DNA from: an uncultured Pseudomonadales bacterium
GTDB taxonomy: Bacteria > Pseudomonadota > Gammaproteobacteria > Pseudomonadales > Azotimanducaceae
Assembly (NCBI GenBank): GCA_938036875.1
Contig: CALHVX010000017.1
Coordinates: 1 to 64,000, forward strand
DNA: 64,000 bases
Reading direction: 5' to 3'
Of this stretch, positions 1 to 64,000 are shown in pieces (the first letter of the stretch is position 1; every line of letters begins with the position of its first letter). A program made the position numbers and the translations under genes. Under the pieces are notes generated by a model, which saw nothing but the letters and a program-made list of their open reading frames with translations, did no database searches and had not been told where the DNA came from.

Positions 1-392
1 GTCAGGCCAAAGAAGCCCTTCTTCTCTCCACGCAGTGTCGGAAATAGGTAGCGCTCTTTCTGATCGTCGGTGGCTTCAAACATTTGCGCTAGGCCAGCAC
101 CACCAAATACACCATAACAGGGGGTATACAAGCCTGCGCGATGCTGCGCCATCTCGATAGCTAGCAGGGTTCGTGTCACCAGATCAATATCTGGACCACC
201 GTACTCTACCGGTATGTCTAAGCCGTAAAGGCCCATGGCTTTGGTCTTAGCAGACAAGCGTTCGCGGTCGTGGGGCAACAACTCATCCGCATCCGGATCC
301 AAGGATAGCTCCAGCGGGACAATCTCTTCGCGAACAAATCGGCGCACGTTGCCAATGATAAGGTCTTGCTCTTCGGTTAGCTCAAGATTCAT
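1..392 (-). CDS. acyl-CoA dehydrogenase family protein, N-terminal part (runs off the window start)
   Basis: Reverse translation MNLELTEEQDLIIGNVRRFVREEIVPLE...YGLDIPVEYGGPDIDLV... is typical of an acyl-CoA dehydrogenase N-terminus; start codon at 390-392. Confidence 0.85.
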   Translation of the reverse strand, partial: MNLELTEEQDLIIGNVRRFVREEIVPLELSLDPDADELLPHDRERLSAKTKAMGLYGLDIPVEYGGPDIDLVTRTLLAIEMAQHRAGLYTPCYGVFGGAGLAQMFEATDDQKERYLFPTLRGEKKGFFGL

Positions 393-407
393 AGTCTATG
401 ACCTGCG

Positions 408-734
408 TTAGGCGCCCTTTGGGGTTAGCTTGCCAAAAGTGGTAGGCGTTTGCGAAATTGCTGGGTCGCGGCCAGCGGCGCGATGTACCATCACCAGCTC
501 TTGGTAACGCGTTAGGTATGCCGTGTTAACCTCAAACCGAAACTGCTCTGCGTCAGTGCAGCTGAGCAGCGCCTCTGCAATGGCGCTGCGCAAACCATAG
601 CGACTGCGGCCACCAGCAAAACCAACGTAAAGCACACCGCCTTGGGAATCACCCAACTCAAAAACGCCCATGTGTCCGGGTAGCTCAGCAACCCCGCCTA
701 CAGGCTGCCAAGCGTTGCCAATAGCTAAGCTCAT
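408..734 (-). CDS. conserved hypothetical protein (small cytosolic protein, likely start MSLAIGNAWQPV)
   Basis: ORF track; internal Met start avoids overlap with the upstream gene ending at 745. Confidence 0.6.
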   Translation of the reverse strand: MSLAIGNAWQPVGGVAELPGHMGVFELGDSQGGVLYVGFAGGRSRYGLRSAIAEALLSCTDAEQFRFEVNTAYLTRYQELVMVHRAAGRDPAISQTPTTFGKLTPKGA

Positions 735-744
735 TTTTCCCAGC

Positions 745-2379
745 TCACTTTTTCTTAGGCATGATAGATATCTCCATGGGCGCAAAGTGCTCCATGTCCA
801 CATCAATCAAGTAAGGACCCGTGGTCTTCAAGCTGGTGTTAAGCGCCTGCTTAAATTCAGCCACGTTTGCAACCCGCTCACCCGGCATGCCCATGCCATC
901 CGCAATTTTAGTGAAGTCCATCTTGCCAAGATCGGTTTCATTGATGCGGCCAAACTTGTTGTCCTGCAGCCAGCGCAACACGCCGTACCCACTATCGTTC
1001 ATCACAATCACCGTCAGCGGCAGCTGATATTGCGCTGCGGTGGCAAGCTCGGTGGCATGAAACATAAAGCCACCATCGCCGTGCAGGCAAAATGTGCGTG
1101 CACCCGTGCCAACCGCAGCACCCACAGCAAAGGGCAAACCAGGCCCAATGGCACCGGAAGAAGGGTTGATAGAGGTCCGCGGACGATAGATAGGAAACTG
1201 TTGATTACCAAAATTGTACGCAGCAATGGTGCTATCGCGAACCCATAATCCATCTTCAGGCAGCACATCGCGCATGTAATCCATCATCTCGGCGTAGTCC
1301 GGGCCTAAACGCTTGCGCATCGCTCCTTGAACACCATCCCGGGTTGACCAAACCTTGTCGTTAAATTGGCCGTCGTTGGGAATATCATCCGGTAGCGCCG
1401 CAGAGATGGCGCTGAGCGCAAGCTTGGCATCTGCACACATCCCTAAGTCTGCCGTGTGCACACGACCAATCATGTTCGGGTCGATATCAATGTGCAGAAA
1501 ATCACCGGGAGGCGTGAACTTTGCTCCTTGGCCATCAACTCCAACCGCAAATTTGGTCCCAATGGCGAGGGTCAGGTCCGCCTCTAAAATTCCTTGGTAC
1601 ATGCCAGCACTGCCGTAGTAGTTACCGACACACAAGGGATGGTTTTCTGGAATCGAGCCACGACCGTCTACCGTAGTCAGCACCGGTGCATCCAGGGCTT
1701 CAGCAAGCGCGGTGAGCTGAGCCGATGCATCAGCGGCTACAACACCACCACCCGCCACAATAACTCGACGCTTGGCGGCAACCAGCCGCTCGACAAACTT
1801 GGCAACGATTTTCTCTTCAGGTTGAAACTGCGCTACTGCACCGCTGAAGTAGGATGCGGGCTCCACTTCGGCATATTGCAAATCAATGGGGATCTCTAAG
1901 GCACCCGGCGCTGGTCGGCCAGTGAACATATCTTGCACCACCGTGTTGAAGCACTGGGCTAGCTGACCTATATGCCGCGGACTCTCAACCCGCCGACACA
2001 CGCTGGCCAACATGGGCACCTGATTTTCTGCCTCGTGCACATAACTTTGGCCTTTGCCGTAGAATGCCGTCTCGGCTTGGCCGGTGATGACTAGTACCGG
2101 GGAGGAAGCGTATTGCGCTTCGTACAAACCGGTGACCGTGTTTGAGGTACCTGGTCCGGTGCTGGCGATCATCACCCCCATCTTGCCAGTAGCCCGGGCA
2201 TAACCATCCGCAGCGTGAGTGCCCGATTGCTCGTGGCGCACATCCACTATCTGGGTTTTACCTAAACGGTTGATGGCGTCCATGATTGGCATGTTGTGGA
2301 TACTGACAATGCCAAAGACTGTGTCCACGCCCATGGCATCTAAACCGTGAGCGATTAAATCTGCACCAGTAAAACTCAT
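745..2379 (-). CDS. thiamine pyrophosphate-binding protein, acetolactate synthase/benzoylformate decarboxylase-like
   Basis: MSFTGADLIAHGLDAMGVDTVFGI..., HEQSGTHAADGYARATGKMGV..., GDGGFMFHATELATAAQYQLPLTVIVMNDSGYG ThDP-binding motif. Confidence 0.9.
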   Translation of the reverse strand: MSFTGADLIAHGLDAMGVDTVFGIVSIHNMPIMDAINRLGKTQIVDVRHEQSGTHAADGYARATGKMGVMIASTGPGTSNTVTGLYEAQYASSPVLVITGQAETAFYGKGQSYVHEAENQVPMLASVCRRVESPRHIGQLAQCFNTVVQDMFTGRPAPGALEIPIDLQYAEVEPASYFSGAVAQFQPEEKIVAKFVERLVAAKRRVIVAGGGVVAADASAQLTALAEALDAPVLTTVDGRGSIPENHPLCVGNYYGSAGMYQGILEADLTLAIGTKFAVGVDGQGAKFTPPGDFLHIDIDPNMIGRVHTADLGMCADAKLALSAISAALPDDIPNDGQFNDKVWSTRDGVQGAMRKRLGPDYAEMMDYMRDVLPEDGLWVRDSTIAAYNFGNQQFPIYRPRTSINPSSGAIGPGLPFAVGAAVGTGARTFCLHGDGGFMFHATELATAAQYQLPLTVIVMNDSGYGVLRWLQDNKFGRINETDLGKMDFTKIADGMGMPGERVANVAEFKQALNTSLKTTGPYLIDVDMEHFAPMEISIMPKKK

Positions 2380-2500
2380 CTGCAATCTCCCCAATTCATT
2401 TAGTGTCGCTCTTAAAGAGCTAATCAATCACGGCCAGTTATGGATCGTGCAGCTATTTGAATAGGGAAGCCTTACAACTTAATTCTATTGGGTTTCAGGC

Positions 2501-3349
2501 TCAGCCTAGCTGTACATGGTTGATCAGCTTGCCGATGGGATTCACCTCAATTTCTATGGTGTCACCGGCGTCCATAAAAATTGGCGGCTTGCGCGCGGCA
2601 CCCACACCACCAGGTGTACCGGTGACCAACACATCACCCGGCTCAAGATCGATAAAGGTTGAGCAGTAATGAATAATCTCAGCAAAATCGAACACCAACA
2701 TATCAGAGGTGGCATTTTGCATGACCTCGCCATTCAGCCGAGTGGTGAGTTCCATCTTGTGAATATCACCCACTTCGTCCAGCGTCATCATCCAAGGTCC
2801 AAAACCACCGGTTGCGGCAAAATTTTTGCCCGGCGTAAACTGGCTGGTGTGCCGTTGATATTCACGCACACTACCGTCGTTGTAAATGCTAGCACCCACA
2901 ATGTGATTAAGCGCATCCGCTTTTGGAATGCGACGGCCACCTTTGCCAACAATCAACGCAATCTCACCTTCAAAATCTAAGCTTGCCGACTCAGGTGGAC
3001 GCAACATGGGCTGCTCATGCCCCATCTGAGCCTTTGCGAAACGCGTGAAGATAGTAGGATGCTTAGCGTCTTGACCACGCCCGGTTTCTTCTTGATGTGC
3101 TTTGTAGTTCAAACCAACACACATAATCTTGGCGGGGTCGACAATCGGAGGCGCGTAAACCAGATCGGTCAACGCAATATCCGCGGTATCGCCGCACTGA
3201 GCGGCCAGAGACTCTAAGGCATCGGCGGCAATGGCTTGGCGCAACCCGCCAAGATCGCTGCGTGCACCGGCGTCAACAACGCCGGTACCATCGCTGGTTA
3301 GGTAACCAAAACTCACCTTGCCTTGTCGCTCGAACGAAACCCAACGCAT
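2501..3349 (-). CDS. fumarylacetoacetate hydrolase family protein
   Basis: KIMCVGLNYKAHQEE..., DFEGEIALIVGKGGR, GDVLVTGTPGGVG motifs. Confidence 0.93.
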   Translation of the reverse strand: MRWVSFERQGKVSFGYLTSDGTGVVDAGARSDLGGLRQAIAADALESLAAQCGDTADIALTDLVYAPPIVDPAKIMCVGLNYKAHQEETGRGQDAKHPTIFTRFAKAQMGHEQPMLRPPESASLDFEGEIALIVGKGGRRIPKADALNHIVGASIYNDGSVREYQRHTSQFTPGKNFAATGGFGPWMMTLDEVGDIHKMELTTRLNGEVMQNATSDMLVFDFAEIIHYCSTFIDLEPGDVLVTGTPGGVGAARKPPIFMDAGDTIEIEVNPIGKLINHVQLG

Positions 3350-4431
3350 TAGTCGAACATAATAACGTTGCGTGCAATCTCACCGGTTTCTAGCTGCTGC
3401 ATCGCTTCGTTTACGTCCTTCAAGCCAATGTGTGCTGACACCAGGTCATCAAGATGCAGTCGACCCTGCATGTAAAAATCAACAAAGCGTGGCATATCAA
3501 CACGGAAACGGTTGGAGCCCATAAAGGATCCTTGGATCTTCTTTTCCATCAAGAAATCTGGACCATGCAAGGTCACCATGTCCCCTGGTGGAATCATGCC
3601 GATGACGGTTGCGGTACCACCGTTGCGCAACATACCAAAGGCTTGCTCGGCCGTTTGCTTCAAACCGATCGCCTCGAAAGCGTAATGAACGCCACCGCCG
3701 GTTAACTCTTTAACCGCCTCGATGGGATCGTTTTCGCGTCCGTTGATTGTGTCGGTAGCACCAAATTTACGTGCCAGATCTAACTTGGAGGGCACCATAT
3801 CAACAGCAATGATGCGCGACGCGCCAGCAATAGCTGCACCGTTGATGCAGGACAAACCGATGCCACCACAACCAATAACGGCAACCGTTGCACCTGGTTC
3901 AACTTTGGCTGTGTGAATCACCGCACCAACACCCGTGGTGACACCGCAACCGATAAGTGCCGCTCGGTCCATGGGCATGTCTTCGCGAATCTTGGCAACC
4001 GCGTGTTCATGCACCAACATCATCTCAGCAAAAGAACCCAGGTTGGCAAACTGTTGGAGCGGCTTACCGTTGTCGGATACGCGCTGCTCATCTTTGGTAT
4101 CACGCTTGGTTTCTGGCTCTTGGCACAAGGACATGCGACCGGTCAAACAATGCTCGCAATGACCGCAGAACACAGACAGACAAGTGATGACATGATCGCC
4201 CGGCTTCACGTAATGGACATCACTACCCACCTGCTCAACAACACCTGCACTTTCGTGGCCAAGGATCATGGGTAGCTGGCCAGGGTAAGTACCGTTAAAG
4301 AAATGCATGTCGCTATGGCAAACGCCCGCTGCCGAGGTGCGGATCAGCACCTCACGAGGACCAGGCTTAGAAACCTGCACCTCTTCAATTTCCATAGGTT
4401 GATTTACTTCGCGAAAAATTGCCGCCTTCAT
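3349..4431 (-). CDS. Zn-dependent alcohol dehydrogenase (class III/aryl-alcohol dehydrogenase-like)
   Basis: GVCHSDMHFFNG, GHESAGVVEQVG, CGHCEHCLTGRMSLC zinc motif, GCGGIGLSCINGA Rossmann motif; start MKAAIFREV. Confidence 0.9.
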   Translation of the reverse strand: MKAAIFREVNQPMEIEEVQVSKPGPREVLIRTSAAGVCHSDMHFFNGTYPGQLPMILGHESAGVVEQVGSDVHYVKPGDHVITCLSVFCGHCEHCLTGRMSLCQEPETKRDTKDEQRVSDNGKPLQQFANLGSFAEMMLVHEHAVAKIREDMPMDRAALIGCGVTTGVGAVIHTAKVEPGATVAVIGCGGIGLSCINGAAIAGASRIIAVDMVPSKLDLARKFGATDTINGRENDPIEAVKELTGGGVHYAFEAIGLKQTAEQAFGMLRNGGTATVIGMIPPGDMVTLHGPDFLMEKKIQGSFMGSNRFRVDMPRFVDFYMQGRLHLDDLVSAHIGLKDVNEAMQQLETGEIARNVIMFD

Positions 4432-4485
4432 GCCCTGCCCCTCTAATTCAAATCGCCTTCGAGTTTGCCCCAATTAGAGCCGGGG

Positions 4486-5535
4486 TTAAAGGCTTGCGAG
4501 GTCTGCGTTGACCAAAGCCGCAGCGGCGCTGACCGCAGCCGCCAAACCCGTGGCGTCAGCAACACCCTGGCCGGCAATATCAAAGGCGGTGCCGTGATCC
4601 ACCGAGGTACGGATAAACGGGATACCTAAGGTTGCCGTAGTGCTGTGATGGAAATCGTGGACTTTGATCGCGATATGGCCTTGGTCGTGGTACATCGCCA
4701 GCACTACGTCAAATTCGCCATTGATGGCTCGATTGAAAACCGAATCCGCAGGGATTGGGCCGCTGGCATTGATGCCTGCCGCCTGAGCAGCAGCCACGGC
4801 TGGCGCAATTTGCTCAATCTCTTCAACACCCAACAAGCCACCCTCACCGTTGTGCGGATTCACACCAGCCACGGCTATGCGTGGATTAGGCAAACCCCAA
4901 CGCTGCAGCGTTTGCTGAGTCAGCTCGAGCTTTTCCAACACCACATCGCGTTGGATGTAGCTAACGGCTTGAGCCAGCGATTTGTGGGTCGACAGGTGCA
5001 CTACCCGCAAACCTGGGGTCATTAGCATAGTGGCCGTCCATTGGGCGCCGGTCAGGCGCGCCAATATCTCCTGATGCCCAATGTCATCCACATAGCCGGC
5101 CGCATGAATGGCCTCTTTGTTGATGGGGCAGGTCACCATAGCGGCCGCGCTATGGCTGACACAGAGCTTCGCGGCAAGCTCTACGGCCGCCACTGCAAGG
5201 GCACCACAGCCCGCCTGTACTTGTCCAAACTCAAAGTCTGCGGGCAAGGCCCCTAAGTCATACACCCAAAGCCCTGGCGCTAGATCTAAGTCAACCGGAT
5301 TAACCAGCGCCTGATCGCTGGGGACCGGCAACGCTTGCAGTGGCGGCAACACAACTTGAGCGGCTGCCGCTCCGCGCTCCAGGGAAGCTAGAGAACCAAT
5401 GAGCAGCAACGGCTGGTTGAGCTTAGCGAGATCGACACTCACCAGATATTTGGCCAGCACTTCTGGGCCAACGCCCGCCGGATCACCCATGGTGACGAGT
5501 AAAGGGATTGTCATGGTTGCCATTGTACCCAGCAT
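4486..5535 (-). CDS. pdxA: 4-hydroxythreonine-4-phosphate dehydrogenase
   Basis: TMGDPAGVGPEV..., VTCPINKEAIHAAGY, GHQEILA, MYHDQGHIAIKV, GTAFDIAG. Confidence 0.95.
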   Translation of the reverse strand: MLGTMATMTIPLLVTMGDPAGVGPEVLAKYLVSVDLAKLNQPLLLIGSLASLERGAAAAQVVLPPLQALPVPSDQALVNPVDLDLAPGLWVYDLGALPADFEFGQVQAGCGALAVAAVELAAKLCVSHSAAAMVTCPINKEAIHAAGYVDDIGHQEILARLTGAQWTATMLMTPGLRVVHLSTHKSLAQAVSYIQRDVVLEKLELTQQTLQRWGLPNPRIAVAGVNPHNGEGGLLGVEEIEQIAPAVAAAQAAGINASGPIPADSVFNRAINGEFDVVLAMYHDQGHIAIKVHDFHHSTTATLGIPFIRTSVDHGTAFDIAGQGVADATGLAAAVSAAAALVNADLASL

Positions 5536-5612
5536 TCGCCTGGGTGCCGCACTAGGTCTGGAAATAGCGCCAGAAATGGGCCTCGCGCTTAGTCTTGGGC
5601 ACTTACAAAAGT

Positions 5613-5632
5613 AACTGTATATATATACAGTA
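5613..5632. promoter_or_regulatory. candidate LexA (SOS) box AACTGTATATATATACAGTA
   Basis: CTGT-N8-ACAG palindrome; 19/20 match to the E. coli-type consensus TACTGTATATATATACAGTA; lies between divergent pdxA and the 5685 ORF. Confidence 0.75.
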
Positions 5633-5684
5633 TCCGACCAAGTGAGCAGTCAGCACTAGCCGCGCGGATCAGATACAAGACCTC

Positions 5685-5960
5685 ATGCAAACCATAGGCG
5701 AGCTACAACAGAATTTTTCGCTGTACGCTGTGTGTGCGCCATGCAAACGCATGCACGCGCTACCTTTGAATGACTTGGTTGCAACGCTGGGCGCGGACAC
5801 GCCAATCAGCGCAGTGCGGCAGCGGTTACGCTGCCAGCACTGTCAGGTACGTACAGAAGATATTCGAATTGTCTTTACTGGACCCTGCAACAAAGCGGCA
5901 GGGTTTCACTATCGCCGCAGTAGTATAGACAGTGGCGTAGACAGCACAAAAGATCGTTGA
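5685..5960 (+). CDS. small protein with two Cys pairs (CAPC...CQHC), zinc-ribbon-like, unknown function
   Basis: 91 aa ORF; CAPCKRMHALPL...RLRCQHCQVRTEDIRIV. Confidence 0.65.
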   Translation: MQTIGELQQNFSLYAVCAPCKRMHALPLNDLVATLGADTPISAVRQRLRCQHCQVRTEDIRIVFTGPCNKAAGFHYRRSSIDSGVDSTKDR

Positions 5961-5963
5961 GCG

Positions 5964-7064
5964 TTAGCCTTCGAGAAGCTCGGTGGACTCGAGCTTCAAT
6001 CCAAAGCCTTCAACACCAACGTAGTCCACTTCACGACCCGCGATGATGCGAATTCGGCGCAGGCCAAGGTCACGCAATATTTGCGCGCCAACACCAATCT
6101 CTAACCACTCAGCGTGGCGTTCCGCTTCGCGAGATTCTTCCATCAGCGCACCAGAAGGCACGCCAACGTGGCCCGAGCGTAGGTAGATCAGCACACCAGA
6201 ACCTAGGCTGGCAATGCGATCTAAGGAGACATCCAGCAAGTTGTTTTTATGCTCGGCGTTCTGAGAGCCGAACACATCGTCCACAAACTTCTCGCGGTGA
6301 ATTCGCACCGGCACCGATTGGTCACCGCTAACATCACCAAAGATCAGCGCTATGTGTTCTGCCTCTTCAAACTTGGTCTTGTAGGCAATGGCTTTAGCCG
6401 GACCAATTCGCGTTTGCATGGAAAATTCTTGGGTTTTCTCGACCAACTGCTCACGCATCTGTCGATGAGCAATGAGATCGGCAATGGAGATCAACTTCAG
6501 CTTATGCTCAGCGGCAAACTCACGCAGCTGAGGCAGACGTTGCACTGTGCCGTCGTCGTTCACCAGCTCAGCCAGCAACGCCACCGGTGGCATGTCGGCT
6601 AGCTGTGCTAAATCGATACCGGCTTCGGTATGACCCGAACGCACCAATACACCACCTTGTCGTGCAACTAGTGGGAAGATATGACCAGGACGCACAAAAT
6701 CACCGGCGGTGACGTTGCTATTGGTTAAGGCCTGCACCGTAGCCGCACGCTCTTCCGCAGAGATGCCCGTGGTCAGACCTTCTTTGTAATCAATGGACAC
6801 GGTGAACGCAGTGCTCATGGGCGCGTCGTTGCGCGCAACCATGGGGTCCAAGTGCAGCTCTTTGGCGTAATCTTCTAGGATTGGGGTGCACAAGATGCCG
6901 CTAGTGTGGCGGATCATAAAAGCCACTTGTTCAGGGCGGGCTTTGGACGCCGCCATGATCAGATCACCTTCGTTCTCACGGTCATCGTCATCTACAACAA
7001 CCACCATCTCTCCGGCTGCAATGGCTGCTACCGCTGACTCTATAGTGTCAAAATCCGCACTCAT
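5964..7064 (-). CDS. ribBA: bifunctional-type 3,4-dihydroxy-2-butanone-4-phosphate synthase with C-terminal GTP cyclohydrolase II-like domain
   Basis: VVVDDDDRENEGDLIMAA, RRGHTEAGIDL-like segment, C-terminal GCHII-like fold region without an obvious catalytic Cys triad. Confidence 0.9.
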   Translation of the reverse strand: MSADFDTIESAVAAIAAGEMVVVVDDDDRENEGDLIMAASKARPEQVAFMIRHTSGILCTPILEDYAKELHLDPMVARNDAPMSTAFTVSIDYKEGLTTGISAEERAATVQALTNSNVTAGDFVRPGHIFPLVARQGGVLVRSGHTEAGIDLAQLADMPPVALLAELVNDDGTVQRLPQLREFAAEHKLKLISIADLIAHRQMREQLVEKTQEFSMQTRIGPAKAIAYKTKFEEAEHIALIFGDVSGDQSVPVRIHREKFVDDVFGSQNAEHKNNLLDVSLDRIASLGSGVLIYLRSGHVGVPSGALMEESREAERHAEWLEIGVGAQILRDLGLRRIRIIAGREVDYVGVEGFGLKLESTELLEG

Positions 7065-7183
7065 ACTTGCTTCTCTTCTTGTTTTTCAGCGTCGCCTAGC
7101 CTAGCACGGGCACCTACTTTTCCCTGATGCATTGTGTTCACGCGTTAGGCGCAACAAATTCACTCTTGGGGACTTCTTGGAAA

Positions 7184-7260
7184 TGGCGCACCCGGTAGGA
7201 CTCGAACCTACAACCCCCAGGTTCGAAGCCTGGTGCTCTATCCAGTTGAGCTACGGGTGC
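7184..7260 (-). tRNA. tRNA-Arg (anticodon TCG)
   Basis: Reverse complement GCACCCGTAGCTCAACTGGATAGAGCACCAGGCTTCGAACCTGGGGGTTGTAGGTTCGAGTCCTACCGGGTGCGCCA; acceptor GCACCCG/CGGGTGC, anticodon loop CTTCGAA, encoded CCA. Confidence 0.95.
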
Positions 7261-7382
7261 TAATTGATCGGCGCGAGATTATAGCCGTGCTCTGCGAGCT
7301 TCGCACGCCTTAGTTGAGGTCACGCCAGGGTCCGTAGTTGCGCTCCAGCAAAGCAATGCCCTCTAGAGCGCCACGCCTGGGG

Positions 7383-9077
7383 CTATTTGGCCCGCAGCAA
7401 ACGACCAGGCAACTCGCCTTCAGGCTCATTGTTGGTCAGCAACACCTGGCCATTCACCACCGTATGCTTAATTCCGGTCGCTACCTGCTTCAATCGACGC
7501 TCCCCTGCGGGCAGATCATTGACGACCTGGGGTAGCTGCGGCCCCACGGTGTCTGCATCAAAGACCACAACATCCGCCGCCATGCCTTCGCGAAGCAAGC
7601 CTCGGTCGTGCAGCTTCCACATGGTAGCCGTGTTGTAGGTGATTTGGCGCACCGCCTCTTCCAGCGTCAGCTCTTGGCGTTCACGCACCCAATGGCTAAG
7701 CAGGTGGGTTTGCAGGGAGCTATCCATAATCTGCGCAACATGGGCGCCGGAATCGCTGAAGGTCACCATGGAGCGAGGATGCTTCATCATCTCTAGGACA
7801 TGGTCTTGATCTTCGTTGGCAATGGGCTGGCGGAAGAACATCTTAAAGTCACGCTCAAGCGCCATGTCGATCATCAGCTCAACCGGATGTACCCCGGCTT
7901 CTTTTGCCAAGCTCGCCATATCTCTAACGTCGTTAGACATATCGGACATGGGGTAAACGTACTCCCATTGGGGTGGCCGTGCTTCTGCGCCAACAACCCT
8001 AGGACCGGTGTACTCGCGGCTGGCGATCTCAACCAGCTGCGCTTTGATTTGCGGATCTGCAAACTTGGCTTTCTGCTCAGCTAGCGGCAAGGCTCGAATG
8101 TCACGCCACATCTCCCATTTATCGAATGGTGTGTGCGATTCAAAAGATAACAAGACATTCAACGCCCTAGTGTGCACCTGAGCGTAGATTTGCCCACCTT
8201 CTGCGGCAGCCTCATCAAGCAAATCAAAATAGGGACGCCAGATCTCGGGCGCCTGCCGAACGCTGAACATACCCCAGGTTTGGGTTACGCCAGATTCCAC
8301 CGCAAGATTTTTCAGCCGATCAAAATACTCGCGCATTCGCTGGGGATCACGCCCGGGTGCTTCACCAGCAATTTCGAAGATACCCCGGCCTATGGCGCCC
8401 ATGGAGTTTACGATGGCCCGTACTTCATCCCACTGCGCCACCCGACTAGCAACGGGCCGATCATCAGCCGTGGTGTGGTTAAAGGTGCGTGAGGTCGAAA
8501 ATCCAATGGCGCCTGCGTGCAATGCTTCTTGCACCAAGTCGCACATGCGTTTGGTTTCATCTGCGGTTGCGGGGTCGGTAAAGGCGCGCTCACCCATCAC
8601 AAAGGTTCGCAACGCTGAGTGACCAATGTAACCGGCATAGTTTATGCCTTTGGGTAGCGCATCAATGGTGTCTAAAAATTCGGGGAAAGTTTCCCAAGAC
8701 CAATCGATGCCGGCCAACATGGCGTTGCGAGATAAATCTTCTGCGCGCTCCAAGTTCCGAAAGACTAGATCCGCATCGTCTTCGTGGCAGGGTGCCAGGG
8801 TAAATCCGCAATTGCCCATCACCGCCGTGGTGACCCCGTGATAACAAGAGCAAGAGCCTATGGGGTCCCAAAATATTTGCGCGTCCATATGCGTATGGCC
8901 ATCCACAAACCCAGGGCTGACGATGTGGCCGGCTGCATCAAGTGTGCGCTTGGCTTTGCCATTCGGCCGACCGATGTTGGCAATAAGACCGTCTTGGATG
9001 GCAACATCTGCGCGGTATCGAGCGCCACCCGAGCCATCAATTACCGTGCCGTTTTTGATTAGTAAGTCGTACGTCAT
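7383..9077 (-). CDS. amidohydrolase family protein, N-acyl-D-amino-acid deacylase-like
   Basis: MTYDLLIKNGTVIDGSGGARYRADVAIQDGLIANIG, GFVDGHTHMDAQ, GVTTAVMGNCGFTLAP, SDSGAHVAQ. Confidence 0.9.
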   Translation of the reverse strand: MTYDLLIKNGTVIDGSGGARYRADVAIQDGLIANIGRPNGKAKRTLDAAGHIVSPGFVDGHTHMDAQIFWDPIGSCSCYHGVTTAVMGNCGFTLAPCHEDDADLVFRNLERAEDLSRNAMLAGIDWSWETFPEFLDTIDALPKGINYAGYIGHSALRTFVMGERAFTDPATADETKRMCDLVQEALHAGAIGFSTSRTFNHTTADDRPVASRVAQWDEVRAIVNSMGAIGRGIFEIAGEAPGRDPQRMREYFDRLKNLAVESGVTQTWGMFSVRQAPEIWRPYFDLLDEAAAEGGQIYAQVHTRALNVLLSFESHTPFDKWEMWRDIRALPLAEQKAKFADPQIKAQLVEIASREYTGPRVVGAEARPPQWEYVYPMSDMSNDVRDMASLAKEAGVHPVELMIDMALERDFKMFFRQPIANEDQDHVLEMMKHPRSMVTFSDSGAHVAQIMDSSLQTHLLSHWVRERQELTLEEAVRQITYNTATMWKLHDRGLLREGMAADVVVFDADTVGPQLPQVVNDLPAGERRLKQVATGIKHTVVNGQVLLTNNEPEGELPGRLLRAK

Positions 9078-9139
9078 ACCCTCGCCCCCAACAAATTTCT
9101 ATAACCCAACCCTATCACTTCGCTATTACCAGCCCCTCT

Positions 9140-9640
9140 TTACCAACCAACAAAGGCGTTTTTAGATCGATCTTTGCGAACCCGATCTGCGCTGAATACC
9201 TGCCCGTTCATCACGATGTAGACGCCGGGCGTCAAGCTTTGCACCGCAGCAAATGCCATCCCAACGTTGAAGGTGGCGTCGGTTCGTGCGAACCGTGCCG
9301 GGCTGAGCGAGCCGGTAAGAACAATAGTGCGCTGGGGCTTCGCATCCACCAAACCCGCCAACACCCCAGCGGTATCCGTCATGGTGTCGGTGCCATGGGT
9401 GATGATGATTCGGCTTTCCGGAGCGTTGGCAATGCTTTTGCGGATCAGCTCCCGGTCTGTATCGGTAAGCTCCAAGGAGTCTTTACGCAGCAAGCCCAGG
9501 AGTCGATACGGCTGCCGAACCTTGGCTTCTCGCAACAGTTCAGGCAGCACCGATTCACCCACTGCAAACTCACTCATCGCGTCAAAGTACACTTTGTCGA
9601 TGGTGCCGCCGGTCGTAATTAAGAGTATTTCTGACATCAA
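9140..9640 (-). CDS. short asparaginase-domain protein (N-terminal domain only)
   Basis: ILLITTGGTIDKVYFD, IIITHGTDTMTDTAGVLA, IVLTGSLSPARF; 166 aa only. Confidence 0.85.
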   Translation of the reverse strand: MMSEILLITTGGTIDKVYFDAMSEFAVGESVLPELLREAKVRQPYRLLGLLRKDSLELTDTDRELIRKSIANAPESRIIITHGTDTMTDTAGVLAGLVDAKPQRTIVLTGSLSPARFARTDATFNVGMAFAAVQSLTPGVYIVMNGQVFSADRVRKDRSKNAFVGW

Positions 9641-9697
9641 ACCATGGTAACGCAGCGGTTCAGCAGAGTCGCTTCAACTTCCGTAGAATGCCTGCCC

Positions 9698-10498
9698 ATG
9701 CAGCTATCTTGGCAAGAACACCCTGGGCAAGGCCCGCATTTACTGTTGGTCCACGGTTTTTTGTCCAGCCACTACCAATGGCAGCAGAACCTCGAGGCGC
9801 TTAGCGCTGTATGCAGGCCGGTAACCGTTGAACTATGGGGGCACAACCAATCACCCACCCCCGATGAAACAGCCGATTTCGCGCCCACAGCCTACGTCGA
9901 GCAATTTGAGCAAATCCGGCAACAACTAGGCTGCGACAAGTGGCTACTGTGCGGCTATTCGCTCGGTGCCGGGCTGACCATCGCTTACAGCCTGGCCCAC
10001 CCGGAACGGGTGCTAGCTCATGCCTTCACCAATTCCACCTCGGCGTTATCAGACGCCGAGCAACAAGCGAGCTGGCAGGCCAGCGCAGAACCTAGTGCAC
10101 GCTCAATAATTGACGACGGCGTTGCGGCCATGGAGCGACTACCCGTTCACCCGATACACGCCAAAGTGCTGCCGCAGCCCGTTAAACAAGCTTTGGTTGC
10201 AGCCGCCAAAAAGCACAATCCCCTGGGTATCGCCAACACATTGCGCTACACCAATCCCGTGGTCTCAGTGCGCGGTCAAATCCACGCAAACACCCGCCCT
10301 GTCCTGCTGCTATGGGGCAAAAAAGAAAGGAGATTCTTAAAGCATCAGAGCTTCGTTGCCGCTAACATGCCGCATCTTCAGATCGCCGAGCTCAACGCTG
10401 GACACGGCGTCAACATGGAAGCCCACCAAGCATTTAACAACGCGATCTGTGACTTTATCGTCAAGCACGGCCACCAGCCCAACAAACACTTAAAATGA
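9698..10498 (+). CDS. alpha/beta hydrolase
   Basis: LLLVHGFLSSHYQW, LCGYSLGAGLTIAYSLAHPERV nucleophile elbow, AELNAGHGVNMEAHQAFN. Confidence 0.9.
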   Translation: MQLSWQEHPGQGPHLLLVHGFLSSHYQWQQNLEALSAVCRPVTVELWGHNQSPTPDETADFAPTAYVEQFEQIRQQLGCDKWLLCGYSLGAGLTIAYSLAHPERVLAHAFTNSTSALSDAEQQASWQASAEPSARSIIDDGVAAMERLPVHPIHAKVLPQPVKQALVAAAKKHNPLGIANTLRYTNPVVSVRGQIHANTRPVLLLWGKKERRFLKHQSFVAANMPHLQIAELNAGHGVNMEAHQAFNNAICDFIVKHGHQPNKHLK

Positions 10499-11331
10499 CA
10501 ACAGCCCAACACATCGTTGATGAACTCATTGAGGAGCGCGCCGAAAGGTTGATGCAGCATCCACTGCTGTGGCGCCTGATCAAGCGGCTGTTGTATCCGG
10601 TTCTAAATTACGACGAAACCGTAAAAATAGTTGACGAAGTGCGTGAGCTGGATGGGGCCGGCGTGATGAATTACGTCAGCAACCGCTTAAACCTCAAACT
10701 GCAGACCCAGGGCTTAGACAACATCCCGAAAACCGGGGCCGCCGTGGTCCTAGCCAACCACCCGTCTGGCATCGCTGATGGCGTAGCAGTTTGGGATGCC
10801 TTACGCACAAGACGCGATGACCTCATGATTTTTGCGAACCGGGATGCCATTCGAGCAGCGCCAGGCTTAGCAGATCTCATCATTCCGGTTGAGTGGGTAG
10901 AAGAAAAGAAAACCCGCGAGCGTAGCAAAGAAACCGTTAAACAGATGGTGGGGGCATTTCGTTCTAAACGGCTAATTGTGATCTTTCCATCGGGTCGACT
11001 CGCCAAGCCAACGATTACGGGCTTGCAAGAACGCCCCTGGATGCCCACCGCGGTGAGCTTGGCACAAAAATACCAGTGCCCCATCATTCCCATGCACTTA
11101 GGTGGTCGCAACTCTTGGTTTTTCTATTGCATGTGCGTACTCAGTACCGAGCTACGCGACATGACGTTGTTCCGCGAGTTGCTTAATAAAAGCAGCACCG
11201 AGTATCGGATAAACGTTGCTGAAGCTATCAGTCCAGAGCAGGCTTGCGGCGATCACAAAGCGCTAACCATTGCCCTGCAAAAATTTGTTGCGCAAGACAT
11301 GGCCGCTGGAGCGCGCAAATTTTTGGGCTAG
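10495..11331 (+). CDS. 1-acyl-sn-glycerol-3-phosphate acyltransferase-like (PlsC superfamily)
   Basis: VVLANHPSGIADGVAVWDAL (NHxxxxD-type motif), VIFPSGRLAKPT; 4-bp overlap with upstream hydrolase. Confidence 0.85.
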   Translation: MTTAQHIVDELIEERAERLMQHPLLWRLIKRLLYPVLNYDETVKIVDEVRELDGAGVMNYVSNRLNLKLQTQGLDNIPKTGAAVVLANHPSGIADGVAVWDALRTRRDDLMIFANRDAIRAAPGLADLIIPVEWVEEKKTRERSKETVKQMVGAFRSKRLIVIFPSGRLAKPTITGLQERPWMPTAVSLAQKYQCPIIPMHLGGRNSWFFYCMCVLSTELRDMTLFRELLNKSSTEYRINVAEAISPEQACGDHKALTIALQKFVAQDMAAGARKFLG

Positions 11332-11340
11332 CATTGCTGC

Positions 11341-12219
11341 CTAAAGTTGCCGAAACGGATAGTAGGCTTTGGTTTCGGTGTCACTGCAACTAGCTAAGAT
11401 TGTCTCCGCCTGTTCTGCCGGACCCAGTGAAATTTTCACCTTTTGATCCGCATCCGCAAAAGTCACGTCCGCAGGATCACCCGCATTACCGCCGGCCACA
11501 TGCAGCAAACGCAAGCCTTGCCGCGCCACCATCCCTTCTGCCGCTTGCACCACCTTAGGATACCTAGTGCGTCCACGCAGATGCGTAAAGTCCAACAAGC
11601 CTTGCTCCACCTGTTCAACAAAGGCTTGCGCCCCTTCAGGTTGCACACGACCGTAAATCACATTTTGCGGTATGACCAACAAGTTTGGTGCAAAGCGATG
11701 CCCTCCAAGATGGGTTACCTGCCAAACTCGATCACCGACTAACTCTCGTAAACGTTGATACAACGGCAAGCCAAAGCGTGAGCAGCACAGATCACGCTTA
11801 CCGTTAGTACAAACCAAGTAGCGAGGTGCTGACGTAGGGCTTGGTGTGGCCTTACCAGAGCTCAGGTCGAGCCGACTTTGCACCAACCCCACTAGATCAA
11901 GGTCTAGCAGAAAATCGTAGCCGCTACCGCTGAACTCAAAGGTATGTCCGTGAGCGCTAACCAGCAACCGGGTTACATCATGGTCCAGCTCCGGCTGCCG
12001 CACCAATTGCGGCCTCAATTTGAGACCTAACTGAGCAAATTGCTCGGCAGTACGGGCAAGCCAAGCTTGAGTATCTGCGGTCAAGCTACCCTCGGTAATG
12101 GCCTTAGCGGGCCAACTGGCTTTGTACTCGAGCAACAACCAAACATCCACCTGCTCCGCCGTGCCTAGCATTGAACTGGACAGACTCTGCTCGCTGCAAA
12201 ATACTCGCTGTGTTGCCAC
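11341..12219 (-). CDS. sucrase/ferredoxin-like family protein
   Basis: CSEQSLSSSMLGTAEQVDVWLLLEYKASWPAKA, RYLVCTNGKRDLCCSRFGLPLY, THLGGHRFAPNLLVIPQNVIYGRV. Confidence 0.85.
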   Translation of the reverse strand: MATQRVFCSEQSLSSSMLGTAEQVDVWLLLEYKASWPAKAITEGSLTADTQAWLARTAEQFAQLGLKLRPQLVRQPELDHDVTRLLVSAHGHTFEFSGSGYDFLLDLDLVGLVQSRLDLSSGKATPSPTSAPRYLVCTNGKRDLCCSRFGLPLYQRLRELVGDRVWQVTHLGGHRFAPNLLVIPQNVIYGRVQPEGAQAFVEQVEQGLLDFTHLRGRTRYPKVVQAAEGMVARQGLRLLHVAGGNAGDPADVTFADADQKVKISLGPAEQAETILASCSDTETKAYYPFRQL

Positions 12220-12343
12220 AATTAACCTCGTTATCTAATCAATCCACGCAAGCGCCCATCATGGTGGTCGCTAGGCGTTGGTGCAACATTGGCGGTAGAC
12301 TCTCAGGCATCCGTATTGCCTAACGTTACTTGAGGGGAGAACC

Positions 12344-13255
12344 ATGAGCCAACGACCACAACGCGCCCGACGCTGCCAACTGTCCGTACCCGGCAGCTCC
12401 GAAAAGATGATGCGCAAAGCCGCTGACCTGGATATCGACCATGTGTTCTTAGACCTTGAAGATGCCGTAGCACCCAGCGCCAAGCCGGATGCTCGAGGCA
12501 AAATTGTGGAAGCGATAAACTCTCTCGATTGGACACCACGGACCTTGTGCGTGCGCATCAACGATGTAGAAACCCAGTGGTGCCACGACGACATCATTGA
12601 GATCGTGACCGGCGCTGGTGACAAGCTCGACACCATCATGCTAACCAAAGCCAAAAGTGCCGCCGATGTGATGTTTGTACATTTGCTGCTCGACCAGCTT
12701 GAGCAAAAACTTGGGCTCAAACGCCGTATCGGCATTGAGTGCCTTATCGAAGAGGTCGAAGGCATGATGCAGGTCGAAGAAATTGCCGCCAGCTCAGACC
12801 GTCTAGAATGTTTAGTGTTTGGCATGGGCGATTACTCAGCAAGCCAGCAGATGCAAATCAACGCCGTAGGCGCATCCGGTAGCTACCCACCGGACTTGTG
12901 GCACTACCCGCGCTACAAAATGACCATCGCCTGCCGCGCAAACGGGATCGATCCGGTTGATGGCCCCTACGCCAACTTTAAAAACCCTGAAGGTTATCGC
13001 AAAGAAGCAGAGCGCTCATTTATTTTGGGTATGGTCGGCAAGTGGGCAATCCACCCAAATCAAGTAGTCACCGCCAACGAGGTGTTCACACCGGATGCAA
13101 CCGCCTTAGCCGATGCACGCAAGCAAAAATCAGCCTACGACCAGGCGCTGCAAGAAGGGCTTGGGGCGATCAACGTCGATGGCGTGATGGTTGATGCAGC
13201 AAGCATACGCATTGTGCAAAACTTGATTGATCGCGCTGATCTCATTGGTATGTAG
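12344..13255 (+). CDS. HpcH/HpaI aldolase/citrate lyase family CoA ester lyase
   Basis: RRCQLSVPGSSEKMMRKAADLDIDHVFLDLEDAVAPSAK, GMVGKWAIHPNQV. Confidence 0.93.
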   Translation: MSQRPQRARRCQLSVPGSSEKMMRKAADLDIDHVFLDLEDAVAPSAKPDARGKIVEAINSLDWTPRTLCVRINDVETQWCHDDIIEIVTGAGDKLDTIMLTKAKSAADVMFVHLLLDQLEQKLGLKRRIGIECLIEEVEGMMQVEEIAASSDRLECLVFGMGDYSASQQMQINAVGASGSYPPDLWHYPRYKMTIACRANGIDPVDGPYANFKNPEGYRKEAERSFILGMVGKWAIHPNQVVTANEVFTPDATALADARKQKSAYDQALQEGLGAINVDGVMVDAASIRIVQNLIDRADLIGM

Positions 13256-13284
13256 GGTCAGAGCAAAACAATAAAGGCAAAACC

Positions 13285-14472
13285 ATGAGCAACCACTATC
13301 TAACCGAAGAGCGCTTGATGATCCAAGAGGTTGCTCGGGAGTTCACACGCAAAGAAGTATTGCCAGTGGCCAATGAGCTCGACCCAGTGCAGGGCGATAT
13401 CCCTATGGATCTGCGCAACAAAATGGGTGAGATGGGCTACTTCGGCATTCGTATGCCCGAAGCACAAGGCGGCCTGGGCTTAGGCGTTTTCGAATATTGT
13501 TTGATCGCCGAAGAGTTAGCACGCGGCTGGATGAGCGTTGCGAGCATCATCGCTCGTGCCCCTTCGCTGATGGGGGTTGGAGGTTGGCCAGAGGCCAAGC
13601 GCCAAGAACGCACCGAGCAAGCAGCGCGCGGTGAATACCTGGCCGCGGTTGCTTTGTCAGAGCCCGATGTTGGCTCAGATCTAGCCGGTATCAGCTGCCG
13701 TGCGGAGCTGGATGGCAATGAGTGGGTCATCAGCGGCAACAAATATTGGTGCACTTTTGCTGACGGCGCGGATTACATTCAGCTACTAGCTCGCATAGCG
13801 GTTGCCGGTGAGGATACAACCAGTGGGCGCCAGGGTTTACGCAGCTTTATCATTGAAAAGCCGCGCGGGGAGCTACCCCAGGGTTGCTCCGGGTCCCCCA
13901 TCCCGAAAATCGGCTACTTTGGCTGGAAAACCTGGGAGCTTGCATTCGATAACTGCCGTATCCCAAAAGATAACGTCATCACCGGCGGCAGCGGCGAAGG
14001 GTTTAAAAATACCGTTAATTTTTTAAACGCAGCTCGCGCGCATACCGCCGCTCGCTCCATTGGTCTTGCACGCGGGGCATTGGAAGACGCCATGGCTTAC
14101 GCTCAAGAGCGGGTGCAATTTGGTGTACCCATCTCTGACTTTCAAGAAACCCGATTTAAGCTAGCACGCATGGCCAGCGACATCGAGGCAGCCCGTCAAC
14201 TTATGTATCACGTGTGTACCTTGATGGATGATGGCGCAACCGCAGATAAAGAAGCCGCTATGGTCAAATGGCACGCGGCCGAGATGGCAGAACGCGTGAC
14301 CTCTGATGCTCTACAGATATTGGGTGGCGCCGGTTACACCAAGCTCTACGCCGTGGAACGCTACTGGCGTGATGCGCGCCTAACCAAAATCTTCGAAGGG
14401 ACCAGCGAAATACAACTCCGTATCATCTCTGACCGCTTGTTAGGCAAACCAACCCAGCGCGCTAACGCCTAA
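13285..14472 (+). CDS. acyl-CoA dehydrogenase
   Basis: ALSEPDVGSDLAGI, YAQERVQFGVPISDFQ, LQILGGAGYTKLYAVERYWRDARLTKIFEGTSEIQ. Confidence 0.95.
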   Translation: MSNHYLTEERLMIQEVAREFTRKEVLPVANELDPVQGDIPMDLRNKMGEMGYFGIRMPEAQGGLGLGVFEYCLIAEELARGWMSVASIIARAPSLMGVGGWPEAKRQERTEQAARGEYLAAVALSEPDVGSDLAGISCRAELDGNEWVISGNKYWCTFADGADYIQLLARIAVAGEDTTSGRQGLRSFIIEKPRGELPQGCSGSPIPKIGYFGWKTWELAFDNCRIPKDNVITGGSGEGFKNTVNFLNAARAHTAARSIGLARGALEDAMAYAQERVQFGVPISDFQETRFKLARMASDIEAARQLMYHVCTLMDDGATADKEAAMVKWHAAEMAERVTSDALQILGGAGYTKLYAVERYWRDARLTKIFEGTSEIQLRIISDRLLGKPTQRANA

Positions 14473-14535
14473 GATTCGAGCAAAACGATTGGTTATTCTC
14501 TGCAAACAGCCATTTAGTTCCAGTAACATGGGCTG

Positions 14536-14952
14536 ATGCTCGAGAACCGCTCCGCAGCCCGTCAGCTACTGGCACGCCTTGTATTGGTGGGCTTGGTGCT
14601 GCGCGTTGCGGTACCTGCGGGGTTCATGCCCACCAACCTAGACGATGGTTGGTTCTTAAAGCTCTGCCCAGACGGCATGTCCATGAGCGTGATGATGGCC
14701 CTACTTGGGCACGATCATCACCATCATCATTCCAGTCAACCGGGCGGGGAAGACGCCGAGCCTTACCAACAGTGTGACCTCGGCGGCGGCTTAGCGGACG
14801 ACAGCGCCTTACCTAAAGGCGAGCAATTCACAACCAACGGCTCAGCTACTCTAGCTCAAGCCCAACCATTGCAAGACTTAGCGCCAACCGGCACGGCTAG
14901 TGCATTCCAAGCCCGCGCACCACCCCACTCCCGGCACGATCAAAACACTTAA
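14536..14952 (+). CDS. DUF2946-like small exported or membrane protein with His-rich stretch
   Basis: N-terminal hydrophobic segment; GFMPTNLDDGWFLKLCPDG; GHDHHHHHSSQ. Confidence 0.6.
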   Translation: MLENRSAARQLLARLVLVGLVLRVAVPAGFMPTNLDDGWFLKLCPDGMSMSVMMALLGHDHHHHHSSQPGGEDAEPYQQCDLGGGLADDSALPKGEQFTTNGSATLAQAQPLQDLAPTGTASAFQARAPPHSRHDQNT

Positions 14953-14986
14953 CTTTTCTTTTTAAGCCATGTTTCGGGAGAAACGA

Positions 14987-16027
14987 ATGCCGTTCACGTC
15001 AAAATTGGCGTGTCTGGTGCTACTGCTATCCGCCGGGATCGCAAGCGCTGACACGCACCCAGATTCACACGCCCCCATTAGTGTTATGGGCGATCACACA
15101 CACAGCCAAGGTGAGTTCATGCTTGGTTACCGTGCTATGCACATGTCAATGCAAGGTAACCGTGATGGCACCTCAAGCATCTCTTCCGCAGAGATAGCCA
15201 GCACCGCAGCAAACCCGTTTGGCGCACCACCTACTTTGCGGGTTGTCCCCGAAGACATGACCATGACCATGCACATGGTGAGCGCCATGTACGCGCCATC
15301 TGATCGCGTCACGCTCATGGGCATGCTCAACTACAGCACCAAAGAGATGGACCACACGACCTTTGCCGGACCTAGCGGCACCAATGTATTGGGCGGTTTC
15401 ACCACCAAAACTAGCGGTATGGGGGACACCAGTATTGCCGCGCTCATTCGCCTAGGAGATAGCCATCACAGCAAATGGCACGCCACTGTCGGCTTATCGC
15501 TACCCACCGGCGACATCGAAGAAACGGACGACATCCTGACACCGATGAACACTCGGCCATCACCCCGTCTACCCTACCCAATGCAGCTAGGCTCTGGCAC
15601 CTACGACCTAGTCACCGGTCTTACCTACAGCAGCAATGCGGATCGCTGGGGCTGGGGTAGCCAATGGCGCAGCCTAGTTCGCCTAGGTGAGAACGATGAA
15701 GATTACACCTTGGGTGATGAACACAAACTGCAGGGCTGGTTGAGCTACCGCATCAATGCATCGCTAAGCCTATCGGCGCGTCTGGCTTATCTGGATCGCG
15801 GCAACATTGACGGGATGGACCCATTGATTAACGCACCGGTCCAAACGGCAGATCCCGACCGCCATGGCATGCAGCGTTTAGACTTTGGCCTTGGGGCCAA
15901 CGTTTTGTTGCCGGGCCAAAAGCAGCGCTTGGCTCTAGAGGTCACCGCACCCGTCTATCAAAAGCTGGACGGACCCCAACTCGAAACCGATTGGGTACTG
16001 ACCTTCGGCTGGCAATACACGCCATGA
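14987..16027 (+). CDS. outer-membrane beta-barrel, Phenol_MetA_deg/transporter-like, Met/His-rich
   Basis: Signal peptide MPFTSKLACLVLLLSAGIASA; VMGDHTHSQGEFMLGYRAMHMSMQGNRDGT, VVPEDMTMTMHMVSAMYAPSDRVTLMGML; aromatic C-terminus. Confidence 0.75.
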   Translation: MPFTSKLACLVLLLSAGIASADTHPDSHAPISVMGDHTHSQGEFMLGYRAMHMSMQGNRDGTSSISSAEIASTAANPFGAPPTLRVVPEDMTMTMHMVSAMYAPSDRVTLMGMLNYSTKEMDHTTFAGPSGTNVLGGFTTKTSGMGDTSIAALIRLGDSHHSKWHATVGLSLPTGDIEETDDILTPMNTRPSPRLPYPMQLGSGTYDLVTGLTYSSNADRWGWGSQWRSLVRLGENDEDYTLGDEHKLQGWLSYRINASLSLSARLAYLDRGNIDGMDPLINAPVQTADPDRHGMQRLDFGLGANVLLPGQKQRLALEVTAPVYQKLDGPQLETDWVLTFGWQYTP

Positions 16028-16533
16028 CTTCCCAGGCGGCTGCCAAAACAACGGCGTTGGCAAACGGACCATGGATCAGGTCTGTATTGATGGGTCTCTA
16101 TATCTTGGCCTTGGTCCAGCTCACCAGCTTTGCGGTTGGCATCGGTGCTAGCGCCGGCTTGCTGATTTGGGGTGCTCCCCTGCTGGTGTTGATCCCCATC
16201 GTTGGGCTGCATTTTTTGCAGCCCAACGAGTGCCGCGCTGGCTGGAGCCTGTTTACGGTTTGGCTAGGCTCCACCTATGCTGTTGCGGCAACAACCACCG
16301 AGATACTGGTGTTTGTCCTAATCACAGCCTTAGCGGTTGGCGCCTACTATCGCTCAACCTGGCTATTTGTGGTTGCCTGGCTTGGCCACGTGATCTGGGA
16401 CTTCACCCCTCGAGAACTTCCGGAACTGCTGACGGACCTACCCATCGCCTGCATGATTTTCGACGGCATCATCGGCCTATATTTGGGCTGGATGACATGG
16501 ACTGGCCGGATGAAAGCACCTCTTAGCAAGTGA
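16024..16533 (+). CDS. multi-pass membrane protein, unknown function
   Basis: Start overlaps upstream stop (atga); several hydrophobic helices. Confidence 0.7.
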   Translation: MTSQAAAKTTALANGPWIRSVLMGLYILALVQLTSFAVGIGASAGLLIWGAPLLVLIPIVGLHFLQPNECRAGWSLFTVWLGSTYAVAATTTEILVFVLITALAVGAYYRSTWLFVVAWLGHVIWDFTPRELPELLTDLPIACMIFDGIIGLYLGWMTWTGRMKAPLSK

Positions 16534-16598
16534 CACATGGCGCTATTTGCTAAGCGGGGGGTCCCCTGCGAGACTAAGGCAAGACCCTCCAAGGATGT

Positions 16599-18017
16599 AT
16601 GCCAGTGACCGATTCACCCACGTCCGCTCCAGACATCAAAACGCTCGGCGCACTAAAAGCCACCGGTTACCAAGCAAAGCCAGTTAAACAAGAGCTGCGC
16701 GGCAACCTAATCACCAAGCTACGCACCAAAAGCCCATTGTTTCCAGGTATATCCGGCTACGAAGACACGGTGATCCCACAGCTTGCCAACGCGTTGCTGG
16801 GCCAGCAAGACGTCATCTTCTTAGGCGAACGCGGCCAAGGTAAATCTCGCTTGGTACGTGGTCTAACCAGCTTGCTCGACGAATGGATTCCGACGCTAGC
16901 GGCGGTGGAAATTCCAGAAGACCCGTTAGACCCGATCTCTGCCCAGGGTAAAGCATTGATCGCCGAACAGGGTGATGACGCCCCGATTGCCTGGGTTCAT
17001 CGCGATGAGCGCTACGGTGAGAAGTTGGCAACCCCAGACATTACCATTGCCGACCTAATCGGCGAGGTAGACCCGATTAAAGTGGCCGAAGGCCGTTACC
17101 TAACCGATGAGCTAACCTTGACCTATGGTTTGGTGCCCCGACTTAACCGTGGGATATTTGCCATCAACGAACTGCCCGATTTAGCAGAGCGAATCCAGGT
17201 TGGGTTGCTGAATGTGCTGGAAGAACGCGACGTGCAAATACGCGGTCACAAGGTACGCCTGCCTTTAGACGTTTTCATCGTGGCCACCGCGAACCCCGAG
17301 GACTACACCAATCGCGGGCGCATCATCACACCCCTTAAAGATCGCTACGGTGCCCAAATCCGCACCCACTACCCACCAAGCATTAACCAAGAAGTGGCCA
17401 TCATGCTGCAGGAAGCGGCTATTGCCGGCTGCGAGGGTTGTGAGGTGTCTGTGCCAAGTTACATGCAACAGATCATCGCAGAGATTACCCACACTGCCCG
17501 CTTATCACCCGACATCAACCAGCGCTCCGGTGTCTCCGTTAGAGCATCCATCGCAAATTATGAAGCCTTAGTAGCCAACGCATTGCGTCGTGCCCTACGT
17601 TTAAACGAGAGCCAGGTAGTACCACGCATATCGGATCTCGCATTTATTGTGCCGTCCTTCCAAGGCAAGGTTGAATTTGAAGCCATGGAAGAAGGCCAAG
17701 AGGACAAGATCACTGAACGCATTATTAACAAAGCAATACGCAAAGTGTTTGATGCCCACTACGATATAAACAACCTCGAAGGCGTAGCTACCGCTTTTAA
17801 TGATGGCCTGGAGATCGATGCTGGCGAAGGTCTAGAGACCAGCGCCTATCAAAATATTCTTGAGCAGCTACCCGGGCTGCGCGATGTCTTTGTCGACCTT
17901 GCCAACACCAGCCCACAAGAACAAGCGGCCACCGTAGAGTTTGTGCTGGAAGGACTGCACCTGCACAAACTGTTGAACAAACAGCAGATAGGTGAACACA
18001 ACACGTACACCGGTTAG
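16599..18017 (+). CDS. AAA+ ATPase, magnesium-chelatase ChlI/MoxR-like
   Basis: VIFLGERGQGKSRLVRGL Walker A, RGIFAINELPDLAERIQVGLLNVLEERDVQIRG, FIVATANPEDYTNRGRIITPLKDRY. Confidence 0.9.
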   Translation: MPVTDSPTSAPDIKTLGALKATGYQAKPVKQELRGNLITKLRTKSPLFPGISGYEDTVIPQLANALLGQQDVIFLGERGQGKSRLVRGLTSLLDEWIPTLAAVEIPEDPLDPISAQGKALIAEQGDDAPIAWVHRDERYGEKLATPDITIADLIGEVDPIKVAEGRYLTDELTLTYGLVPRLNRGIFAINELPDLAERIQVGLLNVLEERDVQIRGHKVRLPLDVFIVATANPEDYTNRGRIITPLKDRYGAQIRTHYPPSINQEVAIMLQEAAIAGCEGCEVSVPSYMQQIIAEITHTARLSPDINQRSGVSVRASIANYEALVANALRRALRLNESQVVPRISDLAFIVPSFQGKVEFEAMEEGQEDKITERIINKAIRKVFDAHYDINNLEGVATAFNDGLEIDAGEGLETSAYQNILEQLPGLRDVFVDLANTSPQEQAATVEFVLEGLHLHKLLNKQQIGEHNTYTG

Positions 18018-18026
18018 GGGAATCTT

Positions 18027-20033
18027 GTGCCGAAAGCCAACGGTTTAACACGCTACAGCTTGTGGGACGGCAGCCAAACGCCGCCACTGGACGCAGACGC
18101 CATCATCGAGGCGCTATCCGAAGACCTGATGGAATACGGCGATTTGCGCTGGGCTATGCGCAACCTAATGTCGAGGGGCATGACCATGCCCCAAGGTGGC
18201 GCCATGCAAGGCTTGCGAGATCTTCTAAAGCAGCTAAGAGACAAAAAACGCGCCCAGCTCGAGCGCTACAACCTGGACGGCATGTTTGATCAGTTCCGCG
18301 AACGCCTTGATGCTATCGAAGCAGCGGAGCGCACTCGCATCAACGAATGGATGAACGGTGACAATCCGGGCACCGAGTTTTCCAACGACCTGTTCAAAAA
18401 CATCGCCACGAACAATTCACAGCAGCTAGACGAACTGCCCGAGGACCTACCGAGTCGCATCAAGACCTTAGAAAAATACGAATTTCTCAACCCAGATGCA
18501 CAACGGGATTTTCTTGAGCTGCTGAACGAGCTTCGGCGAGCCATGGCCAACTCGTTCTTCAAAGATGTTGAGAACATGGTCCAAAACTTATCCGACGGCG
18601 ATATCGACCGCATGCAGGATATGCTCAAAGCACTCAACGAGATGTTAGTTAAGAAAATTTCCGGAGAAGACCCTGGGTTCGAAGACTTTATGTCGAATTT
18701 TGGTGATATGTTCGGTGATAACCCACCACAGTCGCTGGATGAACTGCTAGCGCAAATGCAGGCCCAAATGGCCGCTGCGCAATCGTTAATGAACTCCCTA
18801 AGCGACGAGCAACGAGCCCAACTGGGAGCGTTGATGGGAGACCGGCTGGGTGATCCAAATTTGCAATCTGAGCTAGCCAAGCTCAGCAAAGAGCTCGATT
18901 TCTTGAACCCCGAAGGTGGTCAGTACAAGTTCTCTGGCGAAGAGTCGCTCGGATTAGAGGAAGCCATGCGCTTAATGAGCGAGATGCAAGACCTCGATGC
19001 GCTTACCGAGCAAATGCAAAAGGCGGAACGTGCAGGGCAGCTCGATGGTATTGACAAAGATCTGCTGCGCGACTTGCTAGGAGACGATGCTGCCGACAAT
19101 TTGGATAACCTCGACCAGCTCATGCAAGCCCTAGAGGAAGCTGGCTATGTGCGCCCGGGAGACAAAAATCGGTGGGAGCTGACACCCCGTGGCTCCAGGA
19201 TGATTGGCCAAAAAGCATTGGGTGAAATCTATAATCGGCTAAAAAAACAGAGTTTAGGCAATCACGCGCTACCCGAAGAAGGCCGCTTCGGTGAACGCTT
19301 AGAGCAAACCAAAGAGTTTGAGTTTGGCGATTCATTTCAAGTGCACATGCCACGCACAATCCGCAACGCCATAGCGCGCAACGGCCCAAGCACACCGGTT
19401 AAACTGCTACCTCAAGACTTTGAGGTGTATCGCAGCGAGACCATCACCTCCACCGCTACCGCGCTGCTGGTTGACCTGTCTTGGTCTATGGCCTTACGTG
19501 GCTCATTTCAGGCGGCAAAAAAGGTGGCGCTGGCACTGCACCAGCTGATCACCATGCAATACCCCAAAGACAGCTTCTACATCATCGGCTTTGCTGCAAC
19601 CGCCAAAGAGCTGCAACCCAAAGACCTACCTTACCTACAGTGGGATGAGTACGTGCTAGGCACCAACATGCAACACGCGTTGATGCTGGCAGAACGTAAG
19701 CTTGCCAGCCACAACGGCGGTACCAAGCAAATCATTATGATTTCAGACGGTGAGCCCACGGCGCACATGTTCAAAGGCGAGGCACAATTTGCCTACCCGC
19801 CAACCCAAGAAACCTTGCGCGCTACGCTAAGAGCAGTAAAACACTGCACCACCAGAGGCATTGCAATCAACACCTTTATGCTGGAAAGCAGCGAGCTCTT
19901 GCGCGCCTTTATGGATGAGATTGCGCGCATCAATGGTGGTCGAGTGTTTTACACTTCACCCGACCAGCTGGGCGAGTACATCTTGGTCGACTACGTACAG
20001 CACAAACGCAAAAAGTTAGGCCGTCATCAATAA
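18027..20033 (+). CDS. VWA-domain protein, partner of the upstream AAA+ ATPase
   Basis: MIDAS-type ALLVDLSWSMALRGSF (DxSxS), KQIIMISDGEPTAH; 9 bp after AAA+ gene. Confidence 0.88.
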   Translation: MPKANGLTRYSLWDGSQTPPLDADAIIEALSEDLMEYGDLRWAMRNLMSRGMTMPQGGAMQGLRDLLKQLRDKKRAQLERYNLDGMFDQFRERLDAIEAAERTRINEWMNGDNPGTEFSNDLFKNIATNNSQQLDELPEDLPSRIKTLEKYEFLNPDAQRDFLELLNELRRAMANSFFKDVENMVQNLSDGDIDRMQDMLKALNEMLVKKISGEDPGFEDFMSNFGDMFGDNPPQSLDELLAQMQAQMAAAQSLMNSLSDEQRAQLGALMGDRLGDPNLQSELAKLSKELDFLNPEGGQYKFSGEESLGLEEAMRLMSEMQDLDALTEQMQKAERAGQLDGIDKDLLRDLLGDDAADNLDNLDQLMQALEEAGYVRPGDKNRWELTPRGSRMIGQKALGEIYNRLKKQSLGNHALPEEGRFGERLEQTKEFEFGDSFQVHMPRTIRNAIARNGPSTPVKLLPQDFEVYRSETITSTATALLVDLSWSMALRGSFQAAKKVALALHQLITMQYPKDSFYIIGFAATAKELQPKDLPYLQWDEYVLGTNMQHALMLAERKLASHNGGTKQIIMISDGEPTAHMFKGEAQFAYPPTQETLRATLRAVKHCTTRGIAINTFMLESSELLRAFMDEIARINGGRVFYTSPDQLGEYILVDYVQHKRKKLGRHQ

Positions 20034-21193
20034 GACTTGGGCAACTCCAAGACATGCTCTGTGACGTAATTGAGAATCATCTCTTGGGAGATTGGGGCAA
20101 TACGCATTAGCCGAGCTTCGCGCCAGTAACGCTCTACGTGGTACTCGCTTGCGTAACCAAAGCCTCCATGGGTTTGCATGGCTTGGTCCGCGGTTTGAAA
20201 GGACGCATCGGCAGCCAACCATTTCGCCATGTTGGCTTCCGCCCCACAAGGTTGACCCTGGTCAAGTAACCACGCGGCCTTTCGTATCATTAGCTCCGCT
20301 GCATCCAAACGCATCTTGGCCTCACCCAGTGGAAAAGCCACCCCTTGGTTCTGACCAATAGGCCGACCGAACACAACCCGGTCTTGGGCGTAAGCCACGG
20401 CACGCCGCAAAGCGGCGCGTCCAATCCCGAGCGCTTCTGCTGCAATCAAAATGCGTTCAGCATTCAAGCCATCCAGCAAGTAACGAAAACCCTTACCCTC
20501 TTCCCCCACGCGGTCGGCAACGGCCACGGGTAAGTCATCGTAGACCACTTCGCAGGTAGCCACCGCGTTACGGCCGACCTTGTCGATAGGGGAAATATCA
20601 ACCTCTGGTCGTTGTAGCTCTGCCAGCAGCAGGGTCATACCATCGGTACGTCGCTCGGATTTCTCTTTTGGCGTGGTTCGTACTAGCAGCAACACTCGTT
20701 CAGCGATTAACGCTTTGGTAGTCCAAACCTTACGCCCGCGGACTATGTACTGATCACCCTCCAAACGGGCCGAGGTTGTGATAGAGGTCGTATCGGTGCC
20801 TGCATCAGGCTCGGTAACCCCAAAGGCGACGTGCAAATCGCCGCTAGCTACTCTGGGCAGATAAGCCTGCTTCATGGCATCCGTTCCGTACTTGACCACC
20901 GGGTGCATACCAAAAATCGATAAATGTAGCGCGGTAGCACCGTTCATGGCCGCCCCGGACGCCGCCACCTCTTCTAGCACAATAGAGGCTTCGGTGATGC
21001 CACGGCCGCTACCACCATAGGCTTCGGGTATCGCAATACCAATCCAGCCACCCGCCGCCATCGCGTCGTAAAATTCCCAGGGGAACTCATGGCGCTTGTC
21101 TTTATCCGCCCAATATTCGTCAGGGAAGTCAGCGCACACCTTGCGCACCGCATCTCGAATTAACTCGTGCTCGTCTTCTATCTGAAAATCCAT
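20027..21193 (-). CDS. acyl-CoA dehydrogenase
   Basis: AFGVTEPDAGTDTTSITT, YAQDRVVFGRPIGQNQGVAFPL, MQTHGGFGYASEYHVERYWREARLMRIAPISQE. Confidence 0.94.
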   Translation of the reverse strand: MDFQIEDEHELIRDAVRKVCADFPDEYWADKDKRHEFPWEFYDAMAAGGWIGIAIPEAYGGSGRGITEASIVLEEVAASGAAMNGATALHLSIFGMHPVVKYGTDAMKQAYLPRVASGDLHVAFGVTEPDAGTDTTSITTSARLEGDQYIVRGRKVWTTKALIAERVLLLVRTTPKEKSERRTDGMTLLLAELQRPEVDISPIDKVGRNAVATCEVVYDDLPVAVADRVGEEGKGFRYLLDGLNAERILIAAEALGIGRAALRRAVAYAQDRVVFGRPIGQNQGVAFPLGEAKMRLDAAELMIRKAAWLLDQGQPCGAEANMAKWLAADASFQTADQAMQTHGGFGYASEYHVERYWREARLMRIAPISQEMILNYVTEHVLELPKSY

Positions 21194-21328
21194 TGATCTA
21201 GGCTCTGCTGGAATGACTAGCCCTAACTTATCACTGACGCCTCACAGATGGCAGACGATGGCAGCGGAAGACGAAAGACGGTAACTTACAGCCTGCACCA
21301 TTTTGGGCAGTAACGCTGGGGAGGGGAT

Positions 21329-21805
21329 GTGGCAGGTAAATATTTCGAAGAGCTCAATGTTGGTGATGAATACGCACATCAGCCGGGAAGGACAGTAACG
21401 GAAACCGATAACTTGCTGTTTTCCACCCTGACGCTCAACCTGCAACCACTCCACTTGGATGCAGAATTTGCGGCCAAAACTCAGCATGGGCAGATCTTAG
21501 TCAACAGTATCTTCACCCTGGGCTTGGTGGTTGGCGTTTCTGTGGCTGACACCACCTTGGGAACCACGCTGGGAAACCTTGGGTTTGACAAAACCACCTT
21601 TCCTAACCCTGTCTTTATCGGCGATACCATCAGCGTCAGCACCCTCGTCAAGGACAAACGCGCAAGCAAATCAAAACCGGATCGTGGCATTGTGACTTTC
21701 GAACACATTGGTCGCAATCAACGTGGCGAGATCGTCTGCTCTTGCTTGCGCGGCGGCATGATGATGATGCGTCCACCAGCCAGCGCTCAAGAAGGTGCTC
21801 AATGA
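21329..21805 (+). CDS. MaoC-family dehydratase (mesaconyl-CoA hydratase-like)
   Basis: KYFEELNVGDEYAHQPGRTVTETDNLLFSTLTLNLQPLHLDAEFAAKT. Confidence 0.9.
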   Translation: MAGKYFEELNVGDEYAHQPGRTVTETDNLLFSTLTLNLQPLHLDAEFAAKTQHGQILVNSIFTLGLVVGVSVADTTLGTTLGNLGFDKTTFPNPVFIGDTISVSTLVKDKRASKSKPDRGIVTFEHIGRNQRGEIVCSCLRGGMMMMRPPASAQEGAQ

Positions 21806-22731
21806 GTGAAGTAGACAACCGCACAGCCGGAGCCGACCGCTTGCGTCGCTCCTTGCACTTTGTGCCAGGTGCCAACGAAAAGATGTTGAACAAATCGTTA
21901 GCCACCGCTGCTGACAGTTTAGTCTTAGATTTAGAAGATGCGGTGACCCCAGAAAACAAGGGCAGCGCACGACAAACCGTCACCGAATGGCTCAAGGCGG
22001 TCGATTTCGGCAACAAAGAAAGAACGGTACGCATGAACCCGTTGCACTCACCCTGGGGTCGCGAGGATCTAACCGTAACCATGCAACATCCACCCGATGC
22101 GTATCTAGTGCCTAAGGTATCCACCTTAGAAGAACTAAACGAGATCGATCGGACTATTACGGCGCTAGAACATGAGTACGGTCATCCCAGCGGCCAAGTA
22201 GGTTTGTTGCTGGTCGCAACAGAAACACCAATCGGCGCATTGAACATATCTACCTTTAGCCAGTGTTCGCGGGTTATCGGTTTGTCATGGGGTGCAGAAG
22301 ATCTGTCTGCGGCCTTGGGCGCACCACGCAACCGGCGACCTAACGGCGAGTATCTTGAGCCGTACAAGTATTGCCGGACCCAAACGTTGCTATGCGCGGC
22401 AGCCGCCAACCTACAACCAATAGATACGGTTTTTGTGGACATCAATAACCCTCAGGCACTCCAAGAAGACTGCCAAGAAGCGGCCTGGATGGGATTCACC
22501 GGCAAGATCACCATCCACCCTAACCAAATTGATGCAGTGAATGCTGCCTTTACCCCTTCCGTTGATGAGTTAGATTACGCCCAGCGACTGCTTGAGGCCT
22601 TTGCGGTTGAACAAGCGGCTGGGCGCATGGCATTTGCGTTTGAGGGGCAGATGGTGGATGTACCGCATCTAAGTCGAGCACAGCGTTTGCTTGAGCGCGC
22701 GGCTAAAATCAAAGCGCTAGCCGTAAGCTAA
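21802..22731 (+). CDS. HpcH/HpaI family CoA ester lyase (second copy)
   Basis: RRSLHFVPGANEKMLNKSLATAADSLVLDLEDAVTPENK, GFTGKITIHPNQIDAVNAAF; atga overlap with MaoC gene. Confidence 0.93.
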   Translation: MSEVDNRTAGADRLRRSLHFVPGANEKMLNKSLATAADSLVLDLEDAVTPENKGSARQTVTEWLKAVDFGNKERTVRMNPLHSPWGREDLTVTMQHPPDAYLVPKVSTLEELNEIDRTITALEHEYGHPSGQVGLLLVATETPIGALNISTFSQCSRVIGLSWGAEDLSAALGAPRNRRPNGEYLEPYKYCRTQTLLCAAAANLQPIDTVFVDINNPQALQEDCQEAAWMGFTGKITIHPNQIDAVNAAFTPSVDELDYAQRLLEAFAVEQAAGRMAFAFEGQMVDVPHLSRAQRLLERAAKIKALAVS

Positions 22732-22770
22732 CCCCAGATCAATATCTCCAAACAGACAGGCAACCAAACC

Positions 22771-23595
22771 ATGAGTGAAGCAAAAACCGTTGAGCAACTC
22801 ACGCTCGCAACGGAACGCATGCAAGCTTGGATAACAGATGATGGCATTGGTTGGATGTTGTTCAACAACCCCGCACGTCACAATGCGTTAGCGCTAGAGA
22901 TGTGGACCGGTATTGGAGACATCTTAGAAGCCTTTGCCGCAGATGACCGCGTGCGGGTGGTTATTATGCGTGGAGCGGGCGGCAAAGCCTTTGTTTCGGG
23001 CGCCGATATTTCGGAGTTTGATACCAAACGTAGTAGCGCAGAGCAAAAGCGCAGCTACGGCCGGATTGCCGGGCGTGCAACACGCTGGCTCGCCAACATC
23101 AATAAACCGCTGTTGGCGCTCATCGAAGGCTATTGCATTGGTGGTGGCCTAGCCACGGCGCTAGCCGCTGACGTTCGCATTGCTACTGCCGACTCAACCT
23201 TCGGCATACCGGCCGCTCGCTTGGGCTTGGGTTATGAGTACGATGGATTGGCGAAGCTTGCTCGAACAGTAGGCCCCGCTCACGCGCGCGACATCATGTT
23301 GTCCGCTCGTTTTTTTCAAGCACCCGAAGCGGCAAACATGGGTCTCATCAATTTTGTGCAGCCACAAAGTGACATTGAGCAGTTCACCAAAGATTACGCA
23401 CAACGGATCGCTGGCAATGCACCATTAACGGTCCAGGCAGCCAAAGCTGCCGTAAACGCCTTCGAAGCTGGTGGTGACAAAGAAACGGTTGCGCAAGTCG
23501 AAGCCCTGGTTAACCATTGCTTTGATAGTGCTGACTACGCTGAGGGCCGCGCTGCCTTTGCAGCCAAACGCAAACCTAGGTTTCAAGGCCGCTAG
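22771..23595 (+). CDS. enoyl-CoA hydratase/isomerase family protein
   Basis: MRGAGGKAFVSGADISEF, IEGYCIGGGLATALAADVRIA. Confidence 0.94.
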   Translation: MSEAKTVEQLTLATERMQAWITDDGIGWMLFNNPARHNALALEMWTGIGDILEAFAADDRVRVVIMRGAGGKAFVSGADISEFDTKRSSAEQKRSYGRIAGRATRWLANINKPLLALIEGYCIGGGLATALAADVRIATADSTFGIPAARLGLGYEYDGLAKLARTVGPAHARDIMLSARFFQAPEAANMGLINFVQPQSDIEQFTKDYAQRIAGNAPLTVQAAKAAVNAFEAGGDKETVAQVEALVNHCFDSADYAEGRAAFAAKRKPRFQGR

Positions 23596-23852
23596 CTGCC
23601 AACCCGCTTAATTTCTGGGAAGTGACACCCAGTATTCGATGCAGCGGCAAAGGCATAAGCCGCCTGCTTGGACAAAGGCTCATTCGCCGCATGCCACTGG
23701 CTCACGATGAGCCCTGCCTCTACACCGGCCTGTAACCGGCTCGCAAAGGGACCAAAAATCACTCCCGATGCCATCTCCACAAACCATTCTTGGCTGCGTG
23801 CGTAAACCTTGTATATCCCCGAACCGCTCGGCGCTACTTCAAACTGTGCCAT
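23592..23852 (-). CDS. hypothetical small protein
   Basis: 86 aa ORF convergent with enoyl-CoA hydratase gene (4 bp overlap). Confidence 0.5.
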   Translation of the reverse strand: MAQFEVAPSGSGIYKVYARSQEWFVEMASGVIFGPFASRLQAGVEAGLIVSQWHAANEPLSKQAAYAFAAASNTGCHFPEIKRVGS

Positions 23853-24038
23853 GCTTTACTGCCCTATTCCTTCAGCGCTTAATTTGACAGAATTTGAGCC
23901 TCGATTCTGTGCTACATGCTTAGATTCTGTCTTGCCTATGTAAGCAGTTGTTTGCGGCTGGCCACATTGGCCTGCCAAAGGTTGTATCATCCGCAACAGC
24001 TAATTCTTAGACCGTCAAAAGGACCGAGGGGATCCGTT

Positions 24039-24704
24039 ATGTTTATATCTACAATAACTGCTAATTTGACAAGCAAATTCGCTAGTGCAGTCGCAACCAC
24101 AGCCGCTAAATGCGTAAGCATTGCTTTGTTTGCAATGCTGGCCGGATGTGTAGCACCCGCAGGTGGCCCTCCCCCAGATACCGGGATGGACGTAACCGAA
24201 TTTGCCCAGGAATACCAAATCGGCGTTGGTGACAATCTACGCATCGAGGTTTGGCGTAATCCTGACCTGAGCGTTAACGTGCCCGTTCGCCCAGATGGAA
24301 AAATTTCAGTGCCCCTAGCAGGCGACATCCTTGTTGGTGGTAAAACGCCAACCGCAGTAAGCACAGATTTGACCAAGAGCCTGTCAACCTACATTCGTGA
24401 CCCTTACGTCACCGTTATCGTTACTGACATGGGCAGCGCCAACTATCGAAACCGGGTGCGCGTTACCGGTGCGGTTGACCGCCCCGTATCTCAGCCTTAT
24501 CGCCAAGGCATGACAGTGCTAGATATGGTTTTAGAAGCAGGTGGTCCCAACGAATTCGCCAACATGAACCGGACCGTGCTCTATAGAGCTTCCGGTGACC
24601 GCATCGAGATTCGCTTAGACCGAATCCTGCGTCGTGGTGATATGGCAACAAACTACGCTTTGAAGCCGGGTGATGTGATCACGGTACCTGAACGTGTCTT
24701 CTAG
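24039..24704 (+). CDS. Wza-like polysaccharide export lipoprotein (PEP-CTERM/EPS type)
   Basis: Lipobox MLAGC; YQIGVGDNLRIEVWRNPDLSVNVPVRPDGKISVPLAGDI, VRVTGAVDRP, LKPGDVITVPERVF. Confidence 0.9.
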   Translation: MFISTITANLTSKFASAVATTAAKCVSIALFAMLAGCVAPAGGPPPDTGMDVTEFAQEYQIGVGDNLRIEVWRNPDLSVNVPVRPDGKISVPLAGDILVGGKTPTAVSTDLTKSLSTYIRDPYVTVIVTDMGSANYRNRVRVTGAVDRPVSQPYRQGMTVLDMVLEAGGPNEFANMNRTVLYRASGDRIEIRLDRILRRGDMATNYALKPGDVITVPERVF

Positions 24705-26025
24705 GTCAGTGCTGACAAGAAGGCTTGCGCCTAGTTTTCGTAAGCCGCTGATAGCGGCCATCTCGATTGTTCTCTGCGCGCCAGCCAACGCGCTGGAACT
24801 AAATGCAGCAACAACATTGACAGCTCGGCACAGCAACAATACCTTTCGGTCAGAGAACGATCAGAAGAACAACTTCTCCCTAGAGCCAGGCATATTGCTT
24901 GATGGGATGCATGACGGTCCAAACCTCCAGGCGGCATTGAACTACCAGTTCGAGCGACGGTTCCACACTGAAGATGGTAACTCGCAGCGTAACTTCTTCA
25001 GAGGTGGTGCTGATATTGACTGGATGCTCATTCCGGACAGGCTAGAAATAAATCTAGACCAATCCAGCACTGAAAGTACTCGAAGCGCTAGTCAATCGGG
25101 TACTGAAAACGACAGAGAAGTGACCGACAACCTATCCGTTGGACCAACCCTTTTCTTTCGGGTTAGAGATACCGATCGCTTGAGCTTCACCTATCTCTTC
25201 GAGGACCGCAATGGCATCCTCGACGAGAACGACAGTACTTCTAACATCTTTTCTGGTAGCTACACTTTCCAATTTAGCGAATTCTCATCACTGACGGCGG
25301 AACACCGCGAGGAAGACATCGACTTTTCTTCCGACCTAGCACGCCAGCTAGACGCCACCAAGCAGACTCTATCTTACGCTTATCGCAACGAAGGGGTTTG
25401 GCTACAAATTACCGGCGGTCGTTCTGAGTATGAGCGCGAAGGCGCCGAAGCTATTGAAGGCGACGTTGGCGAGTTCAACCTGCGCAAAGAAGCCGGTTTA
25501 ACCTCCTTCACCCTATTTGCCCGGCGTGAAATTACAAACCAATCCTCGCGCTTGTTTCAAAGCTTGGAAGACATAAATTTTGATGACTTCATACTCTTTA
25601 TTGATGCCAACATTGCGGAAGTCTTCATTGAAACTGGCTACGGTTTTGGCGTGACTCAAGAAATCGGGGCGACCCAGGTACGCTTCTCAGCAGATGTATA
25701 CAAATATGACTACGAGTCGCTAGTCGCAGATCGCGACGAGTACCTAATCACCCTGGGTGCCGAACGCAGGGTTAACCGCAACATGTCATTCGATGTTGCG
25801 GCCCGCTATCGAGTTAGTGAAGACGATGATTTACCTGGGACACCACTAGCGCCGGCGGACCTTGGTGAACGGAACAAACTCTTTGTGATTCGTGGCGAGC
25901 TAGATTGGGATATCGCATCCAACTTCAACCTAGGTGTAGGCGTGGAGTATCGAAACAATGCAAGCGGATACAACGAAACAGTATCCTACGCTACGGCCAC
26001 CTACGCTTTGTTCAGACGCCGCTAA
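24694..26025 (+). CDS. outer-membrane beta-barrel protein, TIGR03016-like (PEP-CTERM system-associated)
   Basis: GTG start overlapping the Wza-like stop; signal peptide then beta-strand pattern LELNAATTLTARHSNNTFRSENDQKNNFSLEPGILLDG...; conserved position after Wza-like gene. Confidence 0.78.
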   Translation: MSSRSVLTRRLAPSFRKPLIAAISIVLCAPANALELNAATTLTARHSNNTFRSENDQKNNFSLEPGILLDGMHDGPNLQAALNYQFERRFHTEDGNSQRNFFRGGADIDWMLIPDRLEINLDQSSTESTRSASQSGTENDREVTDNLSVGPTLFFRVRDTDRLSFTYLFEDRNGILDENDSTSNIFSGSYTFQFSEFSSLTAEHREEDIDFSSDLARQLDATKQTLSYAYRNEGVWLQITGGRSEYEREGAEAIEGDVGEFNLRKEAGLTSFTLFARREITNQSSRLFQSLEDINFDDFILFIDANIAEVFIETGYGFGVTQEIGATQVRFSADVYKYDYESLVADRDEYLITLGAERRVNRNMSFDVAARYRVSEDDDLPGTPLAPADLGERNKLFVIRGELDWDIASNFNLGVGVEYRNNASGYNETVSYATATYALFRRR

Positions 26026-26057
26026 CGCGGCGCCTCAAAATCGGTTGCCACAAATCG

Positions 26058-28808
26058 CTAACCGAGCGACCGCAGCACTTGAGCTGCGGCATCTCGCTCA
26101 GCAAACTCTCCCTGCTCTAACGCTTGGGACAACGCCTTTTTAGCCTTGGCCTGATTACCTAACTTTTGGTATCCCACGCCTAAATGGTACAGCACGGTGG
26201 GGTTCTTCTTGCCTCGTTGCATACTGTTTTCTAAGACATCAACCCCGTCTTCCGCCGATCCCATTTGGATCAACACCCAACCATAGGTATCGGCTATATC
26301 GGCGTTGTCAGGCGCTGCTTCTGCAGCCTTTTTTGCAATCTCTACCGCGCGAGAATCGCCTTGCTCCATATAGATCCAAGCTAAGTTGTTAAGTACCACC
26401 GGATTACCACTGCTTTGCAACTTCTCGTAGTGCTCTTGCGCCGCTTCAGTGTTTCCTGCAGATAGCTGAGCACCAGCAAGCAATGCACGCGCTCCTTGAT
26501 CGCCCTCGTTCTTTTGCAACCAGTCTTCTAACAATTGAGAACCTGCGGCATTATCTTTGTCTCGAAACTTCAAGGTCGACAAGCGCAACACGCCATCGCG
26601 ATTGCCGGCGGCAGCTAACTGCTGGTACAGCTTTTGCGCCTCTGGTTGTTTACCTTCCGCTATGGATATATCCGCATCTAGCAGCGTGGTGACATCCGTA
26701 GACACATCTTCAACCTTCTTTAGCTGGTTCAAGCGACGCCGTGCAGAAGTTAGCTTGTTTTCTGCCAAGTCAAAACGTGCAAGGCGAAGCAGCGCATTTG
26801 CTTGCGGCGTCTCGGACAGCTTCAACACCTGTTCATAGTTACGCCGCGCCATGGTGCGATTGCCAACCCGAAGCTGCAAATCCGCCAACATGCCGGTTAG
26901 CGCAAGATTTTTCGGGTTGCTTGAAAGCAAGGTTTGCAGCTTGCCGATAGATCGCTCAGCACGCTCCTGGTCGCCAGATTGCAAATCTAGCTGTGCCTGC
27001 AAGGCCAAGAAATCAGGGTGCGCTTTATGCAGTGCTAGCGCCTCTGTTATCGTTGTTTGAGCCTCATCTACCAAGCCTGATGCTGCTTGCAAACGCGCAA
27101 GCCCAAGGCGGCTTTTCAACGAGCTTGCGTTTCCAGCTACAGAGCTTTCCAAGTAGCGAATAGCCGCAGGAATATCGCCATCTCGGACAGCAAGTTCGGC
27201 TAAGCCAACCAAAGCCCCTTCATTGTGTTCATCACTTTCTAAAACGCGCTTATAGACCGCGCTTGCTTCGCTACGCGAGCCTTCGCTTTCAAGCAGACGT
27301 GCCAAGTTATTAGCCGCAGGCTCAAAACCAGGTGATTTCTCAAGCGCCTTTTCGAAATCAACACGAGCGCTATCTTTATCCGCTTGGGCTAATGAAATGG
27401 CGCCACGCAGGTTATAGCCAATGGGATTATCCGGGCTCTTGGTGACTATCGCCTCTACAGCTTTGCTGGCTTCGGCATATTTACCTTCCCGCAGTTTAAG
27501 CATGGCAATTAGATAGTCACTCTGAAACTGGGTCGAATCAACACTAATGGCCTCTTGCAAGGTGGCTTCCGCGCGTTCTTGCTTGCCCGCAGAAAGCAAG
27601 GTTAGCGCAAGCTGGTTGCGAAACGGAGCCATATCGGGCGCCAATTCAACCGCTCGTTCTAACGCGGATGTGGCCCCAGAAAGATCACCGGAGCGCAACT
27701 TCGCGGAGCCCAACATCGCCAACACTTGTGGATCTTGGGACACTGATTCAGAGCCGTCCAACAGCTTGATAACGCCATCGAGATCACCACGGTCGAACCT
27801 TACCGAAGCCAGCAGTTTTCGCACCGACTCGTTGGATTCGTCCCGACCCAAATAACGCTGGAGGTAGTCCTCTGCTTGGCTAAATTGACCTAACTTATAT
27901 TTCACCAAACCCATCAGATACTGCGATGGCCCATGCTCTGGGAAGCGACTGAGAACCGCGCGCAGAGATGCTTCTGAGGCTTGCACTTCGTCCTGCTGAA
28001 AACTGACTAAGCCACGAAGATAAAGTGCCAACGGATAATCTGGGGCAACTTCCAGCACCTTGTCCACAGCGGCGCTTGCAGCCTCAACATCACTTTGCGC
28101 TAGCAAGGTACGTACAACACCAATGGCACCAACAACCCGACCTCCGGGCAAACTATCCGCCGTCTGAAACGACGTCATAGCATCCTGATGCGAACCCATG
28201 ACCAGTTGCAATTCACCTTGTCGAAGCCAAATCTCAGCATTGGTTGGCTCAAGCTCAAGCGCTTGCGCAAAGTGCTTGCTCGCCCTGTCAAAATCACCAG
28301 CATTCCAAGCCAAACCAGCTAAACCCGCTTGGCCCATCGCGGCGTTTGGATAGGCTTCAAACAGCGGTTTTGCCGCGACGGGGTCTCCAGCAGCCAAATA
28401 GCCTTCGGCTAGGATTAAGTCCATCTTTTCCGATCGTGGATCGATGGCCTCAAGCTCTCCAACGACTTCTTGAATGCGACCAGTTCGCAGCTTCGCCAGC
28501 GCAACCGCCGCGATCAAACCATCGCTGCTAGCGCCTAAATCTAGGGCTCGCTCGTACTCACCCAGCGCGGCGGCATAATCCGACTGCTTGGAATGAATAT
28601 CACCGAGCATGACCCGAGCATCGGCATATTTTGAGGATTTTTGTAGCGCATTTTTGGCTTCAATCAGCGCGGCTTCGAAGTCGCCTTCAGCAAAATGGGT
28701 GCGGGCAACCGCCAAATGTTCTTCAGGGGTTTTGTTGCTACAGGCAACTAGGGTTACGGCCAATATGGAGATCACCAATAACCGCAAAAACGAATTAACT
28801 AACATCAT
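26058..28808 (-). CDS. prsT: TPR-repeat lipoprotein, PEP-CTERM system PrsT-like
   Basis: Lipoprotein signal LVACSNKTPEEHLAVARTHFAEGDFEAALIEAKNALQ; many TPR units; C-terminal NNLAWIYMEQGDSRAVEIAKKAAEAAPDNADIADTYGWVLIQMG. Confidence 0.85.
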   Translation of the reverse strand: MMLVNSFLRLLVISILAVTLVACSNKTPEEHLAVARTHFAEGDFEAALIEAKNALQKSSKYADARVMLGDIHSKQSDYAAALGEYERALDLGASSDGLIAAVALAKLRTGRIQEVVGELEAIDPRSEKMDLILAEGYLAAGDPVAAKPLFEAYPNAAMGQAGLAGLAWNAGDFDRASKHFAQALELEPTNAEIWLRQGELQLVMGSHQDAMTSFQTADSLPGGRVVGAIGVVRTLLAQSDVEAASAAVDKVLEVAPDYPLALYLRGLVSFQQDEVQASEASLRAVLSRFPEHGPSQYLMGLVKYKLGQFSQAEDYLQRYLGRDESNESVRKLLASVRFDRGDLDGVIKLLDGSESVSQDPQVLAMLGSAKLRSGDLSGATSALERAVELAPDMAPFRNQLALTLLSAGKQERAEATLQEAISVDSTQFQSDYLIAMLKLREGKYAEASKAVEAIVTKSPDNPIGYNLRGAISLAQADKDSARVDFEKALEKSPGFEPAANNLARLLESEGSRSEASAVYKRVLESDEHNEGALVGLAELAVRDGDIPAAIRYLESSVAGNASSLKSRLGLARLQAASGLVDEAQTTITEALALHKAHPDFLALQAQLDLQSGDQERAERSIGKLQTLLSSNPKNLALTGMLADLQLRVGNRTMARRNYEQVLKLSETPQANALLRLARFDLAENKLTSARRRLNQLKKVEDVSTDVTTLLDADISIAEGKQPEAQKLYQQLAAAGNRDGVLRLSTLKFRDKDNAAGSQLLEDWLQKNEGDQGARALLAGAQLSAGNTEAAQEHYEKLQSSGNPVVLNNLAWIYMEQGDSRAVEIAKKAAEAAPDNADIADTYGWVLIQMGSAEDGVDVLENSMQRGKKNPTVLYHLGVGYQKLGNQAKAKKALSQALEQGEFAERDAAAQVLRSLG

Positions 28809-28942
28809 AAGAACTTTGCTTTAAACCCAGGTACCACAATTCTAACGAATTGTGGCTAAGGTTTCTCTGATGACTCAAAGTTCACCATGTGTAGCCTGAA
28901 AGGCAGGTCTGGCGGCGTTTGCAGCGCCACCAAACCGGCAAA

Positions 28943-28963
28943 ACCAGCTCTAGCGGCTGGTTA
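28943..28963 (-). terminator. hairpin overlapping the stop codon of the 28950-31046 gene
   Basis: Minus strand AACCAGC-CGCTAGA-GCTGGTT followed by a short T run; stop codon TAG in the loop. Confidence 0.4.
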
Positions 28964-31046
28964 TGACCACCTCATTTGACAGCGCACTCTGGATGCCAGC
29001 AGCGGTTACAGCACTCATGGCCATGTAGTAACTGCCCGGTGCCAAATCTAGCTCAACCTCAGTCGCTTGTGGATCAGCAACAAAAGTGTCATCGCTATAA
29101 CTGCCAGACTGCTCACCGTAGAATATGCGATAGCCAGATAGTCCTGATATTGGTGTTCCATCGGTGTTCTCAGCGGGCGCTTGCCACGCGACGGTCACTC
29201 GGTTCTCCAAGTTGACCGTAACCAGCGACTTCGTAGATCCTTGCGGACCGCTGCAAGTCAGCTCGAAGGACGTGCTTTCACTGATAGGTCCCACTTTAGT
29301 GCTACCGGAAACACCTTGAACACCACCCCAGCCGCGACCGGCAACACAGGATTCAGCATTGCTGCTGGACCAATTTAGGGTCACAAAATCCCCGCTGGTC
29401 ACGCCGGTCGCAGAGGCTCGCAAGCTAATACTAATATCAGCTTCGTCGGCAACCAAGCCAGATCCAGCTCCTGGCTCTGGCAAGGGGCTCTCAGTTTTAG
29501 GTGCATCGACAGCCCCTCCAGCAAGGCTACCGCCGCTTTTTGAGCCACCTAAATTACCACCGGTGCCCCTATCAGCAACCCCGTTATCCGTCTCAGTGCC
29601 GCCGTTGCGGCCATTGCCGGTTTCTCGTCCTAAAGCAACATCCACTGGATCTGCAACAAACTGACCACCTTCGCTGCTTACAAGAACTTTGATTGAGGCT
29701 TTATTTGTGCCACCAGCACCGTAGCAACGCAATTCAAACTGAGTTGAATGCTGCAAATTCTCTGCAAAATATCGGCCACTGAGTGAAACCGGACCTTCCC
29801 AGTCTTCTGAACCAGAGGCCAGACAACGATCAGCAGATGAACTCGCCCAAGACACTCGGGTTGACTGACCTTGAACAACCGCTACTTTCTCCGCGGTTAG
29901 GGATATGAATGGAGCTCTTTGTGCACCCTGCTCGCGCGATGCCTGAGCCAGGTTGCGAGCGGCAAGACCATCTGAGTTCGCCAGGCTTGCGCCAAGCTCT
30001 ACAAGTGCGGTTTGGGCATCTGCACCAAGTTGGCTACGCATGCGTGCACGCAATTCAGCGGGCTGGGATTCAACCAAAACGTCAACTACTTCTAGCAGAG
30101 CTGCATCGGTACTATCCAACGATTGCACCAACAGCAGTGACTCTAAAGCCTGATTTACCAATGAATCCTCTAAGGGCACTTCGGTAACACTTGGCGCTAC
30201 CGCGCCGGGCTCAATGATTGCCAATACAGCTTGATCCATTAACGCATTCGCCGAAGCACCACCAACCTGCAGGTCGCCCGACACAACTTCAAGCATGACG
30301 GCCGCTTCGGCGGCACGATAGGCCGCACCGCTAGGCATCACGCCTTGTGCCGAGTAACCATCAATCTTGCCGCCAAAGGCTAGATCGCAACCTAACTCAG
30401 CAACAACAGAATCTGCATCAACGATATCAGAGGAACCTTGGTTCATTGATGCGACGGTGCGTCGCACAATTTCACCCAAAGCTTCGGTAGCCAACACTAC
30501 ATTTGCTGCATTTTCAGCATCAATTGTTTGCGTCATCGGGTCCGCCAGCAATTCAGCGTTCATACCCAAATCAATCTGATCACGCGAACGTTGCCAAGTT
30601 TGCTTCAGCCCCTGGGTCGATAGATCGTTATCCAAGCAACGCGCAGTAGCCACAGTTAACGTGGTTTGCGGGGTTAGGTTGACCGTAGAATCAGCGTTTG
30701 TGTTAGCGACAGCTACCAGCTCAAAATCTAGCTCACGTCCGCTGACCATATCCGTGCCGCCGCTCGCGCGGATAACAACGGGTAGGTTAGTTCCAGCGGG
30801 AATTTCGAAAGCGTATTTTGCAGCAGCATCGCTAGTGGTGGTACCAATGACCTGGCCATTTGAATCTTCGAAGGTAAGGTCAGCATTGGCTACTGGCCCA
30901 TCACCAACACTGCCTGCAATTGCCAGGGGTGCCGAAGCTTGAGTGGGGCCGCTACTTCCACCATTTGAACATGCGGTTAAAACCAATATTACAATTGCCA
31001 CAAGTCCCACGCGGCAGCTTGTAAGCGTTTGGCGAGTACTACTCAT
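28950..31046 (-). CDS. large lipoprotein with two Ig-like repeats and C-terminal FN3-like domain
   Basis: Lipobox LTAC; repeated VSWASSSADRCLAS.../LNWSSSNAESCVAG... modules; VTVAWQAPAENTDGTPISGLSGYRIFYGEQSG. Confidence 0.75.
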   Translation of the reverse strand: MSSTRQTLTSCRVGLVAIVILVLTACSNGGSSGPTQASAPLAIAGSVGDGPVANADLTFEDSNGQVIGTTTSDAAAKYAFEIPAGTNLPVVIRASGGTDMVSGRELDFELVAVANTNADSTVNLTPQTTLTVATARCLDNDLSTQGLKQTWQRSRDQIDLGMNAELLADPMTQTIDAENAANVVLATEALGEIVRRTVASMNQGSSDIVDADSVVAELGCDLAFGGKIDGYSAQGVMPSGAAYRAAEAAVMLEVVSGDLQVGGASANALMDQAVLAIIEPGAVAPSVTEVPLEDSLVNQALESLLLVQSLDSTDAALLEVVDVLVESQPAELRARMRSQLGADAQTALVELGASLANSDGLAARNLAQASREQGAQRAPFISLTAEKVAVVQGQSTRVSWASSSADRCLASGSEDWEGPVSLSGRYFAENLQHSTQFELRCYGAGGTNKASIKVLVSSEGGQFVADPVDVALGRETGNGRNGGTETDNGVADRGTGGNLGGSKSGGSLAGGAVDAPKTESPLPEPGAGSGLVADEADISISLRASATGVTSGDFVTLNWSSSNAESCVAGRGWGGVQGVSGSTKVGPISESTSFELTCSGPQGSTKSLVTVNLENRVTVAWQAPAENTDGTPISGLSGYRIFYGEQSGSYSDDTFVADPQATEVELDLAPGSYYMAMSAVTAAGIQSALSNEVVITSR

Positions 31047-31271
31047 ATCTCTCTCCGATTCGCTTTAAGCTCCTTTCGTACTTGCCAAACCTCTCATTCA
31101 GCTAGGCACGAAACGATCCTCTCGGGGACAAAGTGTAAGCAGATTGTGAATAAATCCTGTGTTGTGCTCCGCAAATTGAAGATATCTAGAGTTCGTCCGG
31201 GCCTACAAAACGAGAATCACTCGACGTTTTGAGTGCTACTATCTTGTGCCACTGATCACATCAGGAAAGGT

Positions 31272-32057
31272 ATGACCGATATCTCGACAACCGAACCCAC
31301 CAAGAAAGGCACGGCCGCAGTCACCGCAGCTGTACTCATCATCGGTAACGAAATCTTGTCCGGTCGAACACAAGACACCAACCTGAACCATCTGGCCAAA
31401 ACCTTAGGTTCATGGGGCATTCAAGTGCGTGAGGCATCCGTCATTCCCGATATAGAGGAGACTATTGTCAATAGTGTTAACACCCTCCGGCAGCACTTCG
31501 ACTACGTTTTTACCACCGGTGGCATAGGTCCGACCCACGACGATATAACAGCGGAATGTATCGCCAAGGCATTTGAGGTACCGCTAGTTATACACCCTGA
31601 GATAGAAGCGGTTATTCGACGCAGAGAAGCACCGGAAGACGTTATGCAAAATCGCCTGCGTATGGCTAGGGTTCCACAAGGCGCTAGGCTCATTGACAAC
31701 CCAACGGGTGGTCCTCAAGGTTTTGCCTTAGCCAACGTGCATGTCATGGCTGGCATTCCGCTGGTGATGCAAGCCATGCTGAGCAGCTTAGAAGGCAAGC
31801 TCAACACTGGTGCCATTGTGCAGTCGCGATCCATTACCGCTTATTTGGGCGAAAGCCAAATTGCCGCTGAACTCACCGCCATTCAAGATCGCTTTGCCGA
31901 ATTGGATGTTGGTAGCTACCCCTTCTTCCGAGATTCTCGCTACGGCACCACCTTGGTGATCCGTGGCACCAACTTAGAAGACCTCGAGGCGGCTGCACAA
32001 CTAGTTCGCGACATGGTTACAGCGGCCGGAGGTGAACCATTAGATGCACAGCGTTGA
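31272..32057 (+). CDS. CinA-like/MoaB-Mog domain competence-damage protein
   Basis: AAVLIIGNEILSGRTQDTNLNHLAKTLGSWGIQVREASVIPD, FTTGGIGPTHDDITAECIAKAF. Confidence 0.92.
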   Translation: MTDISTTEPTKKGTAAVTAAVLIIGNEILSGRTQDTNLNHLAKTLGSWGIQVREASVIPDIEETIVNSVNTLRQHFDYVFTTGGIGPTHDDITAECIAKAFEVPLVIHPEIEAVIRRREAPEDVMQNRLRMARVPQGARLIDNPTGGPQGFALANVHVMAGIPLVMQAMLSSLEGKLNTGAIVQSRSITAYLGESQIAAELTAIQDRFAELDVGSYPFFRDSRYGTTLVIRGTNLEDLEAAAQLVRDMVTAAGGEPLDAQR

Positions 32058-33226
32058 GGTATGCCGTTGCAACCTTAATCTTGTGGCTTCTTAGCGGTCC
32101 ATCACTTGGCTTTAACGATACCGAGCTAGCCAAGTACCAAAGCTTGCAAGGCCACAAAGCGATGGCGCATGCTGTGGGTGAAAACAGCCCAGCAAACTTC
32201 AGCGCCAACGAGGCAAACGAGCTAGTCGCAGCCGCTAACGCAATTGCATTGTGTCAACAAAACGCAGCTCAACCCCAGCGCTGCGAGCTCGTGCATCTAA
32301 ACAATGAAGCGATGACAACCGGCGCTAGCCTCAAGGCAGAACTCAACAGTAAGCTGGGGAAGCAACCACATCCACTGTTTATGTGGCGCTACAGCAACGC
32401 AAAAACCACCCTATTTCTCACCGGCTCTGTACACGTATTAAAGCCCAGCAGTTATCCTTTACCGGTACAATTCGAAGAGGCATTTAGCCAGGCGCAAACT
32501 CTAGTACTAGAGGTTAACTTAGCCGATCTAAACAAAGCGGAGTTGCAACAAGCCTTTCAACAAAGGGCTTTGTTGCCAGCACAACAAAGCCTGAGCCAAC
32601 AACTCGGCCCGAATTTAACAAGGCGGGTTGCGACGCAATTGAGCCGCTATGGTATAGAGATAGCGTCGCTGTCCCGATTCAAACCCGCAGCCGTGACACA
32701 ACAATTGGTCATGCTACGGCTAGTTACCATGGGCTACCCCAACAACAGCGGTGTAGAGCAACACTTCTTAGCTAAGCTGAACGGGCGACGCGTCCAGGCA
32801 TTGGAAACCATCGGTGAACAGCTAGATTTACTGTTCAACCAACCGATGCCGGTTCAAATTGCATTGCTAGAGGAAACCCTAGAGCAATTCGACCAAGTGG
32901 ACCAGCAGATGAGCGAGTTGGTTCTGGCCTGGATGGCGGGCGATGACCAACGTATGTTGGCTGAGTTTAAAGCCCAGGCTGGCAGTTCAGCGGAGGCAAA
33001 ACTGTTCTACGAGAAGCTGTTGGACGATAGAAACATAGCCATGGCTGACAAGATAGCAGCCCTGCTCGACAAACCAGGTACACATTTAGTTGTTGTAGGT
33101 GCTGCACATTGCGCTGGAGACAAAGGCATCGTTAGGCTTCTTAAAGAACGGGGCTTAGCGGGCCAACGCATCTGGTCGAATCAAGAAATTCGTCCAGCAA
33201 CTACACGACAGCACACACAACATTAA
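32054..33226 (+). CDS. TraB/GumN family protein
   Basis: HPLFMWRYSNAKTTLFLTGSVHVLKPSSYPLP, HLVVVGAAHCAGDKGIVRLLKERG; TTG start overlapping CinA-like stop. Confidence 0.88.
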   Translation: MRYAVATLILWLLSGPSLGFNDTELAKYQSLQGHKAMAHAVGENSPANFSANEANELVAAANAIALCQQNAAQPQRCELVHLNNEAMTTGASLKAELNSKLGKQPHPLFMWRYSNAKTTLFLTGSVHVLKPSSYPLPVQFEEAFSQAQTLVLEVNLADLNKAELQQAFQQRALLPAQQSLSQQLGPNLTRRVATQLSRYGIEIASLSRFKPAAVTQQLVMLRLVTMGYPNNSGVEQHFLAKLNGRRVQALETIGEQLDLLFNQPMPVQIALLEETLEQFDQVDQQMSELVLAWMAGDDQRMLAEFKAQAGSSAEAKLFYEKLLDDRNIAMADKIAALLDKPGTHLVVVGAAHCAGDKGIVRLLKERGLAGQRIWSNQEIRPATTRQHTQH

Positions 33227-33245
33227 CAAACAAAGGGGAAACACC

Positions 33246-33962
33246 ATGAGCTTTGCAGGAAAGAAAGTCCTAGTACTAGGCGGCACGTCTGGCATCGGTT
33301 TAGCAGCGGCCCAACAGTTTCATACTGCCGGTGCCAGCGTTGTGGTCATCAGTCGAGATAAAGACAAGGTGGCTAATGCCGCTGCTAGCGTTGGCGATAA
33401 TTGCACAGGTGAGACCCTGGATGTGCTCGACATGGAGGCTATGCGAGCACTATTTGCAGCGCACGCCCCATTTGACATCATGGTCAATGCGGCCACTGGC
33501 GGTGAACGTGCCACTGGCCCTTTTGCCAAGATGGACCTAGAAGGCTTCCGCGGCTCGTTCCGCAAGCTCTGGGGTTACACCAACTCAGTCCAAGCGGCGC
33601 TACCTCACCTTGCCGACGACGGCAACATGGTTCTAGTGAGCGGAGCACCAGCACGCAAGGCCCCACCGGGCTATGCCGCTATCTCAACCGTTGGCAACGC
33701 AGTGGAAGGTTTCTGCCGAGCGGTTGCAACAGAAATTGCACCAAAGCGACTCAACGTTGTGTCACCCGGCATTATCGATACACCTATGTTTGCCGTAGAT
33801 GGCGCGGCGCGCGATGACTTCTTGGACAAAGCCACTGCCAACAACTTGATTAAACGGGCTGGTACCGCTGACGAGGTAGCCAGTGGCATTCTGTTTGTAG
33901 CGGGCAATCCGTTCGTTACCGGAACCACCGTAGATGTCGATGGCGGTATGCTGCTGCCTTAA
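33246..33962 (+). CDS. SDR family oxidoreductase
   Basis: KKVLVLGGTSGIGLAAAQQF, C-terminal FVTGTTVDVDGGMLLP. Confidence 0.93.
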   Translation: MSFAGKKVLVLGGTSGIGLAAAQQFHTAGASVVVISRDKDKVANAAASVGDNCTGETLDVLDMEAMRALFAAHAPFDIMVNAATGGERATGPFAKMDLEGFRGSFRKLWGYTNSVQAALPHLADDGNMVLVSGAPARKAPPGYAAISTVGNAVEGFCRAVATEIAPKRLNVVSPGIIDTPMFAVDGAARDDFLDKATANNLIKRAGTADEVASGILFVAGNPFVTGTTVDVDGGMLLP

Positions 33963-33986
33963 CTCGGGTTGTAACTGCAGATAAGT

Positions 33987-34014
33987 TGCAGCGGATAAGG
34001 TTTTATCCGCTGCA
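33987..34014. terminator. bidirectional hairpin between convergent genes
   Basis: TGCAGCGGATAA-GGTT-TTATCCGCTGCA, 12-bp perfect stem between convergent CDSs. Confidence 0.6.
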
Positions 34015-34047
34015 CACCCAAACCCGCCTTACCCCTTTGGGCTGCGG

Positions 34048-36270
34048 TTAACCAACCTCGTCTTGCTCCTCCACGCGATAGCGCAAGTCGTAGTTCTTCA
34101 AAGGTAATTGTCGCACCCGAGTTCCGGTTGCATTAAACACGGCGTTAGCCAGTGCCGGCGCAATACCTGGCGTGCCTGGCTCCCCGGCACCACCCCACGC
34201 AACACCACTATTGATGATATGCGTCTCAATGGTGGGCGCTTCGTTCATACGGAGCGCTTGGTAGTCATGAAAATTGCTCTGCACCGCAGCACCGTCATCG
34301 ATGGTTATCTCACCGTACAACGCCGCCGTTAAACCGTAGACAATGCCGGATTCGATTTGCGCTGTAAGCCCATCAGGTGACACGGCAAACCCTGCATCCA
34401 CTGCAGCAACCACCCGGTCAACCGAGACGTTACCGTCGACAACGGTCACCTCAACCACCTGTGCAACCAAAGACCCAAAGGACTCTTGTAGCGCAATGCC
34501 ACGGCCGCGCCCTTTGGGCAACGGGGTACCCCACTCGGCTTGCTCAGCCGCTAACTTCAATACCGCCTGATGCCGAGGCTTGCCCGACAACAGCTCCAAA
34601 CGCAGCTCAAAAGGATCTGCATCACTAGCTGCCGCCACCTCATCAATAAAAGATTCGGTAAAGAAGCCATGCTGAGAGTGGTCAACACTGCGCCAAGGAC
34701 CAAATGGAACATGGGTTGGGCTACTCACATGCCCTATGTCTTGCGCTGCTATCGCATAGGGAATGAGTGGCGCTTCTGCAGGCTCATGCTTGTCGACGTA
34801 GCTGTTTTCCCAAGCAATAGGTTTACCTTGCGCATTTAGCGCCGCACGAAAACGGCTTTGAATAGCAGGTCGGTAGTTGTCCTGGCGCATGTCCTCTTCG
34901 CGAGACCAAACCAACTGCACCGGCCGGCGCACTTTATCTGCAAGCTGAGCGGCCTGTATAACCCAATCTGGGGAGGCCTTGCGACCAAAACCCCCACCCA
35001 TAAAGTGATTGTGGAGCGTGACATCTTCAACATCCAACGACAGCGCTTCTGCCACTGCATGTTTAAAGCCAAGAGGGTTCTGACAACCCACCCATATCTC
35101 GCAAATGCCGTCGTGTACCCAGGCAGTGGCATTCACCGGCTCCATGCAAGCGTGCGCTAGATAAGGAACCCGATAGTCCGCGGTAACCACCTGATCCGCC
35201 GCCGCAAACGCGCCAGCGACATCACCCGCAGCAAGGTCTGATTTGCGCTCGGTGCCCGCATCTAAATCGCCCTCGAACTGAGCAAAAATCGATTCCGAAG
35301 AAACCTTGTCTAAACCTTGGGTATCCCACTGCGGCGATACTTTGGCTAGTGCTTGGCGGGCTTGCCAATAGCCTTGCGCCACAACAGCTACGGCATTATC
35401 CAAACTCACCACTTCAAGCACACCCGGCTGCGAGCTAGCCGCGCTGGCATCTACCGACTTTAACTTGCCACCAAAAACCGGAGCTCGCTGAATGGTGGCA
35501 TACACCATGTCGGGCAGACTGACATCCATAGCGAACTGGGCTGTGCCATCAACTTTTGCTGGGATGTCCCGGCGAGGCACGCTTTTACCCATGAGCTGGA
35601 AATCTTTCATCGGCTTGAGTTTGGGTGTCGCCGGTGGTGTCATCTCTGCCGCCGCAGCCGCAAACTCACTGTAAGGCGCGCGTCGATTGCTAGCCTCATG
35701 TGTGATGTAGCTGTGGCTGGTGGCCAGCTCACCAACCGGCACCTGCCAGGCACTGGCCGCTGCACTAAGCAGCATCTGTCGAGCTGCTGAACCAGCAATT
35801 CGCATACCGTAGACACCGGTGGTTCGAATGCTCGCGCTACCTCCAGTGACTTGAAGGTGCATGGATTTGGTAATTTGAAAAAATAGACCGTCTACCGTGG
35901 GTACTAAAACACTCGGTATCGGCGCGTCACCGAGGATAAAACCCTTGCCCATGGCGTAGTTGGCGTATTCATCAAAAGCCGGCGCCTCCATAAAGGTTGT
36001 GGTGTCCCAATCCGCATCCATTTCGTCCGCCAGCATCTGCATCAATGCGGTTTGCGCGCCTTGACCCATCTCTGAATGAGGCACGATAACGGTTGTGGCG
36101 TTGTCTGCACCCAGCTTCACCCAGGCATTGACCAACGTTTCGTCAGCACCAGTCACTAACGGTGCCAGTTTGGGTGCGCGATGCCCCATACGCAGCGCCA
36201 CACCGACCAATAAACCGCCACCAGCAACAACGCCCGTGGTGAGCACCGCACGTCTTGTCCACTTACCCAT
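34048..36270 (-). CDS. xanthine dehydrogenase-family molybdopterin-binding subunit, isoquinoline 1-oxidoreductase beta-like
   Basis: Tat-like signal [76 protein letters not shown]. Confidence 0.92.
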
Positions 36271-36766
36271 GCTGCACCTCCAAGCTTGGGTCAAAATTCT
36301 GCACTACCGCTTGGCCTGCTGCACGTTTGATCGCCTTACGAATACGCCCGTAAGTGCCGCAGCGGCAAATATTGCCAGCCATGGCGGTATCAATATCCGC
36401 ATCCGTCGGTTCTGGGTTCTTGGCCAGCAACGCAGCAGCAGACATGATTTGACCCGACTGACAGTAACCACATTGGGGCACTTGCTCGTCAATCCAGGCC
36501 TGCTGCAGTGGATGAGGATTGTTCGCTACGCTCCCTAAGCCTTCAATGGTAGTGACGTCTTGACCTTGAGCAGAGGCTAGCGGGGTCACACAAGCACGTA
36601 CTGGTTGGCCATTGATATGGATCGTACAAGCGCCACACTGAGCCATGCCGCAACCAAATTTAGTACCGGTCAGCTGCAGTTGCTCTCGCAGAACCCACAA
36701 CAGGGGGGTCGCTGGATCGACCTCCACTACTTGCTGGGTCCCGTTAACAGTAAAAGTGGTCATCAA
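36263..36766 (-). CDS. (2Fe-2S)-binding protein, isoquinoline 1-oxidoreductase alpha-like
   Basis: [60 protein letters not shown]. Confidence 0.95.
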
Positions 36767-36855
36767 CGGCTCCTGTCCTACCCAAAGTAGGCTAGATAAT
36801 AGAAGCCGTTAGTATGTCGCAAAGCAGCGTTTTGGTCACTGGTTGCCAATCTGTA

Positions 36856-38421
<1,566 letters not shown>

Positions 38422-38458
38422 GGAGCAACCCTGCTTAGTGTTGGGCGGTTTAGTTAAA

Positions 38459-40087
38459 TCAAGGCTTCCAGCTATCGCGCAAGGTGACCGTACGATTGAA
38501 GGTGCGTTCTAGCTTGCTATCGCGGAAAAAGTATCCGGTGCGCTCAAACTGGAAGTGGCTTGCCTGGGCGGTTAGCAGGGCTGGCTCCAGGCGCGCGCTA
38601 ACTTCAGTTAACGAGTTGGCATCCAACGCATCCAAAAAATTGTCCTTGTCTGGCGATGCATCGCTAAAGAGACGTTCATACAAACGCACGGTCACCGCTT
38701 CACTCTCCTGCGCGCTCACCCAGTGGATGACCCCTTTGGGTTTCAGGCCGCTGGTATCTTCACCGCTTTTAGAATCCGGGAAGTAAGTACATTGCAGCTC
38801 CTGAATTAGACCGTCCGCATCGGTGATGACCTCATCACAACGAATGATGTACCCATAGCGCAAGCGCACCATTTCACCCGGTGATAGGCGCTTGTACTTT
38901 TTCGGCGGCTCGAGCTCAAAATCCGCACGCTCAATAAACAGTTCACCTGAAAACGGAAGTTCTCGGGTGCCTAAACTCTCGTTCTGCTGGTGCCAAGGTG
39001 CGGTCAACTGCACCGGTCCGGCCGTGTAATTGGTGATAACCACCTTCAACGGTTCCAGTACCGCCATGCCCCGAGGCGCACTGGCCTCTAAGTCTTGCCG
39101 AACGCAATAATCCAGCAAGCCCATCTCAACCAGGTTGTCTTGCTTGGTGACACCAATTCGGCTACAAAAATCTCGTATAGCGGCTGCTGTCACCCCTCGG
39201 CGGCGCATACCGGCGATGGTCGGCATACGCGGATCATCCCACCCATCCACATGCTGCTCGGTAACCAATTGCAGCAACAACCGTTTACTCATCACCGTGT
39301 GTTCAAGCCCAAGCCGCGAGAACTCAATTTGCGGTGGATGCCAATTGGCGCTGATATTGTCTAGCACCCAATCGTAGAGCGGTCGATGGTCGGCAAACTC
39401 CAAGGTGCAAAGCGAGTGGGTAATTCCCTCCAACGCATCGCAAATGCAGTGGGTATAGTCGTACATAGGGTAAATGGGCCAAGCATCCCCGGTACGTTGA
39501 TGATGCACCTTACGAATGCGGTACAGCACCGGATCACGCATATTGATATTCGGTGACGCCATATCAATCTTGGCCCGCAAGACATATTCACCGTCGGCAA
39601 ACTCCCCTGCACGCATGCGCTCGAACAGGTCTCTATTCTCTGCCGCGGACCGGTCGCGATCTGGGCTATTACGCCCAGGCTCGGTTAAGGTGCCACGAAA
39701 TTCACGCATCTGCTCAGCATTCAAGCTGCACACAAAAGCCTTATCGGCATCGATGAGCTCTAAAGCAAAACCATACAATTGCTCGAAATAGTCTGACGCA
39801 TAAGTCAGGCGATCACCCCAATCAAAGCCCAGCCAGGCAACATCTTCACTGATCGCCTCAACAAAGGCCTGATCTTCTTTTACTGGGTTGGTGTCGTCAA
39901 AACGAAGGTAAGTTTTACCCCCATGCTCCGCCGCCACCCCAAAATTGAGGCAGATGGATTTGGCATGACCAATGTGCAGGTAGCCATTGGGCTCCGGTGG
40001 AAATCGGGTGACCACACTGGTGTTGGTGCCACTGGCTAGGTCGTGGGCAATGCGCTGACGGATAAAATCAGAAGTTTCGGCGTCCAT
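38459..40087 (-). CDS. glnS: glutaminyl-tRNA synthetase
   Basis: [49 protein letters not shown] (MSKRL). Confidence 0.97.
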
Positions 40088-40162
40088 TAACAGATGTTCC
40101 TATGCTTAGGCCGCGTAGTGTAGCCGATGCTGCTACTATGATTCCGCATCTTCCGACAGCTA

Positions 40163-41596
40163 GTGAGGCTGGCATTTGACCCTCTTTCACGTTCAGGGCG
40201 AGATAGAAATTTGACGCAGCGGCTACTTTTGGGCTGCTGCGCTGCCCTGCTTGCAGGTGTAGCACTGACCTGGGCACACCACCAACGTGAGCCCCAATGG
40301 CGCATCGCCCAAGGAATGGCAGGCCAACACTGGTATCGATTGGGCCTGGAAACAGCGCATATTGGCTACCTAGCCAGCCAGACTCGGCCGGGCAGCGACG
40401 GCGGCTGGATCTTCAGCAGCGATCTACGCTTTGCCATGAGCGAAAGTGCCCCAGTACAGATTCAACAGACCCTGAGCTTTGGCCCCAGCGCCCCTTACCC
40501 TTTGCTCCGGGCCGATTACTCGCTGCGTCGAGGATCCAACCAGCTGCTCGTGAACGCCGTGGCTGACAATGGGCAAACGGGCAGCTACCAAGTGCGGCTC
40601 TCTCGCAACGGGTCCGAAAGTAGCGAGACCACCGAGTGGTCCTACACCCTCGGTGACTACCTAGCCTTCGAAACCTGGCTGCAGGACACCAATCCAGGCC
40701 CGGATTCGCGACTCACTATCCGTAGCCTAGATCTGGAACGTTTGCGACTAACCCCAAAAGTGATGCAACTCGAAGATCATAACGAAGCCGGGTACCGAGT
40801 CTCCAATTCAGCACCCCAGTCCGACTCAAGCATCGAGTTACAGCCAAATTTTGTCCCCAGGCGGATGCAACTGGCGGGGCTATTCGAGCTGGAGCTGAGT
40901 ACCCAAGCCCAAGCACTAGCACCGCGCAGCGCGCTCCAGCACGCCAGCTATTTTGTGCCCTTAGACAGACCCCTGCGCAACCACTCTGAGCTCACTCAAC
41001 TGCAACTGGAACCTCAGCCCAGCTCAGACAACAGTTGGCCATCACCACTAATACTCTCCAGCAACAGCATTAGCTCCAACGCCAAACCCGCAGCGCACGA
41101 TCTGCAGGCCACCGCCGACTACCCTATACACGATGCTAGGTTGCAAACCTTACTAGGCTCTTTAGATCTTGCAGGCAATGCCCAACAAAACACCGAGCGC
41201 CTCACGCGTTTTGTGCATCACTTCTTAACCTATAAGAACCAAATCAACTCAACGCCGGTGTTGGATTTGTTGGATCGACCCGAAGGGGATTGCAGTGAGT
41301 ACGCGGAGCTATTCACCAGCTTAGCCCGAGCTGCCGGCATTCCTAGCCGCACAGTCTACGGCCTGGCTTACACCGATGAGCCAAGCCCAGCCCTGAGCTT
41401 TCACGCCTGGAACGAAGCCTGGGTCGACGATCACTGGCTATCCGTTGACCCTACCTGGAACCAGGTATCGATCGACGCAACCCATCTGTTGCTTCCCACC
41501 AATGAACGCGCTGCCTTGCGCCTGCTAACCGGGCGCAGTGAGGTCCGCTTCAGCGTGCTGGCAACCCAGTATGCAAACCTCTCACCCGGCAGCTAA
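40163..41596 (+). CDS. transglutaminase-like domain protein
   Basis: LDRPEGDCSEYAELFTSLARAAGIPSRTVYGLAY, SFHAWNEAWVDDHWLSVDPTW (Cys-His-Asp). Confidence 0.9.
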   Translation: MRLAFDPLSRSGRDRNLTQRLLLGCCAALLAGVALTWAHHQREPQWRIAQGMAGQHWYRLGLETAHIGYLASQTRPGSDGGWIFSSDLRFAMSESAPVQIQQTLSFGPSAPYPLLRADYSLRRGSNQLLVNAVADNGQTGSYQVRLSRNGSESSETTEWSYTLGDYLAFETWLQDTNPGPDSRLTIRSLDLERLRLTPKVMQLEDHNEAGYRVSNSAPQSDSSIELQPNFVPRRMQLAGLFELELSTQAQALAPRSALQHASYFVPLDRPLRNHSELTQLQLEPQPSSDNSWPSPLILSSNSISSNAKPAAHDLQATADYPIHDARLQTLLGSLDLAGNAQQNTERLTRFVHHFLTYKNQINSTPVLDLLDRPEGDCSEYAELFTSLARAAGIPSRTVYGLAYTDEPSPALSFHAWNEAWVDDHWLSVDPTWNQVSIDATHLLLPTNERAALRLLTGRSEVRFSVLATQYANLSPGS

Positions 41597-42639
41597 CGTT
41601 CGCTGGGCGGCAAAACCTCTCGCAGCAAACCCTCTTGGGTGACAGAGGCCACCAACAAACCTTCGCGGGTGTAAAACTCCGCATGCGCTAAACCACGAGA
41701 GCCTGCCGCAGCACTAGTGTGCTTATGCAAGAGCAGCCAATCGTCGTTCAGAATGGGTCTGTGCAACCAAATCGCGTGATCTAAGCTTGCCATCTGCAAG
41801 CGATTGCGCGGTAGGTCAGAGTTATGCGGCAGTGAGGCGGTTGAGACCAACCCCATGTCTGATGCGTAGGCCAACAGCACATGACGTAGCCGCATGGTCA
41901 TATCCGGGCTCGGTTCGGTACTGGTGTCCCGGGCGCCATCCGTTGGCGGCAACGGCACACGGAATTTTATCCAAACCGGGTTCCAACGCCTGGGGGCACG
42001 CCAAGCGTCACTACCAATGGGGAACACGGATCTAGTGAAAAAAGGACGTGGCTTGCCCGCCATAGGGGAAAGCAAACCCGCCACTTGCTCGTCATCCGCG
42101 GTGTAGCGGCGAGCCACATCCACATCGTCTTCTAACTCTTCTGGTGGCGGCACGTTAGGCATAGGGTCCGCATGCTCCATGCCACCTTCGTCTTTTTGAA
42201 ACGAAGCGCTCATGCTAAAAATTGCCTGGCCACGCTGGATGGCAACCACCCGGCGCGTGGTAAAGCTACGCCCATCGCGAATGCGATCCACCTCGTAGAG
42301 CACCGGCAGCTTGGCGCTTCCAGCGCGCAAGAAATAGCCGTGCAGCGAGTGGATATTCAGCATTGGGACCGTGTGGTATGCAGCCTGTAGCGCCTGAGAT
42401 AGCACCTGCCCGCCAAACAAACGGTTGTAGCCGGGTAACGCCGGGGTCTCGTTCGCGCCCCGATATAGATTTTCTTCAATTTTTTCGAGCTGCAACACAT
42501 CCAACAGCTCCTGGGCACGTGCTTGCAGACCGGCGTTAGACCAACGGTTGGTATCACTTATGGCCACAGGAGGTTTCTTGGTCGGGCTCTTCAGCGGTTT
42601 AACTTGCTTACCCTTAGGCGCTTTCTTGTCTTTACTCAC
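41593..42639 (-). CDS. tesB: acyl-CoA thioesterase II
   Basis: LYRGANETPALPGYNRLFGGQVLSQALQAAYHTVP..., HSLHGYFLRAGSAKLPVLYEVDRIRDGRSFTTRRVVAIQ; GTG start at 42639 chosen because upstream translation looks non-coding. Confidence 0.9.
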   Translation of the reverse strand: MSKDKKAPKGKQVKPLKSPTKKPPVAISDTNRWSNAGLQARAQELLDVLQLEKIEENLYRGANETPALPGYNRLFGGQVLSQALQAAYHTVPMLNIHSLHGYFLRAGSAKLPVLYEVDRIRDGRSFTTRRVVAIQRGQAIFSMSASFQKDEGGMEHADPMPNVPPPEELEDDVDVARRYTADDEQVAGLLSPMAGKPRPFFTRSVFPIGSDAWRAPRRWNPVWIKFRVPLPPTDGARDTSTEPSPDMTMRLRHVLLAYASDMGLVSTASLPHNSDLPRNRLQMASLDHAIWLHRPILNDDWLLLHKHTSAAAGSRGLAHAEFYTREGLLVASVTQEGLLREVLPPSER

Positions 42640-42756
42640 ACTGTGCTTCCGATTGGGTATCCAATTCTCAATGCCTAATCCTGCGCCATGCGGATCAGGT
42701 GTTGCAACCCAATAGGCACTGGCGTTAGCATGCAGGACTTGATTCGAGGGCGTGCC

Positions 42757-42822
42757 ATGATAAGACACTATCAAACCAGCAGCCGACCGCATTGCATATA
42801 CGGTTGCATCCACCATAGGTGA
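42757..42822 (+). other. possible leader peptide ORF MIRHYQTSSRPHCIYGCIHHR
   Basis: ATG at 42757 preceded by GAGGG ending 6 nt upstream; 21 codons then TGA; upstream of terminator and ABC exporter. Confidence 0.3.
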
Positions 42823-42944
42823 GTTCGTCCTCACATCGTGGCACTACTTTAAACACCCCAATTTCGAAAACCCAAAAGTAGCTTCCACCACCGGCCAAAC
42901 CCAAGACCGCTTCTTCAAGCCTTCTTAGTCACAGCCAACCCAGG

Positions 42945-42973
42945 ACCCGCTCATCGACAGCGGGTTTTTTGTT
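42945..42973 (+). terminator. intrinsic terminator upstream of the ABC exporter
   Basis: ACCCGCT-CATCGAC-AGCGGGT followed by TTTTTTGTTT. Confidence 0.8.
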
Positions 42974-43067
42974 TCTACATCTGTAAATCAACGTCCATCT
43001 ACAGCTGTGCTACCCGCTGCTAACGTCGGCCCCTCCTTAAGCTTAGAAAGGGGGCCGGTTGAGAAAT

Positions 43068-43082
43068 CGATTCGGAGAATCG
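43068..43082 (+). promoter_or_regulatory. hairpin presenting the Shine-Dalgarno GGAG
   Basis: CGATTC-GGA-GAATCG 4 nt upstream of ATG 43087. Confidence 0.45.
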
Positions 43083-43086
43083 CAGC

Positions 43087-44988
43087 ATGTTAAGCACAAC
43101 GTACGATGGGCAGAGCCAGCTGTCCGACGCTAGAGCTACCGGCACATCCAAGCCTACCTATAGCCTTTGGAGTATCACCCGTGGCCAACGCGTTACCTAT
43201 GTCCTGGCGATCTTGGCCATGGTTGCCACCAACTTTTTTGTGTTTGGCGCACCGCTAATTGGTAAATACGCCATTGATGTTGCGGTAGCCGGTGACTTCG
43301 AAGCGGCAGCGCCAGTGCTAGGCACTTGGGCGCAAGAGCTGAAAGCTAACGCCAGCACCACAGACCAAATTGTGGCCTACCTTTGGTTATCTGCAGGTTT
43401 TGCTTTATTTATCACCTGTATTGGCGGTTTGTTTATGTACTGGCGCGGCCGGTTAGCGGCCTTTGCTTCTGAGCAATTGGTGCGCAGGCTGCGCGAAGAG
43501 CTGTACGCCAAGCTTCACGACCTGCGTGCTAGCTTCTACGACGGTTCGGATACGGGTGATCTGGTGCAGCGCTCCAGTTCGGACGTGGAGACCCTACGCG
43601 TGTTTCTCGCTAGCGACGTGATCGAAATTGGGCGTGCTTGCCTACTACTCATCTGCGTGTTGCCACTGCTGTTTTGGCTAGATACCCGCCTGGCCTGGTT
43701 GTCGTTGGTATTGATGCCAGTACTCATCATCGGCGCCTACCTGTTTTTTCAGCGTGTGCGGCAGATCTTTCAAATCACAGACGAAGCAGAGGGCGCCATG
43801 ACGGCGACCCTGCAAGAAAACTTAACCGGCATACGTGTGGTTCGCGCTTTTGCACGACAAGAATTTGAGATCGAGAAATTTAGCGAGAAAAACCAAAACT
43901 TCCGGAACCTTAACTACCGATTGATACGACTTATGGCGTTGTACTGGAGCATCTCCGACCTCTTTGCGATGAGTCAAATTGGTATCGTGTTGATCGCTGG
44001 GGCGAGCTTTGTGGTAGACGGCAGCCTGACCGTCGGTACCTTATTCGCATTCTTAACCTATGAATCCATGGTTATCTGGCCAGTAAGACAACTGGGTCGC
44101 GTTCTGACCGATAGTGGCAAAGCGGTGGTTTCTCTTGGTCGTATCAACGAGGTGTTGTCAGAGCTGATCGAGGAGACCAAAACGATTCCCCCGGGCGGTC
44201 GCAGCAAAGGTCAACTAAGCCTGAGAGGTTTATCTTTTGCTTATGACCGCAGCGCCGCTGCAGACCAAACCAACGTCTTGTCTGATCTCACTGTTGACAT
44301 CGCCAGCGGTGAAACCGTTGGGGTGGTTGGTCCTCCGGGATGCGGAAAGTCGTCGCTCGTGCGTCTGCTGTTGCGCTTGTATCCGTACCACAGCGGTAGC
44401 GCCACGCTTGATGGCAACGAGATATCCGAACTGGATCGCCACTGGTTACGCCAGCAAATTTCTGTGGTTCTGCAAGATCCATTTTTGTACTCCCGCAGCA
44501 TTCGCGACAATCTATTGGTAGGCCGTGCCAATGCCAGCGATAAGCAAATCGAGGAAGCCTGCGAGCAGGCCTGCATTCTCGATGCTATTCAGAGTTTCCC
44601 CGAAGGCTTTAATGCCATGGTGGGCGAACGCGGTGTGACCTTATCTGGTGGGCAAAGGCAGCGACTGGCCCTAGCTCGAGCTCTCATCAAAGACCCCAGC
44701 GTGCTGATTTTGGATGATGCCTTGTCTGCGGTTGATGCAAAAACCGAAGCGAGCATTTTGGCAGCACTGCGCAAACGCAAAGGGCGGCAAACCACCCTGA
44801 TCATTGCGCACCGGCTCAGCAGCGTGATGCATGCGGATCGAATTTTAGTGCTGGCAGAAGGCGCAATGGTACAACTCGGCCCGCATGAGCAATTAATCAC
44901 ACAACCAGGCCCCTATCAGCAGCTGTGTGAGCTACAAGGCATCAGGACCAAGCTGCACAAGACAGAATTGGAGCAAAGCGGTGGATAA
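43087..44988 (+). CDS. ABC exporter half-transporter (MdlA/BmrC-like), degenerate catalytic site
   Basis: GVVGPPGCGKSSLV Walker A; LSGGQRQRLALARAL; LILDDALSAVD (Asp in place of catalytic Glu). Confidence 0.93.
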   Translation: MLSTTYDGQSQLSDARATGTSKPTYSLWSITRGQRVTYVLAILAMVATNFFVFGAPLIGKYAIDVAVAGDFEAAAPVLGTWAQELKANASTTDQIVAYLWLSAGFALFITCIGGLFMYWRGRLAAFASEQLVRRLREELYAKLHDLRASFYDGSDTGDLVQRSSSDVETLRVFLASDVIEIGRACLLLICVLPLLFWLDTRLAWLSLVLMPVLIIGAYLFFQRVRQIFQITDEAEGAMTATLQENLTGIRVVRAFARQEFEIEKFSEKNQNFRNLNYRLIRLMALYWSISDLFAMSQIGIVLIAGASFVVDGSLTVGTLFAFLTYESMVIWPVRQLGRVLTDSGKAVVSLGRINEVLSELIEETKTIPPGGRSKGQLSLRGLSFAYDRSAAADQTNVLSDLTVDIASGETVGVVGPPGCGKSSLVRLLLRLYPYHSGSATLDGNEISELDRHWLRQQISVVLQDPFLYSRSIRDNLLVGRANASDKQIEEACEQACILDAIQSFPEGFNAMVGERGVTLSGGQRQRLALARALIKDPSVLILDDALSAVDAKTEASILAALRKRKGRQTTLIIAHRLSSVMHADRILVLAEGAMVQLGPHEQLITQPGPYQQLCELQGIRTKLHKTELEQSGG

Positions 44989-46921
44989 CTACGACGACGA
45001 AAACTACAACGACGGCTTTGATGATGATGCGCTTGCGGCCAATCTAAACTTGGATCTATGGAAGCGGCTATTTGGCTACGCCAAAGCCTACCCCAAAGAT
45101 CTTGTGTGGCTGGGCATCTTTGCCTTTGTCACCGCCTTGATGGAGGTGGCCTACCCGCTAATCACAAAGCTGGTGGTGGATGCCGTAGCAAACGTTGAAC
45201 CAGGGTCCAGCGTTAACCTATGGCCTTATGCCGGCTTGTATCTCGCTTGCACTGTGGTTATTGCGATATCCATAGGCGGCTTCATTTGGATCGGCGGTAA
45301 AATTCGCACCCACGTCAGCCACGATATTCGCCGGGATGGGTTTGCTAACTTGCAGCGTTTATCTTTTGCGTTCTTTGACTACCGCCCAGTCGGTTGGCTC
45401 ATGGCGCGCATGACGTCCGACTGCGAGCGCCTGTCCAACATCCTGGCGTGGGGGTTTTTAGACTTGGTTTGGGGTACCACCATGATGATCGGAATAGCAG
45501 CCGCCATGCTGGTGATGAATCCCAAGCTGGCTTTGGTAGTGCTGGCGATATTGCCGTTCTTGGGATGGGTCTCTGCCAAATTTCAGCGGCGCATCTTATC
45601 TAGCGCTCGACAGGTACGCGCCACCAACTCGCGCATCACGGCGTCTTACAACGAAGCCATCATGGGCGTTCTTACCAGCAAAGCCTTTGTCCGCGAGCAA
45701 GCGAACGCGGACCAATTTGGCGGGCTGACAGAAACCATGTTTGAGGCCAGTATGCGCAACCTAACCCAAGCCGCCGTCTACGTGCCTATTGTTGTCACCT
45801 TAGCCAGCTTAGCCACCGGCTTAGCTTTAGCTTTAGGCGGCATTGATCTGTTGGGCGGTGTCATTACCGCAGGAACCTTGGTTGCTTTCTTAGCTTACAC
45901 CCGACATTTCTTTGAGCCTGTTGAGCAGTTGGGCCACTGGTTTGCCGAGATGCAAATGGCCCAAGCCTCTGCAGAGCGCATCTTGAGCCTGATTGCCGCA
46001 CAGCCTGAAATTCAGGACTCGGCTTCTGTGCGTGCGGCCATTGCGGCGCAACTGGGGCAAGACGGTAAGCTGCAGCAACAACAAGCAGCTGATGGCGGCA
46101 CCGCGCAGATCAAAAAAATTGAGCTGCGCAACTTAGGTTTCGCCTACAGCAATGGCCAACCGGTCTTAAAGGACGTCAACCTGACGCTTCAGCGCGGCGA
46201 AACCTTAGCTATTGTAGGTGCCACCGGCGGTGGCAAAAGCACCTTGGTCAACCTCATCTGCCGGTTCTACGAACCCACCGCAGGCCAAGTGCTCATCGAT
46301 GGCGAAGACTACCGCAATCGCAGCTTGCACTGGCTGCAGTCGAATATGGGGATGGTGCTACAGAACGCCCACGTTTTTTCCGGCTCCATTGCAGAAAACA
46401 TTCGCTATGGACGGCTTGATGCAACGGATGAGGAGGTTCAAGAAGCGGCTAAAACGGCAGGTGCCCACGACTTTATCAGCCAATTTGAGGATGGCTACCA
46501 AACTCAAGCTGGCGAAGGTGGAAGTCGTTTATCCGCGGGACAAAAACAGCTGGTGTCCTTTGCTCGGGCGCTGTTGTCTGATCCGCAAGTGTTGATCATG
46601 GACGAAGCAACCTCCTCTGTTGATACGCAAACAGAGCAACGTATTCAACAAGGTATGGCTGCAGTGCTGGCCGGACGGGTTGGTGTGGTGATTGCTCACC
46701 GGCTGTCAACAGTGCGCAACGCAACCAGCATTGTGGTGATCGATGCAGGGCAAATTGTTGAGCAAGGTAACCATGCTGAGCTGATGGCCAAACAGGGTCG
46801 CTACTACGAACTTTACCAGCACCAAAGCCAGAGTGAGGCTTCAGCGCAGCTTGCTTCAGAAGAGGAAGTCAACACAGGTTCTAACCAAGTGGGTGGCAAC
46901 GAGTTACCGGCTGCAACCTAG
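44981..46921 (+). CDS. ABC exporter half-transporter (MdlB/BmrD-like), consensus catalytic Glu
   Basis: AIVGATGGGKSTLVNLI; LSAGQKQLVSFARAL; LIMDEATSSVD; GTG start overlaps previous stop. Confidence 0.93.
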   Translation: MDNYDDENYNDGFDDDALAANLNLDLWKRLFGYAKAYPKDLVWLGIFAFVTALMEVAYPLITKLVVDAVANVEPGSSVNLWPYAGLYLACTVVIAISIGGFIWIGGKIRTHVSHDIRRDGFANLQRLSFAFFDYRPVGWLMARMTSDCERLSNILAWGFLDLVWGTTMMIGIAAAMLVMNPKLALVVLAILPFLGWVSAKFQRRILSSARQVRATNSRITASYNEAIMGVLTSKAFVREQANADQFGGLTETMFEASMRNLTQAAVYVPIVVTLASLATGLALALGGIDLLGGVITAGTLVAFLAYTRHFFEPVEQLGHWFAEMQMAQASAERILSLIAAQPEIQDSASVRAAIAAQLGQDGKLQQQQAADGGTAQIKKIELRNLGFAYSNGQPVLKDVNLTLQRGETLAIVGATGGGKSTLVNLICRFYEPTAGQVLIDGEDYRNRSLHWLQSNMGMVLQNAHVFSGSIAENIRYGRLDATDEEVQEAAKTAGAHDFISQFEDGYQTQAGEGGSRLSAGQKQLVSFARALLSDPQVLIMDEATSSVDTQTEQRIQQGMAAVLAGRVGVVIAHRLSTVRNATSIVVIDAGQIVEQGNHAELMAKQGRYYELYQHQSQSEASAQLASEEEVNTGSNQVGGNELPAAT

Positions 46922-46947
46922 GCGCTGCCACAGGATCAACTCATGCC

Positions 46948-47911
46948 CTACCCAGCCTGTGGGTAGGGCTCAAAGTAAACTTGCTGCCAGGCGTAGTGTA
47001 TTTGCGGTACGTCTAGGTGTTCGGCTAAGACAGCGTGAAGCAACCCCAATGGCTCTCGCAACTCAATCCGCCCTTGTGCAAAGCTTTCTATTGCGCTTGC
47101 CACTGCCTGACGTTGAGACTTTTTGGCTAGCACTTTTAGGTAACCCAACAGGTGTTGCAACACATTCACATGTCCAGCGCGGGTGGTCGGTTTGCTTAGG
47201 CCATCCATTAGCAAACCAATATAGCGTTCCGCCAGGTCATTGGAGTAAGGCCGGAGCTGGCTGAGAAGCTGGCCTGCTTGGCGATAGTGCGTCTGGCTAT
47301 GCGCCATCAACAAGTATTTATAACGGCTGTGGAAACTCACCAAAGCGGCAGCGCTTAGCCCCGCCTGTTGTAGTTTTTGCCAATGTGCATAAGCGAAGGT
47401 CCGGGCAATAAAATTGTGCCGCAACTCAGGATCAAAAAGACGTTCGTTTTCTTCTACCGGTAGGTGGGGGTGCAGCCGCGTTAACTCTGCAGCGTAAGCG
47501 CCGCGGCCAACTCGCTCCGGGGCGGCTAACGGGTTAGAGGAATTTTGCACCTTCACCGTATATAACCCACAGCTTGGAGAATTTTTCATGAAGATATAGC
47601 CGCTGATCTCACCCAGCAGAGACGCTTGTTGCTGCGCATAACCTTGCAATGCAGCGGTATGGTCGTACTGCTGGTTATCAACCTGAAGAACCGAAATGGT
47701 TGCCCCATCTGTTGCACGGTAAAGGCCAATGGGCGGTCGCGGCACACCCATACCAATCCCAACTTCAGGACACACAGCCTGGAAGGCAAAATACCGGGCT
47801 AGCGTCTCGCCCGCCAACTCCGCCGCCGCATCGCTACCATCGTAACGCACGGCCTTACCCAGCAAACACTCACTGATACCCAGCGCTAAGGGAGATGCTG
47901 GTCGGTCAACC
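46948..47911 (-). CDS. DUF523-DUF1722 fusion protein (YbgA-type)
   Basis: LALGISECLLGKAVRYDGSDAAAE, CPEVGIGMGVPRPPIGL, MKNSPSCGLYTVKV, C-terminal FHSRYKYLLMAHSQTHYRQAGQLL. Confidence 0.88.
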
Positions 47912-47942
47912 ATCAGCTCCCCCTGCCGGCAAGCAACACAGT

Positions 47943-48935
47943 TTAGCCACGCGTCGCAACGAAGGGCCACAGCGCATCTGCGCCGCCAGCAACTAAGGAA
48001 CGCCCCAATACCTGCTGCCAATGGCTTTCGCTGCCGTACTCATCGCGCCAGGCCCAAAGCCGGCGCGTGAAGTGGTGCAAACGGTGTTCGTATGTAAAAC
48101 CCATAGCGCCGTGCACTTGGTGAGCAAGTTCAGCCACAACACCTGCCGCCTCCCCTACCCGCGATTTTGCCGCCGCTAGATCCGCAACAAAACGATCGCT
48201 ACCTAGCGCCGCCACCGCAGAATCCGAAGCACGAATGGCTGCGGCCACTTCGGCAGCCAAGATTGCCATATTGTGTTGAATGGCTTGAAACTTGGAGATA
48301 GCCCGGCCAAATTGCTCTCGCTCATTAACGTAGGCAAGCGACATAGCCAGAATCGTTTCTAGCGCACCTGCCATTTGCACCGTTCTTACTAACGCTAGCT
48401 CTTCGAACGCACCAGGGCGGTCAAAAGATTTTGTGACCTCAACACCCACCAGGGCATCGCGAGCTTCGCCAGCAATATTGTTGCCATGTTGTTTGGCGGT
48501 TGCTTCGCAAACCAGTACTTGCGGGTTGCTTGTGGGCACGGCCAAGCCATCAAACTCGCGCGGTTGCAGCGCTAGGATAATGTCGGCCTGCCTGCCCCAA
48601 GGTACTTGCACCACATCATCGCCTTTGGCAAGGCCCAAGCTGACCAGCTTGTTGGCACTATCAATACCGGCGTCCGCTAACCAAGCTTTACCCAGAACCG
48701 TTTCTGCTAGCGGAACGGGCAACGCATGACGCGCTCCTGCACGAAAAACCGCATACCAATCTGCCGGCTCCAAGCCCAGTTCAGCAACACACAAATCGTG
48801 TAAGCCGTTCTCAACCAACAGCATCCACAAAGCGTAGGGATACTCGCCTAGCTCCGCCGCATCTAGGGATTCTTTGCTGCAGTGGTCTGCGCAAATTCGT
48901 TCTACGGTTTCTATTAGTAAACTAGATGTACTCAT
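47943..48935 (-). CDS. acyl-CoA dehydrogenase-family protein (short subunit)
   Basis: ALETILAMSLAYVNEREQFGRAISKFQAIQHNMA, VAELAHQVHGAMGFTYEHRLHHFTRRLWAWRDEYG. Confidence 0.88.
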   Translation of the reverse strand: MSTSSLLIETVERICADHCSKESLDAAELGEYPYALWMLLVENGLHDLCVAELGLEPADWYAVFRAGARHALPVPLAETVLGKAWLADAGIDSANKLVSLGLAKGDDVVQVPWGRQADIILALQPREFDGLAVPTSNPQVLVCEATAKQHGNNIAGEARDALVGVEVTKSFDRPGAFEELALVRTVQMAGALETILAMSLAYVNEREQFGRAISKFQAIQHNMAILAAEVAAAIRASDSAVAALGSDRFVADLAAAKSRVGEAAGVVAELAHQVHGAMGFTYEHRLHHFTRRLWAWRDEYGSESHWQQVLGRSLVAGGADALWPFVATRG

Positions 48936-50086
48936 TAGCGTAACCCCAACCCACGGGCGATCACGCCACGTAATATTTCCCGAGTACCACCGCGCAACGT
49001 AAACGCTGGCGACAGCAACATCGTGTCTCGATAAGCTTCTTGAAAACGGGACAAAGCCGCACCGTGCGCGGCGCCGGAAACCGGTTCTGCCAACGCCAAA
49101 CGAGCAACTTCTGGCAGCAGCTTCTCAAAGTTGTTGCCTAGCTCTTTGACCAGAGCTGCTTCGACTACAACCTCTTTTTCTTGCTCCAACATACCGGCAA
49201 CCGAAATTGACATGCGCCTTAAGGTCATCAAGTGAGCGGCAAGGCGACCGATAGCGGCCGCAAGCCCAGGTGAGGGTTCTGCTGGCGCTGCACGCACCAG
49301 CTCAACAAACACACGAAATGCGGATAGAAAGCGTTCCGGACCGCTTCGCTCATAACCAAGCTCACTGGTCACTTGGGCCCAGCCGTTACCCGGCTCGCCA
49401 ACCAAGCGATCCGCTGGAACAAAGGTGTCATCAAACACCACCTCATTGAAATCTTCGGTTCCAGAAATGTTACGGATAGGGCGGATGTTGACGTTGTCAT
49501 TGCGTAGATCAATGAGCATCTGAGAAAACCCAGAATGGCGATTGTCTGGGTTTTGATCGGTGCGAACCAAAGCCACCATATAGTGGTTGCGATGGGCATC
49601 CGTCGACCACAACTTGGTGCCATTGATAACCCAACCATCACCAGATTTGTCCGCACGAGTGCGCACAGACGCTAGGTCCGAACCAGAGTTAGGCTCACTC
49701 ATGCCAATCGAGAAGAACGCCTTGCCCTGGGTCACTTGAGGCAAATAGGTTTCTCGTTGCGCTTCATTGCCAAAACGCAGCAATAAGGGCCCAGATTGAC
49801 GATCAGCGATCCAGTGCGCACTCACCGGTGCACCAGCGGCAAGCAGCTCTTCGGTGACAACATAGCGGTCAAAAAACGAGCGTCCACCCCCGCCATACTG
49901 TTCCGGCCAGGTCATACCAATCCAACCACGCGCGCCAAGCAACGCGCTAAACTCCGGGTTATGGCCCGCAGTGAAATCAGAATTGGGGTGCTGTAGATAC
50001 TGGCTGTGTTCAGCCAAAAATTCTCTTACTTCAACTCGTAGGTCATCGCTGCGAGCCGGCAAGCTCAATTGATCGAGCTGCAACAT
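48935..50086 (-). CDS. acyl-CoA dehydrogenase (large subunit of pair)
   Basis: GMTWPEQYGGGGRSFFDRYVVTEELLAAGAP, IGMSEPNSGSDLASVRTRA, WVINGTKLWSTDAH, GGTREILRGVIARGLGL. Confidence 0.92.
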   Translation of the reverse strand: MLQLDQLSLPARSDDLRVEVREFLAEHSQYLQHPNSDFTAGHNPEFSALLGARGWIGMTWPEQYGGGGRSFFDRYVVTEELLAAGAPVSAHWIADRQSGPLLLRFGNEAQRETYLPQVTQGKAFFSIGMSEPNSGSDLASVRTRADKSGDGWVINGTKLWSTDAHRNHYMVALVRTDQNPDNRHSGFSQMLIDLRNDNVNIRPIRNISGTEDFNEVVFDDTFVPADRLVGEPGNGWAQVTSELGYERSGPERFLSAFRVFVELVRAAPAEPSPGLAAAIGRLAAHLMTLRRMSISVAGMLEQEKEVVVEAALVKELGNNFEKLLPEVARLALAEPVSGAAHGAALSRFQEAYRDTMLLSPAFTLRGGTREILRGVIARGLGLR

Positions 50087-50238
50087 GGGTTGATCTCCAA
50101 ATAGATGGACTTCTAAGGCAAGCCTTCTACGTTAGTGCTCGCTGCAAGTCATTGCAATGCCCCAGCACAGACAAGAGCCCCAAGCAGGGTGCCGACAAAG
50201 CATTGCCCTATCACACAGATTCTTTCACTATAGGCGGG

Positions 50239-50634
50239 ATGCAAAATGACCATGTGCAAGCAATCCTAAAACCCGTGCTCACCGACGTGCACCAACGGGC
50301 AACCGTGGCCGGGCGCTTCATCGATAAAGACCAATACCAAATCTATGTGGCCACCCTGTGGGCCAATATGGTGCTCAATCCCAGTGATATCAACTTGGAG
50401 CAGTCGGATCTGGAAGGCGCGCATGATGTGCTTAACGCCGAGATTGGCCAAGTGCTGGGCCCCAAATACGACTTGACCGAATGTTACCGTTACCTGAACA
50501 GCAAAAGCGGCGAGCAAGCCATGCAAAGTGCTCGCCTAAATCAAACCCACAAAGACATGTTGCTCTACTTTGCTTCGATGATCCTAGACCCAGACGGCCA
50601 CAAACGCTGGCTCGACGAGATCAAAGAAACCTAG
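50239..50634 (+). CDS. conserved hypothetical protein
   Basis: ORF MQNDHVQAILKPVLTDVHQRATVAGRFIDKDQYQIYVATLWANMVLNPSD... Confidence 0.6.
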   Translation: MQNDHVQAILKPVLTDVHQRATVAGRFIDKDQYQIYVATLWANMVLNPSDINLEQSDLEGAHDVLNAEIGQVLGPKYDLTECYRYLNSKSGEQAMQSARLNQTHKDMLLYFASMILDPDGHKRWLDEIKET

Positions 50635-51080
50635 CTGCCGCCTTGCGGCTGGGTCATCTGGCCCTGCAAGCACGCAACCAAGCTCCGGTTGCTGCCTTGG
50701 TGCCGGTGTTCCCACAGAAAGATACCCTGCCAAACCCCTAGCGCTAGCTGACCCTCAATCACGGGAATGCTGAGAGTGGTTGCCGTCAATGCCGCTTTGA
50801 TATGCGCGGGCATGTCATCTGGCCCTTCCGCCACATGGGTATAAAGCGGGTCTAACTCCGGAACTAGCCGATCCAACCAGCGTTCCAGATCCTGTTTTGC
50901 GCTCGGATCGGCGTTCTCCTGGATCAGCAGACTAGCGGAAGTATGTTGCAGAAAAAGTGTGACCAACCCCTCAGATAATCCGGCTTGAACAACAATTTCA
51001 GCAACTTTGTGCGTGAAGTCGAACAGACCTTGTCCAGATGTAGATACTGCAATACGACGATTTACGATTGTGTTCACCAT
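50631..51080 (-). CDS. yjbQ: YjbQ/UPF0047 family (secondary thiamine-phosphate synthase) protein
   Basis: GLVTLFLQHTSASLLIQENADPSAKQDLERWL, DDMPAHIKAALTATTLSIPVIEGQLALGVWQGIFLWEHR. Confidence 0.93.
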   Translation of the reverse strand: MVNTIVNRRIAVSTSGQGLFDFTHKVAEIVVQAGLSEGLVTLFLQHTSASLLIQENADPSAKQDLERWLDRLVPELDPLYTHVAEGPDDMPAHIKAALTATTLSIPVIEGQLALGVWQGIFLWEHRHQGSNRSLVACLQGQMTQPQGGS

Positions 51081-51153
51081 TGGGTCAACGGAAGCGATCC
51101 AAACATTGATACTTGCCGAGCATAGCGTCGGCAAAACAAGGATATCAACCGCT

Positions 51154-54100
51154 ATGCTGCGATGCGGCACAAAATATCTAGCCACCGCCGTATCCATCAC
51201 TGGGAGCCTTACCCTGAGCGGTTGCAGCAGCTCGGACTATCTAAATATAGCCAGTGATGCCGTGGGTGACAGTTTGATTTTGAGTTTACTAGGCATTGTG
51301 AGCCTAGCGGTTGCTTTGGGGGGACTGTGGCACCGGTTCCACAAGAACAAGCCAAACTGGCACGGAGCCTCGCTGGGGACCTTGGAGCTAACCAACGACG
51401 GCGAGGTGCTATTTGCCAACGAGCGCGCGCTAGAACTGCTGGAAACGGACCAAACCCAATTGGTTGGACGCTCGATCCAAGATTTTGTGAGCAAAGATCA
51501 ATGGCAGCGCCTTCGTTCTGATGATGCAACACCGGAAGACGGTCAACCGATCGAGCTACAGCTACTAACCGCCACCCAGCGCAAACGATGGGTTTTGATC
51601 GTGTTAAGCGAACCGGCTGTCACTGGCGGCCGCAGCATACACCCAAACCGAATATTGCAATTTTGCGATGCATCCAACCAACTGGCCAAGCAAAGTCGTT
51701 TTCGTGGTCGTGCGTTAATGCACAAAAAGCTGCTCGAACAGAGCCACGACCTCTTCATTGTGCTGGACGATGAATCACGCATTGTCGAAGCCAACGATGC
51801 CGCACGCGGTCTCATGACAGACTCAGTCGAAAAAAACGCTGGAGTTCATGGCGTTGCTATAGCGGAGTTCGCAGCCCCTGGAGACCGGGAGCGACTTGCC
51901 AAAGAAATCGCAGAGTGCCAATCGTTGAGATCGGTACGTAACCTGAAAAGCTTGTTGCTGTTTAGGGCACGTGCCACAGGAACAAAGCCTGTTTACGTAG
52001 ATGCCAAACTTGTGCCGTACCGGCTCGACGGTGAAAACATGGTGGCGCTCTGCGCAAACAGCGTGAACGGTTACGTCACCAACGAAAAAGCCCTGCGCAC
52101 CAGCACCCGAAGGTTTTCAAAGGTCTTTCAAGAGAGCCCTGATGCTATTGCATTGCTCCGCCAAACCGATACAAAATTTTTAGACTTCAATCCGGGCTTC
52201 ACCCGCTTGCTGGGTTACGAGCGCCAAGACGCTATCGACAAATCAGAGAGCGAGGTCAACCTTTGGGCGGATGAGGAGCAGCGGCAGGCGGTTACCGAGC
52301 GCCTGAACAGCGAACACGAGTACAACGAAAACGAAGCCTGCTTACGAAAAGCTGACGGTAGCGTTGTTAAAGCAGACCTGTCTATTCGACAAATGACGAT
52401 CGACGGTGAGGAGTGTCTTCTCATCATCGCCCGGGATGTCACGGCCCGAATAAAAAATGAGGCTGCACGGATCGAAAGCGAAGAAAAATTCGCTCTGGTC
52501 TTCCAACACAGTCCAGACGGTATCGCCATCATCCGCAAACGTGATGGCATGATTTACGATATTAACGACGTTTTAACTGAAGGCTCCGAATACACAAAAG
52601 AAGAGCTCATCGGCAAATCCCTGCTTGAACTCAATATGGTTGCAAACCCGGAAGCCTTTGTAACCATGGCTAGCAAGCTACAAGAAAACGGTCACTACGA
52701 CGCCATAGAAATGCAGTTCATTAGCAAAAACGGTGTCATTGTACCTACCTTAGTTTCAGCCAACGAGTTCGAACTATCCGGCGAGATGTACATTATCGCC
52801 ATAGCCAAAGATATGCGCGAAGTACGACGGGTAGAAAAGCAGCTGGAGCTAAGCGAGCAACGCTTTAAAGGCTCCTTCGACAACGCACCCATCGGTATAT
52901 TCTTGGTTGACGAAGAAGGAAAAATTTTCCAAGCAAACCGCTTTGCCCAAGAAATGTTGGTGTACGAGGCAAGCGAGCTACCCAACATGCACATCTCTCG
53001 GTTGGTGCCAACCGAAGATCGCTTACAGCTAAAAGAAACGCTAACGCGACTGCAACTCGGCACGGAAAAAACGTCGCTGTCGGAACGGCGCATGCTGTGT
53101 CAAAACGGCTTAGAGCTGTGGACAAATTGTCAAATAGTGCTGCAACGCGATGGCGATAGCGAGTACTTCATCATCCAAGTAGCGGACGTTACCGACATCA
53201 AACTCAGCCAGCGGCGCATGGAGCGCATGGCTTTTTACGATACGCTCACCGACCTAGCTAACCGCCGACTCTTCCAAGATCGTTTAGCCCAGGCTATCGA
53301 TCATTGCAGCCGCAAAGAAACCACAGCCGCTCTACTCTACTTGGACTTGGATCAATTCAAGCGAGTCAACGACACCTTAGGCCACGAAGCAGGAGACAAC
53401 CTGTTGCGCCAAGTAGCCAATCGGCTAACCGAGTGTGTACGCACTGAAGATACGGTTGGTCGCCCTGGGGGAGATGAATTTACCATCTTGCTGTTTGACG
53501 TCGCCAGCCCATCTGATGCCGGGGTTGTTGCAGAAAAGATCTTAGAACGGCTACGTGAGCCCATCACGCTATCTGGACACAACTTGGTCGTGACAACCAG
53601 CATCGGTATTACTGTCCTACCCACAGATGGTAAAGACGCCAACATCTTAATGAAAAACGCCGATCTTGCTATGTATCGAGCAAAAGAACGCGGGCGCAAC
53701 AACTATCAATTCTTCCGCGAAGAGATGAACACCAATGCAATCAAGCGCCTACGCATTGAAAACGAGCTACGCGAAGCACTAGAGCAAGAAGAGTTTGTAC
53801 TTTACTACCAACCCAAAGTCGATATTGCGTTGCAGCGTATGGTTGGGGTTGAAAGCCTAATTCGCTGGAACCACCCGAAGAATGGCTTGCTGCCGCCAGG
53901 CGAATTCATCGATATTGCGGAAGAAACCGGCGCTATTGTTGAAATAGGCAGTTGGATCATCCAAGAAGCTTGTCGTGCTGGCCGCAAATTACGTGAAGCC
54001 GGAGGCGACGACTTCACCACGGCAATCAATATCTCGCCACGCCAGTTTCGCGACCCGAACTTGGTGAACTTTATCCGCAAGTGCCTACGCGAAAGCAAGC

Positions 54101-54600
54101 TCGATCCAAGCAACCTCGAGATCGAGATTACCGAAACTATGTTGATGCATGATGTGGAAGCCGCTTCAGAAACAGTCCAGCGACTGCACAAACTCGGGGT
54201 TAACATTGCCATTGATGACTTTGGCACGGGCTACTCATCGCTCAACTACCTTAAGAAGTTCCCCATCCAAACGGTTAAAGTAGATCGCAGCTTTGTGATG
54301 GACATACCGTCCAACCAAGACGATATGGCAATCACCGCCGCGGTGATCGCTATGGCGCATCGCTTAAATATGCAGGTTGTCGCAGAGGGCGTAGAAACCC
54401 GAGCGCAGCTGAAGTTTCTACATGAAAACGATTGCGAATATGCCCAGGGTTACCTGTTTAGCAAGCCTGAACCTCTAGATGAAGTCATGACCATCTTAAA
54501 CCGGCGCAAGGTGAAACGAACTCCTACGGCTACTGTGCAACATGCACTGCCCACCAGCGCCAGTGAAGCCAAGACCCCGGGCAAAGCGCACAATACTTAG
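51154..54600 (+). CDS. multi-PAS GGDEF-EAL protein with lipobox-like N-terminus
   Basis: SLTLSGC at N-terminus then TM helix; repeated PAS modules; RTEDTVGRPGGDEF; GVESLIRW, DDFGTGYSSLNYLKKFPIQTVKVDRSFV, VAEGVET. Confidence 0.93.
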   Translation: MLRCGTKYLATAVSITGSLTLSGCSSSDYLNIASDAVGDSLILSLLGIVSLAVALGGLWHRFHKNKPNWHGASLGTLELTNDGEVLFANERALELLETDQTQLVGRSIQDFVSKDQWQRLRSDDATPEDGQPIELQLLTATQRKRWVLIVLSEPAVTGGRSIHPNRILQFCDASNQLAKQSRFRGRALMHKKLLEQSHDLFIVLDDESRIVEANDAARGLMTDSVEKNAGVHGVAIAEFAAPGDRERLAKEIAECQSLRSVRNLKSLLLFRARATGTKPVYVDAKLVPYRLDGENMVALCANSVNGYVTNEKALRTSTRRFSKVFQESPDAIALLRQTDTKFLDFNPGFTRLLGYERQDAIDKSESEVNLWADEEQRQAVTERLNSEHEYNENEACLRKADGSVVKADLSIRQMTIDGEECLLIIARDVTARIKNEAARIESEEKFALVFQHSPDGIAIIRKRDGMIYDINDVLTEGSEYTKEELIGKSLLELNMVANPEAFVTMASKLQENGHYDAIEMQFISKNGVIVPTLVSANEFELSGEMYIIAIAKDMREVRRVEKQLELSEQRFKGSFDNAPIGIFLVDEEGKIFQANRFAQEMLVYEASELPNMHISRLVPTEDRLQLKETLTRLQLGTEKTSLSERRMLCQNGLELWTNCQIVLQRDGDSEYFIIQVADVTDIKLSQRRMERMAFYDTLTDLANRRLFQDRLAQAIDHCSRKETTAALLYLDLDQFKRVNDTLGHEAGDNLLRQVANRLTECVRTEDTVGRPGGDEFTILLFDVASPSDAGVVAEKILERLREPITLSGHNLVVTTSIGITVLPTDGKDANILMKNADLAMYRAKERGRNNYQFFREEMNTNAIKRLRIENELREALEQEEFVLYYQPKVDIALQRMVGVESLIRWNHPKNGLLPPGEFIDIAEETGAIVEIGSWIIQEACRAGRKLREAGGDDFTTAINISPRQFRDPNLVNFIRKCLRESKLDPSNLEIEITETMLMHDVEAASETVQRLHKLGVNIAIDDFGTGYSSLNYLKKFPIQTVKVDRSFVMDIPSNQDDMAITAAVIAMAHRLNMQVVAEGVETRAQLKFLHENDCEYAQGYLFSKPEPLDEVMTILNRRKVKRTPTATVQHALPTSASEAKTPGKAHNT

Positions 54601-54608
54601 CCGGCGAT

Positions 54609-55394
54609 CTAGTCGTCAAAATCTTCGAAGTCGTCATCGAAAAAATCTTCTTCTGGTGGATCACCATCAAAGATTAAAAACTTCTGGCGTTGATAGTAGG
54701 CTTCTCGGGTAAACACATAGGGATCTAGTGATGAATCACGTGCATCCGTTATGGTCAACAATTGTGCACGAGCATTAAGCAACCGCAAACCACGTATCCA
54801 GGGTTCAAATGCATCCCCCAACAACAGTTGCGGTATCATCATGCGTATGGCCACCGAAGGTAGATCACGTACCGAAGAAGGGCCTAGAAAGGGTACGTTC
54901 ACATAAGGCGTCTGCGTTGCACCCCAAACTGCGAAGGTTTGGCCGAGATCCTCTTGACCCGGTTGCAAGCCAATGCGCTGGCCCACGTCAAAAATGCCGC
55001 CTATCCCTAACGTGGTATTAACCACAACCCGAGTAAGGTCAGTCGCCCCACGCTTAGGCTTGCCTTGAAGGAAACCGTTAAGCGCGCTATCGATGCCTAA
55101 TAAGTTGGAAAACACATTATCAATTGCTGTGCGCCACCAATCAGGCGTGATGTAGGCATAACCACGTGCCAAGGGTGCCAAGGTTTTGCGATCGATCCAA
55201 TCCGTGGCGTTATAGCTAGCTCGATTGAATCCTTCCATAGGATCGCTAGATTGGTAGTCCTGCTCAGGCACACTGGCACAGCCTCCCAGCCCCAAACTCA
55301 ACATCAAGCTAACGATCAATATGCGAATGTCACTCAAAACTACTGCTCTCCATCTGCTTATTGCAAAAGAACTATTACCTAAAGCTTCTGCCAA
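54609..55394 (-). CDS. mlaA: MlaA (VacJ) family outer-membrane lipoprotein
   Basis: LGLGGCASVPEQDYQSSDPMEGFNRASYNATDWIDRKTLAPLARGYAYITPDWWRTAIDNVFSNL, TTLGIGGIFDVGQRIGLQPGQEDLGQTFAVWG. Confidence 0.94.
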   Translation of the reverse strand: MAEALGNSSFAISRWRAVVLSDIRILIVSLMLSLGLGGCASVPEQDYQSSDPMEGFNRASYNATDWIDRKTLAPLARGYAYITPDWWRTAIDNVFSNLLGIDSALNGFLQGKPKRGATDLTRVVVNTTLGIGGIFDVGQRIGLQPGQEDLGQTFAVWGATQTPYVNVPFLGPSSVRDLPSVAIRMMIPQLLLGDAFEPWIRGLRLLNARAQLLTITDARDSSLDPYVFTREAYYQRQKFLIFDGDPPEEDFFDDDFEDFDD

Positions 55395-55511
55395 AAAATG
55401 ATTCTACCCGCCCCTTTTACGCCAAGGTGTCGCCAGAATTACAGTGCGCCTCAAGCAAACTAGACTCAGACAAATGTGAATTCTAAAGAGCAAAAGTGTA
55501 ACGCTAAGCGA

Positions 55512-56792
55512 TCAACGAACAAAGACCAAACTCAGCCAGGGGATATAGGTAATGAGGCCAAGGGCAAGAAGCATCACCAACATAAAGGGCCAGCAAGCTG
55601 CATAGAGCTCCATCAATGGCTTTTTGAATCGATAGCTGGCAATAAATAAATTCATGCCAATTGGCGGTGTGAAGTAGCCAATCTGCATATTGGCCAGAAA
55701 GATAATACCCAAATGCACCGGATCAATCCCGTAACCCACAGCAACGGGCAGCAACAACGGCACCATGATAACTAGAGCAGAGAAGACGTCTAAGATCGCG
55801 CCAAGCAATAACAGCAAGACGTTAAGCAAGAGCAAAAACATCAACGGGTTCTTGATGTTTTCCTGGGTGATTTCAAACAGTTGCTGCGGAATTTCTGCAT
55901 CAACCAAGAAATTGGTGAAGGCCAGAGCCACGCCCAAAATCAGCAAGATGCCACCAACCATTGCCATGGATTCTTTGATAACCCTTGGCAGCGCGCTGAC
56001 TTTTACCTCGCGGTACAACACCACTTCTGCAAGCAATACATAAGCAGCGGTAACCGCTGCCGCCTCTGAGACCGCAAACTTGCCCGCGTAAATACCACCG
56101 AGCACAACAAAAGGTAAAGGCAACTCCCAACGCGCTGCCCACAAAGCCGAACGCAGCTTAGCCGCGCTGAAAGGGACCCTAGGTAGATTTGCATCACGTA
56201 GATGCCACAGCGTCCAGACGATTAGCAGCCCGAGCATGATGCACAACGGCAGTAAACCGGCGACAAAGAGATCAACAATGGTAAAAGGTTCGCCCACATC
56301 CATTTGCTGCGCGATAATGCCGTACAAGATAAGCGGTACAGAAGGCATCAACAGCAAGCCTAAGCTGCCAGATGTTGTGACCAACCCTAAGCTGTAACGT
56401 TCGCTATAGCCTTGCGACGTAAGCGCCGGCAGCAGCAGTGCACCTAGCGCAACAATAGTTACCCCAGAAGCGCCGGTGAGCGCCGTGAACATAGCACACA
56501 CAATAAAGCCAACAATCGCTAAGCCCGCCGGCATGCCGCCAACAACCGCTTGCGCCAAGTTCACCAAGCGCTCGGAAGTTTTCGCTTCAGCTAACAGGTA
56601 ACCGCTTATCGTGAACAGCGGTAGAGCAACCAGCATGGGTGTATCGACAATTCGATACAACTCAATGGGGACAATGGTTGGGTCGATATCAGCACTAACA
56701 AAACCCAACATAGCAGCGGCGATGAGCACTGCAAACAACGGTGCGCCGCACAGTGCGGCAACCACAATTACAACTATACCCAAGGTGATCAT
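55512..56792 (-). CDS. dctM: TRAP transporter large permease (DctM)
   Basis: LVALPLFTISGYLLAEAKTSERLVNLAQAVVGGMPAGLAIV, TALTGASGVTIVALGALLLPAL, FLANMQIGYFTPPIGMNLFIASYRFKKPL. Confidence 0.95.
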   Translation of the reverse strand: MITLGIVVIVVAALCGAPLFAVLIAAAMLGFVSADIDPTIVPIELYRIVDTPMLVALPLFTISGYLLAEAKTSERLVNLAQAVVGGMPAGLAIVGFIVCAMFTALTGASGVTIVALGALLLPALTSQGYSERYSLGLVTTSGSLGLLLMPSVPLILYGIIAQQMDVGEPFTIVDLFVAGLLPLCIMLGLLIVWTLWHLRDANLPRVPFSAAKLRSALWAARWELPLPFVVLGGIYAGKFAVSEAAAVTAAYVLLAEVVLYREVKVSALPRVIKESMAMVGGILLILGVALAFTNFLVDAEIPQQLFEITQENIKNPLMFLLLLNVLLLLLGAILDVFSALVIMVPLLLPVAVGYGIDPVHLGIIFLANMQIGYFTPPIGMNLFIASYRFKKPLMELYAACWPFMLVMLLALGLITYIPWLSLVFVR

Positions 56793-57250
56793 GGCAACCA
56801 CACCGTGCGTAAGGCGTAGCGCAAGGTCAGTATCACGGCGCCAAAAGGTAAAACCGATTCGCAAACCCAAGCCGGAACCGATGCAAACGCAAGGGTCCCA
56901 TCTTGATACTCAAACAACACAAATTGATAGCTATAGTAAGCAAGAAGGCCACACATAACGCAGGTAAAAGCGTTAGCAAAGCGTTGGACTACCTGGCTGC
57001 TGCGCGGGCCTAAGAACCGAGATATCGCATCAATGCGAATGTGTTCTTCGCGTCGAGCAGCCATCATGGCACCCACCATGGTCACCCAAAACACCAGCAC
57101 CCGGAGCAGGCCATCGCCCCAGACTATGCCGGTGCTAAAAAAGTTACGCGCTAACACTTGATAGGCTGCCAACAACAGCAGCCCCAACACCAACGTAACC
57201 AGCAGGCTGTCCTCCAACCAGTGGAGCCAGCGCAATAACCTTTGCGCCAT
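56789..57250 (-). CDS. dctQ: TRAP transporter small permease (DctQ)
   Basis: WLEDSLLVTLVLGLLLLAAYQVLARNFFSTGIVWGDGLLRVLVFWVTMVGAMMAARREEHIRIDAI. Confidence 0.92.
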   Translation of the reverse strand: MAQRLLRWLHWLEDSLLVTLVLGLLLLAAYQVLARNFFSTGIVWGDGLLRVLVFWVTMVGAMMAARREEHIRIDAISRFLGPRSSQVVQRFANAFTCVMCGLLAYYSYQFVLFEYQDGTLAFASVPAWVCESVLPFGAVILTLRYALRTVWLP

Positions 57251-57254
57251 ACCT

Positions 57255-58310
57255 CTAGCGCATTTCCGCCAGGTAACCCTGCATTTCAGTCCATGCTTGT
57301 TTCGATACAAAACCCTCTTCGACCAGTTGGCCGTTGGCTTTGTTTGCTACCGCTTGCCACTCAGCCAGTTCTGCTTCGGTTGGCTCATTCCATTTAAGGC
57401 CTTGTTGCTCAAGCACCAAGGCAGCTTTGGCGTTGTCTTCACGACTACGCGCATTGACCTTCGCCACCGCCTGGCCCATCAAATCACGAGTGATTTGCTT
57501 GTCCGCTGGGATCACCTTCTTAAACTGCCGCTCACCAACAGTAAGCAAACCGTAGGTGTATAGCAGAGGTAATCGGGTTAGGTTTTCAACCCGAGTGTGC
57601 CACTGCAACGTGATCGCACCCACTGGTGGCGCCGCAACCGTGTCGATCAAACCTGTCTGCAAACCGCCCAGCACGTCAGCTATGGTGAGCGGAATGGGAC
57701 TCACGCCAAAGGCTTCTAAACCCCGTGCGGTACCCAGGTCACCGTCCGGTGTCCAGACCTTCTGTTTGCGTAAATCGCCGACGCTCGAAATACCCCGCTT
57801 GGACATCATGTAGGCGAAGCCAATCTCAGCGATACCAAAGCTGACGTAACCTTTCTGCTCCAGGCCGGCCATAATCTTAGGATCCATTCGCTCGCGCACA
57901 TAATCCAACTCAGCATGGTTCCGAAAGACCAAAGGTAGTCCGTATAGATTCAAATCTGGATAGTTTTGCGCCAGCACACCCACGGTTAACACCGCACCAT
58001 GCAACTGGCCAACACGCATCTTGCGCAACACCGCCTTGTCGTCCCCCATGACGCCGCCAGGGTAGAACTTAAACTTAACCCGGCCTTCAGTGCGCTCGGC
58101 AATATCGGTTGCGGCTTGTTGCAACTCACGCATCCACACTGAGCCAGCCGGCGAGACCGTTGCAATTTTTAGGGTTACCGCCTGAACGGGTGCCGCCGCA
58201 TAGGCCAAGGCTAGCCCGATACCCAGACCTACCAGCTTCAACCGGGCCGCAAATTTGCTCACCACCCCGGTCGCCCTGCCTAAGTTGGTCTGCCCGCTAA
58301 AAATACGCAT
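57255..58310 (-). CDS. dctP: TRAP transporter substrate-binding protein (DctP)
   Basis: LKIATVSPAGSVWMRELQQAATDIAERTEGRVKFKFYPGGVMGDDKAVLRKMRVGQLHGAVL, GGLQTGLIDTVAAPP. Confidence 0.95.
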   Translation of the reverse strand: MRIFSGQTNLGRATGVVSKFAARLKLVGLGIGLALAYAAAPVQAVTLKIATVSPAGSVWMRELQQAATDIAERTEGRVKFKFYPGGVMGDDKAVLRKMRVGQLHGAVLTVGVLAQNYPDLNLYGLPLVFRNHAELDYVRERMDPKIMAGLEQKGYVSFGIAEIGFAYMMSKRGISSVGDLRKQKVWTPDGDLGTARGLEAFGVSPIPLTIADVLGGLQTGLIDTVAAPPVGAITLQWHTRVENLTRLPLLYTYGLLTVGERQFKKVIPADKQITRDLMGQAVAKVNARSREDNAKAALVLEQQGLKWNEPTEAELAEWQAVANKANGQLVEEGFVSKQAWTEMQGYLAEMR

Positions 58311-59193
58311 CCGCCGTCTCCATCAGTGCCCTGGCTCGTTCTTGAGCCACAGTGTTCGTTAATGTTAGACCACTTACCTGAGGATTAGTGCTAAGTACTT
58401 CCGCAAGCAATTTGTCATGTAATTCACGGTCAAACTGAGCGCGGGCATATTCCTGCGCGTACATCACCTTAACCATTAAGGCAGATTCACCCGCAATATC
58501 GAGAGCCGACTCAAAGTGCCTCTTTGCAACCTCAGGCCGGCCACCAACAGAGGGTGGCAGCAGAACCTCAAAGACACCCATATAAAGGTGCGGGCCACCG
58601 TTGTCGAAGGTTGGGTCTAACTCCAACATACGAGCCATTAGCGCTTTCACTCGACCTAGCTCCGCAATCGCTGCAAAGTCATCACTGTTAGCCTGCATCC
58701 ACCCTGCCCAACTGGTGCCCAGGCCATACACTAGCGGCACATCTTTCTTGCCTAAATCCGCAAGCCACGCTTCATACTCCGAGTATTTGCGGGTTCGCAG
58801 GTCACAGCCATCGTCAATTCCTAAGCACACAGACCGCTCCGACATCGCCAACGCTTTCGCATTGAGCAGCCGCGCACGCTCAGGCTCTTGCACAAAAGCG
58901 GTGGCGTACGACGAGTTCAACAAGGCCGCTTGCTTCAACAGCTCAGGGCTAGAAGGCTCCGAGCCAAGCAAACCGTCAATCAAAATTAAGTACGCAGGTG
59001 CCCCATCACGCACCGTCGCTAGGTCTGGGTTGTCCAAGATGGCCGTGGAGAGTTGTGCAGCAAAGTCTTCGGTTACCGTATTGATGACGGTTCGACAGCC
59101 ACCTAAACCTGGAAGAATCAGCAAAGCTAACAAAGCAACCAACAGACGCTGGACGCGCGTTACAACACGTGGGGCATAGAATTTCATGGGCAA
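58297..59193 (-). CDS. TRAP transporter TatT-component (TPAT) family lipoprotein
   Basis: Lipobox LPGLGGC; YLILIDGLLGSEPSSPELLKQAALLNSSYATAF, MLELDPTFDNGGPHLYMGVFEVLLPPSVGGRPEVAKRHFESALDIAG, VMYAQEYARAQFDRELHDKLLAEVL. Confidence 0.9.
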   Translation of the reverse strand: MPMKFYAPRVVTRVQRLLVALLALLILPGLGGCRTVINTVTEDFAAQLSTAILDNPDLATVRDGAPAYLILIDGLLGSEPSSPELLKQAALLNSSYATAFVQEPERARLLNAKALAMSERSVCLGIDDGCDLRTRKYSEYEAWLADLGKKDVPLVYGLGTSWAGWMQANSDDFAAIAELGRVKALMARMLELDPTFDNGGPHLYMGVFEVLLPPSVGGRPEVAKRHFESALDIAGESALMVKVMYAQEYARAQFDRELHDKLLAEVLSTNPQVSGLTLTNTVAQERARALMETADAYF

Positions 59194-59361
59194 TCGTTAC
59201 TCAGGAATGATCGATTTCGGACGTAGTATCTTTTGATGAATTGTATGTTGATAAATTCTAGGGGCAGTAGATTTTGGCATTGTCGCTGCCGTATTGATAG
59301 CCACACTAACAGTGGCGCAGCACTGCGTCTATTGAACCCACGAAAGCACCCAGCATAAAAC

Positions 59362-60426
59362 TTAGAGAAGCGCACCAGGTAAATCGTTCACCGCAACGTA
59401 ACTTATTTTAGCACTGTCTGAGTAAATCGAACGGCAATAGTCAGATGTTTTACGTTGAAGACCACCTTTCACCAGCTTAACGCTACGTTGCTGGAGCACA
59501 GTTTGACGTTGCGCTGCCGCCGCTAAGGCGCGCTGATAAGCCTTTGCTGACAACACCGACCCGCCGTCAGCACCATTTTCCAGATGGCCAACGTATTGGG
59601 TGAGCGCCACCTGCCGGCTCAAGTTTCGCTCCAAGCGCCGCAAGTACCACAACGCTTGCTTGTTGCTTTCGGACAAGTTTTCACCCAGCAGCTCCAACTG
59701 GCCCACCAATTGAGTAACCCGCCGTTGCCAACGTAACAAACGCTTTATCGACAAACCGCCTAATTTTTGGCGTTTGAGGTTACTTTTACTAGTGCGCTTG
59801 GCCCGCCGATAGGTCCTGCCAAAACCGCCCTCAACAATTATTTTATTGGAGCAACCTCGCGCACCGAAGGCTAGTCGCCAAGCTTGGGACTCCACCTGAA
59901 AGAGACGGCCTAAGGGATTTAAATTGGGTTTAGCAGAGCTTACCGGTGCGCGCAGCAAGCTGCTCCATTCATCCATCACCTGACGAAGCGCGGCTCGCGA
60001 CTTGCTGCTACCGGCGCGATCCAACAAGTCTTGTGCCACCCGCGCGAAGCTGACTTGAGCCGGCAAGAGCCTGTGGATTTGCTCTATCCGGGCGGCCGCT
60101 TCTCGAAACTGAGATTTGCCAACACGCTTGCGTACTAATTGCCAAGCAGCCATGAGTTGGTCTGTTGCGCTACGCAACTCACGCCACTGCAGATCACTAA
60201 ACCCATCGGTCTGGCTGAGGATCAGCAAACAGCGACTGTTTCGATGAAGTGCTTGGCTCACCACAAAATCTAGCAGGCGCATGTGAACCACGTCTGCGGA
60301 GCCACCGGCTGCGTCGTTTGCAGACCCTGTCAAAGGTATGCCTAAAGACAGAGAAGAAGACGCAGCAGAGCCCTGGCCGTCGCCAGCATCACTCCCTGCT
60401 TTCGTCAGACCTTGAATATCTGTCAT
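59362..60426 (-). CDS. CHAD-domain-like protein
   Basis: Basic helical C-terminal half FGRTYRRAKRTSKSNLKRQKLGGLSIKRLLRWQRRVTQLVGQLELLGENL resembles CHAD HxxRVxxKKLRYxLE-type helices. Confidence 0.6.
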   Translation of the reverse strand: MTDIQGLTKAGSDAGDGQGSAASSSLSLGIPLTGSANDAAGGSADVVHMRLLDFVVSQALHRNSRCLLILSQTDGFSDLQWRELRSATDQLMAAWQLVRKRVGKSQFREAAARIEQIHRLLPAQVSFARVAQDLLDRAGSSKSRAALRQVMDEWSSLLRAPVSSAKPNLNPLGRLFQVESQAWRLAFGARGCSNKIIVEGGFGRTYRRAKRTSKSNLKRQKLGGLSIKRLLRWQRRVTQLVGQLELLGENLSESNKQALWYLRRLERNLSRQVALTQYVGHLENGADGGSVLSAKAYQRALAAAAQRQTVLQQRSVKLVKGGLQRKTSDYCRSIYSDSAKISYVAVNDLPGALL

Positions 60427-60666
60427 GACCGTCTGTCTAAACCACCTTTTAGGATTGCCGTACTATCAAAGCGAAGCCAAGGACCCAGCGTCAAACTATG
60501 CCACTAGTGCATCTGACTCCGTATACTCAGACCTACCTATCATAACGAATACGCAACGAAATGGCCTATTTAACTGGGGACAGTCCATTGATCAACATTG
60601 GCCCGACCGCCGGTGTCGGACCCTTTCTTGGCCTTCTCTTGAAACACCAAATCGAGCGATAAAAGC

Positions 60667-61443
60667 ATGGAAAATCTGGTACTTACCGATATTACAGACC
60701 GAGTAGCCACGGTTACCTTAAACCGCCCAGAGGCACTAAACGCCCTATCCACCGAGTTGCGGAACGCTATATCTCAAACTTTCGAAGAACTGTCCGACAA
60801 TAATGAGGTGGAAGTCATTGTACTGACCGGTGCAGGGCGCGCTTTCACCGTGGGCCTGGACCTCAAAGAATTGGGCAAAGAGCGGTCATCAACCACCAAA
60901 CCTTACCCCCGCAATCTCATCGATATCATGGCCGCGGTGCCCCAGCCCATCATCGGCGCCATCAACGGCTACGCTATCACGGGCGGCTTTGAGCTGGCGC
61001 TTATGTGCGACTTTTTGCTCGCTAGCCCCCAAGCAAAGTTTGCTGACACCCATGCTCGCGTCGGTGTGGTTCCAGGCTGGGGTCTATCTCAGCGGCTGCC
61101 CAGACTTATTGGGCTAAATCGAGCCAAAGAGCTATCGCTAACAGGCAACTTCTTGGATGCCCCAACTGCCCTAGCCTGGGGTCTGGTGAATCGGGTCGTA
61201 GCGGCTGACGAGTTGCTCAGCACCTGCCAACAACTGGCAAGGGACATACTTACCACCGACCCAGCAACTCGAGCCGAGATGAAGCGCATTATGGAGGCAG
61301 GTTGGGAAGCTGACTTAGCCACCGGTTTGCAGATAGAACGCCAAGCGACCTCAGCTCACGACCGCGCTCAACGCCCGTCCCAACAAGTGGCTGAACGTCG
61401 AGCCAACATTCAAGCTCGAGGTCGAGAGCAATCTAAGGGTTAA
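60667..61443 (+). CDS. enoyl-CoA hydratase/isomerase family protein
   Basis: VIVLTGAGRAFTVGLDLKELG, IIGAINGYAITGGFELALMCDFLLAS. Confidence 0.94.
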   Translation: MENLVLTDITDRVATVTLNRPEALNALSTELRNAISQTFEELSDNNEVEVIVLTGAGRAFTVGLDLKELGKERSSTTKPYPRNLIDIMAAVPQPIIGAINGYAITGGFELALMCDFLLASPQAKFADTHARVGVVPGWGLSQRLPRLIGLNRAKELSLTGNFLDAPTALAWGLVNRVVAADELLSTCQQLARDILTTDPATRAEMKRIMEAGWEADLATGLQIERQATSAHDRAQRPSQQVAERRANIQARGREQSKG

Positions 61444-61450
61444 TCTTGGC

Positions 61451-63712
61451 CTATCCCTGAGCAGGTGCGGCGGCTGGCGTGGCCTCAGCCGCGCGTGTTT
61501 TGCGAATGGCGGCACAGGCAGACCCTGCATTCAGCGCCCGGCTTGCCATCCCATCAGCCACCACCGACAACCCGCCGGTAGAAATGGCCGCACCAATCGC
61601 CACGCCACTTTTTAGCAACCCACCCGCATCCGCTGCGGGTTTAGGATCGTTTAAGCGCCCGCCAAGCTTCAGAAACTTCACCAAGCTCCCAACGTTCACG
61701 CCAACCCCAGATTTTGCGACGGGAGAAAAGGTAATGCTCAATTGCTCTTTGTTCAGGTCAACCTTGCCATCCCCAACAATCTCCATCTTGGAGGTTTCCA
61801 TCACCAGCTGCTTGCTAGTGCTTAGTACCCCTTGCTCAACACTAAAATGCACAAGCGCACACTCTAGCTCTGTGGTGGGATCTTTTTTACTGAAAGGGTT
61901 CAGCTTGTTCAGTGTTTCCATCAGCAAATCCGAGCCAGCCAGCTCAATAAAGTCATTCATCAGCCGAGCCTCATCCACAATTACCAATATATCCCCCTGC
62001 AAAGCAGCAGCGAGATCGTGTGCGGAGCGGCCGTCGGTTTTAAGCTGCACATCTACCTCTAAGGCCCCACCTTTGAGCTCTTCTTGGGGCACAAACCCAA
62101 AGCTCTCCAACTCAACGTCGTTGACTTGCAATGACACCAGCGCGGCAACAGCATCCGCAGCCGTATCTTTGTTAGTAAGCCCAAGCTCAACCGCGCCACT
62201 AAAACCGCCGTTGCCAATGGTTGCGGCAAAGGGTTCCAGCTTTAACTGACCATCTGCACTGTTGAGTTGCACATTGAAATCGGTGAATACCGCATCCTGC
62301 AACTTTAACTCCTGGGCGGTGAGGGCAACGTCAACTTGAGCTGCCTGCAACCAACTCCAGTCTAAGGGTTCCTCGGCAAACACTGGCGCCGGGTCTGTTT
62401 TTGTTTGTGCTTTGTCGACATCAACAGGAACCTCAGCCTGTTCAGCACTTGCTTCTGGAGGGGCATCGGATGAGGTCACCAAAGGCAAGTACAAGCGTTG
62501 CGCTTGGAGATCTGCTGTTACTTTGAGCGGCCCATCAAATGCAAGGTTCAAGGCACCTGCAAATTGATTGGTCGGGGACTCAAAGTTCAGCGCCGACAGC
62601 GCCAGTGCTGCAGCGCTCGCCTGCACTTCACTAGCCAACGTTAACGGGAACAAATCCGCATCAACATAAGGCTGCACCGCAAAGGCTGGCGGCAGACCTT
62701 TACTGCTTAGGTCCAGCTGACCGTGCCAACTGTCGGCGGCTTTGGTTGATAAAGTTTCTAAGGTGATCAAAGACTGACCAATCTCAGCCGTGCCATCCAC
62801 CTGCCAGGCGCCCGCCGGCGTTCCTCCCACAAGGTTTAGCGCAAAATCCAGCGGCGCATCCCACCCCGGCGCTTGGTACTGACCCGTTAACTGCTGCAGC
62901 TCAACACCATCGCTGCCACCAACCTCCACCACCTTGATCGTACCCGCCAGCTGAGGCAACAAATGTTTGTCAGCACCTAAGACAACATCAACGTTGCCGC
63001 TGCGCAACAAGATAGAAGGGGTTTTGCCCCCAGCCAGCTCACCGACCAGAGCAAGCCTGGTTTGCATCTCATCGGACTCTAATGAGCTGGCGCCTCCTTG
63101 CAAATCAAAGCCCAAGGTCTTTGCGCTGCGAGTTAACGTACCCGCCAACTCAAACGCGGTACCCGCTGCTTCGCCGGTTGCGGTTAACGCGATGTCTTGG
63201 GCTTGCTCGCCGGCAGCCTGTTGACCCGCATTAAGCTGAAGCCGCAACACCGGTGCCGCAACACCGTCTTGCTCAACCAACAACTCCCCAACGCGCACTT
63301 TGGTAAAGGTGAGGTAGCTCAAAAAATCTAAGGGTGTTGATTTGGCATCGGTGGACTCCTCGACAACGGTTTCTTCATCAGCGATCTCAGCTGCACCAAG
63401 TTGCACGTCAGCACGGTCGACCTCAACCAACCAAAACGGCTCATCCGTCCACCAAGCGCTAAAGTTTGCTTGGGTGCTTACATTGGCAAGCTTCACCCTT
63501 TGCTCCCCGGGTAGATCCAGATCAAGCGCCCCCACTTGTAACTCCAGCGGATCAAAATGCACCGACATCCCATCAGCGCTCACTAGAACATCGCTTTGCA
63601 CAGCGTTTGCCGCTGATACCAACCACTGGGGTTGAAAGCGCACAACCGCCACGAGCACTAACACCAACAAGACTATCAATGCCAACAGGTAGCCAAACAA
63701 TTTGATCAACAT
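61451..63712 (-). CDS. AsmA-like/DUF748-type envelope biogenesis protein
   Basis: N-terminal TM; FQPQWLVSAANAVQSDVLVSADGMSVHFDPLELQVGALDLDLPG; C-terminal AsmA-type MEIVGDGKVDLNKEQLSITFSPVAKSG. Confidence 0.8.
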   Translation of the reverse strand: MLIKLFGYLLALIVLLVLVLVAVVRFQPQWLVSAANAVQSDVLVSADGMSVHFDPLELQVGALDLDLPGEQRVKLANVSTQANFSAWWTDEPFWLVEVDRADVQLGAAEIADEETVVEESTDAKSTPLDFLSYLTFTKVRVGELLVEQDGVAAPVLRLQLNAGQQAAGEQAQDIALTATGEAAGTAFELAGTLTRSAKTLGFDLQGGASSLESDEMQTRLALVGELAGGKTPSILLRSGNVDVVLGADKHLLPQLAGTIKVVEVGGSDGVELQQLTGQYQAPGWDAPLDFALNLVGGTPAGAWQVDGTAEIGQSLITLETLSTKAADSWHGQLDLSSKGLPPAFAVQPYVDADLFPLTLASEVQASAAALALSALNFESPTNQFAGALNLAFDGPLKVTADLQAQRLYLPLVTSSDAPPEASAEQAEVPVDVDKAQTKTDPAPVFAEEPLDWSWLQAAQVDVALTAQELKLQDAVFTDFNVQLNSADGQLKLEPFAATIGNGGFSGAVELGLTNKDTAADAVAALVSLQVNDVELESFGFVPQEELKGGALEVDVQLKTDGRSAHDLAAALQGDILVIVDEARLMNDFIELAGSDLLMETLNKLNPFSKKDPTTELECALVHFSVEQGVLSTSKQLVMETSKMEIVGDGKVDLNKEQLSITFSPVAKSGVGVNVGSLVKFLKLGGRLNDPKPAADAGGLLKSGVAIGAAISTGGLSVVADGMASRALNAGSACAAIRKTRAAEATPAAAPAQG

Positions 63713-63721
63713 AACCGCTCT

Positions 63722-64000
63722 CTAAAGATGGCGCCGGAGCAGCGCTAGCGCGCCATCCAGCCCAGGATAAGAATCCAAAATTAAATACAAGGGGATGCTG
63801 CTCACCAAATCAGACATATCACCACGCTCCTCAAAGCAGCGTCGCATTGAGCTAGTCCGCGCAAAGGCCTCTAACTTAGGGGCAATACCACCACCCACAT
63901 ACACGCCACCGGTTGCGTAACCTAGCAAAGCTAGGTTGCCCGCAGCGGAGCCTAGAAAACCAAAAAACATATCTAAGGTCTGATGGCACAAGGGCACTTG
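63722..64000 (-). CDS. glk: glucokinase C-terminal part (continues beyond the window)
   Basis: FGFLGSAAGNLALLGYATGGVYVGGGIAPKLEAF...LILDSYPGLDGALALL is a glucokinase C-terminal signature. Confidence 0.88.
   Translation of the reverse strand, partial: QVPLCHQTLDMFFGFLGSAAGNLALLGYATGGVYVGGGIAPKLEAFARTSSMRRCFEERGDMSDLVSSIPLYLILDSYPGLDGALALLRRHL

Follow-up and report, generated by a model that had tools for sequence, protein, structure and literature searches.

A TPAT-type TRAP operon with an mlaA gene kept from a probable HpnM-MlaA-HpnN cassette in an uncultured member of the Azotimanducaceae

Why should a gene for MlaA, a lipoprotein normally associated with the Mla ABC system, stand directly behind the genes of a TRAP transporter? 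Such an arrangement is found in the window analysed here, a stretch of 64,000 nucleotides from an uncultured Pseudomonadales bacterium (contig CALHVX010000017.1). An earlier note on this DNA had proposed a relay of MlaA, TatT and DctP which takes the place of the Mla ABC pump. The features concerned are the following, with start codons that are the likely ones as read from the sequence.

58297 to 59187, minus strand: tatT, T-component lipoprotein of a TPAT, 296 amino acids, start ATG 59187, lipobox GLGGC; PF16811 (TAtT), 230 bits
57255 to 58310, minus strand: dctP, TRAP solute-binding protein, start ATG 58310, with Trp186 substituted for the carboxylate-clamping Arg; PF03480, 111 bits; NF037995, 285 bits
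56789 to 57250, minus strand: dctQ, small membrane subunit of the TRAP transporter, start ATG 57250; PF04290, 91 bits
55512 to 56792, minus strand: dctM, large TRAP permease, start ATG 56792, ATGA overlap with dctQ; PF06808, 251 bits; TIGR00786, 335 bits
55338 to 55511, minus strand: gap of 174 bp between dctM and mlaA, position of hpnM in relatives
54609 to 55337, minus strand: mlaA, outer-membrane lipoprotein with an acidic C-terminal tail, from the cassette-type clade; PF04333, 192 bits
54601 to 54608, no strand: gap of 8 bp between mlaA and a convergent PAS-GGDEF-EAL gene, position of hpnN in relatives

Pfam matches and reading of the sequence confirmed the minus-strand order tatT-dctP-dctQ-dctM followed by an intact mlaA, all co-directional. 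The close packing described in the earlier note was also found, as tatT and dctP overlap by 14 bp, dctP and dctQ are 4 bp apart, and dctQ and dctM share the ATGA. Judged from the sequence, the four TRAP genes constitute a tight operon for a TPAT-type TRAP transporter: a PF16811 T-component with the TatT fold is encoded in one predicted operon with dctP and dctQM, and the DctP lacks the clamping Arg. DctP carries an ordinary signal peptide without a lipobox. The co-directional adjacency of mlaA stands as well, while its distance of about 117 bp is probably too short; this figure uses an upstream TTG at 55394, and with the probable start TTG 55337 (MSDIRILIVSLMLSLGLGGC), which leads into a signal with the lipobox LGGC, the gap is 174 bp.

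The AlphaFold model of TatT (pLDDT 83) matched best the TPAT proteins 8g52 and Tp0956 (3u64/4di3) with TMq values of 0.71–0.74; the match to BstC, which binds sterols, was weaker (7t1s, TMq 0.55). For proteins of the TatT type, hydrophobic pores or the binding of hydrophobes have been described (PMC5812351; for BstC, PMC10942540). The predicted structure of DctP was poor (pLDDT 60). In alignments its W186 falls on an Arg conserved among solved DctPs and required for high-affinity carboxylate binding (PMC4646407), and a Trp replaces this carboxylate-clamping Arg in 94 of 95 TatT-linked DctPs. The TRAP ligand is therefore likely to be hydrophobic or atypical. This bears out, as likely, the proposal of a TPAT-type transporter for a hydrophobic ligand, and makes a small polar carboxylate, which would have spoken against it, an improbable substrate of DctP. 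A close known parallel is the TPAT of Treponema pallidum (TatT/TatP(T)/TatQM, Tp0956-Tp0957), whose operon likewise encodes a T-component together with DctP and the permease, which shares the TatT fold and which has lost the DctP Arg (Ala in Tp0957, PMC4646407; Trp in the window). In contrast to the treponemal system, which has a single tatQM gene (PMC5812351), the window has separate dctQ and dctM, its DctP is not a lipoprotein and mlaA follows; sequence similarity between Tp0956 and the TatT of the window is very low.

Membership of the downstream gene product in the MlaA family is clear from the lipoprotein signal and from PF04333, positions 2–194 of 195 of which are matched by residues 50–239. 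On the MlaA equivalog model, however, it reaches 105 bits against a cut-off of 375. The minus strand of the gap between dctM and mlaA contains neither a consensus promoter nor a terminator, so that an independent mlaA promoter, which the earlier note had counted against its relay, has no good candidate there; no long open frame was seen as a remnant of hpnM in these 174 bp.

The neighbourhood of mlaA was surveyed in 37 genera of the family of the window, including 30 TatT-bearing genomes, and at 54 TPAT loci of the same class outside this family. In 11 of the 30 genomes mlaA lies on the same strand about 3–4 kb downstream of tatT. A chance adjacency is ruled out by this shared strand and order, though common ancestry explains most of the repeats. 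A linked mlaA is missing from the other 19 genomes and from every one of the 54 loci outside the family. Eight TatT genomes gave no match to MlaA anywhere; two of these assemblies consist of a single contig. That MlaA is a subunit of TPATs in general is thereby ruled out; the linkage which had been put forward for survey is kept across genera of the family and absent from the loci outside it.

Nine other genera of the family contain an operon of seven genes, tatT-dctP-dctQ-dctM-hpnM-mlaA-hpnN, whose genes at most of the loci overlap or lie only a few bp apart (at one of the nine loci, L036, the contig stops before hpnN). In these relatives mlaA is flanked by its own hpnM and hpnN, coding by family assignment for an MlaC-family periplasmic carrier (TIGR03481, 136–163 bits) and an RND lipid pump (TIGR03480, 679–710 bits, under the NCBIfam cut-off). 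At two loci (L035, L039) hpnN separates mlaA from the GGDEF gene. The literature yielded no paper that connects MlaA to a TRAP transporter, and the TatT-DctPQM-HpnM-MlaA-HpnN operon is a previously undescribed variant of which the window has a reduced form.

The MlaA tree placed the MlaA of the window within the TRAP/HpnM/HpnN-linked clade (support 100/98), which is separate from the common MlaA clade of the family, and the tree of the TRAP genes concurred, with the window nested among cassette operons (support 99). Mean identity to the linked MlaAs is 48.4%, similar to the identities among these proteins themselves. In the window the flanking hpnM and hpnN are absent. Elsewhere in its genome an HpnN orthologue was not found (best match 2.6e-14, as compared to 1e-163 or better in three relatives), nor was hpnM, the single MlaC being sited in mlaFEDC; the assembly is a draft of 190 contigs and 96% completeness, and this absence is therefore not absolute. 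Because both gene trees put mlaA and the TRAP genes of the window inside the cassette group, the genome appears to have lost hpnM and hpnN and to have kept mlaA. Gene order and trees thus support a history in which an HpnM-MlaA-HpnN lipid-traffic cassette joined the TPAT operon in an ancestor of this lineage and has since been reduced in the window.

As to the Mla system, the earlier note was right that the window contains no mlaFEDCB, yet the genome has mlaFEDC on contig C37 (mlaFEDC being what the search covered) and a second MlaA on contig C68. A full Mla system elsewhere had itself been named as speaking against the relay. MlaE escaped detection in 4 of the 11 genomes whose MlaA is linked and in 10 of the family's 26 others, which does not support the cassette as a substitute for a missing MlaFEDB. 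Since two genomes (G010, G015) have MlaE and MlaC and the TRAP-linked MlaA as the only one detected, a cassette-type MlaA may serve MlaFEDC.

Our preferred reading, to which we give a probability of roughly 0.5, is that of an intact TPAT importer next to an MlaA left from an HpnM-MlaA-HpnN cassette, which likely uses carriers encoded elsewhere. TatT-DctP-DctQM would be a complete secondary importer for a hydrophobic ligand, probably not a classical carboxylate: judging from the families, TatT as an outer-membrane-anchored TPR pore protein would pass the ligand to soluble DctP, which would deliver it to the ion-driven DctQM permease. MlaA would have been kept as an outer-membrane channel for phospholipid or other lipid after its cognate carrier and pump had gone. 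Its most likely partners would then be carriers encoded elsewhere, in the first place MlaC-MlaFED on C37, and in the second place TatT by direct hand-over; MlaFEDC is slightly favoured over TatT. The second MlaA on C68 could equally partner MlaFEDC.

A tentative reading, which concerns the ancestral operon and is compatible with the preferred one, is that in the full set of seven genes the TPAT imports a lipid which HpnN, HpnM and MlaA export in the same or a related form, the window keeping the import arm and MlaA. The tight spacing of most cassette loci fits this, as do the opposite directions of the two halves, HpnN moving hopanoids to the outer membrane (PMC12583986) and TRAP transporters importing. 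A parallel in its favour is found in Methylococcus capsulatus, where the T-component BstC shares its sterol ligands with the RND protein BstA (PMC10942540). This Bst system resembles the operon in combining a T-component with an RND-family protein, and its BstC in being similar in fold to the TatT of the window, but it is a set of three proteins (BstA, BstB, BstC) without DctP/QM and MlaA, and cassette HpnN scores 150–178 bits against a BstA cut-off of 1400. Against the reading, the halves are separable, as four loci (L070, L073, L082, L089) have the cassette without linked TRAP genes and most genomes have the TRAP genes without the cassette.

The relay of the earlier note, in which MlaA draws a lipid or hydrophobic ligand out of the outer membrane and passes it on via TatT and DctP to DctQM as a substitute for the Mla ABC pump, is doubtful. 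Its premises of a TPAT operon, a likely hydrophobic ligand and a linkage of TRAP genes and mlaA conserved across genera have held, and the hydrophobic character of TatT-type proteins agrees with it. MlaA was also retained after the loss of hpnM and hpnN without visible relaxation, and that it stayed beside the TRAP genes would fit a direct link to the TPAT. The same applies to genome G009, where the only MlaA, from another clade and without hpnM or hpnN, lies 32 bp behind dctM and MlaE was not found. That MlaA works with TatT and DctP instead of an Mla pump is opposed by the carrier and pump of its own which the cassette supplies in relatives, by mlaFEDC in the genome of the window and by the many TPAT loci that lack mlaA. 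It is unlikely that the seven genes form an undescribed trans-envelope lipid machine, in which the ion-driven TRAP importer and the RND/MlaA route share one hydrophobic ligand in bacteria that make no hopanoids and of which the window has a form with MlaA feeding TatT directly. A neutral leftover without dedicated partner, redundant with the MlaA on C68, would agree with the loss of both cognate partners and with the repeated absence of cassette genes across the TRAP tree, but is quite improbable, as mlaA has an open frame, its lipobox and every residue invariant in the cassette clade, and has diverged no more than the MlaAs of full operons.

With HpnM-HpnN hopanoid transport (HpnN, PDB 6wu0) the relatives share HpnM-like and HpnN-like cassette genes. 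In Burkholderia ubonensis HpnN is reported, from unpublished data, to depend for its pump function on a VacJ-family lipoprotein encoded alongside it (PMC7157819). Differences from hopanoid transport are the low HpnN scores, the junction with a TPAT operon and the lack of both genes in the window. Squalene-hopene cyclase (PF13243) gave no match in G000 or in eight of the nine cassette genomes and a weak partial one in G025, which makes hopanoid an unlikely cargo; the cassette probably carries something other than a self-made hopanoid. With the Mla system (MlaA-MlaC-MlaFEDB) the window shares the MlaA family and its lipoprotein character, the clade and the equivalog score setting its MlaA apart. 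The recurrent operon of TPAT, MlaA channel, MlaC-type carrier and HpnN-type pump provides concrete candidate partners for the crossing of a hydrophobic ligand to TatT. As it presents HpnN-type pumps away from hopanoid synthesis and MlaA away from the Mla ABC genes, MlaA may be an outer-membrane port common to different inner-membrane engines. The Trp that is nearly universal in TatT-linked DctPs offers a simple sequence marker of the ligand class.

Following up the locus leads to a seven-gene operon of relatives, tatT-dctP-dctQ-dctM-hpnM-mlaA-hpnN, of which the locus itself appears, from its sequence relationships, to be a cut-down version. The following features of the window are concerned.

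54609-59193, minus strand: tatT-dctP-dctQ-dctM, then mlaA
59362-60426, minus strand: 354-aa protein without a Pfam match even at E 0.5, kept at the same spot in several genera at 27-31% identity
61451-63712, minus strand: AsmA-family protein near the locus; AsmA-like proteins are also tied to envelope lipid transport

The gene order described in the earlier note was borne out by a Pfam search of the window, in which TAtT, DctP, DctQ, DctM and MlaA all matched well over cut-off on the minus strand, and by starts read from the sequence: dctP begins 14 bases inside tatT, dctQ lies 4 bp behind dctP, and dctQ and dctM overlap in ATGA. The mlaA start is most likely TTG 55337, directly ahead of signal peptide and lipobox, and the dctM-mlaA gap is therefore 174 bp (117 bp if the longest frame is taken). 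Neither a consensus promoter nor a terminator was found in this gap on the minus strand, so that tatT-dctPQM and mlaA may be co-transcribed. The lipoboxes of TatT and MlaA have no Asp at +2, and by the general rule both proteins would be sorted to the outer membrane.

The predicted structure of TatT (pLDDT 83) has its best matches in the solved TPAT proteins 8g52, 3u64 and 4di3 (TMq 0.71-0.74), compared with a TMq of 0.55 for the sterol binder BstC, and the TRAP part of the locus is a genuine TPAT. Residue 186 of DctP is a tryptophan where aligned solved DctPs carry the carboxylate-clamping arginine. Among 95 TatT-bearing loci, including a few genomes counted twice, tryptophan occupies this position in 94 and arginine in one. 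As the arginine is required for high-affinity carboxylate binding, the inference that the ligand is hydrophobic, or atypical in some other way, has good support; about 3% of DctPs have no clamping arginine, and Tp0957 of Treponema pallidum has alanine in its place (PMC4646407).

Fifty-nine genomes around that of the window were sampled, 37 of them from its family. TatT scored over cut-off in 30 of the 37, and 11 of these 30 have mlaA downstream on the same strand, so that the adjacency is kept within the family but not beyond it, mlaA being near TatT in none of 54 loci from other families of the class (42 with at least 1.5 kb of sequence past dctM). Eight TatT genomes (G003, G006, G007, G013, G020, G021, G036, G042) have no MlaA match genome-wide; TPAT therefore has no need of MlaA. 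One distant TPAT operon (L204, genome G286) has a weak MlaC-like match directly behind dctM (5369-6028).

In nine of the ten other linked genomes an MlaC-family gene stands between dctM and mlaA. Behind mlaA comes an MMPL/RND gene in all of these except L036, whose contig stops before that point. NCBIfam assigns them to HpnM (136-163 bits, cut-off 160) and HpnN (679-710 bits, cut-off 752), and on these scores they are called HpnM/HpnN-like and not certified equivalogs; among solved structures the best relative is HpnN 6wu0. The seven genes mostly overlap or lie a few bp apart, spacings biased short by picking starts nearest the upstream stop. Eight loci of uncultured Gammaproteobacteria/Pseudomonadales from a genome collection (L080, L081, L083-L088) have the identical arrangement, L081 and L086 probably duplicating sampled genomes. 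A Burkholderia ubonensis paper reports, from unpublished data, that the pump needs a VacJ-family lipoprotein of the hpnN-hpnM operon in order to work (PMC7157819). The TPAT-HpnM-MlaA-HpnN operon is apparently new: in the open-licence literature, a scope which limits this claim, no paper was found with 'MlaA' together with 'TRAP transporter' ('VacJ' and 'TRAP transporter' do co-occur in two) or with 'HpnN'.

In the MlaA tree the window protein falls inside a clade of 19 (support 100/98) made up of 15 full operons, three TRAP-less HpnM-MlaA-HpnN loci and the window. A tatT-dctP-dctM tree, by a quick method, is concordant, nesting the window among cassette operons, and the cassette (hpnM-mlaA-hpnN) is missing several times across it, best read as repeated loss. 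No HpnN orthologue was found in the window's own genome (best match 2.6e-14, versus 1e-163 or better in three relatives), and its sole MlaC sits in mlaFEDC. Further reduced forms occur among the relatives. Genome G011 has TRAP genes, a glycosyltransferase and HpnN; at L048 (3538-4701) the glycosyltransferase replaces hpnM-mlaA between dctM and hpnN. In G014 the cassette occupies the same position on the chromosome, and TatT is absent from the genome. The linked MlaA of G009 belongs to another clade, and its TRAP linkage may therefore be a separate association.

As to cargo, an endogenous hopanoid is unlikely, since no convincing squalene-hopene cyclase was found in the cassette genomes (eight gave no match, and that in G025 was weak and partial). 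The TRAP-less cassettes (L073, L082, L089) are followed by a gene for a membrane sulfatase-family protein (PF00884), and such neighbours, with the glycosyltransferase, hint at phospho- or glycolipids.

The window mlaA is intact, retains every residue invariant in the clade and is no more divergent than cassette MlaAs are among themselves; it presumably still encodes an outer-membrane lipid channel, all functional statements here being drawn from family and context. The earlier note proposed that MlaA may hand its ligand to TatT and DctP instead of to the MlaFEDB pump. This reading is partly supported: the TPAT, with a probably atypical ligand, stands, but a replacement of the Mla pump is not supported, as mlaFEDC was found on contig C37 of the same genome (MlaE and MlaC by Pfam, MlaF and MlaD by inspection). 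Direct transfer to TatT is possible, because mlaA is the gene retained beside the TRAP genes. MlaFEDC is slightly favoured as partner on two grounds: in G010 and G015 MlaE and MlaC occur together with this type as the only detected MlaA, and the window's own genome is without the MlaA type that is common in the family. The second MlaA of this genome (L001, contig C68) is of a third type, also found in G004, G014 and G030 (clade 100/99), and forms a tight triad with a hydrolase/thioesterase-like protein and a Peripla_BP_6 binding protein. G009, G016 and G032 (L239, L240, L241) have an MlaC match with MlaE not found in the genome; in G009 and G016 this match lies near murA.
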